From an uncultured Chloroflexus sp. (GTDB taxonomy: Bacteria > Chloroflexota > Chloroflexia > Chloroflexales > Chloroflexaceae), in the NCBI RefSeq assembly GCF_937129525.1, contig NZ_CAKZNK010000059.1, positions 1-49,662 of the forward strand: a stretch of 49,662 nucleotides of DNA, given 5' to 3'. The notes below the pieces were generated by a model, which saw only the letters and a program-made list of their open reading frames with translations, searched no databases and had not been told where the DNA came from. Made by a program: the position numbers and the translations under genes. Shown piece after piece: positions 1 to 49,662 of this stretch; positions within the stretch are counted from its first letter, which is position 1; each line of letters opens with the position of its first letter.

Positions 1-41
1 CGAGCACTGAGCGTTTCGTGGTGATACAGGTCACGCATCAT
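1..41 (-). CDS. 5' end of an unknown leftward gene (partial)
   Basis: Only 13 codons and part of a fourteenth lie inside the window. The reading frame opens with two consecutive ATG codons and reads MMRDLYHHETLSA before leaving the left edge. The start is supported by an AAAGGAAG ribosome-binding site a few bases upstream and by a promoter at 93-120. The family cannot be recognised from so few residues. It is divergent from the ECF-type transporter gene at 309, and the operator-like repeats between them suggest controlled expression. Confidence 0.5.
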   Translation of the reverse strand, partial: MMRDLYHHETLSA

Positions 42-66
42 CGACCACTTCCTTTCATCAGATACA

Positions 67-144
67 TGGTGATATTTACCAGACTTGAAAACATTTTATC
101 ACGACATTGATAAAAGTCAACATGTAAATTGGTTAATATTACCA
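67..144. promoter_or_regulatory. Two related 15-bp dyads, TGGT-N7-ACCA, 63 bp apart
   Basis: TGGTGATATTTACCA (67-81) and TGGTTAATATTACCA (130-144) share arms and an AT-rich core. Their centres are 63 bp apart, close to six helical turns, and they bracket the TTTTATCA dyad and promoter at 93-120. Two equal sites on the same DNA face suit cooperative binding by one regulator. No regulator gene for them is in the window. Confidence 0.4.
93..120 (-). promoter_or_regulatory. Promoter of the leftward edge gene with an embedded 22-bp operator
   Basis: On the minus strand a -35 TTGACT (115-120) and a -10 TAAAAT (93-98) are separated by 16 bp. The stretch between them carries a perfect inverted repeat, TTTTATCA-N6-TGATAAAA (94-115), which fills the spacer and touches both boxes. 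A protein bound there would block RNA polymerase, so repression is the natural reading. The repressor is not identifiable from the window. Confidence 0.55.
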
Positions 145-270
145 TTTAATTGAATATTCACGACCTCTCATCGATTACATGTCATTAGCTCCATGCAAGC
201 GTCTCTGTTCGTTCTCACCCCATCGGCATACAATTGCAATCTACAGCGGCGGCACGCGGCGATCCACTGG

Positions 271-301
271 TTCACACCATCCCAACCGGATTTGGTATGA
301 T
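271..301 (+). promoter_or_regulatory. Promoter of the ECF-type S component gene
   Basis: A TATGAT -10 box (296-301) follows a weak -35 TTCACA (271-276) with a long 19-bp spacer. Transcription would begin at about 308-309, which coincides with the ATG at 309, so the message may be leaderless. No ribosome-binding site precedes that ATG. Confidence 0.4.
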
Positions 302-308
302 AGCGGCT

Positions 309-1121
309 ATGAACACATCTCCTTCACACCACAACCAGCCGGCGGCATGGGCCGGCAATCTGGCTCTGGCGCTCATCTGTTTGCTCGGCGCAATTGCGTT
401 TCTCTATCCTTTTGCCATGGGGCGCGCCGAGACCGGATTTGAGCAAGCGCATGCCACAACTGCGCCAATCTTCTTTGCGATACTCGGCCCTGCGTTGCTG
501 ATCCTGCTGATTGCCGAACTGAGTGCCGGTCGGCTCAACACGCGCGCACTGGCTACGCTTGGCGTACTCGCCGGTGTGGTCGCATTGTTGCGCCTGCCAG
601 CCGGGCCTGGTGACTCGCCAACCTTTTTCTTTTTGATCATCCTGGCCGGTTATGTGTACGGCGCTCGTTTCGGTTTTTTGCTCGGCGCGTTGGGATTGCT
701 CGTCTCAGCGCTCCTCACCGGTGGAATAGGGCCATGGCTACCCTTTCAGATGTTTGTCAGCGGCTGGATGGGTATGAGTGCCGGATTGCTGACACCGCTC
801 GGTCGCAGTCTAAAACCGGGGGGATGGGGCGAGCTGACCATGCTGGCAGGTTTCGGCTATCTGTGGGGATTCCTCTTCGGAGCGCTGATGAACCTCTGGT
901 TTTGGCCGTTTGCGCCAGCCGGCTCGCTCGGCTGGACGCCAGGCTCTGGGCTGACGGCCACGATCCAGCAATACTTCATCTTCTACACGGTGACTTCGCT
1001 GGCATGGGACGCCACGCGCGCGTTGGGGAATGCGCTGTTGATTGCGCTGCTAGGGCGATTAGCTCTCAAAGAATTACGCCGTTTTCGCAACCGATTCTGG
1101 TTTGCAGTGGATGCTCATTGA
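309..1121 (+). CDS. ECF-type transporter substrate-binding (S) membrane component
   Basis: This 270-residue protein is almost entirely hydrophobic, with about seven predicted membrane helices starting near residue 17. It ends in a basic cytoplasmic tail (KELRRFRNRF). The segment GGIGPWLPFQMFVSGWMGMS and the overall pattern resemble S components of energy-coupling-factor importers that take up vitamins or cobalamin-like compounds. The family is recognised by eye, and the substrate is not assigned. An upstream in-frame start at 234 is possible, but 309 fits the promoter. No ATPase or T component is adjacent, so it would share a module encoded elsewhere. It converges on the ammonium channel gene. 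Confidence 0.6.
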   Translation: MNTSPSHHNQPAAWAGNLALALICLLGAIAFLYPFAMGRAETGFEQAHATTAPIFFAILGPALLILLIAELSAGRLNTRALATLGVLAGVVALLRLPAGPGDSPTFFFLIILAGYVYGARFGFLLGALGLLVSALLTGGIGPWLPFQMFVSGWMGMSAGLLTPLGRSLKPGGWGELTMLAGFGYLWGFLFGALMNLWFWPFAPAGSLGWTPGSGLTATIQQYFIFYTVTSLAWDATRALGNALLIALLGRLALKELRRFRNRFWFAVDAH

Positions 1122-1148
1122 CAGGCTGCGCTTAAGCGCAAAAGAAAA

Positions 1149-1173
1149 CCCCTCCTCCATTCAGGAGGAGGGG
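1149..1173 (-). terminator. Rho-independent terminator of the ammonium channel gene
   Basis: A perfect 10-bp stem, CCCCTCCTCC paired with GGAGGAGGGG around a 5-nt loop, is followed on the minus strand by TTTTCTTTT. It lies 27 bp beyond the amt stop codon. A second GGAGGAGGGG at about 1180-1189 could compete for the same arm. Confidence 0.85.
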
Positions 1174-1199
1174 GCGCAAGGAGGAGGGGAAATATTCTA

Positions 1200-2615
1200 T
1201 TACTTGGCCAGCGCGCCGCTCACGCCACTGCCCGCCGGAGTGCCCGCCAGATCGGGGTAAGCAACCATGCCGTGCTCGCCGATGTCGAGGCCAGCCTCTT
1301 CTTCCTCTTTGCTCACGCGCAGACCGATCGTCGCCTTGATAGCGAAGAACATCAGCGCCGCAGTCGCTACCGTCCATAAACCGATTACCACCACACCAAC
1401 CAATTGCGAGATGAGCAGGGTCGCGCCACCGCCGTAGAACAAACCAGTCGTGCCGGTATTGCCAGGAACTGAAGCGAAGAGACCGACCGCCAGCGTTCCC
1501 CAGATGCCACTGAACAGGTGAACCGGAACTGCGCCGACCGGATCATCGATCTTGAGCTTCTCGAGCAGCTCAGCCGAGAAGACAACGACCGGACCAGCGA
1601 TGAAGCCGATAATAATTGCTGAAAGCGGATCGACGTAGGCGCAACCAGCCGTGATCGCCACCAGGCCACCCAGAACACCGTTGAGGGTCTGGCCCAGATC
1701 GGGCTTGCCATAGCGCAGCCACGCGGTGAAGAGGGCGCCTAATGCGCCAGCCGCCGCTGCCAGGTTCGTCGTCACCGCCACCAGCGCCACCGCATCGGCA
1801 TCACCTTGCGACGCAATCGCCAGTTGTGAACCGGGGTTGAAGCCGAACCAGCCCAGCCAGAGGATGAATGTGCCCAGCGCAGCCAGCGACATGTTGTGGC
1901 CAGGAATGACACGCGGCTTGCCATCAGGGCCGAAGCGACCGAGGCGCGGGCCAAGGATCATAGCGCCTACCAGCGAGGCCCAGCCGCCAACGCTGTGTAC
2001 CACCGTGCTGCCAGCGAAATCGGTAAAGCCCCAGTTCCCTTCAGTGCTACCACTGTAGGTATTCAACCAGCCGGCGCCACTCCAGACCCAGTGAACAACA
2101 ACCGGGTAGATGAAGAGTGAGATGATGAAGCTGTAGACGAGATAAGCGACAAACTTTGTGCGTTCGGCCATCGCGCCAGCCACGATGGTTGCCGCTGTGC
2201 CAGCGAACACGACCTGGAAGAACCAGCTTGCCAGCACTGGAATCTCACCCTCTGCCGTAACATTGGCGAGGAAGAACTGGTCGGTGCCGATGAAGCCATT
2301 CGCTGAAGTGCCGTAAGCGATGCCCCAACCGACTGCCCAGAAGGCGATTGAGCACATCACGAAATCCATCAGGTTCTTAAACAGAATGTTGGTTGTGTTT
2401 TTCGAGCGGGTCAGACCGGCGGTCAACATCGCAAAACCGGCCTGCATAAAGAAGACCAGCGCAGCAGCAATGAAGAGGAAGAACGTATTCATGGCTACTG
2501 CAAGTTCTGTCGTTGTTGGCCCTTCCTGCGCAAATGCCCGTCCGCTACCCACCAGCCAGAGACCGAGGCCAATACCAAGACCGAGACCGATCTTTGTGCG
2601 CCATGCAAGCTTCAT
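1200..2615 (-). CDS. amt: Ammonium channel, Amt family
   Basis: This 471-residue inner-membrane channel carries ammonium/ammonia into the cell. The N-terminus looks like a signal peptide ending at GRAFAQ, followed by the typical Amt order of eleven hydrophobic segments. Family motifs include [17 protein letters not shown] in the first helices, [12 protein letters not shown] carrying the first pore histidine, and [16 protein letters not shown] carrying the second. Length is normal. The start is set by an AAGGAG site. No GlnK/PII gene is adjacent, which is unusual because amt is often linked to glnK. The upstream leader holds two inverted repeats, and a strong terminator follows. Confidence 0.95.
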
Positions 2616-2650
2616 GAGAAAAACTCCTTAAACCGTAGTGCTGCTCAGCG

Positions 2651-2682
2651 ATTGCATGCAATCCATGGTTTCAGACACCATG
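2651..2682 (-). promoter_or_regulatory. Palindrome and inverted repeat in the amt leader
   Basis: A perfect 12-bp palindrome ATTGCATGCAAT (2651-2662) is followed directly by CATGGT-N7-ACCATG (2664-2682), 36-67 bp upstream of the amt start. They could be operator sites or an mRNA hairpin. No regulator is identified. Confidence 0.35.
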
Positions 2683-3175
2683 AGATTTTAGAAAAAATGC
2701 ACAAACCATCTGCCTCTGCCTCGTCGCAGGCCAAATCAGCTTCATCGCGCGCGCAAGCGACCAGTGGCCCTTGCTATGAACTTGTGAAAAGAGAAGGCAA
2801 TTCCGAACAGTTATGCACCCCTGAAACGATTCCTCGCTCTGGCGCGCGTGGTTCATACTGCAACGCCGCAGATGATGCTCACGCAGCGCGTGTTCACCCC
2901 CTTGCAATCTACGCATCCTGGCGATCACCAATTTGTGCAGTCATTAGACATCGGTATGATAACAAGCTTGCTTCAGTCTGCCAATGGATAGGTTTGCCAA
3001 TGTTTGCAAGTAGCGGATTGGATCTTTTGCATAAGCAGGTCATCACGAGACACAACATCCTTCTACCCCTAGCGCCGGCAGAATATGAACAACGCGACAG
3101 AGCCCGGTTTCAAACCACCCCCCAATCGCTCACGTTTGGTCAGACGCTTCTGTCCGATCGGATAGCAAAACCGTT

Positions 3176-3203
3176 TTGCGCGTTAGTAAAAATTTGGTAT
3201 AAT
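3176..3203 (+). promoter_or_regulatory. Promoter of the zinc-ribbon gene
   Basis: A -35 TTGCGC (3176-3181), a 16-bp spacer and a consensus TATAAT (3198-3203) preceded by TTGG. The leader would be about 130 nt long before the ATG at 3343. Confidence 0.65.
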
Positions 3204-3342
3204 CAACATTCAAGAGTGGTTCGGATTTGGTACGCGCTAGCGCTCCCCCGCTGAGACTCCCCTCGGTCGAGTACGGACGCAACGCAGCCTTACGCACCGG
3301 CCCAATAAACCCTTCGTTGTTCTGCTAGAGGAGTAGCGAGCC

Positions 3343-3681
3343 ATGAGCTTCGCAGACAAGACCCTTACCTGTCGGGATTGTGGGATGGATTTCGTTTTCA
3401 CAGCGGGAGAGCAGCAATTTTACGCTGCCAAAGGCTTCACCAATGAGCCGGTGCGTTGCCCATCGTGTCGCAAAGCGCGCAAGACTCAAATGAGTGCCCC
3501 GGCAGAGCGTCATCGTGTTGCTCATACTGCGCCAGTTGGGCGTGAGCGAGTAAATTACCAGGTGACGTGCGCCAGTTGTGGACAAGAAACGACCGTTCCA
3601 TTCGTTCCCCGCGGCACCAAGCCGGTCTACTGTAGCTCGTGTTTTAACCGAATGCGGGGCAGTCAACGCTCGATGTTCTGA
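3343..3681 (+). CDS. Small double zinc-ribbon protein
   Basis: This 112-residue basic protein has two four-cysteine ribbons. The first is C10-x2-C13 with CPSC near residues 38-41, enclosing DFVFTAGEQQFYAAKGF. The second is CASCGQ near residues 77-82 with YCSSC near 97-101. Such ribbons bind one zinc each and usually contact nucleic acid or protein. Similar small proteins are common in Chloroflexota and cyanobacteria, but their job is unknown to me. A SD AGAGGAG sits 9 nt before the ATG. It is a single-gene unit with its own promoter and terminator, which suggests high, independent expression. Confidence 0.8.
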   Translation: MSFADKTLTCRDCGMDFVFTAGEQQFYAAKGFTNEPVRCPSCRKARKTQMSAPAERHRVAHTAPVGRERVNYQVTCASCGQETTVPFVPRGTKPVYCSSCFNRMRGSQRSMF

Positions 3682-3774
3682 CAGGCGATGGTGACCGCGC
3701 TGCGATACCACAGCTTGTGCCATCGTCAGTTGCGCATCAGATAGAAACCTGGCAAGCAGTGTCCTGATACCTGT

Positions 3775-3812
3775 AACCCACTCTCGGCTCTGGAGTGGGT
3801 TCGGTGTTTTTT
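3775..3812 (+). terminator. Rho-independent terminator of the zinc-ribbon gene
   Basis: A 9-bp stem, AACCCACTC (3775-3783) with GAGTGGGTT (3793-3801), is followed by CGGTGTTTTTTG. Confidence 0.85.
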
Positions 3813-3982
3813 GTTGAGCTATATCAGGTGGTTTGCATGCGCGCAGAGCGGATGGGTATCCCTCTATCCGGTTCAATCGCCGATCCGTCATCATGGACGC
3901 TCTTCCCTGCATCTTCCCCGTCGATGAACGGTTGCGCTTGCCGGTGTGACTGGTCTCTCAACAACCAGCTACAATTCCCCTA

Positions 3983-4240
3983 CGCTGCAAGCTGCGCGCC
4001 CTCTATACGCCAACCCAGCCCGGTTGACCGGTCTGATCCCTTCCCGCATCGCATCATGACAGCTCACAATGCGCCCACTCTGCGCGGCAAGCCGCGCGCT
4101 CTATACGCCAACCCAGCCCGGTTGACCGGTCTGATCCCTTCCCGCATCGCATCATGACAGCTCACAATGCGCCCACTCTGCGCGGCAAGCCGCGCGTCCT
4201 CTACGCGCCAAGCCCGCCCGGTTGACCAGATCGAACCTCG
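3983..4240. repeat. 98-bp tandem direct repeat, about 2.5 copies
   Basis: The block 4003-4100 is repeated at 4101-4198 with only the last two positions differing. It is bordered by a degenerate start (3983-4002) and a diverged third copy (4199-4240). Each unit contains a self-complementary GCGCGG-CAAG-CCGCGC hairpin (4082-4097, 4180-4195; degenerate at 3983). No open reading frame uses the repeat. Near identity points to recent duplication or gene conversion. It fills most of the 678-bp gap between the zinc-ribbon gene and tetR; the rest (3813-3982) shows nothing I can name. Confidence 0.85.
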
Positions 4241-4288
4241 CCAATGCTTCCCATGAAATGCTTTCCATGACAAAATCTGTGCAAGATA

Positions 4289-4318
4289 TTGACAAATCTT
4301 CGACAATCATGCTATATT
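4289..4318 (+). promoter_or_regulatory. tetR promoter
   Basis: A consensus -35 TTGACA (4289-4294), an 18-bp spacer and TATATT (4313-4318). The operator at 4320-4335 begins 1 bp downstream of the -10 box and covers the transcription start. Confidence 0.7.
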
Positions 4319-4319
4319 A

Positions 4320-4335
4320 CTTACCGGTCGGTAAG
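4320..4335 (+). promoter_or_regulatory. TetR-type operator
   Basis: TTACCG-GT-CGGTAA (4321-4334), extending to CTTACC...GGTAAG. This is the dyad commonly bound by TetR/AcrR repressors of efflux genes. Its place over the transcription start implies that the adjacent regulator represses itself and the downstream efflux genes. Confidence 0.75.
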
Positions 4336-4359
4336 AATAGATGAGATTGGTCTTTTGAA

Positions 4360-5004
4360 ATGACAGAGTTCAACCTGACGCTCGATCCGCGGATCATTGA
4401 TAGCCCCACTGCGCTACGCATTCTCGACGTGGCTGGCCACCTTTTTATGCAGCGTGGTTATCGAGCGGTTTCGATTAATGACATCATCAATGCCGCCGGT
4501 GTCACTAAACCCACGCTTTACTACTACTTCAGTGACAAAGAGGAACTGTTTGTACAGATGGGATTGCGCGTCCTCATAACAATGAGTGAACCGCTGGCCG
4601 AATTGGTCAGCGCAGATCTTCCGCTCGTCGAGCGGTTGCGCGCCATCGCGACCTTGCTGATTAACGGGTACGAAGGCGATATGCGGGTGATGCGCCATGA
4701 GATGATGGAACACCTGGGTGAAGCGGCTCGCGCCCGGCTGAGCGCTGCGTTCTACCAGCATCTGTTTGAGCCGCTGATCCGACTCATGCGTGAAGCCGGC
4801 GCTGCCGGTCTCATCCGCAACGATCTCGCGCCAACGATGCTCGCGACCCTCTTTCTCAGTCTGTGCGAGACATTTCACGAATTGACGCCCACCAATCCGT
4901 TCACGCGCTGGGTTGGTGAGGTATCACCGGCTTTACTGGTCGATCTTTTTCTCAATGGCGCTGGCAGACGGGCCACGCCCAATCCGTTGACAGGAGCAGC
5001 ATAA
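4360..5004 (+). CDS. TetR/AcrR-family transcriptional repressor
   Basis: This 214-residue protein has an N-terminal helix-turn-helix typical of TetR: ILDVAGHLFMQRGYRAVSI, then IINAAGVTKPTLYYYFSDKEELF at about residues 40-64. The remainder is the variable ligand-binding domain. It sits first in an operon with a membrane-fusion protein, an ABC ATPase and a permease, so it most likely senses a substrate of that pump. Self-repression is inferred from the dyad over its promoter. The stop is three bases before the next gene. The ligand is unknown. Confidence 0.9.
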   Translation: MTEFNLTLDPRIIDSPTALRILDVAGHLFMQRGYRAVSINDIINAAGVTKPTLYYYFSDKEELFVQMGLRVLITMSEPLAELVSADLPLVERLRAIATLLINGYEGDMRVMRHEMMEHLGEAARARLSAAFYQHLFEPLIRLMREAGAAGLIRNDLAPTMLATLFLSLCETFHELTPTNPFTRWVGEVSPALLVDLFLNGAGRRATPNPLTGAA

Positions 5005-5007
5005 CTT

Positions 5008-6768
5008 ATGAGTACGATACCCCAGTCTCGCCCCCGTTTCGGTCTTCCACGTCTTTCCTGGCCGGTCTTGATTGCCGCTGGCTTGCTACTGGCCGTTATC
5101 GTGACAGTCATTGTTCGATTGACTACCGCTTCTACGACCGATCCACTTGCCGGTGTCACGCTAGCGCCGGTTGTGCGCGGCGATCTGCGTCTGACCGTCA
5201 ACGCCACTGGATCGATTGAACCGAATCAGACGGCAGCGTTGAGCCTGACCATTCCTGGCCGGGTGCAAGAGGTATTGGTAACGGTCGGGCAGCAGGTGAC
5301 TGCTGGCGATCCATTGTTACGGCTCGATGATCGCCAACTGCGGGCCGATGTGGCCGCAGCGCAGGCGGCAGTGGCGCTCGCCCAGGCCGATTTGCAGGCG
5401 CTGCGCGAACGGGCGACACCGGAGCAGCAGGCGGAAGCTGCGGCGCTGGTGGCGGCGGCGCAAGCTGGTTTGGCCCAGACCCAGGCGAGTGTGACTCCGG
5501 CGGATGTAGCCGCAGCGCAGGCAGCGGTAGAAGAGGCCCGCGCGCGGTTGCAGGAGTTGCTTAATGGGCCAACCCCAGAGCAGCGCGCGCGCGCTGAGGC
5601 GGCGCTCACGCAGGCCAAAGCCGAACTTGAGCGCCAGCGCGAGCTGTTGTCAGCAGCCAAATCTGAAGCGCAAGCCCGGATTGAAGCGCAGGCTAATGTG
5701 GTTCGCAATGCGCAGAGCGCGTATAGTGATGCCTACTGGAATTGGGAACACGTCAAAGCCAAAGGAACCGATCCGCGCAGCGGACGCTCGCTCAATGAAG
5801 CTGAGCAGCGCGATTTCGAGCGCGCATTTGAGCGCGCCGCCCGCGCATTGGCCGACGCAGAAGCAGGGCTGGCACAGGCGCAGATCGCCTATCAGACGGC
5901 AGTGCAGAATGAGATTAGCGGTCTGGCTGCCGCTGAGGCGCGGGTCGCCAGCGCGCAAGCCGATCTCGATGCGCTGCTGGCCGGGCCGAATACCGACACC
6001 GTAGCCGCTGCGCGCGCCCAATTGGCCCGCGCCGAAGCTGAATTGGCCCGCTTGACCGGCGCGGCTCGCCAGAGCGCGATTGTCGTTCAGCAGGCGCAGC
6101 TTGAAGCGGCTCAGGCGCGTCTGGCTCAACTCACCGCCGATCCACGCGCCAGCGATCTAGCCCGCGCTGAAGCCCGTCTCGCCCAGGCTCAGGCCCAGCT
6201 CGAAGCTGCGCGCATCCGGCTTGATGAAGCGACTCTGCGCGCGCCCTTCGCCGGCGTGGTCGCTGCAGTTGATGTTGCGCCCGGTGAAGCCGTTGGCAAT
6301 CAGGCGCCCATCATCTTGATCGATGTGAGCCGGTATCTGATCAAAGTGACGGTTGACGAAGTTGACATTAGCCGCGTTACGACCGGTCAACCGGTTGAGG
6401 TGACAGTTGACGCCCTCGATGCTCCGCCGTTCCGCGGGCAAGTGGTCAATGTTGAGCCGTTGCCTGCCGGCAACAGCGGGGTGACTGCGTACCAGGTCAC
6501 CATCGCCTTCGATCCCGCCGGTCAACCGGTGCGCCCAGGCATGACAACCACAACCGCGATTATTGCCGCAACTCGAAGCAACGTATTGCAGATCCCGGTC
6601 ACCGCGATTCGCAATGTCGGCGCAAAGACACTGGTTGATGTGGTGACAGTGGCAGAAAACGGACAGCGCGCCTTGAGCGAACGGTCGGTGCTGGTCGGGC
6701 TGCGCGCCAATGGTATGGTCGAAATCCAGAGTGGCCTGGCCGAGGGTGAGCAGGTAGTGGTGCGTTGA
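5008..6768 (+). CDS. Periplasmic adaptor (HlyD/MacA-type membrane-fusion protein)
   Basis: This 586-residue protein has one N-terminal membrane helix (about residues 16-40). A barrel-sandwich strand follows (GRVQEVLVTVGQQVTAGDPLLRLDD). Next comes an exceptionally long alanine/glutamine-rich coiled-coil region (about 105-400), then the return strand TLRAPFAGVVAAVDVAPGEAV and a beta-barrel. Usual MacA proteins are nearer 370-400 residues, so the hairpin is extended or built of repeated units. It would bridge the ABC permease to the outside of the cell envelope. Chloroflexus-type cells lack a classical lipopolysaccharide outer membrane, so the outer partner, if any, is unclear. Confidence 0.9.
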   Translation: MSTIPQSRPRFGLPRLSWPVLIAAGLLLAVIVTVIVRLTTASTTDPLAGVTLAPVVRGDLRLTVNATGSIEPNQTAALSLTIPGRVQEVLVTVGQQVTAGDPLLRLDDRQLRADVAAAQAAVALAQADLQALRERATPEQQAEAAALVAAAQAGLAQTQASVTPADVAAAQAAVEEARARLQELLNGPTPEQRARAEAALTQAKAELERQRELLSAAKSEAQARIEAQANVVRNAQSAYSDAYWNWEHVKAKGTDPRSGRSLNEAEQRDFERAFERAARALADAEAGLAQAQIAYQTAVQNEISGLAAAEARVASAQADLDALLAGPNTDTVAAARAQLARAEAELARLTGAARQSAIVVQQAQLEAAQARLAQLTADPRASDLARAEARLAQAQAQLEAARIRLDEATLRAPFAGVVAAVDVAPGEAVGNQAPIILIDVSRYLIKVTVDEVDISRVTTGQPVEVTVDALDAPPFRGQVVNVEPLPAGNSGVTAYQVTIAFDPAGQPVRPGMTTTTAIIAATRSNVLQIPVTAIRNVGAKTLVDVVTVAENGQRALSERSVLVGLRANGMVEIQSGLAEGEQVVVR

Positions 6769-6901
6769 TGCGCATGCCATCGCGCTCTATGACTGATGTC
6801 GTCGTGTTGTGTATCGATCTTAAACACCTGAACTTACCAATAGACGGGGAGTGACACGTTCACTTCGACCGGTCACTTCCCCCACAAGCAAGGAGTCTAC
6901 T

Positions 6902-7702
6902 GTGACAACGGAATACCTTGGCCGACCAATTGTCGAACTTCGCAACATCCGCAAGACCTTTCCTACCGGCGACGGCGAGTTCCTGGCGCTTGACGATATT
7001 AGCCTGACGATTAGCGAAGGCGAGATGGTGGCAATTATGGGACCATCAGGGAGCGGCAAGAGCACATTGATGACCCTGATCGGATTGCTCGACAGTCCGA
7101 CCTCTGGTCAGTATCTGCTCGACGGCATCGATGTCTCGCGCTTGAACCGACAGGAACAGGCTCGCATCCGCAACCGCAAACTGGGCTTTGTGTTTCAGAA
7201 CTTTAACTTGCTCCCGCGCCTGACAGCGCAGAAGAATGTGGAGCTGCCGCTGGTGTATGGGCGGATCGGAGCGCGCGAGCGCGCTGCGCGGGCCCGCGCA
7301 GCGCTAGAGGCGGTCGGGCTTGGACACAAACTTGACAGTCTGCCCAATACGCTGTCAGGCGGGCAGAAGCAGCGGGTTGCGATTGCGCGCGCGCTGGTAC
7401 ATGATCCGGCGATCATCCTGGCCGACGAGCCAACCGGCGCGCTCGATACGCGCACCGGCGCCGAGATTCTGGCCCTCTTTCGCGAATTGAACCGCGATCA
7501 GGGGCGCACGATTATCATCGTTACTCATGACCCTGAAATTGGCCGCCATATGGATCGGGTGATCGGACTGCGCGATGGACGGCTGGTCGATAACATTCTC
7601 AGCGAGTATTACGGTGTCGAGGTGCTGGAAGAGGTTGAGCGCGCGCGCGGCCTCGAGCCGGTTCCAGTGCCGGTGCGCCGCCCAACCGACGAGGCAGCCT
7701 GA
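6902..7702 (+). CDS. ABC transporter ATPase of the MacB/LolD type
   Basis: The protein is 267 residues from the GTG start at 6902, chosen because an AGGAG lies 6 nt upstream; the frame is open to 6851. It has Walker [11 protein letters not shown]-loop [10 protein letters not shown], signature LSGGQKQR, Walker [13 protein letters not shown] and H-loop VTHD. It ends with an acidic, proline-rich tail. It powers the FtsX-type permease encoded 112 bp downstream, together with the adaptor upstream. In classical MacB the ATPase and permease are fused; here they are split. Confidence 0.93.
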
Positions 7703-7814
7703 TTAGCGCCCTGCCTTGCGCGACGAGCGCAGATCGTTGCGCGCGAACGCTGGCAGTGCGCTCGACATCTGCGGCGCATCAAGATAGACAAGAACGTGTA
7801 AAGAGGAAGATGGT

Positions 7815-9065
7815 ATGTTCAACGAACTGATCGCAATGGCTTTCGACAGCCTGCGCGCCAATAAATTTCGTTCGTTGCTGACGATGCTCGGCGTGATCAT
7901 CGGCGCTGGCACACTGGTGGCAGTGTTGTCGTTAGGCAATGCCCTGCAAGGCCAGGTTTTTGAGCAGTTCATCGATCTGGGTACGCGCCGGATCGCGGTA
8001 ACACCCGGCGATCCGCAAGCAAAAGGCGCGCGCGACGTGCCCGGTTATGGCCTGCTCTCGGTCAAAGACTATCAGATACTGGAGTCGATGGTTGCCGGGC
8101 GGCCCGATCTGTTCCGCGCTATTGCGCCAGAGATCACGGTCAGTACGCAAGCACGCGCCGGCACAGTCGCGCTACAAGCCTTACTAGTCGGCACCAGTGC
8201 TGATTACCCGCAAGTGCAACGCGCGCCGATGCTCTACGGTCGGTTTCTAACCGCGGCTGACGAGGCAGAGGGAGCGCGCGTCGGTGTACTGGGCTGGCTG
8301 GTCGCGCGCGATCTGTTTGGCGCTGACAAAGAGGCGTTGCGTAACGTGATTGGGCAGACGATTGAAGTCAACGGCCAGCCGATTGAGATCATCGGGATCA
8401 TCGGCGAGAATGGCGGACCCTTTTCGACTGATAGCCGCATCTTTACTCCGGTGAGCACGATGCGTCTGCGCCTGATCGGCGATCTCGATTTGCCCGGACG
8501 TGGTTTGCGCATGAGCAGTATCCTGCTCGGCATCCAGAGCGAACAGCAAGTCAATGAAGCGGTTGCGGTGATCGAGCGCACCTTGCGCGCAGCGCGCAAC
8601 GTTCCAGCAGAGGCGATCAACGATTTCAATTTACAGACGCCAACGCAGGCCTTGACTGTTCTATCTGCAATCAGCACAGCGATCACCGGTTTCATCGCAG
8701 TTGTGGCCGGAATCAGTCTGGTGGTCGGCGGGATTGGGATTATGAACATCATGCTGGTCGCCGTGACTGAGCGCACTCGCGAGATTGGCGTGCGCAAAGC
8801 GCTTGGCGCCAGTGACGGCGATGTGTTGGGCCAGTTTGTGATGGAAGCAGTGGCTCTGAGTCTGGTCGGCAGCCTGATCGGTGTGATGGGAGCAATCGGG
8901 ATCGTCTGGATCATCGGGGCAGTCAGCGGAATTAATACCGGCGTGTCGTGGATCGGGATTGCGCTGGCACTGACGTTCGCTTCGGCTATCGGTATTGGGT
9001 TTGGATATTACCCGGCCCGGCGCGCGGCGTTGTTGCCACCGATTGAGGCATTGCGGTACGAATAA
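7815..9065 (+). CDS. ABC transporter permease, MacB/FtsX type
   Basis: This 416-residue protein has the MacB layout. One N-terminal membrane helix follows ANKFRSLLTMLGVIIGAG. A large extracytoplasmic MacB-PCD-like domain spans about residues 50-290. Three C-terminal helices include GGIGIMNIMLVAVTERTREIGVRKALGAS, the FtsX signature. It acts by mechanotransmission, pushing substrate from the adaptor chamber rather than through the membrane. SD AGAGGAAG precedes the ATG. It is the last gene of the tetR operon, followed by a hairpin at 9097. Confidence 0.93.
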   Translation: MFNELIAMAFDSLRANKFRSLLTMLGVIIGAGTLVAVLSLGNALQGQVFEQFIDLGTRRIAVTPGDPQAKGARDVPGYGLLSVKDYQILESMVAGRPDLFRAIAPEITVSTQARAGTVALQALLVGTSADYPQVQRAPMLYGRFLTAADEAEGARVGVLGWLVARDLFGADKEALRNVIGQTIEVNGQPIEIIGIIGENGGPFSTDSRIFTPVSTMRLRLIGDLDLPGRGLRMSSILLGIQSEQQVNEAVAVIERTLRAARNVPAEAINDFNLQTPTQALTVLSAISTAITGFIAVVAGISLVVGGIGIMNIMLVAVTERTREIGVRKALGASDGDVLGQFVMEAVALSLVGSLIGVMGAIGIVWIIGAVSGINTGVSWIGIALALTFASAIGIGFGYYPARRAALLPPIEALRYE

Positions 9066-9096
9066 CGGCGCGATCCCTGATGGCCAGAAATACTGG

Positions 9097-9116
9097 GGGG
9101 CGCAGCATTGCGCCCC
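9097..9116 (+). terminator. Hairpin after the efflux operon
   Basis: Perfect 8-bp stem GGGGCGCA / TGCGCCCC with a GCAT loop, 31 bp past the permease stop. The following bases (TCAATCACTTT) are only moderately T-rich, so termination may be weak. Confidence 0.6.
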
Positions 9117-9244
9117 TCAATCACTTTCCCACCGAACGAGAGATTTGCTATTACCCACCGGATAAGAAACGTTGCCCTTGCGCGCTCAGCTCAGCCAAAC
9201 CGGGGATGCGCGAACCCGACTGTTCCGTCGCAGGAAGAAGCCGA

Positions 9245-9886
9245 TCAATCCTCAGGTTCTGTCACCAGCTCAGTGCCGGCTACCCATCCTTCTCGGCCAT
9301 CACTGGTACGGATGTGCCACCATGGGTAGCCATCCTTCTCTTGCGGGCCGGCAAGCAGTGTCAACTGCGTGCCGGGAGGAAGGCAATCAAGCACTGTCGA
9401 GTCGAGACCGGGCGCTTGACGCCGGCGCAGGTTTTTACCACCCGCCTTCTGCACATACGCCACGCCGCCGATCTGCAAGCCACCGTCAGTCGATGGAGAC
9501 GCAGTCGGGGTCGCCGGGCCGATCTTTACTGCGCCACTCCCACCCAAAGCGCCGGCGATTGCGCCAGCGATACCGCCACTCTCACCCGACCCGGCAACGC
9601 TCTTGCCACCGCTACTTTCAGTCGGAGCGGAAGCTGTGGCGGCAGCAAGCTGGGCCTGCAACCGCTTTAGTTCGGCTTCCATTTGCGCCATCCGCGCCTC
9701 GGCTTCCGCCAGCGACGCGCGCGCTTTCTCTGCCGCGGCAGCATCTTGTTGCGCCGCTTCGAGTGCCTCTTGCAGCCGTTTGATCTCCTGGGCCTGCCGA
9801 CCAATCTGCTCGCTCATCGAGCGCATTGCTACGCCAATTCCCTCACTCGCGCCGCCCTCTTCCTTTTTGCTGCCGTAGTTGATCAT
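9245..9886 (-). CDS. Coiled-coil protein with a C-terminal SH3b-like domain
   Basis: The protein is 213 residues. The ATG at 9886 is chosen over an upstream in-frame start because AAGGAG lies 8 nt before it. It has a short N-terminus, a coiled coil rich in Ala/Glu (about residues 20-85, QEIKRLQEALEAAQQ), a glycine/serine-rich linker, and a bacterial SH3 domain from about 145 (LPPGTQLTLLAGPQEKDGY, then WWHIRTSDGREGWV). SH3b domains often bind cell-wall peptides, but no signal peptide or membrane helix is visible, so it may work in the cytoplasm. It lies downstream of the FAD oxidoreductase on the same strand with its own -10 box. Confidence 0.75.
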   Translation of the reverse strand: MINYGSKKEEGGASEGIGVAMRSMSEQIGRQAQEIKRLQEALEAAQQDAAAAEKARASLAEAEARMAQMEAELKRLQAQLAAATASAPTESSGGKSVAGSGESGGIAGAIAGALGGSGAVKIGPATPTASPSTDGGLQIGGVAYVQKAGGKNLRRRQAPGLDSTVLDCLPPGTQLTLLAGPQEKDGYPWWHIRTSDGREGWVAGTELVTEPED

Positions 9887-9929
9887 ACGCGCCGCTCCTT
9901 CCAGGCTGAAAACCATTGCAGGTAGATGC

Positions 9930-9935
9930 ATTATA
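9930..9935 (-). promoter_or_regulatory. -10 box for the SH3b gene
   Basis: A consensus TATAAT on the minus strand, about 44 bp upstream of the ATG at 9886 and just past the stop of the upstream oxidoreductase gene. No convincing -35 box was found at the usual distance. Confidence 0.45.
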
Positions 9936-9954
9936 TCCCGTCAACCGGCTCTCG

Positions 9955-11238
9955 TCATCGGGGAAGATCGACCTGGATCGCCTCAGCGCAGCGCTCGCCG
10001 CTGAGAATTGCCGCATTGATGCTGCTGGCTTCAGTCAATTCACCTGCCAGATAGAGTCCTCGCCGCGCCGAGCGGTTATCGGGCAGATTGGGATGCAGGC
10101 CGGGTGGCTGCGGGAATTGGGCAAATGGGATGCGATCAACTCGCAAGATGCGAGCATTGGCCAGCGTGGTCATAGCTGCGGCTTCGTTGACGAAGATGCG
10201 ATGAAGATCAACCATCACGCGGGCCATCATCGTGCTGTCGTCGATTTCGGGAACGCTGAGGATGGCAGCGGCGTAGAGGTGCCAGCCGGAGGGCGCATAC
10301 GTGGGCGCAACTGCGCTGAGCGGCGCCAGAGTATTGACAAAAGCGTTATCCTCAGCGTTGAGAAGCAACTTTTTACCGCGATAGAGAGGGTGACGGGTAG
10401 CCAGCCAGACGCACGAAGAACCAAGGCTTCCCTCTGGCATCGGCAATCCGCTCAGGCGCGCAGTTTCAGGCGCCGGGGTCGCCAATACAACCGCATCGGC
10501 GAGCAGTTCACTGCCATCATCCAATCGAGCGCCGGTCACCCGGTCGGCGTTGTTGAGCAGCGCGACCGCGCGCGTGTTGAGCCGCACCTTGCCGGCTCGC
10601 AGTAACTCGGCTCCGAGCTGATCGGCAATGGCACCCATGCCGCGCGCCGGAACGACGGTTTCGCCATCACTCATCATTTTAAAATTGAAACGGAAGCACT
10701 TGGCGCTGGTCTGTAGCGAGCGGTCGAGAAAGATGCCACCGAAAAAGGGACGGAAGAAGCGATCGATCATCTGGTCACTGAAACCGAGCGCCTTGAGTTC
10801 CGTCAGTGTGGCGCGGTCGGGGCCGGCCAGAATCTCATCGACCGTTTGCCGGCGCAGGCGCAGCGCCAGTTGCAGCGTGCGCAGTTTGTCGGCAGGCGAC
10901 ACGATACCGGTAAGCGCCGCTCCAATTAACGCTGCCGGATCACGATCGCGCAACGGGTCGGTTAACACCTCGCGCCGACCACGCCAGGCCACAATCGCGC
11001 CCGGATCGAAAGCGCGCAGATCGAGGGCAGCCAGATTGAGCTGGCGCCGCGCCGCCGGATAGGCGGTGAAAAGCACTTGAAAGCCTCGATCGAGGATGAA
11101 GCCGTCCACGCAATCAGAACGCACTCGCCCACCAATACCATCACTCGCCTCGATCAGCGTGACATCGTAACCGGCGCGATGCAAAGCGCGAGCACAGACC
11201 AACCCGGCCACTCCGCCACCGATAATCAGTATGCGCAT
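9955..11238 (-). CDS. FAD-dependent amine oxidase / phytoene-desaturase-like oxidoreductase
   Basis: This 427-residue protein opens with a Rossmann FAD-binding motif (ILIIGGGVAGLVCARALHRAG, then LIEASDGIGGRV). It ends with the second FAD-contact region (RRGLYLAGELTEASSINAAILSGERCA). This arrangement is typical of flavin amine oxidases, protoporphyrinogen oxidases and carotenoid desaturases. The substrate cannot be told from sequence. No carotenoid or heme genes are adjacent. It diverges from serC across 133 bp. Confidence 0.85.
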   Translation of the reverse strand: MRILIIGGGVAGLVCARALHRAGYDVTLIEASDGIGGRVRSDCVDGFILDRGFQVLFTAYPAARRQLNLAALDLRAFDPGAIVAWRGRREVLTDPLRDRDPAALIGAALTGIVSPADKLRTLQLALRLRRQTVDEILAGPDRATLTELKALGFSDQMIDRFFRPFFGGIFLDRSLQTSAKCFRFNFKMMSDGETVVPARGMGAIADQLGAELLRAGKVRLNTRAVALLNNADRVTGARLDDGSELLADAVVLATPAPETARLSGLPMPEGSLGSSCVWLATRHPLYRGKKLLLNAEDNAFVNTLAPLSAVAPTYAPSGWHLYAAAILSVPEIDDSTMMARVMVDLHRIFVNEAAAMTTLANARILRVDRIPFAQFPQPPGLHPNLPDNRSARRGLYLAGELTEASSINAAILSGERCAEAIQVDLPR

Positions 11239-11296
11239 AGAGCTGTCCTTCTAGCATCACCAGGAGCGCATGCAGTATCTGCAATTCAGCTCCACA

Positions 11297-11327
11297 CTGA
11301 CAGACACGTTACCTCTTCGAGTATACT
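11297..11327 (+). promoter_or_regulatory. Probable serC promoter
   Basis: -10 TATACT (11322-11327) with a candidate -35 CTGACA (11297-11302) at a long 19-bp spacing, 45 bp before the serC start. Confidence 0.4.
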
Positions 11328-11371
11328 ATGTGCTACAACCAGCCTGCACGCAAGGTTAAAGGGGGCGATCA

Positions 11372-12454
11372 ATGATTCACAACTTCAATCCCGGCCCGGC
11401 AGCATTGCCGCCTGAGGTGATTGCGCGCGCGCAAGCCGAACTGGCCGATTATCACGGCACAGGGATGTCGATCCTGGAGATGAGCCACCGCAGTAAGGAG
11501 TACGAAGCCATTAACGCCGCCGCCGAGGCCAATCTCAAGGCGCTGCTAGGTCTTGGCGATGATTACCGGGTGCTCTTTATGCAGGGTGGCGCCTCGATGC
11601 AGTTTGCCCTGATCCCGCTCAATTTCTTGCCCACCGGTGGCTTCGCCGAATATATCGTGACTGGCTCGTGGGGCGAAAAGGCATTTGAAGAGGCGCAACG
11701 CCTCGGTCAGGCTCGTTTGCTGGCGAGCACAGCCGACCAGGGTTACCGTAGCTTGCCAGAGTCAGACTCATTCACGCCTGATCCACAGGCGGCTTACCTG
11801 CACATCACGACGAATGAGACTATTCAGGGTGTGCAGTGGCCAGCCGAACTGCCGCAACTCGGCCCGGCGCCGCTGGTCGCTGATATGAGCAGCGATTTCC
11901 TCTCCCGGCCCTTCAATGCCGGTCAGTTTGCCCTCATCTATGCCGGCGCGCAGAAGAATCTCGGCCCCGCCGGTGTAACGGTTGTCGTCATTCGCCAGGA
12001 TCTGATCGAGCGCGGACGCAAAGATTTGCCGGTTATTATGCGTTATGCCACGTTCGCCAAGAACAATTCGCTCTACAACACCCCACCGGTCTTTGCCGTC
12101 TATATGGTCAATCTGGTGCTGGAATGGATCAAGGATCAGGGTGGACTAACGGCAATGGCCGAACGCAATGCGCGCAAGGCAGCAATGGTCTACGCCGCGA
12201 TTGATGAAAGTAATGGGTTTTACGCCGGTCATGCGGCGCCGGCAGCGCGCTCCCTTATGAATATTACTTTCCGCCTGCCATCGCCAGAACTGGAAAAGAA
12301 GTTCCTGAGTGAAGCGCAGTCTGCCGGCATGGTAGGTCTGGCCGGACACCGCTCGGTTGGCGGGATTCGAGCCTCGCTATATAATGCAGTGTCGGTTGAG
12401 TCGGCAACAGCGCTGGCTCAGTTTATGCAGGAGTTTGCCCAGCGGTATGGATGA
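11372..12454 (+). CDS. serC: Phosphoserine aminotransferase
   Basis: This 360-residue PLP enzyme converts 3-phosphohydroxypyruvate and glutamate to phosphoserine and 2-oxoglutarate in serine synthesis; it also serves in some vitamin B6 pathways. Hallmarks are the N-terminal NFNPGPAALP, EMSHRSKEY, the loop MQGGASMQF, and the PLP lysine K195 in YAGAQKNLGPAG. Length matches the family. GGGGG lies 8 nt before the ATG. Its stop overlaps the next gene by 8 bp, indicating co-translation with the VOC protein. Confidence 0.96.
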   Translation: MIHNFNPGPAALPPEVIARAQAELADYHGTGMSILEMSHRSKEYEAINAAAEANLKALLGLGDDYRVLFMQGGASMQFALIPLNFLPTGGFAEYIVTGSWGEKAFEEAQRLGQARLLASTADQGYRSLPESDSFTPDPQAAYLHITTNETIQGVQWPAELPQLGPAPLVADMSSDFLSRPFNAGQFALIYAGAQKNLGPAGVTVVVIRQDLIERGRKDLPVIMRYATFAKNNSLYNTPPVFAVYMVNLVLEWIKDQGGLTAMAERNARKAAMVYAAIDESNGFYAGHAAPAARSLMNITFRLPSPELEKKFLSEAQSAGMVGLAGHRSVGGIRASLYNAVSVESATALAQFMQEFAQRYG

Positions 12455-12827
12455 GCAGCCTTACGCCGCCGCGATCACGTTCGTGCCGGTGACCGACTTG
12501 CAGGTGAGCGCGACCTGTTACGGCGTTGCCCTCGGTCTGCCACTGGCGCTCGATCAAGGCGGCATTCACATCTATCGGGTGGCGCGCGGTGGCTATCTCG
12601 GTCTGTGTCAACAGGCTCAACCGCCCATTGTCGATGATCGGTTGATTTTGACTATCGTTACCGCCGATGTCGATGCAGTTTATCGGCGCTTAGTTGCCGC
12701 CGGGATCGCCACCGATGGCGAGCCGCGCGAGAATCCGCGCTACCGCATTTACCATTTCTTTGCGCGCGATCCCGACGGCTATCGCCTAGAAGTGCAGCGA
12801 TTTCTACACCCGTTCGACGCGGATTGA
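12447..12827 (+). CDS. VOC-fold (glyoxalase/bleomycin-resistance-like) protein
   Basis: This 126-residue protein has the paired beta-alpha-beta-beta-beta pattern of the vicinal-oxygen-chelate fold. The C-terminal half ends in FARDPDGYRLEVQRF, the usual DPDGxxxE metal-site motif. The start ATG overlaps the serC stop, with GCAGGAG upstream inside serC. The frame stays open further upstream, but that extension would lie wholly inside serC. The substrate is unknown. Coupling with serC may be functional or simply positional. Confidence 0.8.
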   Translation: MDEQPYAAAITFVPVTDLQVSATCYGVALGLPLALDQGGIHIYRVARGGYLGLCQQAQPPIVDDRLILTIVTADVDAVYRRLVAAGIATDGEPRENPRYRIYHFFARDPDGYRLEVQRFLHPFDAD

Positions 12828-12860
12828 CCAGAAGCGCGCAATTGCCCGGAATATCCCCGT

Positions 12861-13991
12861 ATGCGTGTTGTCATGCTCTCAAAGGCCGTGGTCGCCGGCG
12901 CATACCAGCGCAAGCTGGAGGAGATTGCGCGCCTCGGCGTGGAACTGACGGTGCTGGCGCCATCTGGCTGGCGCGAACCACGGGTAGGGTTGATTCCACT
13001 GGAACGGCGCTTTACCGCGGGATACACGCTCTTGACCTTGCCGATGGTCTTCAACGGTCATCATCACATCCATTTTTATCGCGGTTTGCGCCCGCTCATT
13101 CACCGACTGCGACCACACGTTTTTCACATCGATGAAGAAAGTTTTAATCTGGCCACCTTTCAAGCAATGCGGATCGGCGTAGAGGTAGGCGCGCGCTGCT
13201 GCTTCTATAACTGGGCGAATATCGACCGCCGCTACCCGCCACCATTCGGTTGGTTTGAACGCTACAACCTGCGTCACGCCACCCACGCCATTGCCGGCAA
13301 TCAAGAGGCCGCGACTATCATTCGCCGGCACGGTTATCGCGGTCCCATCAGCGTCATTCCACAGTTTGGAGTTGACCCCGATCTCTTTTCACCGGCGGCT
13401 ACGCCACGTCAGTCAGAACAGTTCATTATCGGCTACCTGGGCCGACTGGTACCCGAAAAGGGGGTAGCCGATCTGGTGACTGCCCTGGCTGGCTTACCTG
13501 ACCATACCCGCCTGCGCCTGATCGGGGACGGTATTGAGGGGCCGCGGCTGCGCCATCTGGCAGCCAGACTGGGGCTTGAGCAACGTGTCGAATTGAGGCC
13601 TGCCGTGAGCAGCACCGCAGTGCCAGCGGCACTGCGTGAGCTAGATGTACTGGTCTTGCCATCACGCGCGCAGTCAAACTGGAAAGAGCAATTTGGTCGC
13701 GTGTTGATTGAAGCGATGAGTTGTGGCGTGCCGGTTATTGGTTCAACCTGCGGCGAGATCCCGCATGTGATCGGTGAGGCCGGGATCGTCTTTCCCGAAG
13801 GCGATGTCGTCGCCTTGCGCGCGGCGCTCACCCGCCTGATTGAACAGCCGGAACTGCGCATCGAACTGGCTCAACGCGGGCGGGCGCGCGTCTTGAACGA
13901 ATTTACCCAAGCGGCCATTGCCCGCCGTCACGTCGCAGTCTATCGGGCAATGCTGGATCGCGCTGAAGGCAGCGTGAATCGATCTGACTAA
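12861..13991 (+). CDS. Glycosyltransferase, GT4 family
   Basis: This 376-residue protein has a GT-B layout. The N-terminal acceptor domain starts [19 protein letters not shown]. The C-terminal nucleotide-sugar domain carries [28 protein letters not shown] and the E-x7-E-like stretch [31 protein letters not shown]. It probably adds a sugar to a lipid or polysaccharide at the cytoplasmic membrane. It lies 33 bp after the VOC gene and 68 bp before dcd, so it may belong to the serC transcript. The acceptor and sugar are unknown. Confidence 0.88.
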
Positions 13992-14059
13992 AAGCCGTCG
14001 GTGTATGCGTTCAACCAGACAACAACCCTTTGTACTCTGGCAGGAGGAGGTATAACCCA

Positions 14060-14620
14060 ATGCCGGTCAAATCTGATCGCTGGATACGGCGGATGGCCCT
14101 TGAACACGGGATGATCGAGCCGTTCGTGGATCATCAAGTGCGACGAGGCGTAATCTCGTATGGCCTGACCTCGTATGGATACGACATGCGGGTCACCGAT
14201 CACTTCAAAGTCTTCACCAACGTTTACAATGCCCTGGTTGATCCCAAGCAATTCGACCCGCGCTCATTTGTCGATATTCAGGCTGACTACGTTGACATTC
14301 CACCCAACTCGTTTGCGCTGGCCCAATCGCTGGAATATTTTCGCATTCCGCGCAATGTGTGTTGTATCGTGATCGGGAAATCGTCCTATGCGCGGTGCGG
14401 GATTATCATCAACGTGACGCCACTCGAACCGGAATGGGAAGGGCACGTCACCATCGAAATCAGCAACACCACGCCGCTACCGGCGCGGATCTATGCCAAC
14501 GAGGGGATCGGACAAGTATTATTTTTGGAGAGCGATGAGGTGTGCGAAGTATCGTATGCCGACAAGAAAGGAAAATACCAGAAGCAGACCGGCATCGTCT
14601 TGCCACGGATCGATCCGTAG
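14060..14620 (+). CDS. dcd: dCTP deaminase
   Basis: This 186-residue homotrimeric enzyme deaminates dCTP to dUTP, the precursor for dTMP. It has the family motifs [23 protein letters not shown] (106-115) and [19 protein letters not shown] with the catalytic glutamate E133. The start is fixed by an excellent AGGAGGAGG site (14042-14050). An upstream in-frame ATG at 14030 lacks one. A strong terminator follows. Confidence 0.96.
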
Positions 14621-14677
14621 CGGCACGGCGCTGGCCCAACGAGCAATCGACCTGTCATCACCGTGCCGATCATGCGG

Positions 14678-14705
14678 CAATGCGGCGCCGGATGGCGCCG
14701 CATTG
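14678..14705 (+). terminator. Rho-independent terminator after dcd
   Basis: A 12-bp perfect stem, CAATGCGGCGCC / GGCGCCGCATTG, with a GGAT loop, followed by TTGTTGCTGTTT. It ends 10 bp before the convergent RNase J stop. Confidence 0.8.
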
Positions 14706-14715
14706 TTGTTGCTGT

Positions 14716-16389
14716 TTACACCTCCATTACCATCGGTAGCACCATAGGCCGCCGGCGCGTCTCGCGGTAGAGAAACTCGCTCACCACATCGCGAATCTTG
14801 CGGCTGATGTAGGCAGCGTCAACAGTCGAGCCGGCGCCATTCTTGCTGTTAAGGGCAGCGCGCACCGTCTCTTTGGTTGCCTCGATCAGATCCTGGCTCT
14901 GACGCATATAGACAAAGCCGCGCGAAACGACATCTGGCCCGGCGACCAGTTCGCCGGTAGCGCTATCGATGCTTACCACGACAATCAGCATGCCGTCTTT
15001 CGCCAGCAACTGCCGATCACGCACCACAACATTGCCCACATCACCGACCGTTGTGCCATCGACGTAGATATAGCCGACCGGCGCTTTACCGGTAATCTTG
15101 CCAAAACCAGGCGCAAACTCCATGATGGTGCCGCCTTCGGCCAGCAACACCCGCTCGCTGTCGGCAACTGCGCCAATGCCGGTAGCCAGCTTGCGGTAGA
15201 GCATCAGATGGCGGTAATCGCCGTGGAATGGCACGATGAAGCTGGGACGCAACAAAGCCAGCACTAGCTTCAATTCCTCTTGAGCGGCGTGCCCGGATAC
15301 ATGCACTCGCGCTTCCGGCCCGTAGATCACCTCGGCACCCAGCTTAAACAGATTGTTGATCACTTTATTGACGCTGACCTCATTGCCGGGGATGGGGGTG
15401 GCCGAAAGCACAACCGTATCGCCGGGTTTGATCTTGACGTTAGGGTAATCGCGGTTTGCCATCCGGTTGAGGGCAGCCATTGGCTCACCCTGACTGCCGG
15501 TGCAGACGATGGCAATCGCGTCATCGGGATAGGCCGACATCTCGTGTGGCCGAATGATCGTTCCCTCATCGGCGCGCAGATAGCCTAGCTCAAACGCAAT
15601 GCGAGCGTTGGTCTCCATACTCCGCCCGGCGAGCATCACCTTGCGCCCGTAGGCTTCGGCTGAGTCAATCACCTGCTGCACGCGACTGATATTCGAGGCA
15701 AAGGTTGCGACAATGATCCGGCCAGGAGCAGTCGCAAAGATGTTATCGAACGCCTCGCCAACGGTTGCCTCGCTCGGCGTGTAACCGCGCGACTCTACCC
15801 GCACACAGTCGGTGATCAGCACCAGCGGTTTGCGATTACCAAGTTCGGCAATCTTTTCGAGATCGGTGGGACGACCATCAACCGGAGTATGGTCGAGCTT
15901 CCAATCGGTCAGGTAGATAAGCAGACCGGCGGGTGTTGTGATCGCAAAACCAACTGCATCGGGAATCGAGTGGGCAATGTGAAATGCTTCAACCGTAAAG
16001 CAACCCACCTGAAACGGCTCGCGCTCGGTAATCTGCACAGTGGTGACTTTATCCTGCAACCGATGCTCTTTCAGCCGATTGCTGAGCAGACCAAGCGTTA
16101 ACCGCGTCGCGTAAACTGGCGGAAATCCCAAATCGGCGATCAAATGTGGCACTGCGCCGATATGATCTTCGTGACCGTGGGTAATTAAAATCCCCTTGAT
16201 ATGATCCGTCTTCTCGCGCAAATAGGTAATGTCGGGCAACACGAGATCAACGCCGAGCATGTCGGCATCGGGAAACATGACGCCGCAGTCGAGAATGACA
16301 ATATCATCGCCATACTCAACCACCCACATGTTCCGACCGACCTCACCGGCGCCACCGAGTGGAATCACACGGAGACGTTGTTTGGCCAT
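14716..16389 (-). CDS. rnj: Ribonuclease J
   Basis: This 557-residue metallo-beta-lactamase/beta-CASP enzyme degrades and matures RNA with endo- and 5'-3' exonuclease activity. It has the dinuclear zinc motif HGHEDHIG (H71, H73, D75, H76), later metal and beta-CASP motifs (TDCVRVESRGYTPSE, CTGSQGEPMAAL, VHVSGHAAQEELK), and the usual C-terminal domain. Length fits RNase J1/J2. An in-frame TAA 11 nt upstream fixes the ATG, yet no clear SD precedes it; an AAAGGAGC sits about 45 nt upstream and would need structure to be useful. Confidence 0.95.
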   Translation of the reverse strand: MAKQRLRVIPLGGAGEVGRNMWVVEYGDDIVILDCGVMFPDADMLGVDLVLPDITYLREKTDHIKGILITHGHEDHIGAVPHLIADLGFPPVYATRLTLGLLSNRLKEHRLQDKVTTVQITEREPFQVGCFTVEAFHIAHSIPDAVGFAITTPAGLLIYLTDWKLDHTPVDGRPTDLEKIAELGNRKPLVLITDCVRVESRGYTPSEATVGEAFDNIFATAPGRIIVATFASNISRVQQVIDSAEAYGRKVMLAGRSMETNARIAFELGYLRADEGTIIRPHEMSAYPDDAIAIVCTGSQGEPMAALNRMANRDYPNVKIKPGDTVVLSATPIPGNEVSVNKVINNLFKLGAEVIYGPEARVHVSGHAAQEELKLVLALLRPSFIVPFHGDYRHLMLYRKLATGIGAVADSERVLLAEGGTIMEFAPGFGKITGKAPVGYIYVDGTTVGDVGNVVVRDRQLLAKDGMLIVVVSIDSATGELVAGPDVVSRGFVYMRQSQDLIEATKETVRAALNSKNGAGSTVDAAYISRKIRDVVSEFLYRETRRRPMVLPMVMEV

Positions 16390-16537
16390 AGGTTTCAGTT
16401 AGGGCCGGCACGTAATCGACCCTTGCTCCTTTCTAATCGGTTCAACAATAACCAGCGGGCATCGTCCTGACCCGCACAAACGTATGATGACAGGGCATCA
16501 CGCCGCCCTGACTAGCCCAGACCTGCCAGCGACAGGT

Positions 16538-17122
16538 TTAACCAACCGGCGCGCGCTCCAACTGTCCGGCTTCAGCCGACGTGTGGGCAATTGCTTGCTC
16601 AATCATCGAGACCAATTCAGCACGCCGTTCGACACCTGTACCGATCACCAATCGTTGCCGACCGTGCGCCATCCGATGCAACCAGCGCCGCGCCGGATTG
16701 ACAATCGCGTCTGCCGGATCGATCCGGCAAGAGATGACGATCACCTCATCATCGACTGCCGGAAGCGGACGCGCGCCGAGCACATCATTCCAGCGACAGA
16801 GCAGTCGGACACCGATTGCCTCGTAGCGCAAGCCTTCATCATCGATTGTAAACGCAGCCCCCCACTCGACAATCAGGTTCCAAACCAGCAATGGCGTTGC
16901 AACAATCAACACGAGCAGGAACAACGCCGGCACAACCTGCTCGATGACGGGAGGTTGCGCCGATATGCGAAGCAGATCATGCCAAAATTGAAGCGGATGG
17001 AGGCTAAGCTGGAGCGTGTTAGAAAAGCTCCACAGGGCCAGCAGCCACAAGAGCATTGCAGCGACGATCATCAATAGATTGTCACGCCGACCGACAGGCG
17101 AGAGGAGATACACTCGAGACAT
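16538..17122 (-). CDS. Two-helix membrane protein with a PH-like cytoplasmic domain
   Basis: The protein is 194 residues from the ATG at 17122, starting MSRVYLLSPVGRRDN. Two membrane helices (LLMIVAAMLLWLLALWSF and VVPALFLLVLIVATPLLVWNLIV) are separated by a roughly 35-residue loop. A cytoplasmic domain of alternating beta strands follows (AAFTIDDEGLRYEAIGVRLL, then RWNDVLGARPL), resembling bacterial PH-domain membrane proteins. Function is unknown. It follows the uracil-DNA glycosylase by 37 bp and is probably cotranscribed. The SD is weak. Confidence 0.7.
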   Translation of the reverse strand: MSRVYLLSPVGRRDNLLMIVAAMLLWLLALWSFSNTLQLSLHPLQFWHDLLRISAQPPVIEQVVPALFLLVLIVATPLLVWNLIVEWGAAFTIDDEGLRYEAIGVRLLCRWNDVLGARPLPAVDDEVIVISCRIDPADAIVNPARRWLHRMAHGRQRLVIGTGVERRAELVSMIEQAIAHTSAEAGQLERAPVG

Positions 17123-17159
17123 TGGTTCAATTGCATCACCGGTAACTGGCGACCAATGA

Positions 17160-17792
17160 TCAGAAGAGACGGAGCTGTTCAGGTGGCTCGTCAACCGTTG
17201 GCCTGGCCGGCGCAGCCTTGCTACGCTGACGCTCGGCTTCGGCCAGAATTGCGGGCAAGCGGCTAAAATCGGCTTCCAGCAGCGGACGATTCTGGGGCTG
17301 GTGCAGAGCGGATGCCGGATGCAACATCGGCACAATCAATCGCCCATTCACATAGCGTGGTTGGCCGTGGATGCGCGAAATGCGTTCGCCGGGCAGAAAG
17401 AGATTCATGGAATAACGGCCCAACGTAACAATCACAGCCGGATCAATCGCCGCAATCTGTCGCATCAAAAACAATTTGGTGCAGGTATCAATTTCAGCAG
17501 GCTCAGGATCGCGATTTTGCGGTGGCCGGCACTTGACAACGTTTGCAATAAATACTTCGTCGCGACTCAACCCGGCCAGCGCCAACAGATCGGTCAGGAA
17601 TTGACCTGACGGGCCGACAAACGGGCGGCCCTGCCGATCTTCGTGATAGCCAGGGCCTTCACCGATCAGCATAATGCGCGCATCTGCCGGCCCCTCACCG
17701 GGAACGGCGCGCGTGCGCCCACGATGGAGATTACAAGCGGTGCAGCGCTGCACCTCCTGAGCAATGGCAAATAGAGTATCACTGGCTGTCAC
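17160..17792 (-). CDS. Uracil-DNA glycosylase, family 4 (iron-sulfur)
   Basis: The protein is 210 residues from a GTG at 17792 with AAGGA just upstream. The frame extends to 17906, but that part lies upstream of the promoter. It excises uracil from DNA in base-excision repair. It has motif A GEGPG (44-48), the HPASAL motif (158-163), and four cysteines C17, C20, C88 and C104 in the family-4 arrangement that holds a 4Fe-4S cluster. Family 4 is typical of thermophiles, where cytosine deamination is fast. The lysine-rich C-terminal tail is dispensable-looking. Confidence 0.92.
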   Translation of the reverse strand: MTASDTLFAIAQEVQRCTACNLHRGRTRAVPGEGPADARIMLIGEGPGYHEDRQGRPFVGPSGQFLTDLLALAGLSRDEVFIANVVKCRPPQNRDPEPAEIDTCTKLFLMRQIAAIDPAVIVTLGRYSMNLFLPGERISRIHGQPRYVNGRLIVPMLHPASALHQPQNRPLLEADFSRLPAILAEAERQRSKAAPARPTVDEPPEQLRLF

Positions 17793-17829
17793 ACGCCCAT
17801 CCTTGCATGTTTCAGCTTTACCTTTGTTT

Positions 17830-17835
17830 ATTATA
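17830..17835 (-). promoter_or_regulatory. -10 box of the uracil-DNA glycosylase gene
   Basis: TATAAT on the minus strand. Transcription from it gives a leader of about 31 nt before the GTG at 17792, which supports that start. No strong -35 is visible. Confidence 0.55.
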
Positions 17836-18124
17836 ACACACCCAAAAGTGTACAGCAGACTTTGTGTGCAACTGCGCAGGTCGCATATCATACGAGAACG
17901 GATCAATCCCTTCCGTTGGTAGACTGCGCCATGCTTTCACCCAGACAGTGCCAGATCGGCATACCTTTCCCTGGCGAGTCGAGGAATGTTCGCTCTCGCG
18001 GCCCAGCGAGTATCGGCGAGCGGTCGCGCGAACCTGGCGGTTTTCGCAAATCTTCGTCACGCGATCGCCGGAACCGAATCATGCTATCCAGAAGCTGCAC
18101 AATGACATGACAAACATCTTGTGC

Positions 18125-18130
18125 TACACT
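18125..18130 (+). promoter_or_regulatory. -10 box of the DNA methylase gene
   Basis: TACACT preceded by TTGTGC, similar to the TACAAT boxes seen at 20000, 30912 and 39074. It places the start of transcription near 18137, upstream of the ATG at 18167 and downstream of other in-frame ATGs. Confidence 0.4.
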
Positions 18131-18166
18131 AACCATGATAACGTCTCGCCGACAGGAATACTTCCG

Positions 18167-19273
18167 ATGACCGGACACGCGCCCTCGGCCCAGTTGCCGC
18201 CCAATGCTGATTCGCCGCAGTGGCAGATTGACCGCGCCACCTTTGCCGCGGCGCTCGATGCGCTGCTAGACATGCCGACTCTGGCTGATCTGCGCATCGG
18301 TGTAGCCAAACTGCGCCGGCGACTGGCCGATCCAGATGACCGGCTACGCCAGTCTGGCGATGATGCGATCCACTTTACGCCGGAAGTATTGCAGGCCGAA
18401 CTGGATCAAATTGCCGCTGCCCGGACCCTCGAACGCGCCCGCTATTACCTCAGCCGCCTGCGCCGTTCACTGACTGCGCAGCGGTTTGCGCCGGCCAGCG
18501 ACATTGATCTCTATCGCTGGAAAGAGTACGATGACATTCTGACTGATAGCCTCTGGCTGATCGAACGACGCGACAACTCCGGCGTTCATCGTGCCGATTA
18601 CTGGGGGAACTTCGTTCCACAAATCCCGCGCCAGTTTATCCGTCGCTACACCCGGCCCGGTGAATGGGTGATCGATCCCTTCGCCGGCTCAGGCACAACT
18701 CTGATCGAAGCGCGCCGTCTCGGTCGCCATGCGATCGGGATTGAGCTTCAGGCGCAGATGGTAGATCACGTTCATCAGCTCCTCGCTGCTGAGCCACCAA
18801 CGCACCCAACGATTGCCGCCATTGAGCAGGGCGATAGCCTCGAGACCGATTTTCAGGCGCTGCTGGCTCGCTATGGCGCCACGAGTGCGCAACTGGTGTT
18901 ACTTCACCCACCGTACCACGACATCATTCGTTTCAGCAGTGATCCGCGCGATCTCTCCAATGCGCCTACGATTACCGACTTTCTCAACCGCCTGAAACTG
19001 CTTACCGAACGATTAGCGGCAGCGCTCGACCGCGGTCGCTATCTGGCGCTGGTCATTGGCGACACATATCGTCGGGGTGAATGGTATCCGCTCGGCTTTC
19101 AGGCGATGGAAACGATCCGCGCCTGCGGTTTTAGTCTCAAGAGTATCATCGTCAAGAATTTCACTGATACCCTGGGCAAGCGCGGCAGCGCCGAACTCTG
19201 GCGCTATCGAGCGCTGGCCGGTGGTTTTTATGTCTTCAAACACGAGTATATCTTTCTGCTGCGCAGACGGTGA
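18167..19273 (+). CDS. Orphan DNA methyltransferase (amino group, beta-type order)
   Basis: The protein is 368 residues from the ATG at 18167 (GACAGGAAT upstream; the frame is open to 17864). The S-adenosylmethionine motif DPFAGSGTT lies at 170-178. The catalytic motif is HPPY at 247-250, where DPPY or SPPY is usual. The C-terminal part, YLALVIGDTYRRGEWYPLG, matches N4/N6 methylases of this type. The roughly 130-residue N-terminus is helical and may recognise DNA. No restriction enzyme or specificity subunit is nearby, so it is either a solitary methylase or a relative acting on another substrate. TTG of the next gene follows after 13 bp. Confidence 0.75.
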   Translation: MTGHAPSAQLPPNADSPQWQIDRATFAAALDALLDMPTLADLRIGVAKLRRRLADPDDRLRQSGDDAIHFTPEVLQAELDQIAAARTLERARYYLSRLRRSLTAQRFAPASDIDLYRWKEYDDILTDSLWLIERRDNSGVHRADYWGNFVPQIPRQFIRRYTRPGEWVIDPFAGSGTTLIEARRLGRHAIGIELQAQMVDHVHQLLAAEPPTHPTIAAIEQGDSLETDFQALLARYGATSAQLVLLHPPYHDIIRFSSDPRDLSNAPTITDFLNRLKLLTERLAAALDRGRYLALVIGDTYRRGEWYPLGFQAMETIRACGFSLKSIIVKNFTDTLGKRGSAELWRYRALAGGFYVFKHEYIFLLRRR

Positions 19274-19286
19274 GAAAGGAGGAACT

Positions 19287-19955
19287 TTGCCAGCATTTAG
19301 CGTCATTATTCCTGCCCTCAATGAGGCTGACCACATCGGCGCCTGTGTGCAATCGGTCATTCGGCTCGATCCTGATCTCGAAGTGATCGTTGCCGATGGC
19401 GGTAGCACTGACAATACGCCTGCTCTGGCGCGCGCTGCCGGCGCGCAGGTCGTAGCGGCGCCGCGTGGCCGCGGCCCACAACTCAATACCGGAGCCTCCG
19501 TCGCGACCGGTGACATCTTTGTGTTTCTTCACGCCGATACCCGCCTGCCTGCTCACGCCTTCCGTCTGCTGCGTTACCTATTCGCCGATCCGCAGGTTCA
19601 GGTAGCCAAATTCCGGCTCTCGTTCGACGATCCTGATTGGTTACTGGCACTGGCAGCTCGCTTGATGTGGTTTGACTCGCTGCTCACCAGCTATGGCGAC
19701 CAGTGTATGGTGATACGACGCACTCTCTTCGAGCGGCTCGGCGGTTTCCCTGACTGGCCACTCTTTGAGGATGTCGAACTTTTCCGTCGCGCCCGCGCCT
19801 ATACCCGCGTCCACGTTGTGCCGGCGGAGGTGGTCACGTCGGCGCGGCGCTTTCGCGCCAATGGTATTCTGCGCCAACTGTTGCGCGATTTCTGGCTCTG
19901 GTTGCAATATCTGATCGGCGTGTCACCCCACCAGATCGCTCGTCAATACCGGTAA
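19287..19955 (+). CDS. Glycosyltransferase family 2 (TIGR04283-like)
   Basis: The protein is 222 residues from a TTG start at 19287, chosen because AAAGGAGG lies 4-5 nt upstream and upstream in-frame codons fall inside the methylase gene. GT-A motifs are SVIIPALNEADHIGACVQSV, VIVADGGSTDNTP, the substrate loop APRGRGPQLNTGA and FLHADTRLP. It ends with a hydrophobic segment near the C-terminus. The pattern matches the group named after arsenosugar biosynthesis, but many members lie outside arsenic clusters and nothing here points to arsenic. It is probably cotranscribed with the methylase gene. Confidence 0.85.
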   Translation: MPAFSVIIPALNEADHIGACVQSVIRLDPDLEVIVADGGSTDNTPALARAAGAQVVAAPRGRGPQLNTGASVATGDIFVFLHADTRLPAHAFRLLRYLFADPQVQVAKFRLSFDDPDWLLALAARLMWFDSLLTSYGDQCMVIRRTLFERLGGFPDWPLFEDVELFRRARAYTRVHVVPAEVVTSARRFRANGILRQLLRDFWLWLQYLIGVSPHQIARQYR

Positions 19956-19999
19956 ACCAATGCCCTGCCGCGCTGTTCATTCGCAAAGGCGAGTCGGTG

Positions 20000-20005
20000 T
20001 ACAAT
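20000..20005 (+). promoter_or_regulatory. -10 box of the MoxR operon
   Basis: TACAAT in the context GGTGTACAATAC, 38 bp before the MoxR start. The -35 is not clear. Confidence 0.45.
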
Positions 20006-20042
20006 ACAACAGGAATTATCTTTCGCCGTGGAGCGCCCACGT

Positions 20043-20951
20043 ATGACGTATACTTCATTTGCTTCGATCGACGAATTGCAGGCGGCTCTCGCCGAATACG
20101 CTTACATCGCCGATCGCGCCCTGACCACCGCCATCTTTCTGGCGCTGAAGCTGAACAAGCCGTTGTTGCTCGAAGGTGAGGCCGGCGTCGGCAAGACAGA
20201 GATTGCCAAAACACTGGCCCGCATGCAGGGTCGCGAGCTGATCCGACTGCAATGTTACGAAGGGCTGGATGTTAACACAACCATCTACGAGTGGAACTAT
20301 GCCCGTCAGATGCTGCAAATTCGCCTGTTAGAGGCGCAAGGAGCCGCGCAAAACACTGCGGCGCAACAGAGCATCTTTGGGCCAGAGTTTCTGATCAAGC
20401 GTCCACTCTTACAGGCGATTGAGGCCAGAGGTGACCAGCCACCGATTCTGCTGATCGACGAACTTGACCGCGCTGATGAAGAGTTTGAAGCCTTTCTGCT
20501 TGAACTTCTCTCTGACTGGCAAATTTCGATCCCCGAAATCGGGACGATTCGGGCCGAGACACCGCCAACCGTGATTATCACCTCTAATCGCACGCGCGAA
20601 GTACACGATGCGCTGAAGCGGCGCTGCCTCTTCTACTGGGTCGATTATCCTGCGCTGGATAAAGAGATTCAGATCGTCAAGGCGCGCGTTCCCGGCGCGA
20701 GTGAGCGCCTTGCTCGACAGGTCGTGCTGGTCGTGCAAGAGTTGCGACGGATGGATCTCTACAAGTTGCCCGGCGTCGCCGAGACCCTCGATTGGGTGAC
20801 GGCGCTGGTTGCGCTTGATCAGACCGAGTTGACACCGCAGGCCGTCGAAGATACACTAGGCGCGATCTTGAAGTATCAGGACGATATTGCGCAGGTGCGT
20901 GGACAGCGGCTCAACGAATTGTTGAAACGGGCGAGTGTGGGGGTGTCATGA
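20043..20951 (+). CDS. MoxR-family AAA+ ATPase
   Basis: This 302-residue protein has Walker A LEGEAGVGKTEIAKTLA at about 42-58. Walker B is ILLIDELDRADEEFEAFLLELLSD, and a sensor region reads VIITSNRTREVHDALKRRCLF with an arginine finger. MoxR ATPases act as chaperones that mature enzymes or complexes, usually with a von Willebrand A-domain partner encoded next door. No such partner is present here. Instead the gene overlaps a coiled-coil gene by ATGA, and that gene overlaps a glycosyltransferase. ATG 20043 has GGAG about 9 nt upstream; an in-frame GTG at 20028 is less likely. Confidence 0.92.
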   Translation: MTYTSFASIDELQAALAEYAYIADRALTTAIFLALKLNKPLLLEGEAGVGKTEIAKTLARMQGRELIRLQCYEGLDVNTTIYEWNYARQMLQIRLLEAQGAAQNTAAQQSIFGPEFLIKRPLLQAIEARGDQPPILLIDELDRADEEFEAFLLELLSDWQISIPEIGTIRAETPPTVIITSNRTREVHDALKRRCLFYWVDYPALDKEIQIVKARVPGASERLARQVVLVVQELRRMDLYKLPGVAETLDWVTALVALDQTELTPQAVEDTLGAILKYQDDIAQVRGQRLNELLKRASVGVS

Positions 20952-21331
20952 GCGGAGAGATCGATGTCGCGGCAACGCTGGCCGCTTTGCGCGCCGAAGT
21001 GCGCGCCCAACGCGCTGCGCTGCCCGCTGTCGAGCCAACGCCAACCGAACGCGAGTTGCAGCGGGTGGTGGAAGAGCTGGAATATACCCGCGTGGTGAGC
21101 GCTCACTGGCCGCTTGAGGGGCGTAATCCGCTGGAAAAGGTGATCGCGTTCGTCAATAAAGTGGTGCGACGTTATCTGCGCTGGTATATCAACCCGATTG
21201 TTGAGCAGCAGAACGCCTTTAACGACACAACTGCCCGCGCTATCCGCTTGCTGGTCGCCGAGAACGCTGCCTTGCGCGCCGAACTGTCCGCCTTGCGCGC
21301 TCAATTGCAACAATCTGTGCCACCCTCATGA
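20948..21331 (+). CDS. Small coiled-coil protein of unknown function
   Basis: This 127-residue protein begins within the stop of the MoxR gene (ATGA overlap) and ends overlapping the next gene the same way. The N-terminal half is charged and helical (AATLAALRAEVRAQR). The middle (NPLEKVIAFVNKVVRRYLRWYINPIVEQQNAFN) looks like an amphipathic, membrane-surface helix. The end is a leucine/alanine coiled coil (LVAENAALRAELSALRAQLQQ). Similar small proteins often sit beside glycosyltransferases in Chloroflexota. The strict coupling suggests it forms a complex with the glycosyltransferase. Confidence 0.7.
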   Translation: MSGEIDVAATLAALRAEVRAQRAALPAVEPTPTERELQRVVEELEYTRVVSAHWPLEGRNPLEKVIAFVNKVVRRYLRWYINPIVEQQNAFNDTTARAIRLLVAENAALRAELSALRAQLQQSVPPS

Positions 21332-22371
21332 GCCGCATTCTAATCTGCGCGACGCAGGTGCCGTTTACGCGCGGCGGCGCCGAGTATCTGGTTGAAAGCC
21401 TGCGCGATGAGTTGCGCCGCCGTGGCCATACCGTCGATGTAGTTGCCCTCCCTTTTCAATGGCATCCAGTCGAACGGATTATCGATAGCGCGCTGGCGTG
21501 GCGCCTGCTCGACATCAGTCACGTGAACGGCGAACCGGTCGATCTGGTCATTGCGACCAAGTTCCCTTCGTACCTGATCCGTCACCCGCGCAAGATTCTC
21601 TGGCTGGTGCATCAGCATCGGCAGGCCTACGATTGGTATGGCACGCCGCTCAGCGACTTCGACGGATCACCATCTCATCGCGCCGTGCGCGAACAGATCT
21701 TTCGCATTGATAACCGCGCCATTGGTGAATGTCGCGCGCGCTATACCATCTCACGCAACGTTAGCCATCGCCTGGAACGGTTTAACGGCCTGAGCAGTAC
21801 GCCACTCTACCCGCCGAGCCGCTACGCCGAGCGGCTGTGGGCCGGGCCATACGACGACTACATCCTCTCGCCTTCTCGCCTCGACCGGGCCAAGCGAATT
21901 GAGTTGCTGCTAGCAGCTCTGGCGCGCACAACTACGCCAGTGCGCGCGATTATCGCCGGTACCGGCCCTGACCGTGAGCGATTGCAGCGACTCGCTGCCG
22001 AATTCGGCCTCGGTCAACGAGTCGAGTTTCGCGGGTTTGTTCCCGATGATGAACTGATCAATCTGTATGCTCACGCTCGCGCCGTCTACTATGCGCCGGT
22101 CGATGAGGACTACGGATTTGCGACGGTGGAAGCCTTTGGCGCGAGCCGACCGGTCATTACCACCGACGACGCCGGCGGAGTGCTTGAGTTTGTGCGTCAC
22201 GGTGAGAACGGTCTTATCTCGCCGCCTGATCCGACAGCGATTGCCCGCCATCTCGACCGATTAGCAAGCGATGCGACCGAAGCGGCGCGGCTGGGCAGCG
22301 CTGGCCGTCCACTTGTTGCCGAAATCTCCTGGGATCGCGTGATCGCGGCTCTGACAGGGCAGACGCCGTAA
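21328..22371 (+). CDS. Glycosyltransferase, GT4 family
   Basis: This 347-residue GT-B enzyme starts MSRILICATQVPFTRGGAEY, the usual N-terminal glycine-rich loop. The donor domain carries LSPSRLDRAKRIELLLAAL, IIAGTGPDRERLQRLAAE and the nucleotide-binding stretch DEDYGFATVEAFGASRPVITTDDAGGVLEFV, in which the two glutamates of the EX7E motif are visible. It is coupled by ATGA overlap to the coiled-coil gene and transcribed with MoxR. A role in cell-surface glycan assembly is inferred. Confidence 0.88.
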   Translation: MSRILICATQVPFTRGGAEYLVESLRDELRRRGHTVDVVALPFQWHPVERIIDSALAWRLLDISHVNGEPVDLVIATKFPSYLIRHPRKILWLVHQHRQAYDWYGTPLSDFDGSPSHRAVREQIFRIDNRAIGECRARYTISRNVSHRLERFNGLSSTPLYPPSRYAERLWAGPYDDYILSPSRLDRAKRIELLLAALARTTTPVRAIIAGTGPDRERLQRLAAEFGLGQRVEFRGFVPDDELINLYAHARAVYYAPVDEDYGFATVEAFGASRPVITTDDAGGVLEFVRHGENGLISPPDPTAIARHLDRLASDATEAARLGSAGRPLVAEISWDRVIAALTGQTP

Positions 22372-22532
22372 GCTCGCAGCGCTGGTACGCGACCGGGCAG
22401 TTCCACCGATTGATCATTGCTCGTGATCCAGGCATCTATGCAACCCTCGCGCGACCGCCAGCAGTGCGAGCAAGTTGACGCGAATACCGTCTGCGCGGAA
22501 AACGGGGAGGTTCGCAGGATGCGCGTGAACTC

Positions 22533-22561
22533 TTGCGTCACCCGTCGCCTTATGGTAATAT
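22533..22561 (+). promoter_or_regulatory. Promoter of tRNA-Ser
   Basis: -35 TTGCGT (22533-22538), 17-bp spacer, -10 TAATAT (22556-22561). The predicted start lies a few bases before the mature tRNA end at 22574. The rest of the 22372-22532 gap shows nothing I can name. Confidence 0.6.
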
Positions 22562-22573
22562 CGCGTATGGCGC

Positions 22574-22664
22574 GGGCAGGTCGCATAGTTGGTCTAGTGC
22601 GCGGCACTGGAAATGCCGTACAGCGGCAACGCTGTCGTGGGTTCGAATCCCACCCTGCCCGCCA
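22574..22664 (+). tRNA. tRNA-Ser, anticodon GGA, CCA encoded
   Basis: The acceptor stem GGGCAGG (22574-22580) pairs with CCTGCCC (22654-22660), followed by discriminator G and an encoded CCA. The D stem is GCAT/GTGC. The anticodon stem CGGCA/TGCCG encloses CTGGAAA, giving anticodon GGA, which reads UCC and UCU. A class II variable arm (ACAGC-N6-GCTGT) is typical of serine tRNAs. The T arm is GTGGG-TTCGAAT-CCCAC. All stems are intact. Confidence 0.96.
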
Positions 22665-22675
22665 TCTACTATTCC

Positions 22676-23291
22676 CTACCTGCCTATCACTCCCAAACTC
22701 CAGATCAGGTATCCGATCAATCCAACCAGATGGGCGATAATGATCGTCCAGAAGATCGACACATAACGATCTTTAATGCGTTTGTGACGAAAGACCTGCT
22801 GCGCGATGATAGCGCCGGGCCAGCCGCCGATCAACTCCCATAGATGCAGGGTGTTTTCGCGGATCCGTCGCACAGCTTGCCGGGCTCGTTGCTTGTCTTC
22901 CGCATAGAGCATGATGGTCACAACGCTGGTCGCCAGATACCAGCCGATTACCCAGATGGGCAACGCTGCGATGAAGGTTGCCATTCCGAGCAAGATCAGA
23001 AAGGGCAACAAACACCAGAACGGCCAGCACAGCGTCGAAGCCAATACCAGGAGGGGGCAAAAATTGCGGATTGCTGGTGAGCGACCTGACCTCAACCGCG
23101 CGCCACCGACCGTCGGTATCAGGCTTTAGCTCAAAACTGACCGGTTCGCCGACTTGTGGCAACCAATCCCGACTAAAAGAGTCGTTCACGTGGAAGAAGA
23201 TGTCACCTTCATTATTTGCCAAACTGATGAATCCGTACCCTCTCTCGCCTTTCCACGAGACAACCCGACCAACGTATCGTTGCTGTTTCAT
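22676..23291 (-). pseudogene. Cold-shock domain + DUF1294 membrane protein, split by a +1 frameshift
   Basis: From the ATG at 23291 (AGGGA upstream) the frame encodes a cold-shock domain (VGRVVSWKGERGYGFISL, then DIFFHVNDSF), and then reads nonsense to 22773. The +1 frame from about 23095 to 22676 encodes the DUF1294 part with three to four membrane helices, starting LLVLASTLCWPFWCLLPFL and containing YAEDKQRAR and ELIGGWPGA. This fusion is a known single protein of about 200 residues. Removing one base in the G5 run (23053-23057) or A5 run (23059-23063) joins the two halves cleanly. It is a real mutation, a slippage-expressed gene or a sequencing error; the halves themselves look undecayed. 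Confidence 0.8.
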
Positions 23292-23345
23292 AATTCCCTG
23301 GATGAAAATGACCCATCGTAACGCAATCCGTGGATATTTCTCGCC

Positions 23346-23374
23346 ATACTAGCATATTTCCACCCAATTGTCAT
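23346..23374 (-). promoter_or_regulatory. Promoter of the cold-shock/DUF1294 gene
   Basis: On the minus strand, -35 ATGACA (23369-23374), 17-bp spacer, -10 TAGTAT (23346-23351), 55 bp before the ATG. It is back-to-back with the carB promoter. Confidence 0.5.
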
Positions 23375-23393
23375 CGACCGAATGCCACCTCAC

Positions 23394-23422
23394 CTGACCA
23401 TAACCGCACTTCGTTGTATAAT
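23394..23422 (+). promoter_or_regulatory. carB promoter
   Basis: -35 CTGACC (23394-23399), 17-bp spacer, consensus -10 TATAAT (23417-23422). The leader is about 53 nt, too short for the attenuator seen before some pyrimidine operons. Confidence 0.65.
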
Positions 23423-23481
23423 CAGTCAGCGCCGTGCGGGGCGCGCTCGATAGCCCCGCGCCAGAGGAGCCAGAAACGAAG

Positions 23482-26400
23482 ATGCCGAAGCGCACCGATT
23501 TACATACTATTCTCATCATCGGCTCTGGCCCGATTGTGATCGGGCAGGCCTGCGAATTCGACTATTCCGGGACGCAAGCCTGTAAGGCGTTGCGTGAAGA
23601 AGGTTACCGGGTCGTCCTGGTTAATTCTAACCCGGCCACTATCATGACCGATCCCAGTCTTGCCGACGCCACGTACATCGAACCGCTCACCGTCCCCAGT
23701 CTCGAACGCATTATTGCCCGCGAGCGGCCTGATGCCATCTTACCCACTGTTGGCGGTCAAACGGCACTCAATCTGGCCGTAGCGCTGCATGAGGCCGGCA
23801 TCCTGGCAAAGTATGGCGTCGAGCTGATTGGGGCATCGGTCGAAGCTGTGCGCATCGCCGAGGATCGGCAGCGGTTCAAGGATAAGATGATCGAAATCGG
23901 CTTACAGGTGCCACGATCAGGCACGGCCACTACAATCGATGAAGCGTTGGCCGTCGTGGCTCAAACCGGTTTCCCGGCCATCATTCGCCCTTCGTTCACC
24001 CTCGGCGGTGAAGGTGGCGGCATCGCCTACAACATGGAGGAATTCCGCTCGATTGTCGAACGCGGTCTCGATGCTTCGCCGGTATCGCAGGTGTTGATCG
24101 AAGAGAGTGTGCTGGGCTGGAAGGAGTTTGAGCTAGAGGTGATGCGCGACCGGAACGACAACGGTGTCATCATCTGTTCGATTGAAAACATCGATCCAAT
24201 GGGAGTTCATACCGGCGATAGCATCACTGTCGCTCCGGCGATGACTCTTACCGACCGTGAATACGAGCGGATGCGAGATATGGGTCTGGCCGTGCTGCGC
24301 GCCGTTGGCGTCGAGACCGGCGGCTCTAATGTGCAGTTTGCCGTCTCTCCCACTGATGGTCGGATCTACGTGATTGAGATGAATCCGCGCGTGTCGCGTT
24401 CATCGGCGCTGGCCTCGAAGGCGACCGGCTTCCCGATTGCCAAGATTGCCGCCAAACTGGCTGTTGGCTATACGCTCGATGAATTGCCCAACGACATTAC
24501 CCGCGAGACACCGGCATCGTTTGAGCCGACACTTGACTATGTGGTTGTCAAGATTCCGCGCTTCACCTTCGAGAAGTTCCCGCAGGCCGATCAGACGTTG
24601 ACCACCTCGATGAAGTCGGTCGGCGAGGTGATGGCGATTGGCCGCACCTTCCCCGAAGCCTTCCAGAAGGCATGGCGCTCGCTCGAACAGGGACGGGCCG
24701 GTTGGGGCGCTGATGGTCGCGATGCGATTGAACCGGAGCGGTTGCGCGAGCGGCTGATTACTCCTCACCCTGACCGCATGTTTTACATTCGCTACGCGCT
24801 CCAGAGTGGGATGTCGGTTGAACAGATCAGCGCTCTCACCAAAATTGATCCGTGGTTTATCCGCCAGCTCGAACAGCTTGTGAATCTCGAAGGCCGCTTG
24901 CGCGCCTTTGACCTCGATACCATTCCGCCCGATCTGTTGCGACAGGCCAAGCGGATGGGATTCAGCGACGCCCAACTGGCCCATCTCTTGCGCGTGCCCC
25001 CCGGCCCAGAGCGCTGGTCAGCCGAACTGGCCGCGCGTCGGCGACGGCTTGAACTCGGCATCCGTCCCACGTACCATCGCGTTGACACCTGTGCCGCCGA
25101 GTTTCCAGCCTACACGCCCTACCTCTACTCGTCATACGAGAGCGAAGATGAATCGGAGCCGACCAACCGCAAGAAGGTGGTGATTCTCGGCTCTGGGCCC
25201 AATCGGATCGGTCAAGGGATCGAGTTTGACTACTGCTGTAGTCATGCGGTCTTTGGTTTGCGCGCGCTTGGCTATGAGACGATCATGGTCAACTGCAACC
25301 CGGAGACGGTCTCAACCGACTACGACACGGCTGATCGGCTCTACTTCGAGCCATTGACCCTGGAAGACGTGCTCAACGTGGTAGAAAAAGAACGGCCCGA
25401 TGGCGTCATTATCCAGTTTGGCGGTCAGACACCGCTCAAGCTAGCGCGAGCGCTCGAAGCCGTTGGCGTGCCGATCTGGGGCACTGCGCCTGAAGCAATC
25501 GATCTGGCTGAGGATCGCGACCGATTTGGCGCATTGCTGAAGGAGCTAAACATTCCTGCTCCCGAACACGGCAGCGCTACCTCGTGGGAAGAGGCGCTGA
25601 CTGTGGCTCGCCAGATCGGTTATCCGGTAGTAGTGCGCCCCAGTTATGTGCTCGGCGGGCGGGCAATGGCGATTGTCTACGACGATGCCGCTCTCGAACG
25701 TTATATGCGGGAAGCAGTCGCTGCTTCCCCTGAACACCCGGTGTTGATCGATCGCTTCCTCGAAGATGCCTTTGAAATGGATGTCGATGCGGTCTGTGAC
25801 GGCGAGACAGTGGTTATCGCGGGCATCATGGAGCAGATCGAGCTGGCTGGCGTTCACTCCGGCGACAGCGCCTGCGTGATTCCCACCTACATGGTGGCAG
25901 AAGAGCATGTCGCGACGATGCGCCGCTACACTGAGCAACTGGCCCACGCGCTCGGCGTTGTTGGCCTGATGAACATCCAGTACGCGATGAAAGATGGTAT
26001 CGTCTACGTGCTCGAAGTCAACCCGCGCGCTTCGCGCACCGTGCCGTTCGTCGCCAAAGCGACTGGAATCCCGTGGGCGCAATTAGCGGTGCAGTGCGCG
26101 GCTGGCGCGCGGCTGCGGATGCACAACGAACGAGTGTCCGTTGTGCATCCGGCGCTGGTCAACCCACCGCGCTACCGGCTAGAAGTAGCGAGCGAGCAAC
26201 GTTTTCACGTGAAAGAAGTAGTGCTACCATGGTCGCGCTTCAGTGGTGTAGACACCCTGCTCGGCCCTGAGATGAAATCAACCGGCGAGGGGATGGGGAG
26301 CGGCGCAACTTTTGGCGAAGCGTTCGCCAAGGCGCAGATGGCATGCAACAATCATCTACCTACCAGCGGTAACGCCTTCCTGAGTGTCAACGACCGCGAC

Positions 26401-26766
26401 AAGGCGACCCTCTTGCCGATTGCGCGCAATCTGGCTGCGCTCGGCTTCAAGCTACTGGCGACCAGCGGCACTGCCGCATTCCTCCAGCAACACGGGCTGG
26501 AAGTAAAGGCCATTTATAAAGTAAACGAGGGACGGCCCAACGCGGTTGACTACATCAAGAATGGTGAGATTGCCCTGATCGTAAATACACCGCTCGGCAA
26601 GACGAGCTTCTTCGATGAAGGCGCTATCCGTCGCGCCGCAATCACCTACGGCGTCCCAACGCTGACCACGCTCTCCGGCGCGGCTGCGGCAGTGCAGGCG
26701 ATCCAGGCAATGCGCAGTGGTCACTGGACATTGCAATCATTGCAAGAGCGGTCAGCCGCAGATTAG
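23482..26766 (+). CDS. carB: Carbamoyl-phosphate synthase, large subunit
   Basis: This 1094-residue protein makes carbamoyl phosphate for pyrimidine and arginine synthesis from bicarbonate, ATP and ammonia delivered by CarA. Two homologous ATP-grasp halves are visible. The first begins [27 protein letters not shown] and the second [28 protein letters not shown]. The oligomerisation domain lies between them. The C-terminal MGS-like regulatory domain contains [18 protein letters not shown]. Length is slightly above the usual 1070-1080. The start ATG at 23482 has GAGGAG about 13 nt upstream. carA is not adjacent. A strong terminator follows. Confidence 0.97.
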
Positions 26767-26791
26767 GCTCCGATTACGACCCGGTTTAGTG

Positions 26792-26832
26792 GCAACGTGG
26801 TCGCTCTGAATGCGACCACGTTGCTCTTTTTT
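26792..26832 (+). terminator. Rho-independent terminator after carB
   Basis: A 13-bp perfect stem, GCAACGTGGTCGC / GCGACCACGTTGC, with a 7-nt loop, followed by TCTTTTTT. It is 25 bp after the stop. Confidence 0.93.
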
Positions 26833-26883
26833 GCCTGAAACCGCCTTGCTGAAGCGCCGGCCTGCACCTGACCACAATACCCT

Positions 26884-28698
26884 TTACACTTTGACCCTTC
26901 CCGCCGCTTCGATATATTCGAGACTCTGATGGCGGAAGTAGGTGTTGTACAACTCAGCGTAGTGCCCACCGGCAGCCAGCAACTCATCGTGTGTCCCCTG
27001 CTCGATAATCTCGCCGCGGCGGAGCACAATGATCCGATCAACTTCGCGCACTGTACTGAGCCGATGCGCAATGATGATAGCCGTTCGTCCACGCATCGCC
27101 TCGTCAAGCCCCTCTTGAATCAACGCTTCGGTGAGCGGGTCGATGCTAGCCGTTGCTTCGTCGAGGATCAAGATAGCCGGGTCCTGCAATAGCACCCGCG
27201 CCAGCGCCACCAGTTGCCGCTGACCCATACTCAGGCTGCTACCACGTTCCCCTACCGGCGTATCGAGGCCTGCCGGCAGCGTTGCCAGCCAGTCACCGTG
27301 ACCAACCCGTCGCGCCGCTGCCAGCACTGCTTCATCATCGGCGTCGGGTCGTCCGTAGCGAATATTCTCGCGCGCGGTACCGTCAAACAAAAACGGTGTT
27401 TGCGTCACCATACCGAGCTGACTGCGATAGGCATTCAGATCGAGGCAACGAATATCGTGACCATCGATTCGGATCTGACCACCCTGAAACTCGTAGAAAC
27501 GGGCAATGAGTTTCGCAATACTACTCTTGCCAGAACCGGTATGCCCGACCAGCGCCACCCGCTCACCGGGCCTGATATGCAGATTGAACTGACGCAACAC
27601 CGGCTCGTCCGGCTTGTAAGCGAAATCTACCCGATCAAACACGATCTCGCCGCGCAATCGGCCCGGATCAACTCGATCAAGCTGCACCACTCGCGGTTCG
27701 GCATCGATCAGCGCAAAGACCCGCTCGCCAGCGGCCAGACCTAGCTGAAACTGACTCCAGAACGAAGCAATACTGGTCAGCGGGAACCAGAAGCTCTGTA
27801 AGCCCTGAATGAACAGGAACCAAGTTCCGGTTGTCAATTCGCCTGCAAAGACCATTTGACCGCCAAGGTAGACTAGCATGGCCGTACCAACCGCAGCCAG
27901 CAGGTTGAGGAGTGGAAAGATGCTGCTGAACGTATAGCGTGTATACAGATTGATCCGCCGGCTCTTCTGATTAACATCGAGAAAATCAGCGTAGATCGCC
28001 TGCTCCTGGCGAAAGGTCTTGGCCACTCCGATACCGCTAACCGTCTCCTGAATGTGATTGCTCACTTCAGCGTTGACGCGGCGCGAGGCGGTGATCACGC
28101 GGCGCGCAATGGAGCGAAACGCCAGGGCTGCGCCGATAATCAGCGGCGCCAACCCGATTAATACCAGCGTGAGTGACCAGCTCACCACCGCAAGATAGCC
28201 CACCAGCACGACGACCAGCAACAGGCGACTGAGCAGATCCATCGTCAGTGTCATCACCTGAGCAAATGCTGCCGTGTCAGAATTGACTCGACTGACAATC
28301 TTGCCCGATGGAAACTCATCATAGAAACTGAGATCGCGGGCCAGCACTGCGTCGGCAGCATCGCGCCGCAGCGCCAGGACGACCTCCCCGATAGCTCGCG
28401 CCGACATGGTTTGCCGGATCAGGTTGAAAACCCACGATAGACAGGCGATCAACGCCAGCGCACCCGCCAGTAACGCCGCCTGATTGAGTGATGTCGCCGT
28501 CTGGATCTCATCAATACTGTGTGAAATGAAGATCGGAATGAGCGCTTCGATCAAGGCAGTGGCGCTGATCATCAGAGCAGCGGTGATCATTTTCGCGGCT
28601 TGCGGACGAAAATAACGCAGAATCCGCTGCACCAGTTCCTTGTCACTATACTTGCGATCGTAGCCTTCAGCGTCGAGGCCATCAAAGAGAAAACCCAT
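26884..28698 (-). CDS. ABC exporter half-transporter (catalytic-glutamate subunit)
   Basis: This 604-residue protein has six membrane helices in its first 320 residues and a C-terminal ATPase domain. Walker A is GHTGSGKSS. Walker B is ILILDEATAS with the normal catalytic glutamate, and the switch histidine is in IIAHRLST. Its signature motif is LSMGQRQL instead of LSGGQ. Together with the upstream subunit, whose signature is normal but whose glutamate is aspartate, it should form one working and one degenerate ATP site. The exported substrate is unknown. The genes are 100 bp apart and cotranscribed. Confidence 0.93.
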   Translation of the reverse strand: MGFLFDGLDAEGYDRKYSDKELVQRILRYFRPQAAKMITAALMISATALIEALIPIFISHSIDEIQTATSLNQAALLAGALALIACLSWVFNLIRQTMSARAIGEVVLALRRDAADAVLARDLSFYDEFPSGKIVSRVNSDTAAFAQVMTLTMDLLSRLLLVVVLVGYLAVVSWSLTLVLIGLAPLIIGAALAFRSIARRVITASRRVNAEVSNHIQETVSGIGVAKTFRQEQAIYADFLDVNQKSRRINLYTRYTFSSIFPLLNLLAAVGTAMLVYLGGQMVFAGELTTGTWFLFIQGLQSFWFPLTSIASFWSQFQLGLAAGERVFALIDAEPRVVQLDRVDPGRLRGEIVFDRVDFAYKPDEPVLRQFNLHIRPGERVALVGHTGSGKSSIAKLIARFYEFQGGQIRIDGHDIRCLDLNAYRSQLGMVTQTPFLFDGTARENIRYGRPDADDEAVLAAARRVGHGDWLATLPAGLDTPVGERGSSLSMGQRQLVALARVLLQDPAILILDEATASIDPLTEALIQEGLDEAMRGRTAIIIAHRLSTVREVDRIIVLRRGEIIEQGTHDELLAAGGHYAELYNTYFRHQSLEYIEAAGRVKV

Positions 28699-28798
28699 AG
28701 GCGTTCAGCCCTTTCTGCCGATCCAGATGTTGGATGTTTCCAGCCATCTACAACTTACACCCTGCGCGACGAAACCAATCGACATCCAACTCGTTACG

Positions 28799-30625
28799 TC
28801 AAGTTGATTGACTTGCCTTCACCGACGCCGGCGTCAGTTCGGCGCGCAGAGCGGGAAGCTCATAACGGGCAAAGATGCGGCGGTAATGGGGCGAAGTTCG
28901 CAACAGCTCATCGTGGGTACCCGACGCTACCAAACGTCCACCATCGAGTACAAGAATCTGATCAGCCCACCGGATTTGCGATAGGCGGTGAGTGATCAGC
29001 AACACCGTGCGACCCTGTTGCGCCTGCCGGATAGCCCGCTGAATCTCATCTTCGGTTGCGCTATCGATCGCACTAGTACTGTCATCGAGAATGAGAATGC
29101 GCGGATTGGCGAGAAAGGCGCGGGCCAGCGCAATTCGCTGCCGTTGGCCACCAGACAACGTTACGCCCCGTTCACCGATGACCGTCTGATAGCCGTCAGG
29201 CATTCGGCTGATAAACTCGTGCGCTTGCGCAGCGCGCGCGGCGGCTTCAATCTGCTCTTGCGTTGCGCCGGGTGCGCCAAAGGCGATATTTTCGGCAATC
29301 GTGCGCGAAAAGAGAAAGATATCCTGCTCAATCTTACCGATCTGCGAACGGAGCGCATCAAGATTCCAGTCACGCACATCAACCCCATCAATCAAAACCC
29401 GCCCTTCAGTTGCGTCATACGTGCGGTTGACCAGTTGGGTCAGAGCACTCTTGCCGCTGCCGGTTTGGCCAACGATTGCCACGGTTTGACCGGCGGCAAT
29501 CCGAAACGAGATGTCGCGCAACACCTGATGCGGTTCTTCACCGGGATGAGCAGCAAAGCTAAAACTGACCCGTTCAAAGACGATCTCACCCCGGAGCGGC
29601 GCGCGATAACCGGTTGGATTCTCGTCGAGGTCGGTCTCAGCGTTGATGATCGAGAGAATTCGGCGCGCGCCGGCCAGTCCGGCCTGAAAGACCGAAAATG
29701 CGAAGAGAGAGATGAAGGTCGGGAAACGCAGGACATTCATCAACCCGATCACGGCCACGACCTGCCCCAAACCGACTTCACCTACACTGTAGAGCCAGAG
29801 CGCATGGAAGAACTCAGCGCCAAGCGCAATTCCAAACAGTAACAGGGGCAGATAACGCGCCTCGATCTGCCCCTGTTCGACAAACAGATCGCGGAAACGT
29901 TGCGCGTTGCGCAAATACTTCGAGCGCTCGAGCGCCTCGCGCGCGCTCGCCTTGACGACTTCGATCCCGCTGATCGTCTCTTCCAGGCCGGCATTCATGA
30001 CCCCGTACTGCTCACGCTGACGCTGAATCACCGGCATCAATCGGCGCAAATACCAGCGCGCTGTGACGATATAGCCGACAACGAAGACGAATGGCACCAC
30101 GATCAGACGCGGCTCAGTGAAGAAAATGAAAGTTAGTGGCACCACAATCCCTAACACTGTTTCTGAGATCAGCGTCGCTCCGGGCACAATCATATTCGCT
30201 ACCAGATTGGTATCATCGGTAGCGCGTGCCATTAGATCGCCGGCGCGCTGGCGATCATGAAACGCTTTGCTCTTCGCGAGCAGGCTCTCGTAAAACTCTT
30301 GCCGCACATCAGCCTCAACCCGCGCTGCTACATTCTCGGCTGACAGACTGCCAATCAAAGCAGTGACGCTATCGGTCACCATCACTGCCAGCACAGCCAG
30401 CGCCAGCCCGGTGAGCGCGCCATAATCTGGCGGCCCGCTGAGCACATCGGCAGTTCGTCCAATCAACGCCTGCGCTCCAGAGTAGGCGGCCCATGCTGTG
30501 ATGAAACAGAGATAGAAGCCAAGCACAAATGGCCAGTAGCGGACAACATGCGAGATGAGCCAACGAGCGACGCTGCGCCGATCGTAGGCGTAGGCTGAGG
30601 CAACGGTAAACTCACTGCGCTGCAC
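28799..30625 (-). CDS. ABC exporter half-transporter (degenerate-site subunit)
   Basis: This 608-residue protein starts at a GTG (30625) with AAAGGAG 9 nt upstream. Six membrane helices are followed by an ATPase domain with Walker A GQTGSGKSA, signature LSGGQRQR, Walker B ILILDDSTSA and H-loop LLITHRLS. The residue after the Walker B aspartate is Asp instead of the catalytic Glu, as in the non-catalytic subunit of heterodimeric exporters such as TM287/288. It is first in the operon. Drug or lipid export is possible, but the substrate cannot be read. Confidence 0.93.
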   Translation of the reverse strand: MQRSEFTVASAYAYDRRSVARWLISHVVRYWPFVLGFYLCFITAWAAYSGAQALIGRTADVLSGPPDYGALTGLALAVLAVMVTDSVTALIGSLSAENVAARVEADVRQEFYESLLAKSKAFHDRQRAGDLMARATDDTNLVANMIVPGATLISETVLGIVVPLTFIFFTEPRLIVVPFVFVVGYIVTARWYLRRLMPVIQRQREQYGVMNAGLEETISGIEVVKASAREALERSKYLRNAQRFRDLFVEQGQIEARYLPLLLFGIALGAEFFHALWLYSVGEVGLGQVVAVIGLMNVLRFPTFISLFAFSVFQAGLAGARRILSIINAETDLDENPTGYRAPLRGEIVFERVSFSFAAHPGEEPHQVLRDISFRIAAGQTVAIVGQTGSGKSALTQLVNRTYDATEGRVLIDGVDVRDWNLDALRSQIGKIEQDIFLFSRTIAENIAFGAPGATQEQIEAAARAAQAHEFISRMPDGYQTVIGERGVTLSGGQRQRIALARAFLANPRILILDDSTSAIDSATEDEIQRAIRQAQQGRTVLLITHRLSQIRWADQILVLDGGRLVASGTHDELLRTSPHYRRIFARYELPALRAELTPASVKASQST

Positions 30626-30957
30626 GATGATCGGCTCCTTTGCTATACCTGACTATTTACCTCATTCCGGTCACGTGACGAACTACCGCCTGATCAATCA
30701 CATCCAACATCTGGGAACCTCCATGCGCCTGCGCTGATAACCTGGCCAATTGAGCGATTTGGCGTTCCTGCCAGAGTATTGCTGCATTGCAAAGCCATAT
30801 ATGCAATGACCGCAGAATAGAACATTATTGCGAGTATACTCTATCCCATATCGCCAGAGATCAGCCGTAAGGTGTAACCTTTTTCCTATGTTCAACGGAG
30901 TGATCGCGTGCTACAATTCGATCGTGTTTGTGTCCGGCCACGCATCATGGAGCAGCT
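30626..30957. other. 332-bp divergent intergenic region
   Basis: No gene is supported here. It separates the leftward ABC exporter operon from the rightward FHA/clostripain gene. The only clear signal is TACAAT (30912-30917) after CGTGC, a -10 box giving a leader of about 34 nt for the ATG at 30958. The left half is AT-richer than its surroundings. Confidence 0.5.
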
Positions 30958-33900
30958 ATGACGGCACGCATAGTGGCAGTAAGCGGACCATTGGCCGGTC
31001 GAGTATTCCAGCTCGGCGACACAATTTTGACCTTTGGCCGCTTGCCCGAGAATACCGTGGTCATTGCCAGCCAGCAAGCTTCTCGTCGCCACGCAGAGAT
31101 TAGACGCGAAAGCGGCGTATACATCCTGATTGACGTGGGAAGCGCAAACGGAACGCTGGTTAATGGGCAACGAGTGCAACGCCATCTGTTGCGTAACGGC
31201 GATACTTTTGTCATCGGCGATGAAGTTTTCCGGTTCGAAGAGATAGTTAGCGCAGCGGTCGAACCAACACTACCAGTTGGCGGCTCACCACCAGGTGTCA
31301 CCCCGCCAACGCCAGCATGGCCGGCGCAACCACCATCCGTTTCTCCACCAGCAGCCGGCAACCCATTACCGGGTATGCCGTCAGCGCCGCCAGGCTGGCC
31401 GCAACCATCGTCGCCTCCTGCTGGCGGTTTCCAATTACCACCTAACCCTGCTCCCGCTCCGCCACCATCAACCTCGTCTCGCCGCTTCCCAATCTGGCTT
31501 TTGCTTGGCAGTCTGTTTAGCTGTATTGTGCTTGCGGCAGCCATTGCCGGCGGTATCTTCATCTTCAACCGTAGCGGCGGTGGCAACAACAGCAGCAATA
31601 ATAACAGTGGCGGCACCTTCAGCTCTACACCCGTTGCGCTATCCACGACACCGACTCGCGAACCACCACCCAACGCCGCCGATTGGACAGTGCTCGTCTA
31701 TCTGGATGGCGATAACAATCTGGAGTCTGACGCCATCGACGACTTTCTCGAAATGGCGCGGGTCGGCTCCTCTGACCGCGTGCGCATTGTGGTTGAAATG
31801 GATCGCATCCGCTCACCGGAAACGTGGGATGACGAGCGCTACGGCAATTGGGAAGGCGCGCTACGCTTTCTGGTCGAAAGCGGGATGGAACCAACTGTCG
31901 AAAATGCGCTGGCCAATCTCGGCGAACGCAATATGGGCGATCCGGCCACGTTGACCGATTTTCTAATCTGGGGGATCGAAACCTACCCTGCGCAACGCTA
32001 TGCGATCATTCTCTGGGATCACGGCGCGTCATGGCTCGGTATCGCCAGCGATGACACCGATGGCGATGCGCTCAATCTGCCTGAGATCAGCTCGGCCTTT
32101 GAAACAGCGCTGGCCCGGACTCGTATCGGTGGCTTCGAATTGATCGGCTTTGATGCCTGCCTGATGGCGCAAATCGATGTCTTGCATACAGTCGCGCCTT
32201 ATGGACGAGTCATGGTCGCTTCGGCTGAACTCGAACCCAACAGCGGTTGGGCGTGGGACGCCTGGCTGGAAAGGCTGGTAGCGGAACCAGAGCAAGACGG
32301 CTACGCCATCGCGCCAGTAATTGTCGAGACGTATATGAACTCGTTTCGCGGCAGTCAGGCCGACGATGTTACCCTCTCGGCATTCGATTTGACACGCGCT
32401 GATGAGATGATTAACCGGCTCCATAGTCTGGCCCAAGAGCTGCAACGCAGCGCGCGGCAATACTATCTCATCATCGGGCAGGCACGTTCGTTCGTCAATG
32501 TCTACGCCCCTGCTTACGCCGAAGAATTCAATGCCATTGACCTGCCACACTTTTTGAACTTGTTGCCACAACAAAACGCAACCAGCGCAATTCGCGATCG
32601 CGCCAACGAATTGTTACGAGTCATAGAGGAAGCGCGCATTGCCAACGGCGTTGGCCCGTACCATCGCCAGAGCGGCGGTCTCTCGATCTACTTCCCGCAA
32701 TTCAGCGATCTCTACGCTGAAGCCTATGATCGCGCGTCACCAATTCCGCGGGCTACGGCGTGGGATGACTTTTTGGCTTCGTATTACGAGGTCGGCAGCG
32801 CGGCAATCCAGCGCCCAACCATTCGCGATCTATCGATCAACCGTGATGTCGCGAGCATCGATGCGCCGGTAAACCTGCTCGGCACCGTCGCCGGTAGCGA
32901 TATTGCCTACGTCTTTCAGTTTATCGGAATTCCCAACAGCACCCGCGATACCGTTGATCTCATCCTGGTCGATTTCATCTATCCGCCGGGCACTGCTCCG
33001 GGAGCGCAGGTGCCGGATTGGGATGACGGTGAATACAGCCTTCGACTCAATTGGGATGCCACTAACTGGTATCTGAACAATGGCAACGAATCGATAGAGG
33101 TTTTACTCGGCCCAATCAAATATGGTTCAGAGTTCTATGGCGTGGAAGGCGTATATACTTCGAAGACAACCGGCGAGCAAATCAATGCCGGCCTGGTCTT
33201 TACCATTCAAGGCAACGAAGCTCAACTGGTGCGCATTTGGGGGTTTCCGCGCGCCGCCGGCAAACAGGAACCGCAGCCGTTCGAATTGACACCACGCGCC
33301 GGTGACACATTCACTGGATACTACCGCTCATACACCGATACCGGCAGCGGGCTGGAAGCAAATCGCTTCGAGGGTCAGACTATCACCTTCGGCGATGCGC
33401 CCCTCAGAGCGGTGCGCGGCCCCACCCTGAACGGTGATTACGTGATGGGCTTTCTCGTCCGTGACATTGCCGGTAACTATCACTACAACTATGTTGACAT
33501 TTCGGTTGATAACAGTAACGTCTCAACCAGTCCTGATATTCCGGTGACTCCGCCGTCAACGACAGCGCAAACCGGTTTCCAGCGATATGAGGGTACGCTC
33601 GGTTTTTCTATCGACTATCCACAAGACTGGCGCGCGTTTGACTCCGGCAACGATCGGATCATCTTCGCCCATAGCATTGTTGACGATGGAGTCTACGTAG
33701 TTGTGGATGTGTACAAGGCCATCGACAACAACCCGGCAGCCGCGACCCGCTTGCTCATGGAAGACCTCAAGCTGGCAGTGACCCAAAATGGCGACTTACG
33801 GGTTGATACCAGCGCGATACAACTCGCCGGACTGGACGGCTTGAAGATAGAATATACCTACCAAAACTATCAGGGTGGTGTCAGTTACGTAGTCGCGCTC

Positions 33901-34020
33901 ATTGTGACCAGTCCGAACAGCCTGTGGACCTATCTGGTCATGCTCGAAGCGCCGGAGGAGAGTTTTGACAGTCAACTTGATCTATTTAACACAATGCTCA
34001 ACAGCCTCGTGATTGGGTAG
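30958..34020 (+). CDS. FHA-domain, membrane-anchored clostripain-family (C11) protease
   Basis: The protein is 1020 residues from the ATG at 30958 (GGAG upstream). The order is: an N-terminal FHA domain (about 1-95; GR 27-28, SRRH 42-45, SANGT 62-66) that reads phosphothreonine; a proline-rich linker; one membrane helix (about 177-203); a Ser/Asn/Gly linker; and a C11 peptidase domain starting WTVLVYLDGDNNLE with the dyad H355 (LWDHG) and C401 (GFDACLM). Beta-rich modules follow, and a C-terminal PsbP-like domain starts LGFSIDYPQDWRAF. Topology puts FHA inside and protease outside. A histidine kinase gene follows after 31 bp. The combination suggests signal-gated proteolysis at the cell surface. 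Confidence 0.88.
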   Translation: MTARIVAVSGPLAGRVFQLGDTILTFGRLPENTVVIASQQASRRHAEIRRESGVYILIDVGSANGTLVNGQRVQRHLLRNGDTFVIGDEVFRFEEIVSAAVEPTLPVGGSPPGVTPPTPAWPAQPPSVSPPAAGNPLPGMPSAPPGWPQPSSPPAGGFQLPPNPAPAPPPSTSSRRFPIWLLLGSLFSCIVLAAAIAGGIFIFNRSGGGNNSSNNNSGGTFSSTPVALSTTPTREPPPNAADWTVLVYLDGDNNLESDAIDDFLEMARVGSSDRVRIVVEMDRIRSPETWDDERYGNWEGALRFLVESGMEPTVENALANLGERNMGDPATLTDFLIWGIETYPAQRYAIILWDHGASWLGIASDDTDGDALNLPEISSAFETALARTRIGGFELIGFDACLMAQIDVLHTVAPYGRVMVASAELEPNSGWAWDAWLERLVAEPEQDGYAIAPVIVETYMNSFRGSQADDVTLSAFDLTRADEMINRLHSLAQELQRSARQYYLIIGQARSFVNVYAPAYAEEFNAIDLPHFLNLLPQQNATSAIRDRANELLRVIEEARIANGVGPYHRQSGGLSIYFPQFSDLYAEAYDRASPIPRATAWDDFLASYYEVGSAAIQRPTIRDLSINRDVASIDAPVNLLGTVAGSDIAYVFQFIGIPNSTRDTVDLILVDFIYPPGTAPGAQVPDWDDGEYSLRLNWDATNWYLNNGNESIEVLLGPIKYGSEFYGVEGVYTSKTTGEQINAGLVFTIQGNEAQLVRIWGFPRAAGKQEPQPFELTPRAGDTFTGYYRSYTDTGSGLEANRFEGQTITFGDAPLRAVRGPTLNGDYVMGFLVRDIAGNYHYNYVDISVDNSNVSTSPDIPVTPPSTTAQTGFQRYEGTLGFSIDYPQDWRAFDSGNDRIIFAHSIVDDGVYVVVDVYKAIDNNPAAATRLLMEDLKLAVTQNGDLRVDTSAIQLAGLDGLKIEYTYQNYQGGVSYVVALIVTSPNSLWTYLVMLEAPEESFDSQLDLFNTMLNSLVIG

Positions 34021-34051
34021 CATTCGCTACGCAGTGAGGAAGGAACGAACC

Positions 34052-35314
34052 GTGGGGGGGCAAAAACAACGCGAATTGGGCAAGAAGACGGTTACTAACA
34101 TGATCCCAGATATTGCCGGCTTAAAAGCGTGTTTGTGCATGGGAGTTGCCGGCGGCTATACCCCGGCCACTCTTATCCAACTGGCTCAGAGCTTGAGCTA
34201 TGCCACGCTTGCCGAAGGTGGATCGGTGCTAGTAGCCGGAGCAGATGGAGGTCACTGGGCTGATTTAGCGTTACAAGATATTACCTTACCGATTCAGCGC
34301 AGTCATGCACTCATTCGGGGCGCTGGCGTAGCGCTCATCGGCGTAGGGCCACGCTATGGCTACGCAATGGTTGCCGTCCCAATTGAACCATTGGAACGTG
34401 ATCCAGACCTGCAATTGCACGATGCGCATTGGAGTTGCGCGCCTGAAGACCTGTTGCGGATCGGCGAACTGCTCGACGGGTCAATCCCGATGATGCAGCG
34501 AGCGGCATTGCTGCGTTTACAATTACCACCGGTCGATCTACTCCTTCATGTCACCAATCAAGCACTCGATTTTGCCGCTCGCCAACACGTCACGCTGGCG
34601 CTGTCTAACCGAGCGCTACATGAGCGATTGCGTAATCACGAAGATCAGACCCGGATGATCGTCCATGATATGCGAGCGCCGTTACATACCCTGTTGATCA
34701 GTCTCAAAGCGCTACAACGCCAGGGATTTGACGCTAACGCGCGCAACGAGCTCCTCGAGGTGGCGCGCGAGAGCGCAAACTATCTCCTCAGCCTGACTGA
34801 AACTGTACTCGATTCGGCCCGGCTGGAAACCAGTAGCTGGACGTTGCAGTTGCATCCGGCTAACCTGATTACACTGATCAAAACAGTGTGTGACCCATAC
34901 CGCCAGATAACCCATCCTGACCGTCCATCTGTGCGGGTTGAGTTACCGGCTGAGCTGCCCACTGTGATGCTGGATCACCACCTGATCGAACGTGTCATCA
35001 CAAATCTGGTTTCAAATGCGATCAAATATACCCCTTCCGATGGCGAAGTTGTTGTAAGTGCCCGCGCCACCAGCGATGGTCACAGCATTGAGATTCGGGT
35101 CAGCGATACCGGCCAGGGTATACCGGCAGAAGCGCAGGTGCGCATCTTTGACCGGTTTTACCAGGCGCGCAGTTCCGACCGACGTCATGGCGCCGGTCTC
35201 GGTCTCTACTTCTGCCGCCTGGCGGTGGAAGCGCACGGCGGTAGCATTGCGCTTGAGAGTGAGATTGGGAAAGGAAGTACCTTTATCGTAAAATTGCCGC
35301 TAGGAACGGACTAA
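34052..35314 (+). CDS. Soluble sensor histidine kinase
   Basis: The protein is 420 residues from a GTG at 34052 with GAGGAAGGA 7 nt upstream. No membrane helix is visible. The first 190 residues form an uncharacterised domain, possibly GAF-like, ahead of a short coiled coil. The phospho-acceptor is H205 in MIVHDMRAPLHTLL. The ATPase part has the N box LIERVITNLVSNAIKYTPSDG, G1 VSDTGQGIP and G2 GAGLGLYFCR. No response regulator is adjacent. The second codon starts a run of seven G (34054-34060), a possible slippage site. Cotranscription with the FHA/clostripain gene is likely. Confidence 0.87.
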   Translation: MGGQKQRELGKKTVTNMIPDIAGLKACLCMGVAGGYTPATLIQLAQSLSYATLAEGGSVLVAGADGGHWADLALQDITLPIQRSHALIRGAGVALIGVGPRYGYAMVAVPIEPLERDPDLQLHDAHWSCAPEDLLRIGELLDGSIPMMQRAALLRLQLPPVDLLLHVTNQALDFAARQHVTLALSNRALHERLRNHEDQTRMIVHDMRAPLHTLLISLKALQRQGFDANARNELLEVARESANYLLSLTETVLDSARLETSSWTLQLHPANLITLIKTVCDPYRQITHPDRPSVRVELPAELPTVMLDHHLIERVITNLVSNAIKYTPSDGEVVVSARATSDGHSIEIRVSDTGQGIPAEAQVRIFDRFYQARSSDRRHGAGLGLYFCRLAVEAHGGSIALESEIGKGSTFIVKLPLGTD

Positions 35315-35347
35315 ACATCACCGCAGGCTGAGAGTGGGTAAACCCTT

Positions 35348-35390
35348 GCAAATGCCTGCCCCGACGCTGTGACGGGAGAAAGGCATTTGC
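35348..35390. terminator. Hairpin between convergent genes
   Basis: GCAAATGCCT (35348-35357) pairs with AGGCATTTGC (35381-35390), with an inner CCCG/CGGG stem. It lies between the convergent histidine kinase and mevalonate kinase genes and could end transcription from both sides. Flanking T tracts are short (GCAATTT on the plus strand). Confidence 0.5.
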
Positions 35391-35419
35391 GCAATTTCCG
35401 AACGCACGACCGCTGCATC

Positions 35420-36361
35420 TCAGGGGAAGGCCACGGCAGCGATCGTCGTGATGAACGCATTCACTGCCCCGGCAGCGCGCAACGCCGCTGCAACCGACTC
35501 GGCCTGTTCTGGAACCGTTAACGCCAGCATCACGCCCCCCCAGCCGGCGCCAGCCAGTTTTGCGCCTAGCGCTCCGACAGCGCGCGCCGCTGCTGTCAAC
35601 CGATCAAGCTCTGGCGATGAGACGCCAATCTCACGCAGCAATTCGTGATTGGCATCGAGCAGTGGACCAAGCTTCAGAGCGTTGCCCTCAGCCAGCGCTA
35701 CCCGCGCCTGCCTGACCAGCTCGGCCACCTGATCAAACAACACTTCATAGCGATCAGGATCGGCTTGCCACCGCTCTCGCACTGCGCCAACCGGTAGCCT
35801 TGTCGGACTGCGCACCCCAGTGTCGCCTACCACCAGCGTCAACGGCGCTCCAATCGGTAATGGTTCGATCAAATGCGGCGGCACTGTTCGACGTTGAAAC
35901 CAAATCGGCTGCTCGAAGGCCACTACCGTGTTATCGATCCCGCTCGGTGTGCCATGGTAGCCACGCTCACTCTCGTAGACGAGTTCGGAAATGGTAGCGG
36001 CAGGCAAACTTTGCCCGCAGTAAGCAAGTAATTCGCGCGTAATCGCAGTCGCAATCGCTGCGCCACTCCCCATTCCACTGGCGATAGGAATCGATGAGCG
36101 AATAGTGATCTCGATATTCGCTGGCACCCCAAAACGGTCGATCAGTGCCATGATCAATCCGCTCAGAGGTTCGTCAGGGCGATCGGCAACCCGCCATCGT
36201 CCACCCAAATCGGGAGCATTGATGATTGGGCCATTGCCTGCCAGCGCCGGCTTTACCGTGGCCGAAGCGCGCAGATCGGATAACGGCAAAGCAATCGCTG
36301 GCCGTCCGTAAACAACGGCATGCTCGCCACACAGGATCAGTTTGGCCGGCGCTGTTGCCAT
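35420..36361 (-). CDS. mvk: Mevalonate kinase (GHMP family)
   Basis: This 313-residue enzyme phosphorylates mevalonate in the isoprenoid pathway. Motif 1 is APAKLILCGEHAVVYGRPAIALPL. The ATP loop is PIASGMGSGAAIATA. ESERGYHGTPSGIDNTV carries the catalytic Asp, and motif 3 is KLAGAGWGGVMLAL. Length is typical. The ATG is three bases after the pheT stop, so translation is probably coupled; no separate SD is clear. No other mevalonate-pathway gene is in the window. A related GHMP kinase activity cannot be excluded. Confidence 0.88.
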   Translation of the reverse strand: MATAPAKLILCGEHAVVYGRPAIALPLSDLRASATVKPALAGNGPIINAPDLGGRWRVADRPDEPLSGLIMALIDRFGVPANIEITIRSSIPIASGMGSGAAIATAITRELLAYCGQSLPAATISELVYESERGYHGTPSGIDNTVVAFEQPIWFQRRTVPPHLIEPLPIGAPLTLVVGDTGVRSPTRLPVGAVRERWQADPDRYEVLFDQVAELVRQARVALAEGNALKLGPLLDANHELLREIGVSSPELDRLTAAARAVGALGAKLAGAGWGGVMLALTVPEQAESVAAALRAAGAVNAFITTIAAVAFP

Positions 36362-36364
36362 AGA

Positions 36365-38947
36365 TCAGCTACGGATCGTCGCTCCCAGTTCGCGTTCAAG
36401 GTTCGTGATGATCTTTTTCCGAATCTTTGCCAGTGTTTCGTCAAGCAACGTGCGATCGGCGGCGCGGAAAACCAGGTGGTACGTCAGGCTGCGCTTGCCG
36501 GCGCCCACTTGCGGCCCGCTGTACCGGTCGAATAGCGTCAGACTCTCTAGATACTCGCCAGCGCTACGCTGAATCACGGCTCGAATCTGCGCTTCACTTA
36601 CCGTTTCATCAGCCACAATCGACAAATCTTGGACACTGGCCGGGAAGCGTGAGATTGGCCGGTAAACCGCCTGACCGGCGCGCTCGAAGAGCGTCTCAAG
36701 ATCGATTTCCGCCAGCAATATCCGGGGTGCCGACACCTCAAGCCGCGCGCGCACCTGCGGATGCGCCTCCCCCAAAACTCCAACCGACTGTTGGGCAACC
36801 GGCTGCCCGCGGCTATCGCGCTTGAGCGTCAACATCAGCGTTGCCGAGCGGCCAGGATGAAACCGCTCATCATCGGTCAGTGGCGCGAAGCTCAACTGAT
36901 CGGAAAGGCCTAGCCGCTCGCCAAGCAACTCGACAATCCCCTTTAAATCATAAAAATCAAGCCACTCGCGATCGGTACTCAGCCAGCTTTCCGGCTGGCG
37001 CGGACCGGCCATTGCAATGGCCAGACGGCGAGGTTCAGCAGGCAGCCAGTGATCATCTTTGCCCGGCTCGGCCATGGGGAGATACACCCGCCCGATCTCG
37101 AAAACCAGCGAACGCTCACGTTCGCGCAAATTCATCGCCAGGGCGGAAGCCATCGATGGCAACAACGAACGTCGCAGGTAGACGTGTTCAGGAGTGCTGG
37201 GATTGCTCAACTTCAGGTAACGCTCGGCAACGGCCTCTGACGGCTGCACCTGCGCAACCAGTGCCATGTCGATCAACGAATAGGTGATCAATTCCGTCAA
37301 ACCGGCGCCTACCATCAGATCGCGCACCTGCTCTTCCAGCTCGATAGCCTTGTGCGTCACCGGTGGCGGCAGCTCATCGGCCAGCCGTGTCGATGGAATG
37401 CGATCGTAACCGTAGACGCGGGCAATCTCCTCACACAGATCGGCTACCATCGTTACATCCTGGCGGAAGGAGGGTACCCGCACCTGTACAACCTGATCGG
37501 TGGTGAGGAGAGCAAAATCACCAACAGTTGATCCACCTTTGATCGAACACTCAAATCCCAGCCGCCGCAACATATCGACAATGCTATAAGCATCAAGATG
37601 AATGCCAAGCAAACGATGCACCTCAGCCGGCGGGAGATCGATAGTGACCGTCTGCCACGGACGAGAATAGACATCGATGAAATCGGCGGCAATGGTTGCA
37701 CCGGCGTAGAGGCGCATCAGTTCAAGACAGCGACGGAGTGCAATCGGTGGCAGCTCATAATCAACACCACGCTCAAACCGACGCGAGGCCTCGCTGGGCA
37801 ACTTGAGACCGCGCGCCGCGCGCCGAATCTGAACCGGCTCCCAGATTGCTGCTTCGAGCAAAACGTTCGTCGTAGTCGCGCTCACCTCAGAACTGGCGCC
37901 ACCCATCACTCCCGCCACCGCCAGCGGCCCCGTTGGATCACATACCATTAACGGCGGGTGCGACAAACCACTATCAGGGCCGGGAGTCAGGTCACGATCG
38001 CGGTCATCGAGCGTGGTCAAACGTTCACCGGGTTGGGCCAACCGGACAATCAGATGGCGATCGGTTACCCGGTCAGCATCAAATGCATGGGTTGGCTGGC
38101 CCCACTCAAGCATGACATAGTTGGAAATATCGACAATGTTGTTGATCGGTCGCATCCCGGCATTGATCAAGCGGCGCTGCATCCAGAACGGCGAAGGCCC
38201 GATCTTAACCCTCTCAGCCAGACCAACCATGAAACGCGGACAAAGATCGGGTTCGTGGACAGTCACATTGGCCCGCCCGACTATCGACGGCCCTTCCGCA
38301 ACGACCTGCGGATCAGGAATGGTCAAGGGCGCGCCGGTCAGGGCAGCCACCTCGCGGGCTACGCCAACAATCGACAGACAACGAGCAAAATTGGGGGTAA
38401 GATCGATCTCAAGGATAATCTCACCCAGATAGTCGCGTAGTGGCATACCAACCGGCGCATCATCCGGCAGGATCAGAATACCCTCGTGATCCTCGCTCAG
38501 GCCCAGCTCCTTCTCAGAACAGAGCATCGCATCGCTCATCACCCCGCGTACCGGTCGGCCTTTCAGCCTGGTAATCACCCAACCCTCTGCGTGGCCATCG
38601 TACAACTGAGCGCCTTCACGAGCGAAAACGGCTTTCAAAGGGCGCGACAACCGGCCTTGATCGCGATAGGGAAAAAGGTTGGGTGCGCCGGTGACAACTG
38701 TATGAGGTTGGGGCGCGCCATAATCAACATCGGCCAGCACCAACCGGTCAGCGTTTGGATGCGAGCGCACCTCCAGCACGTTCGCGACCACGATCAGCTC
38801 AGGATCCCATGGCAGCGGCGAACCTTCAACGCCAATGCGATGGATCTGAGCAACTTCCATCCCGCCAAACGTCAAGCGGCGAGCCAATTCCTCGACCGGT
38901 AGATCTATCGCGACAAACTCGCGCAACCACGACAGCGGAACTCTCAT
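36365..38947 (-). CDS. pheT: Phenylalanyl-tRNA synthetase, beta subunit
   Basis: The protein is 860 residues from the ATG at 38947, with GAGGAG directly upstream. It is the large subunit of the alpha2-beta2 enzyme that charges tRNA-Phe. Domains in order are MRVPLSWLREFV (B1), an EMAP-like tRNA-binding fold (about 40-150, VLEVRSHPNADRLVLADVDYG), B3/B4 editing, B5, the catalytic-like core, and a C-terminal FDX-ACB anticodon-binding domain (YRPISRFPASVQDLSIV). Length is slightly above the usual 800. pheS is not adjacent; the partner in the transcript is mevalonate kinase. Confidence 0.96.
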   Translation of the reverse strand: MRVPLSWLREFVAIDLPVEELARRLTFGGMEVAQIHRIGVEGSPLPWDPELIVVANVLEVRSHPNADRLVLADVDYGAPQPHTVVTGAPNLFPYRDQGRLSRPLKAVFAREGAQLYDGHAEGWVITRLKGRPVRGVMSDAMLCSEKELGLSEDHEGILILPDDAPVGMPLRDYLGEIILEIDLTPNFARCLSIVGVAREVAALTGAPLTIPDPQVVAEGPSIVGRANVTVHEPDLCPRFMVGLAERVKIGPSPFWMQRRLINAGMRPINNIVDISNYVMLEWGQPTHAFDADRVTDRHLIVRLAQPGERLTTLDDRDRDLTPGPDSGLSHPPLMVCDPTGPLAVAGVMGGASSEVSATTTNVLLEAAIWEPVQIRRAARGLKLPSEASRRFERGVDYELPPIALRRCLELMRLYAGATIAADFIDVYSRPWQTVTIDLPPAEVHRLLGIHLDAYSIVDMLRRLGFECSIKGGSTVGDFALLTTDQVVQVRVPSFRQDVTMVADLCEEIARVYGYDRIPSTRLADELPPPVTHKAIELEEQVRDLMVGAGLTELITYSLIDMALVAQVQPSEAVAERYLKLSNPSTPEHVYLRRSLLPSMASALAMNLRERERSLVFEIGRVYLPMAEPGKDDHWLPAEPRRLAIAMAGPRQPESWLSTDREWLDFYDLKGIVELLGERLGLSDQLSFAPLTDDERFHPGRSATLMLTLKRDSRGQPVAQQSVGVLGEAHPQVRARLEVSAPRILLAEIDLETLFERAGQAVYRPISRFPASVQDLSIVADETVSEAQIRAVIQRSAGEYLESLTLFDRYSGPQVGAGKRSLTYHLVFRAADRTLLDETLAKIRKKIITNLERELGATIRS

Positions 38948-38981
38948 ATGGCTCCTCAGCATAGCAATCTGACTATTGCGA

Positions 38982-39010
38982 TTGTAGTCAGCGCTTTGCC
39001 GGCTGTCAAA
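38982..39010 (-). promoter_or_regulatory. Promoter of pheT-mvk
   Basis: Minus-strand consensus -35 TTGACA (39005-39010), exactly 17 bp, -10 TACAAT (38982-38987). The leader is only about 28 nt, so no T-box or other leader control fits. Confidence 0.85.
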
Positions 39011-39073
39011 TGAGCAAGGCTACCAGGATTTAGACGAAGCCGCGACAGGCTGCAACAACACTGACCTTCGTGC

Positions 39074-39079
39074 TACAAT
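39074..39079 (+). promoter_or_regulatory. -10 box of the coiled-coil membrane protein gene
   Basis: TACAAT in the context GTGCTACAATAGCGG, 36 bp before the ATG at 39115. It is the same TGCTACAAT form seen at 30912. Confidence 0.5.
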
Positions 39080-39114
39080 AGCGGAGTGTTCGCGTCTATG
39101 GAAACCAAAACCAT

Positions 39115-39816
39115 ATGAGTCAACCCGAAGAATTGCCTCCTGTCCCACATGTACCATCAACCCCACCGGCGCCACGTCCGCGCAGTTGCCTCAGCCGTTT
39201 GCTCGGCTTTATCGGCTGGCTACTCACAGTAACCATTGCCGTCGGCCTGGCGCTTGCCGCGTCTGCCGGCATTCTCTATCTCCTTGGGGTAGATCTGACC
39301 ACACCACAACAGATTCGGCAAGCGAGTATTGAAGTGCAGCGGCTGCAAGCGGCAGCCACTGCGCAGGCCGACACCATTGCGCAACTGCAAACCGCGCAAG
39401 CTCAGAACAGTATCGAGACAGGCAATGCGCGGGAACGGATCGACGAGTTAGAGACCCAGGCTAGAGAACTGGCGGCAGCGGCCACTGCGCAAGCCGGACA
39501 GGCTATCACCGCAGTTGCATTGGGGCGAACGCTTCAAACCGCTGTGGCTGAGGCAGCGGCGCTACAGGATCAGCTCCGTGAGGGACAGATACTGGTTGCA
39601 GTTGTCGCGACAGTGCAGGCCACGCAAAACGAACGGATTCGTGAAATCGAACAGCGGAGTGAACGGTTGATTCGCTTTCTCAACCGGCTGAGCGACATCG
39701 CTGCCGACACGGCTGACGATACCAGCCTGCCGACAACCACCCCAACTGCAGCGCCAGCGCCAAACACGACAACACCAACGCCAATAGCGACAACCACGCC
39801 CACGCCGACACCATAG
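39115..39816 (+). CDS. Single-pass membrane protein with extracellular coiled coil
   Basis: This 233-residue protein has a proline-rich cytoplasmic start and one membrane helix (about 32-60, LLGFIGWLLTVTIAVGLALAAS). A long Ala/Gln-rich coiled coil follows (about 70-200, IEVQRLQAAATAQADTIAQLQ). It ends in a Thr/Pro tail of roughly 30 residues (TTTPTPIATTTPTPTP) like those that span or cross cell-wall layers. No catalytic motif is visible. It may be structural. It has its own promoter and diverges from pheT. Confidence 0.65.
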   Translation: MSQPEELPPVPHVPSTPPAPRPRSCLSRLLGFIGWLLTVTIAVGLALAASAGILYLLGVDLTTPQQIRQASIEVQRLQAAATAQADTIAQLQTAQAQNSIETGNARERIDELETQARELAAAATAQAGQAITAVALGRTLQTAVAEAAALQDQLREGQILVAVVATVQATQNERIREIEQRSERLIRFLNRLSDIAADTADDTSLPTTTPTAAPAPNTTTPTPIATTTPTPTP

Positions 39817-39864
39817 CGCAATCATCATCGTGGACAGCGATCCGGTTTGTCACATTAGCAAGGA

Positions 39865-40359
39865 TTAGTCTCGCCCAATTGCGGCCTCAGTCAACAAACG
39901 CACCATCTGTTCAATCGAACGGCGAGCGCGAGCGAGGGCCAGCGTCATATCGGCCAGCACTGCTTCGGCCAGAGTAAAATTCGACTGATAACTGTCGCGC
40001 AAAGCCTCGAACAGATCTTGAGCCTCTTCGAGGCTTTGCATCGCCTGGATGAGCGCATGTTCGCTATCATCACGCTGACGCGCGGCGGTCATCGGCCAGC
40101 GACCGTTAATCTCGGCGCCGCGCACAATAGCCAGATAACGTCGCATTCGCTCAGCGCAAGTCAAGGCATCATACACCGCGCGCTCAGCAGTCACGATCAA
40201 GACGCGGGCCAGATGAACATTGCGACCAAGCTCGGCGCGCACCTCATCCAGAGTACTCCTGGCCAGTTGGATATGCTGAACCGCCTCGTCCGCCACGCGG
40301 ATCAGCTCCACCCTCTCGTTCTCCAATTCGGTTGGCCAGCGGCGTGGAATCGTCGGCAT
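39865..40359 (-). CDS. All-helical protein of unknown function
   Basis: The protein is 164 residues from the ATG at 40359 (MPTIPRRWPTELENERVEL). AAGGAG lies 11 nt upstream, and a TTG at 40365 with better spacing is an alternative start. The sequence is a series of amphipathic helices (ELIRVADEAVQHIQLARSTL, DDSEHALIQAMQSLEEAQDLF) with no membrane segment and no family I recognise. Its start overlaps the end of the upstream gene by 116 bp. Through the shared promoter element at 40807 it appears co-regulated with the CHAT/FtsZ/gasdermin-like operon. Confidence 0.55.
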   Translation of the reverse strand: MPTIPRRWPTELENERVELIRVADEAVQHIQLARSTLDEVRAELGRNVHLARVLIVTAERAVYDALTCAERMRRYLAIVRGAEINGRWPMTAARQRDDSEHALIQAMQSLEEAQDLFEALRDSYQSNFTLAEAVLADMTLALARARRSIEQMVRLLTEAAIGRD

Positions 40360-40738
40360 AATCAACAGCGCTCCTTCGTGGTCGGCGCAGATACTCCTCA
40401 GCCGCGCGGCGGCGGAGCACATTCTCTCCCAGTTGCCACAAGATAATGGGGATGCCCGCAGCCACAAAACTGCGCCAGACCAGATCTTCATAACGATGCC
40501 AGTCGAGACCACCCAAACGACGGGCAGCCAGCGCAACCGGCGCTAGCGATAGAATAACGCCACCCGCGACTTCCGCCCACAAATGATCAGGCAAGACAGT
40601 AGGATAACGGCGCTGAAGCAGCTCAAGAGCCGCGGCGTAGACAGTTGACAACCCCATCACTTGTAAAGGCAACTGCACGGCGAGATGATCGGCTTCGGTC
40701 ACTGCGTTGTACTGAGCATCGTGAGTCGTTGCTTGCAT
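40244..40738 (-). CDS. Putative membrane-associated protein of unknown function
   Basis: The protein is 164 residues from the ATG at 40738, with AAAGGA 8 nt upstream. Two hydrophobic stretches (EVAGGVILSLAPVALAARRL and SFVAAGIPIILWQLGENVL) may cross or lie on the membrane. The C-terminus is charged and glycine-rich, and this part lies within the overlap with the next gene, so it may be a non-conserved extension. I recognise no family. It is transcribed divergently from the mraZ-like operon from a promoter with the same -35 and the same upstream 16-bp element. Confidence 0.5.
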   Translation of the reverse strand: MQATTHDAQYNAVTEADHLAVQLPLQVMGLSTVYAAALELLQRRYPTVLPDHLWAEVAGGVILSLAPVALAARRLGGLDWHRYEDLVWRSFVAAGIPIILWQLGENVLRRRAAEEYLRRPRRSAVDYADDSTPLANRIGEREGGADPRGGRGGSAYPTGQEYSG

Positions 40739-40771
40739 TGCAGGGTTCCTTTCGGGTACCTTTCAGGATTG

Positions 40772-40800
40772 ATTATACTGCAGATGGAAGTTTTTGTCTA
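40772..40800 (-). promoter_or_regulatory. Promoter of the leftward two-gene unit
   Basis: Minus-strand -35 TAGACA (40795-40800), 17-bp spacer, -10 TATAAT (40772-40777). A copy of the 16-bp element ends 6 bp upstream of the -35. The rightward mraZ promoter has the identical -35 and spacer. Confidence 0.75.
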
Positions 40801-40806
40801 GCTTTT

Positions 40807-40822
40807 CGGGCATTTGTTGGGC
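40807..40822 (-). promoter_or_regulatory. 16-bp element, copy 1
   Basis: In minus orientation it reads GCCCAACAAATGCCCG, directly before the TAGACA -35 of the leftward promoter. Seen from the other strand it is two TTTGT/TGGG-type half-sites 11 bp apart, with a further decayed half-site (GTTTGTTAG) to 40833. Confidence 0.65.
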
Positions 40823-40941
40823 GTTTGTTAGCGATTGTCTTAACCTGCTCCTATCCTCCTTTCAGGCGAGCATCGCGCGCAGCGCTGAGTGACGCACTAG
40901 TATTCTGACCAGATTTGTTGTCAGCCGGTTCGCATTCATAA

Positions 40942-40958
40942 TACTACAATTTGTAGTA
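40942..40958. promoter_or_regulatory. 17-bp dyad TACTACA-N3-TGTAGTA, copy 1
   Basis: A perfect dyad with 7-bp arms, TACTACA ATT TGTAGTA, upstream of the mraZ promoter. The ACTACA...TGTAGT arms resemble operators of BlaI/MecI-type repressors, whose dyads have a TACA...TGTA core. No such repressor gene is in the window. The second copy is at 41582-41598. Confidence 0.65.
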
Positions 40959-40971
40959 AAGTCAAGACATC

Positions 40972-40987
40972 GCCCAACAAGCACCCT
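40972..40987 (+). promoter_or_regulatory. 16-bp element, copy 2
   Basis: GCCCAACAAGCACCCT, 9 bp upstream of the TAGACA -35 of the rightward promoter, in the same orientation relative to transcription as copy 1 is to the leftward promoter. Confidence 0.65.
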
Positions 40988-40996
40988 TGAACCGGC

Positions 40997-41025
40997 TAGA
41001 CAGCTCGAATATTATATGCTATAGT
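40997..41025 (+). promoter_or_regulatory. Promoter of the mraZ-like operon
   Basis: -35 TAGACA (40997-41002), 17-bp spacer, -10 TATAGT (41020-41025). The leader is about 85 nt and contains copy 3 of the 16-bp element. The whole 380-bp gap (40739-41118) is regulatory, with two divergent promoters, three element copies and one dyad. Confidence 0.7.
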
Positions 41026-41059
41026 GAGAATAGCAAAAAGTTGATAAATCCTAAAAGAA

Positions 41060-41075
41060 ACCCAACAAGTACCCT
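41060..41075 (+). promoter_or_regulatory. 16-bp element, copy 3, in the leader
   Basis: ACCCAACAAGTACCCT, 44 bp before the mraZ-like start and downstream of the transcription start. A protein bound here could act as a roadblock, suiting negative feedback if the MraZ-like protein is the ligand. Confidence 0.6.
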
Positions 41076-41118
41076 GAAACACTATCTCTAACCGCCGTTT
41101 TGATACCGCGAGGGAGCA

Positions 41119-41574
41119 ATGCTGATCGGCACATGGCAGGTATCGTTAGACGAACATGGCCGCCTGGTTCTTCCTGCGCCGATTCGTCCGGCTTTCACCA
41201 CCGGTATGGTAATTACCCGCGGCTTTGAACGCTGCTTGCAACTCTGTCCGCAATCGTTCTGGCAAGGTCTGACGCAGCGGGTTAGTCGCCTGAGCCTCGC
41301 CGGAACTGACGAGCGCTGGTTGCGCCGACTGCTGTTTGCCGAAGCGAGCGCCGCTTTGCTCGATGACCAGGCCGCAATCGTGATCTCCACCGCTCTGCGG
41401 AACTATGCCGGCCTTGACCGTGCCGCCGTGGTGGTGGGAATGGAGCAATACCTCGAAATATGGTCGCCTGAACGCTGGCAAGATTGCCAGACGAATATTC
41501 TGGCGCTGGCCGGACGCTGGTCAATCCGTGATTGGGATGTGTCAGTCCCGCCCGATAATGCGCTTTTTTTGTGA
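41119..41574 (+). CDS. MraZ-like transcription regulator
   Basis: The 151-residue protein matches MraZ in length and layout: GTWQVSLDEHGRLVLPAPIR at the start, VITRGFERCLQL, then a second half ending AVVVGMEQYLEIWSPERWQ. MraZ holds two AbrB-type motifs (DxxGR). The first is intact (D11-GR), but the second reads DDQAAIVIS and has lost its Gly-Arg. Canonical mraZ opens the dcw division cluster before rsmH and represses it by binding TGGG repeats upstream. Here none of rsmH, ftsL or ftsI follows. Instead come a CHAT protease, an amidase and an FtsZ paralogue. Autoregulation through the 16-bp elements is inferred. Confidence 0.8.
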   Translation: MLIGTWQVSLDEHGRLVLPAPIRPAFTTGMVITRGFERCLQLCPQSFWQGLTQRVSRLSLAGTDERWLRRLLFAEASAALLDDQAAIVISTALRNYAGLDRAAVVVGMEQYLEIWSPERWQDCQTNILALAGRWSIRDWDVSVPPDNALFL

Positions 41575-41581
41575 TGGTGTT

Positions 41582-41598
41582 TACTACATATTGTAGTA
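41582..41598. promoter_or_regulatory. 17-bp dyad TACTACA-N3-TGTAGTA, copy 2
   Basis: TACTACA TAT TGTAGTA, identical in its arms to copy 1 and 640 bp from it centre to centre. It lies immediately before the SD (AAAGGA, 41600-41605) of the 63-aa gene and after the mraZ stop. It may block elongation or loop with copy 1. Confidence 0.65.
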
Positions 41599-41615
41599 GA
41601 AAGGAAATTCGCTCT

Positions 41616-41807
41616 ATGTCCAGCTCCGTACTCTATCAGCCCCGCCCCGCTATCGACCGGCCAACCGGCAGCGCCGCCATCGCCCGGCAGCGCCTTTACC
41701 AGACCTTACAACGTGAACGGGTGCTCTTGCGTGAGCGCAATGCCGATCAACTGTTGTTGATCGCTTTGCTACACAGCAATGAGTCGGGGCCATCTTGCGA
41801 GGAATGA
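41616..41807 (+). CDS. Small 63-residue helical protein
   Basis: It starts at the ATG at 41616 with AAAGGA 10 nt upstream. The N-terminus is proline/serine-rich (MSSSVLYQPRPAIDRPTG). A basic amphipathic helix follows (AIARQRLYQTLQRERVLLRERN) and then a short hydrophobic patch (LLLIALLH). I recognise no family. It lies between the MraZ-like and CHAT genes in the same orientation. It could be an antitoxin-like or adaptor peptide, which is inference from position and size only. Confidence 0.55.
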   Translation: MSSSVLYQPRPAIDRPTGSAAIARQRLYQTLQRERVLLRERNADQLLLIALLHSNESGPSCEE

Positions 41808-41994
41808 TTCGCTATGGACGTAGCCTGTTGTCACGCTATGAGCACTCTCCAGTCGTGGTGCGCAATTGTGATTGTTGTGATTGTTTTTTGTTATTGTTGC
41901 GAGGTGCGATTGCTCGACAACAGCGCGCGTCCTCATTCTCTTACCCAACGCTGTATCTTGCCGTGCCGTCCTCGTTCGAAACCGGTCAGACCTT
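41808..41994 (+). other. 187-bp spacer before the CHAT gene
   Basis: This is the largest gap in the operon. It holds a T/G-rich tract (41866-41899) and a hairpin of TGTTGCGAG (41895-41903) with CTCGACAACA (41913-41922, one bulged A). Two frames stay open across it: one beginning ATGA at 41804 with GCGAGGA before it, and the CHAT frame open back to a TTG at 41881. Neither has coding character I trust. An internal control point is possible. Confidence 0.35.
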
Positions 41995-43326
41995 ATGCGA
42001 TCAACATATCAGCCTGTGTTGCTTTCGATCGATTTCAGTTCGTACCACCGCGGTTTCTTCGCGCGCTGGGAGGCCAACGAGGTCATCGATATTACGCAGA
42101 GCCAAATGCCCATGCCTATCGCCGTCACCGATTTGCCGCTGGTCTTGCGCGCGCTCGACGTATTGCAGGATCCGGCCTACCCACATCCCTGGACAGATGC
42201 CCAAGAGGCAGCTTTTACCTTTACGTCGGCTGAGAAAGAGCGTCTGCGCGAACTCGATTTCTGGGACGACGGCGATCGCGTCCCGTCCGATTTGCCTCGA
42301 CGAGTCGGACGGCGACTCTTTCGCGCCCTGACCCACGATCAGCGCGGCGCCGAAGCACTGAAGATCGCGCGCAATTATGCGCTGGCCGTTGATCGACCAC
42401 TCCTCATCGCATGCCATTTCAATGCCCATGCTCAGGCCGATGTAGCGCTGGCGGCGCTACCCTGGGAGTTGCTCTGGGCCGACGAACCAACCCCACTATT
42501 GGCCGAACGACGCCTTTCAGCTTCAATTGAACGTCGCTTGAAACACACCGGTCCGCCGCCTCTACCCACTTCAGGGCAAGGTGCGCTGCGTATCCTGGCC
42601 CTTTCGCCACAGGCCGGGATCCCGCCTGAACTGCGCCAGCTTGAACGGAGCGCGCGGATGAGTGCATTGCAACCACTTCTTGAGCGCCATCTGGCCGAAG
42701 TGCGCGAACTCAGTCCGGTTTCGCGCCGTGAACTTGAACGGGTCGTGCGTGAGTGGTCTCCCGATGTCATTCATTACTACGGCCATGGACGCTACGAGCA
42801 GGGAGCCGGCGCCCTCTTGCTCGACCGCGAGAGCGGCGGTGAAGACTGGACACCACCTGGAGCATTGGCGGCGGCAGCAGGTGGAGTGCGGATGGTACTC
42901 CTTCATGCCTGTCAGGGCGCAATGGCCACACCCGGGTCTGCTTTGCTGAGCAGTGTGGCTCCCGCGCTCAGTGTTGCCGGTGTGCCGGTAGTGATTGGCA
43001 TGCAGTTTACCATTCGCGCCGATGCTGCTACCCGCATTGCCAGTATCGTTTACGCCGGCCTCGCCCAGGGACGCAGCGTCCAAGAGGCGCTGGTCGCTGC
43101 CCGCATTGCGCTCTATGTCGGTGAAACCGATCAGGTGTCATGGTTCGTGCCGGCGCTGTATGTGCGTAGTCGCAGCCTTGGACCCATCTACTTACGGCCA
43201 CCAAGTGATCAACCTCCGGCATTGACGCTCAGTCATCGGAGTTCAGGTCGTGATCCATCACCTGTTATTCGTCGGCTCCGCATTCAAGATGAATGGCTCC
43301 GCCGACGGTATGGCATTGAACTGTAA
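41995..43326 (+). CDS. CHAT-domain cysteine protease (caspase/separase-like fold)
   Basis: The protein is 443 residues from the first ATG of the frame, with a weak SD. The first 190 residues resemble the helical/beta N-terminal region often found before CHAT domains (LPWELLWADEPTPLLAERRLSASIERR). The CHAT peptidase domain spans about 195-400, with the catalytic His H264 in HYYGHGRY and Cys C306 in LLHACQGA. It ends with a typical VPVVIGMQFTI, then AALVAAR-like helix and WFVPALYV. CHAT proteases are clan CD enzymes that cleave specific partner proteins once triggered. No TPR sensor is fused. The likely substrate is the gasdermin-like protein in the same operon. Confidence 0.9.
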   Translation: MRSTYQPVLLSIDFSSYHRGFFARWEANEVIDITQSQMPMPIAVTDLPLVLRALDVLQDPAYPHPWTDAQEAAFTFTSAEKERLRELDFWDDGDRVPSDLPRRVGRRLFRALTHDQRGAEALKIARNYALAVDRPLLIACHFNAHAQADVALAALPWELLWADEPTPLLAERRLSASIERRLKHTGPPPLPTSGQGALRILALSPQAGIPPELRQLERSARMSALQPLLERHLAEVRELSPVSRRELERVVREWSPDVIHYYGHGRYEQGAGALLLDRESGGEDWTPPGALAAAAGGVRMVLLHACQGAMATPGSALLSSVAPALSVAGVPVVIGMQFTIRADAATRIASIVYAGLAQGRSVQEALVAARIALYVGETDQVSWFVPALYVRSRSLGPIYLRPPSDQPPALTLSHRSSGRDPSPVIRRLRIQDEWLRRRYGIEL

Positions 43327-43380
43327 CGCTATCGCCTAAACATAGGGACGATGCATGCGTCGTCTATATCTGAGGTGACA

Positions 43381-45306
43381 ATGTATCACATCGAATGGAT
43401 CGGAATGAGCCGCGCCAATTTCAAGCCGGGAACACCTGATCGCATTCGCATGGTGGTGCTTCACGCCACCGCAGGCTCATATCCAGGCGATCTTAGATGG
43501 CTTCGCCAGGGTGGCGCGCCTGGCCGCGAGGTGTCAGTGCATTACTATATCTCCAAGCTTGGCCAGATTTTTCAACTGGTTGCCGATCGGGATATTGCAT
43601 GGCACGCCGGCACGAGTCGCTGGGAAGTCGATGGCCGTACTGTGTTCAGTTGCAACGATGTATCAATAGGCATCGAGCTGGAGAATCGCAACGATGGCCG
43701 CGATCCTTACCCGCCCGAGCAATATGCTGCTGCGCTTTGGCTGACCCGCGAGCTGGTACAGAAGTATCAGATCCCACCTTCACAGGTGGTACGGCATCTG
43801 GATATTGCGCCGGGACGCAAGACTGACCCGGCGGGCTTTCCCTGGCAACGCTTTCTCAGTGAAGTCTTTGCCAATCTGCCGGGAACACCTGCTCTGCCGC
43901 CGGGAGATCAGTTACGACAGCATATGTTTGATCTTGCCTTCCGGGCTGCCGGCAGCGGTCTGCCGACCGAATGGCCCTTCTTCACTCAGGCTCGCGCCGC
44001 CAATCTGGGAATGCCGGTAGCTTCATTAATCGCCCGGCCACTGTCACCACGTCCGGCCTCAGCGCCTAACGATCGTGAACGCGCGCTTGTCCTACCCGAC
44101 GGCACCCGTTACGTGGTCGAAGTGTACGCCCGTGATGCGCTGTTTGCTGCTGTTGGCCCTGATGATGCGCTCCACCCCGGCGCGCGCATCGAGCGGCTGA
44201 GCGCCGTTCCCGCCAGTCCACAACGGATGGCGCTGCTTGAAGCGGTCTTCCGCGCCGCCGATCCGGTAAGCGGCTTTCAGCCTGGTTGGGCTTTTCACCA
44301 GTATTTTCTCGCCCATATCGACTCTCTCGGCATGCCGATCAGCCACAATCACCGCCTGGCACTCGCGCCAGGAGTTAGCTTTGCCTGCCAGCATTTTGCG
44401 CTCGATAGTCTCTGCTCACCGGCTGGACAATGGCAGGTGATCTATCGCCTGAGTGAGATTCGTCGCGCCGCTACCGGTCAAATAACCCTCACCGGCTTGA
44501 GCCGCGCGCGAGCCACTCAACTGGCGCAACTCTTGCTCGATGATCTCTTTGCGCTGCGAACCGGTCGTCGCTACCAGGCTGACGCAGCCCTGATTCGGTA
44601 TGCGCTGGAAGAAGACCTCGGTGCGCCACTCGGCCCTGCTGAAACAGTAATGATTGATGATACGCCAGTTGCACTTATGCCCTTCGCGCTTGATGTAGTG
44701 GCTTGTCGCCTGCCAACACCAGACTGGCCGCTCGACCGTCCGCTGCCTCCGACCAGCTCTTTTGGACGGCTGACCGCACTGCTTGGCAACCATCGACAAT
44801 TTGCAACCGGTATCCTGCGGCTATCACGTCTCACCAACCAGCGTCTGCCAGCGCCATTGACTACCAGCGATCCTCTGTTGGGACCGATCCGTCAAGGCCG
44901 ACCACTAATTGATGTCAGTATGTTTGCCGGTGATGGTGAAGTTCGTCGCCGCCCGATTGACACCATCCTGCTGGTGCCAACCAGCGGACCTGCCAGCTTG
45001 CACTTAGCCGATGCTCATATCGGCGCGCGATGGCACTACTTCATCGATCATACAGGCACGGTATTCCGTCTTCGGCACGAACGTTACATCGCCCGCGCTG
45101 CTCGCGGCGTTGGCCTGCCGGCGGAACGACTCGACCAACGCGCGTTGGTGATTGCAGTAGAAGGATCGCTTAACAACGCGCCGCCGCCATTAAAGCGTGC
45201 AACTCAGGCGCTTGTGCAATTGCTGCGGCGTCATTTTCGTATCAACGCTGACCGACTGCGCGTGATCGATCACACTGCGCGCGCGACACTCGTTGAAATC
45301 GAGTAA
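43381..45306 (+). CDS. N-acetylmuramoyl-L-alanine amidase with repeats and a degenerate second amidase domain
   Basis: The protein is 641 residues from the ATG at 43381 (GAGGTG 4 nt upstream; an in-frame ATG at 43351 is possible). The N-terminal Amidase_2/PGRP domain (1-160) has the full AmpD-like set: zinc ligands H28, H139 and D149, plus E99 and K147. It cuts the peptide from peptidoglycan. Next come three related modules near residues 180-285, 300-390 and 405-455, each with F..A...W.F.QY..LG.P followed by a strand ending YARDAL or FALDSL. The C-terminus (about 525-641, starting IDTILLVPTSGP, HYFIDHTGTVFRL) matches a second amidase fold that has lost its zinc ligands. No signal peptide is visible, so it may act only after lysis or membrane permeabilisation. 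Confidence 0.88.
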   Translation: MYHIEWIGMSRANFKPGTPDRIRMVVLHATAGSYPGDLRWLRQGGAPGREVSVHYYISKLGQIFQLVADRDIAWHAGTSRWEVDGRTVFSCNDVSIGIELENRNDGRDPYPPEQYAAALWLTRELVQKYQIPPSQVVRHLDIAPGRKTDPAGFPWQRFLSEVFANLPGTPALPPGDQLRQHMFDLAFRAAGSGLPTEWPFFTQARAANLGMPVASLIARPLSPRPASAPNDRERALVLPDGTRYVVEVYARDALFAAVGPDDALHPGARIERLSAVPASPQRMALLEAVFRAADPVSGFQPGWAFHQYFLAHIDSLGMPISHNHRLALAPGVSFACQHFALDSLCSPAGQWQVIYRLSEIRRAATGQITLTGLSRARATQLAQLLLDDLFALRTGRRYQADAALIRYALEEDLGAPLGPAETVMIDDTPVALMPFALDVVACRLPTPDWPLDRPLPPTSSFGRLTALLGNHRQFATGILRLSRLTNQRLPAPLTTSDPLLGPIRQGRPLIDVSMFAGDGEVRRRPIDTILLVPTSGPASLHLADAHIGARWHYFIDHTGTVFRLRHERYIARAARGVGLPAERLDQRALVIAVEGSLNNAPPPLKRATQALVQLLRRHFRINADRLRVIDHTARATLVEIE

Positions 45307-45337
45307 ATCTGGCATATCAATGCCTGTGGGAGAAGCA

Positions 45338-46438
45338 ATGCAATCCACAAGCACGACACTTCCATCGCACCCACCGATTAACATTAAACTTGTCGGTCTT
45401 GGTGGCTGTGGCGGAAATCTGGTCAGCGCCATCCGGTTACCCTCTGCTCAGGTCGATATGATCGTTGCCAACACCGATCAACAAGACCTGGTCGGACGGG
45501 TCAATATTCCGACTCGTATCCTCCTGGGGCCTCAACACACTGCCGGCAAAGGCGCTGGCGGTGTGCCTGAAGTGGGTGCCGCCGCCACCCGCGAGAGCGA
45601 ACCCGTTCTGGCTAAAGCTCTCACCGGAGCGGATCTCGTGGTACTTGTCGCCGGGATGGGTGGCGGCACCGGCACCGGCGCTGCGCCAATTGTCGCTCGA
45701 TTAGCGCGCCAGCTCGGTGCGCTCACGCTAGCCTTCGTCACCATGCCTTTCCTGGTCGAAAAAGGCCAGCGCAGTCGCGCTGCTGAACAGGGTCTGGCTG
45801 CACTAACAGAGGCTGCCGATGCAGTGGTTGTTGTTTCTAATCAAAAGATTCTCAATTTTGTCGATCCACGTGAAACGTTGACCAAAGCGCTGACCTACAG
45901 CAATACCATTTTGAGCGCAGCTATCAGTGGAGTGATTGAACAGCTTTCGTTGCCCTCGCTGATGCAGCTCGATTTCTCTCACGTGCGGCAAACGCTGAGC
46001 AATGCCGGACAGACAATGCTCGGTATCGGCAGTGCCAGCGGCAACGATGCCGCTCAGCGCGCAGTGCAGCAGGCGCTCAAATGTGATTTGCTAGAAGGCA
46101 ATTTAATGAAGGCCAAGCGCATCTTCGTCTCAATTATTGGCGGTAATAACCTGGGATTGCACGACGTGAGTCGCGCTATCGATAACATACACCAGACAAT
46201 CGACAATGATATCAATCCGGTGATCGGGGTGGCAAATTCACCGGCTCTGAATCATCAGGACCGCGTGCGTGTCACGTTGATCGCCAGCAAAGTTGGCTCA
46301 TTCCGCCGGCTACACCATACAATGACAACGCAGCCACCATCAGGATCAACTCGCGCAGATCAGCCATCACTTGCGTTCACCCAAGATCAAGAAAACCTTC
46401 CACCCTTCTTGAAGTTATACCGAAGAGGGAAAGTATGA
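45338..46438 (+). CDS. Divergent FtsZ paralogue (tubulin-like GTPase)
   Basis: The protein is 366 residues from the ATG at 45338 (GGGAG just upstream; an ATG at 45320 is possible). FtsZ motifs are LVGLGGCGGN, GKGAGGVPEVG, the GTP loop GGGTGTG (108-114) and FVTMPFLVEKGQRSRAAEQGL. The catalytic T7 loop NxDFxD is here Q210-L-D212-F-S-H215, so the asparagine and the second aspartate (E. coli D212) are changed. The C-terminal peptide LPPFLKLYRRGK (355-366) keeps the form of the FtsZ tail that docks on membrane anchors. It should bind GTP and join filaments but hydrolyse poorly. It is probably not the housekeeping FtsZ. Confidence 0.88.
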   Translation: MQSTSTTLPSHPPINIKLVGLGGCGGNLVSAIRLPSAQVDMIVANTDQQDLVGRVNIPTRILLGPQHTAGKGAGGVPEVGAAATRESEPVLAKALTGADLVVLVAGMGGGTGTGAAPIVARLARQLGALTLAFVTMPFLVEKGQRSRAAEQGLAALTEAADAVVVVSNQKILNFVDPRETLTKALTYSNTILSAAISGVIEQLSLPSLMQLDFSHVRQTLSNAGQTMLGIGSASGNDAAQRAVQQALKCDLLEGNLMKAKRIFVSIIGGNNLGLHDVSRAIDNIHQTIDNDINPVIGVANSPALNHQDRVRVTLIASKVGSFRRLHHTMTTQPPSGSTRADQPSLAFTQDQENLPPFLKLYRRGKV

Positions 46439-47280
46439 TCCTGCATCTATGCACGAACGATCCACTTGTTTCACTTGTGCATGATCTATTCGGAGCAAAC
46501 CCGGTGCGTGTGCCAGACGCCCGCATCCGACCGCTCTCAGTTGTCGTCCATCGCCGCGGACGCAGCATCTTTCGTGGCTCGCTGTTACCATTGCTCACCG
46601 ATTCCAGCCCGCTCAGCGTACAGCCCTCAGTATCACAATTGATCGACATCAGCGGTCGCCGATCGCGGCGCGTCAATCTTGAGCTGGGCTTAAACATTTT
46701 GCGCGGTTTTCTCTACGGTTTTGGTCTGCCCACTGCCACTTTCACAACCTCCGTGCAGGGAGCAACAACCATCACCTTCTCATTCCCCACTGCGATGCGC
46801 CTCGCCTATGACGTGAATGCGCTCGGTTGGGCCCTGGCTGGACGCGCCATCGATCGCACCAATCCGGCAGCGGCGATCTTGTTCGAGCAGACACCTTATG
46901 AATTGTTGTTGATCGACTCGATTCTGACCAGCCGCCATCTCACGATCACCTTCAGCGGCGCGCAGGGACAACAATTAAATGTCGACATCAATGCGCTTCG
47001 CCAAATGCTCGGCGATCTTGGTGGTCATGCCAGTATTAACAACGATGCCGATCTGGAAATCACCCTTGCCAGCCCACACGACTTAACCTTCGCTTTCTCC
47101 TGTGTGCGACTTTTCTTCAATGACGAAGGATATATCACTACACTTCCGCCTGATCTCGACCGGCGCGTGCTTAACAGCAGAAATGATGTCAGTGTACGAT
47201 ATAGCCCGGATCGTGTGATGTTAAGCAAACAACCAGGTCTATTGATCTGGGATCGCGCAGAGCAGAGGAGCAAACCGTGA
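46435..47280 (+). CDS. Probable bacterial gasdermin (pore-forming cell-death effector)
   Basis: This 281-residue protein starts within the FtsZ-like stop (ATGA), with GAGGGA 5 nt upstream. The start MILHLCTNDPLVSLV fits the bacterial gasdermin pattern: a near-terminal cysteine (C6) for palmitoylation, then a helix, then PVRVPDARIRPLSVVV and an ISG-type strand (DISGRRSRR). Long amphipathic beta stretches follow (ATTITFSFPTAMRLAYDV; LTFAFSCVRLFF). A charged tail after about residue 230 could be the inhibitory peptide removed by a protease. Known bacterial gasdermins are 250-300 residues and lie beside proteases, as here. The call rests on pattern memory and context; an unrelated beta-rich protein remains possible. 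Confidence 0.6.
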   Translation: MILHLCTNDPLVSLVHDLFGANPVRVPDARIRPLSVVVHRRGRSIFRGSLLPLLTDSSPLSVQPSVSQLIDISGRRSRRVNLELGLNILRGFLYGFGLPTATFTTSVQGATTITFSFPTAMRLAYDVNALGWALAGRAIDRTNPAAAILFEQTPYELLLIDSILTSRHLTITFSGAQGQQLNVDINALRQMLGDLGGHASINNDADLEITLASPHDLTFAFSCVRLFFNDEGYITTLPPDLDRRVLNSRNDVSVRYSPDRVMLSKQPGLLIWDRAEQRSKP

Positions 47281-47411
47281 CCCGAGTTGACATCCACTTT
47301 CAGACGCCTAGAGAGAACCGGTCAGGCGAGGCAGGCAGATTTTACAGCACACCCGCACTCGCCGACCTGAGGTTCACATCTCTCCAATACTTAAGCGCCA
47401 TCCTCAGATAG
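47277..47411 (+). CDS. Possible 44-residue tail ORF of the operon
   Basis: A GTG overlaps the gasdermin-like stop as GTGA. It has one of the best ribosome-binding sites in the operon, AGAGGAG (47264-47270) 6 nt upstream. The product begins MTRVDIHFQTPRENRSGEAG and ends LQYLSAILR. It is basic and resembles nothing I know. Its last codons overlap the end of the convergent PLP-enzyme gene. It could be a small immunity or regulatory peptide, a truncated gene, or chance. Confidence 0.35.
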   Translation: MTRVDIHFQTPRENRSGEAGRFYSTPALADLRFTSLQYLSAILR

Positions 47412-48636
47412 TAGTCAGTTCACGCAACACCGTAAGGAAACGTTCTACTTCATCAGCAGTGTTGTAGTGTACCAGCCCCACGCGCACCATACCACCAAGC
47501 TTCTCAACACCCAAACGCTCACTCAGGCTGAGCGCATAGTAATTTCCATCCCAGACAAAGATTCCGCGCTCAGCCAGCTTTTCAGCCACGATGCGCGGCG
47601 ACAGATTCGCCAGCCGGAAGGAGACGGTCGGCGTGCGCCAGGCAAACCGTTCTGGTTCGCGAATACCGTAGAAGGTCAAACCGGGGATGGCAAGCAAACC
47701 TTCGATCAACTGCACCGCTAACGAACGCTCATAATGAGCAATTCGCTCCAGCGCTGTCACCAGGGCAGTGCGTCGATCGGGCGCAGGTTGCCCAAGACTG
47801 GCCAGATAATTAACCGCAGCAACGACACCGGCCAAACCCTCGTGATTTTGGGTGCCAGTCATCCAGCGCTCTGGCACAGTGTCAGATGCAGGCCGCACTT
47901 TGTAAGGCTGCAAGCTCTGCAAGTGCTCACGTTTACCATACATCACACCAACGTGCGGCCCGAAGAATTTGTAGACGCTACAGGCCAGAAAATCACAATC
48001 CAGCGCTTTAACGTCAATTGGGCCATGAGGTGCATAGTGAACTGCATCCACGAAAACAATTGCGCCCACTTGATGCGCCCAACTCACCACTTGCCGCACA
48101 TCATTGATCGTGCCAACAGCATTTGAGGCATAACCGACCGCAACCAGTTTGGTACGAGCACCGATCTTTGTGGCCATATCGGCCATGTCGAGCGTACAGT
48201 CTTCTGGATCGATGTCAACCTCACGGATAACAACCCCACGCTCACTCAACACTCGCCATGGCGCAACATTTGCATCGTGATCGAGCCGTGTCACCACGAT
48301 TTCGTCGCCAGGTTGCAGTTCACGTCCAATCGCGCGACTGAGGGCAAAAGTCAGTGAGGTCATATTCTGGCCGAAGAAGACCTCGTCAGGCGCACAACCA
48401 AGCAAATCGGCCATCGCCGCATGGGCAGCAGCAATCGTGGCATCAGTGCGCTGACTGGTTAAAAATGCGCCGTGCGTGTTAGCATTATCGCGCGCCAGAT
48501 AAGCGCCGATCGCATCAATAACCATCTGCGGTACTTGCGTACCACCAGGGCCATCAAAAAAGATAGCCGGTTGACCGGCAACCTCTTGCGCCAGAGCCGG
48601 AAAGAGGGGACGAATGGCATTCGGTTCGAGAGGCAT
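47404..48636 (-). CDS. Cysteine desulfurase-like PLP enzyme (TIGR01976-type)
   Basis: The protein is 410 residues from the ATG at 48636 (GGAG about 9 nt upstream; the frame is open to 48657). It has a fold-type I aminotransferase class V layout: IFFDGPGGTQVPQMVIDAIG at the start, the cofactor region RLDHDANVAPWR, VDAVHYAPHG, and the PLP lysine in SVYKFFGPHVG. The pattern matches the cysteine-desulfurase-like subgroup, which often lacks the mobile-loop cysteine of true desulfurases. No Suf/Isc genes are adjacent, so the substrate is open. It converges on the gasdermin-like operon. Confidence 0.85.
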   Translation of the reverse strand: MPLEPNAIRPLFPALAQEVAGQPAIFFDGPGGTQVPQMVIDAIGAYLARDNANTHGAFLTSQRTDATIAAAHAAMADLLGCAPDEVFFGQNMTSLTFALSRAIGRELQPGDEIVVTRLDHDANVAPWRVLSERGVVIREVDIDPEDCTLDMADMATKIGARTKLVAVGYASNAVGTINDVRQVVSWAHQVGAIVFVDAVHYAPHGPIDVKALDCDFLACSVYKFFGPHVGVMYGKREHLQSLQPYKVRPASDTVPERWMTGTQNHEGLAGVVAAVNYLASLGQPAPDRRTALVTALERIAHYERSLAVQLIEGLLAIPGLTFYGIREPERFAWRTPTVSFRLANLSPRIVAEKLAERGIFVWDGNYYALSLSERLGVEKLGGMVRVGLVHYNTADEVERFLTVLRELTTI

Positions 48637-48896
48637 AACTATAACTCCGCAACACATCGCTGTTTCGTCAAATAATACCAGATGTGGCTATCAGGTTGAA
48701 AGGCTGGAGTGAATGAAGTTGCGATCAGGTGTATGGCGATACCATGACCGTCCCCAACCACGCTTCGCGGAAGCGACAGATAATCTTCGGGACATAGTGA
48801 TGCTGTGACTCGGTATACCCGACTAACGAAGGCTGCAGGCATTGCACTAATGCCTGTTCGAGTGCACTGTGTTGGGTTTTATGCGAGCGCACCCTC

Positions 48897-49290
48897 TTCC
48901 CGCCATCCCCCACATACGCAGGAGTGACATCCACGACCAGATCGATAAGCGCTCGTGACGCCGCCATTTCTCACATACGCGGGAGTAACGACATACCAAC
49001 GTCACGACAACGAGCAGTATGGCCCTCACACGCGCGCGCGATACCCCTGCTCACGACAGCCCGACCAGACACAACGACCTCCCTCCCTCAGGCGGGAGCG
49101 ATGCACGTTGCGATCAACTACTGCCGGCTCCGTCTCGTATGGCCCTCACACGCGCGCGCGATACCCCTGCTCACGACAACCCGACCAGACACCACGACCT
49201 CCCACACCAATGTGGAAGTGATTCTGTTCACGCCGCCCATCCATCTCACGTCGGCACTTTGCTCCACACACATGCGAAAGCGATGAGACA
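48897..49290. repeat. Degenerate repeat array, about 60-bp steps with a 120-bp near-exact duplication
   Basis: A segment starting TATGGCCCTCACACGCG (49019-49083) recurs at 49139-49203 with two mismatches. Within and around it, motifs of the form CACATACGCRGGAGTRAC recur at about 60-bp steps (48911, 48972) and, more diverged, near 49032, 49087, 49152, 49208 and 49268. No gene is supported anywhere in 48637-49576. Repeats are too diverged and spacers too similar for a CRISPR array. No transposase is near. Confidence 0.75.
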
Positions 49291-49500
49291 AGATCGTTGC
49301 CACACCGAGATTGAGCAAACTTCTCTATCCAAAATGAGGTATCCACGCGCTCCCCACCCCTGGTCGCGCATCCAAACTTCGGCGAGCAGCATTCCCGCTT
49401 CAGCCTTATTATCTCTTAGAACTCAGTTTGATGTGAGGCGCAGATCCATTGCATCCACTCATAAATGATTGCATAGACATCTATTTCTTGCGCACAAACA

Positions 49501-49532
49501 CCGCGCAACGTTTACGAATGTCGCGCGGTTTT
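49501..49532 (+). terminator. Strong hairpin with T tract upstream of the right-edge ORF
   Basis: CCGCGC-A-ACGTT-TACG-AATGT-C-GCGCGG (49501-49528) forms an 11-bp stem with one A/C mismatch and a tetraloop, followed by TTTT. It looks like a rho-independent terminator for rightward transcription, yet no rightward gene lies within 2 kb upstream. It may be a leader attenuator for the ORF at 49577 or the end of a small RNA. Confidence 0.6.
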
Positions 49533-49576
49533 ATATATGACGACTCATTCATCAACGAACCTCAGGAGGCGCTCCA

Positions 49577-49662
49577 ATGCTGCTCTCAGTGCTACCACGC
49601 CGCCGCTGCGCACCCCTTGCCCCGCCGCCTGCCGCTCCACCGCCGCCCTCCCCGCCACCGGC
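49577..49662 (+). CDS. Start of a proline-rich ORF (partial)
   Basis: AGGAGG (49564-49569) lies 7 nt before the ATG. The 28 codons read MLLSVLPRRRCAPLAPPPAA and then PPPPSPPPA-like proline, running off the right edge. It could be a proline-rich linker or surface protein. The CCGCCG repetition also makes it prone to spurious open frames. No family can be named. Confidence 0.4.
   Translation, partial: MLLSVLPRRRCAPLAPPPAAPPPPSPPP

Follow-up and report, generated by a model that had tools for sequence, protein, structure and literature searches.

Gene content of the gasdermin operon

The window, by which we mean the whole stretch of 49,662 nucleotides of Chloroflexus DNA that was analysed, contains an operon that starts with a gene for an MraZ-like protein of 151 residues (41119–41574, plus strand; PF02381, E 1.5e-25). 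The second gene (41616–41807, plus strand) encodes a 63-residue protein, the GSAx[IV]ARQRL core of which occurs in 6/8 Chloroflexus genomes; the gene has five codons in genome G003 and is different in G006. It is followed by genes for a CHAT protease (41995–43326, plus strand; PF12770, E 7.7e-20; PADLOC chat, E 3.7e-99), an N-acetylmuramoyl-L-alanine amidase of the Amidase_2 family (43381–45306, plus strand; PF01510, E 6.3e-41), a paralogue of FtsZ/tubulin (45338–46438, plus strand; PF00091, E 6e-38; PF12327, FtsZ_C, E 3e-18), and a bacterial gasdermin (bGSDM) of 281 residues (46435–47280, plus strand). The gasdermin was recognised by the PADLOC bGSDM profile (E 3.5e-74) and by its similarity to PDB entries 8sl0 and 7n51 (E ~1e-14), and a Pfam search alone gave no match for its gene. 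The CHAT protein had no match in the PDB; its translation contains the motifs HYYGHG and HACQG, which presumably hold the catalytic histidine and cysteine.

A bGSDM homologue and a caspase-like protease (CHAT), two marks of a gasdermin system, stand in one operon. Judged by homology, the operon is a bacterial gasdermin module composed of the MraZ-like protein, the small protein, CHAT, Amidase_2, the FtsZ paralogue, and bGSDM. The lysis module that a sequence-only reading of this DNA had supposed here is plausible in the light of the gasdermin, CHAT protease and amidase. Gasdermin matches were found in 22 of 61 genomes, comprising all eight of Chloroflexus and 14 from other genera (fragments only in G013).

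Two conserved dyads flank the mraZ-like gene

The mraZ-like gene lies between two exact 17-bp inverted repeats, neither of which is assigned to a strand. Dyad 1 (40942–40958, TACTACA-ATT-TGTAGTA) is the candidate upstream operator O1. Dyad 2 (41582–41598, TACTACA-TAT-TGTAGTA), located between the mraZ-like gene and gene 2, is the candidate internal operator O3. The pair had been described in the sequence-only reading, and both its perfection and the distance of 640 bp from start to start were confirmed in the window. Allowing up to three mismatches, the two dyads are the sole matches to TACTACA-N3-TGTAGTA in the window (mean of shuffled sequences 0.32). The genome from which the window comes (G000; 4,479,672 bases) contains two exact copies, both at the operon, and one match to the reversed control pattern.

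Exact dyads are present in 9/61 genomes, the set being formed by G000 and 60 relatives. The eight Chloroflexus genomes hold 15 exact copies, and by coordinates all 15 belong to the orthologous operon, so the dyad accompanies these operons and is not scattered genome-wide, in keeping with the sequence-only reading. Two other sites were assessed by eye: the exact dyad in G037, from another family, has an unrelated setting near the start of a glycosyltransferase-like gene, and a one-mismatch site at C92:38235 resembles an extended -10 element.

An alignment of the eight Chloroflexus sequences on the dyads shows no variation in any of the 14 arm columns of dyad 1, and its centre is variable. Dyad 2 is exact in 7/8 Chloroflexus. 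In G003, it is replaced by three tandem copies with two mismatches apiece, every one of which is followed by a Shine-Dalgarno sequence and a start codon. The copies are contained in a unit of ~120 bp, repeated three times in tandem (L094:1313-1568), that includes dyad 2, the Shine-Dalgarno sequence, and the start codon. G006 has one further copy of dyad 2 with one mismatch. The mraZ stop codon is separated from dyad 2 by 7 bp in 8/8 Chloroflexus, and directly 3' of the dyad stands GAAAGG-N11-ATG of gene 2, which bears out its earlier placement just before the Shine-Dalgarno sequence of that gene. The distance between the dyads across the eight genomes is 612–640 bp, with no clear helical phase (R = 0.43, n = 8). 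The two 17-bp dyads are real and conserved.

In the comparisons we also used the relaxed pattern TACKA-N7-TMGTA, which fits both the operon dyads and the blaI sites described below. At the mraZ stop codon in other genera, nothing within two mismatches of this pattern was found in the five genomes checked (5/5).

Promoters and repeats of the divergent intergenic region

A gene for a 164-residue protein (40244–40738, minus strand; no Pfam family above the cut-off) diverges from the operon. Of the 21 stretches searched, 19 contain it on the minus strand, with 49–100% identity, and the stretches of G017 and G029, which gave no hit, both start inside the operon. The protein possibly belongs to the gasdermin system.

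Dyad 1 covers the spacer and two -10 bases of a leftward promoter-like sequence, TTGACT-N16-TATTAT (40938–40965, minus strand). The corresponding TTGACW-N16-TATTAT has 10–11 of the 12 consensus letters in 7/8 Chloroflexus, a score that shuffled sequences reach in 0–2% of trials; the sequence of G006 has 9/12, reached in 14%. In other genera, the same place offers leftward sequences with a -35 of the TTGC/TTGT type, a 17-bp spacer, and 7–9/12 consensus letters, each being the best of many placements scored with no shuffle control, and in G033 another placement ties in score. A rightward promoter at dyad 1, with TATAAT abutting the dyad in 5/8 Chloroflexus, was rejected in favour of the leftward one because its best scores are reached by 10–52% of shuffles. 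Promoters at dyad 2 were likewise discarded in either direction, with best scores reached by 18–94% of shuffles across 8/8 Chloroflexus.

The promoter-like sequence of the operon, TAGACA-N17-TATAGT (40997–41025, plus strand), has 10/12 consensus letters and a TG preceding the -10. Dyad 1 is situated upstream of it, as the sequence-only reading had it, and leaves it uncovered because 38 bp separate the end of the dyad from the rightward -35. The 22 gasdermin-positive genomes gave 19 promoter regions for comparison, excluding those of G013 (fragments only) and of G017 and G029 (stretches starting inside the operon). For G027 and G035, we took the promoter from a contig with mraZ that is distinct from the one with the gasdermin gene, and assigned it to the operon because of the matching promoter and divergent gene in both genomes and a gene-2-like start in G035. 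All 19 promoters, which were anchored on TATAGT for the comparison, have a -35-like hexamer (TAGACR, TTAACA, TCGACA or TTCACA) 17 bp upstream of it.

The rightward -10 is overlaid by a degenerate dyad, O2 (TATTATATGCTATAGTG, 41010–41026, no strand assigned), with two mismatches to TACKA-N7-TMGTA. The mismatch count is one in the seven other Chloroflexus, making the dyad degenerate in 8/8 overall. The site is nearer consensus in other genera, where 10 of the 11 genomes compared have ACKA-N7-TAGT (G033 fails ACKA), and degraded in Chloroflexus. At 16/19 operon promoters there is an upstream dyad that departs from TACKA-N7-TMGTA by no more than one mismatch; the weak ones are those of G011 and G033, with two mismatches, and G026, with three. 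From the start of dyad 1 to the -10 dyad there are 64–68 bp in Chloroflexus and 88–107 bp elsewhere, where the best upstream match was taken. Both the leftward promoter-like sequence at dyad 1 and the degenerate dyad at the rightward -10 had been missed in the sequence-only reading.

The intergenic region also contains direct repeats. The repeat D1, GGGTGCTTGTTGGG in minus-strand letters (40973–40992, minus strand), has a second copy at 41061–41080 on the minus strand, the corresponding place of which is occupied by ACCCAACAA in 7/8 Chloroflexus. Conserved repeats of the GGGTNCTTGTTGGG type stand at 40803–40831, 40973–40992, and 41061–41080 of the window, and have an 11-bp tandem spacing in G003, G005, G012, and G018. 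We take these direct repeats to resemble MraZ boxes, and the MraZ-like protein probably autoregulates through them, separately from the dyads. In dcw operons, which are controlled by MraZ, mraZ is the first gene and conserved direct repeats lie upstream. The Chloroflexus operon shares with them the MraZ-like first gene and the upstream direct repeats; however, it encodes a death module instead of a division and wall cluster, and its dyads are inverted, not direct.

A related motif upstream of blaI

G000 has one full-length gene of the BlaI/MecI family, on contig C72 (PF03965, E 2.1e-29 in one search and 7.8e-30, over profile positions 1-114/115, in another). The Penicillinase_R winged helix extends over the full length of the protein, which places it in this family. 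A second PF03965 match, on C34, is partial (2-59, E 1.1e-4) and belongs to a regulator-like protein of 237 residues. The nearest solved relative of the C72 protein is 2g9w (E 7.2e-14), which we take to be BlaI of M. tuberculosis, a protein that has BlaR1 as its partner. Chloroflexus BlaI resembles M. tuberculosis BlaI, Rv1846c (PMC12565901), in its recognition region (AYTTVM).

The blaI gene of G000 adjoins a divergent polyprenyl-synthetase gene. The sequence TACGACA-AAT-TATCGTA is positioned 140 bp before the blaI ATG and 58–94 bp from the start of the polyprenyl-synthetase gene, a range that reflects the choice of start codon. BlaI was searched for in the 61 genomes, and all except G028 and G059 gave a match, so that 59 upstream windows of 318–360 bp were available. 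The pattern TACKA-N7-TMGTA occurs in 23/59 of them, that is, in 23/36 inside the family and 0/23 outside, related genomes being mutually non-independent; the count for Chloroflexus (7/8) is not independent because the pattern was shaped on sight of the Chloroflexus sites, and those for other genera are partly independent because the spacing was recognised by eye ahead of the formal count. Control spacers of 2–6 and 8–15 were found in 0–1 of the 59 windows, and three control arm pairs likewise in 0–1. Markov resampling produced the pattern in 5 of 7200 windows. In 30 blaI loci, with a total of 99,704 bases, the pattern occurs 18 times, a number equal to that of the upstream regions with a hit (18/30). 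Within this evidence, the comparison of spacers is the more solid element.

Measured against the strict pattern TACTACANNNTGTAGTA, 3–4 mismatches are seen at the blaI sites, a level that shuffled sequences reach in 1–22% of cases (61% for G002), and the link between blaI and the operon therefore rests on the relaxed motif. Versions of 16 bp (N2) and 18 bp (N4) at the eight Chloroflexus blaI promoters performed no better than shuffles. The site is absent in G002 and in 13/36 family genomes. The sequence-only reading proposed looking for a BlaI/MecI-family gene whose own promoter carries the dyad, and in the relaxed form TACKA-N7-TMGTA such a gene exists.

A search for BlaR1 (Peptidase_M56, PF05569) at E 0.001 gave no match in 8/8 Chloroflexus, whereas control searches matched in 9/14 genomes, above the cut-off in two. 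The open reading frames beside blaI include no BlaR1-like gene, and Pfam identified no beta-lactamase or PBP domain in the operon proteins. The link to a BlaR1 protease-sensor, which the sequence-only reading had invoked, is not borne out by these searches.

Comparison with known operators and gasdermin operons

Classical CopY/BlaI/MecI operators have an N2 spacing, with the form TACANNTGTA, and that of CopY is RNYKACANNTGTMRNY (PMC7253601). The Chloroflexus half-sites TACTACA/TGTAGTA likewise contain TACA/TGTA, and the arrangement of paired dyads together with a site at the promoter region of the regulator gene is also shared. In contrast, both window dyads have N3 (17 bp) in place of N2 (16 bp), and neither contains the classical TACA-N2-TGTA core. 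The resemblance to BlaI/MecI operators that had been noted earlier holds for the half-sites and fails for the spacer. Unlike the classical BlaI/MecI system, Chloroflexus gave no BlaR1 match and the operon contains no beta-lactamase or PBP2a target. We class the dyads as BlaI-type operators, and not as members of the beta-lactamase BlaI/BlaR1 system, because of the shared motif and promoter.

The geometry has a closer parallel in Clostridium thermocellum. As described in PMC8457756, BlaI_0696 recognises GTCTAT inverted repeats five nucleotides apart, in a 17-bp geometry; it has two dyads per target, one of its targets is its own promoter, and the regulons are very small. Both C. thermocellum BlaI proteins studied there are self-regulating. 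The odd-centred 17-bp inverted repeat and the paired dyads are common to BlaI_0696 and Chloroflexus, but C. thermocellum BlaI differs in its half-site, in having BlaR1 neighbours, and in its targets, which are sensory and wall genes and not gasdermin (PMC8457756).

The gasdermin module itself is already known, as a 2022 review shows an Oscillochloris gasdermin operon, and the legend of its Figure 2 names caspase/CHAT, NACHT, C-type lectin/FGE, amidase, and tubulin (FtsZ) among the domains drawn (PMC9612521). The word "transcription" is absent from the text of that review. Judged by their titles, the open-access publications among the matches listed include none on the regulation of the Chloroflexus gasdermin operon.

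In G036 (L125:1925-5098) and G010 (L130:5487-8645, minus strand), a protein of 1052–1057 residues with NACHT and FGE-sulfatase (C-type-lectin-like) domains is encoded between the promoter region and the CHAT gene. In a search of 37 genomes, near-full-length matches to this NACHT-FGE protein, with E reported as 0, came from G008, G010, G011, G012, and G018, while the match in G017 was partial; no gasdermin match accompanies the one in G008. The best match in Chloroflexus is partial (7.8e-47), and two of the eight genomes have none at 1e-20. The Chloroflexus operons leave no room for a NACHT-FGE gene because less than 0.7 kb separates dyad 2 from the opening of the CHAT frame (8/8), and in this they differ from the operons whose domains are listed in the legend in PMC9612521. 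Within this one genus, the missing NACHT-FGE gene correlates with the presence of dyad 2.

Proposed control of the gasdermin operon

The dyads probably bind a repressor of the cell-wall-stress type that holds back the bacterial gasdermin operon. From the wall-stress reading proposed earlier, the motif at blaI and the lysis module are retained, and the link to BlaR1 is given up. With moderate confidence, we infer that the repressor is an orphan BlaI/MecI-family protein, encoded elsewhere in the genome (G000:C72), which takes the dyads as its operators and represses the divergent promoters. A BlaI dimer on dyad 1 would cover the leftward promoter's spacer and thereby repress the divergent gene, and a weaker second site over the rightward -10 would allow repression of the gasdermin operon. 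Dyad 2, so far seen in Chloroflexus only, lies between mraZ and the effectors, where it would serve as an additional roadblock or anchor for a loop and would keep the CHAT protease, amidase, FtsZ paralogue, and gasdermin silent despite leakage from the mraZ promoter. Looping or an intragenic block by the two dyads, which the sequence-only reading had mentioned, is possible, but draws no support from the helical phasing.

It is unlikely, though the strongest of the alternatives, that a different dimeric regulator controls both the gasdermin operon and the intergenic region of blaI and the polyprenyl-synthetase gene through the dyads. The common motif implies co-regulation and leaves the binder unnamed, and the blaI site also stands 58–94 bp from the polyprenyl-synthetase start. 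A family-f4 BlaI has an identical recognition-helix region, AYTTVMTTMSRL, although the exact motif occurs in 0/23 non-family genomes, so this region is conserved also in genomes lacking the site. It may be for the divergent polyprenyl-synthetase gene, or for another regulator, that the blaI sites have been conserved. Nevertheless, BlaI adjoins the site in 23/36 family genomes, and self-regulation of both BlaI proteins studied in C. thermocellum (PMC8457756) also speaks for BlaI. Among the genes examined around the operon, moreover, MraZ alone comes from a family known to bind DNA, and the repeats that we attribute to it are direct ones, distinct from the dyads.

We consider still less probable an activating role at the rightward promoter for BlaI or some other protein bound to dyad 1, with dyad 2 as a secondary site. 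An activator would suit the position of dyad 1, which starts 64–68 bp ahead of the -10 dyad, as well as the weak Chloroflexus -35 (TAGACR). However, a strong leftward promoter-like sequence lies under dyad 1, the rightward -10 of other genera shares bases with an operator-like dyad, and the characterised BlaI-family proteins in the literature covered are repressors.

The location of dyad 2 within the mRNA, right before a Shine-Dalgarno sequence, and its tandem copies with Shine-Dalgarno sequence and start codon in G003 and G006 could also point to an RNA hairpin that acts in processing or in translational control of gene 2, dyad 1 being a mere lookalike. This is very improbable. Identical arms are invariant at dyad 1, upstream of the rightward promoter, and a role in RNA only is rejected because dyad 1 is outside the rightward transcript; furthermore, gene 2 of G003 is down to a few codons, yet the dyads are kept. 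Chance palindromes or a mobile repeat can be dismissed, for although one match or so would be expected in each genome (the eight Chloroflexus genomes contain seven matches to the reversed control pattern), 15/15 exact copies are at one operon, the arms are invariant with variable spacers, and the similarity shared by the two dyads in the window ends at most two bases beyond the dyad itself.

The preferred reading, repression by an orphan BlaI, can be extended. We speculate, with considerable doubt, that a BlaI devoid of BlaR1 locks the gasdermin operon in Chloroflexus, where the NACHT-FGE gene was lost and an extra operator gained, and that envelope or division stress arms the system in place of a protein sensor. 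A narrow, conserved set of operators shared with a BlaI-family repressor provides a testable link between the state of the envelope and division and a death module of pore and amidase. It further suggests targets outside antibiotic resistance for BlaI repressors that lack BlaR1.

Further motif sites

In G000, exact matches to TACKACANNNTRTMGTA on either strand are found at four places: two at the operon, one at blaI, and one on contig C60. The C60 site (G000:C60:16127-16143; L007:1501), TACTACAAAATATCGTA, is located between genes for a Rieske protein and a PspC protein, and the same 17-mer is present in G005 and G007. Another site, TACGACARTATRTAGTT, with 1-2 mismatches (G000:C42:14971-14987; L179:2472), is kept in 8/8 Chloroflexus. 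In G000, it lies upstream of a gene for a TPR protein, with a gene for an RsbW-like HATPase after it and a gene for a SpoIIE phosphatase before it. The site at the TPR-protein operon is a candidate for a further BlaI target.
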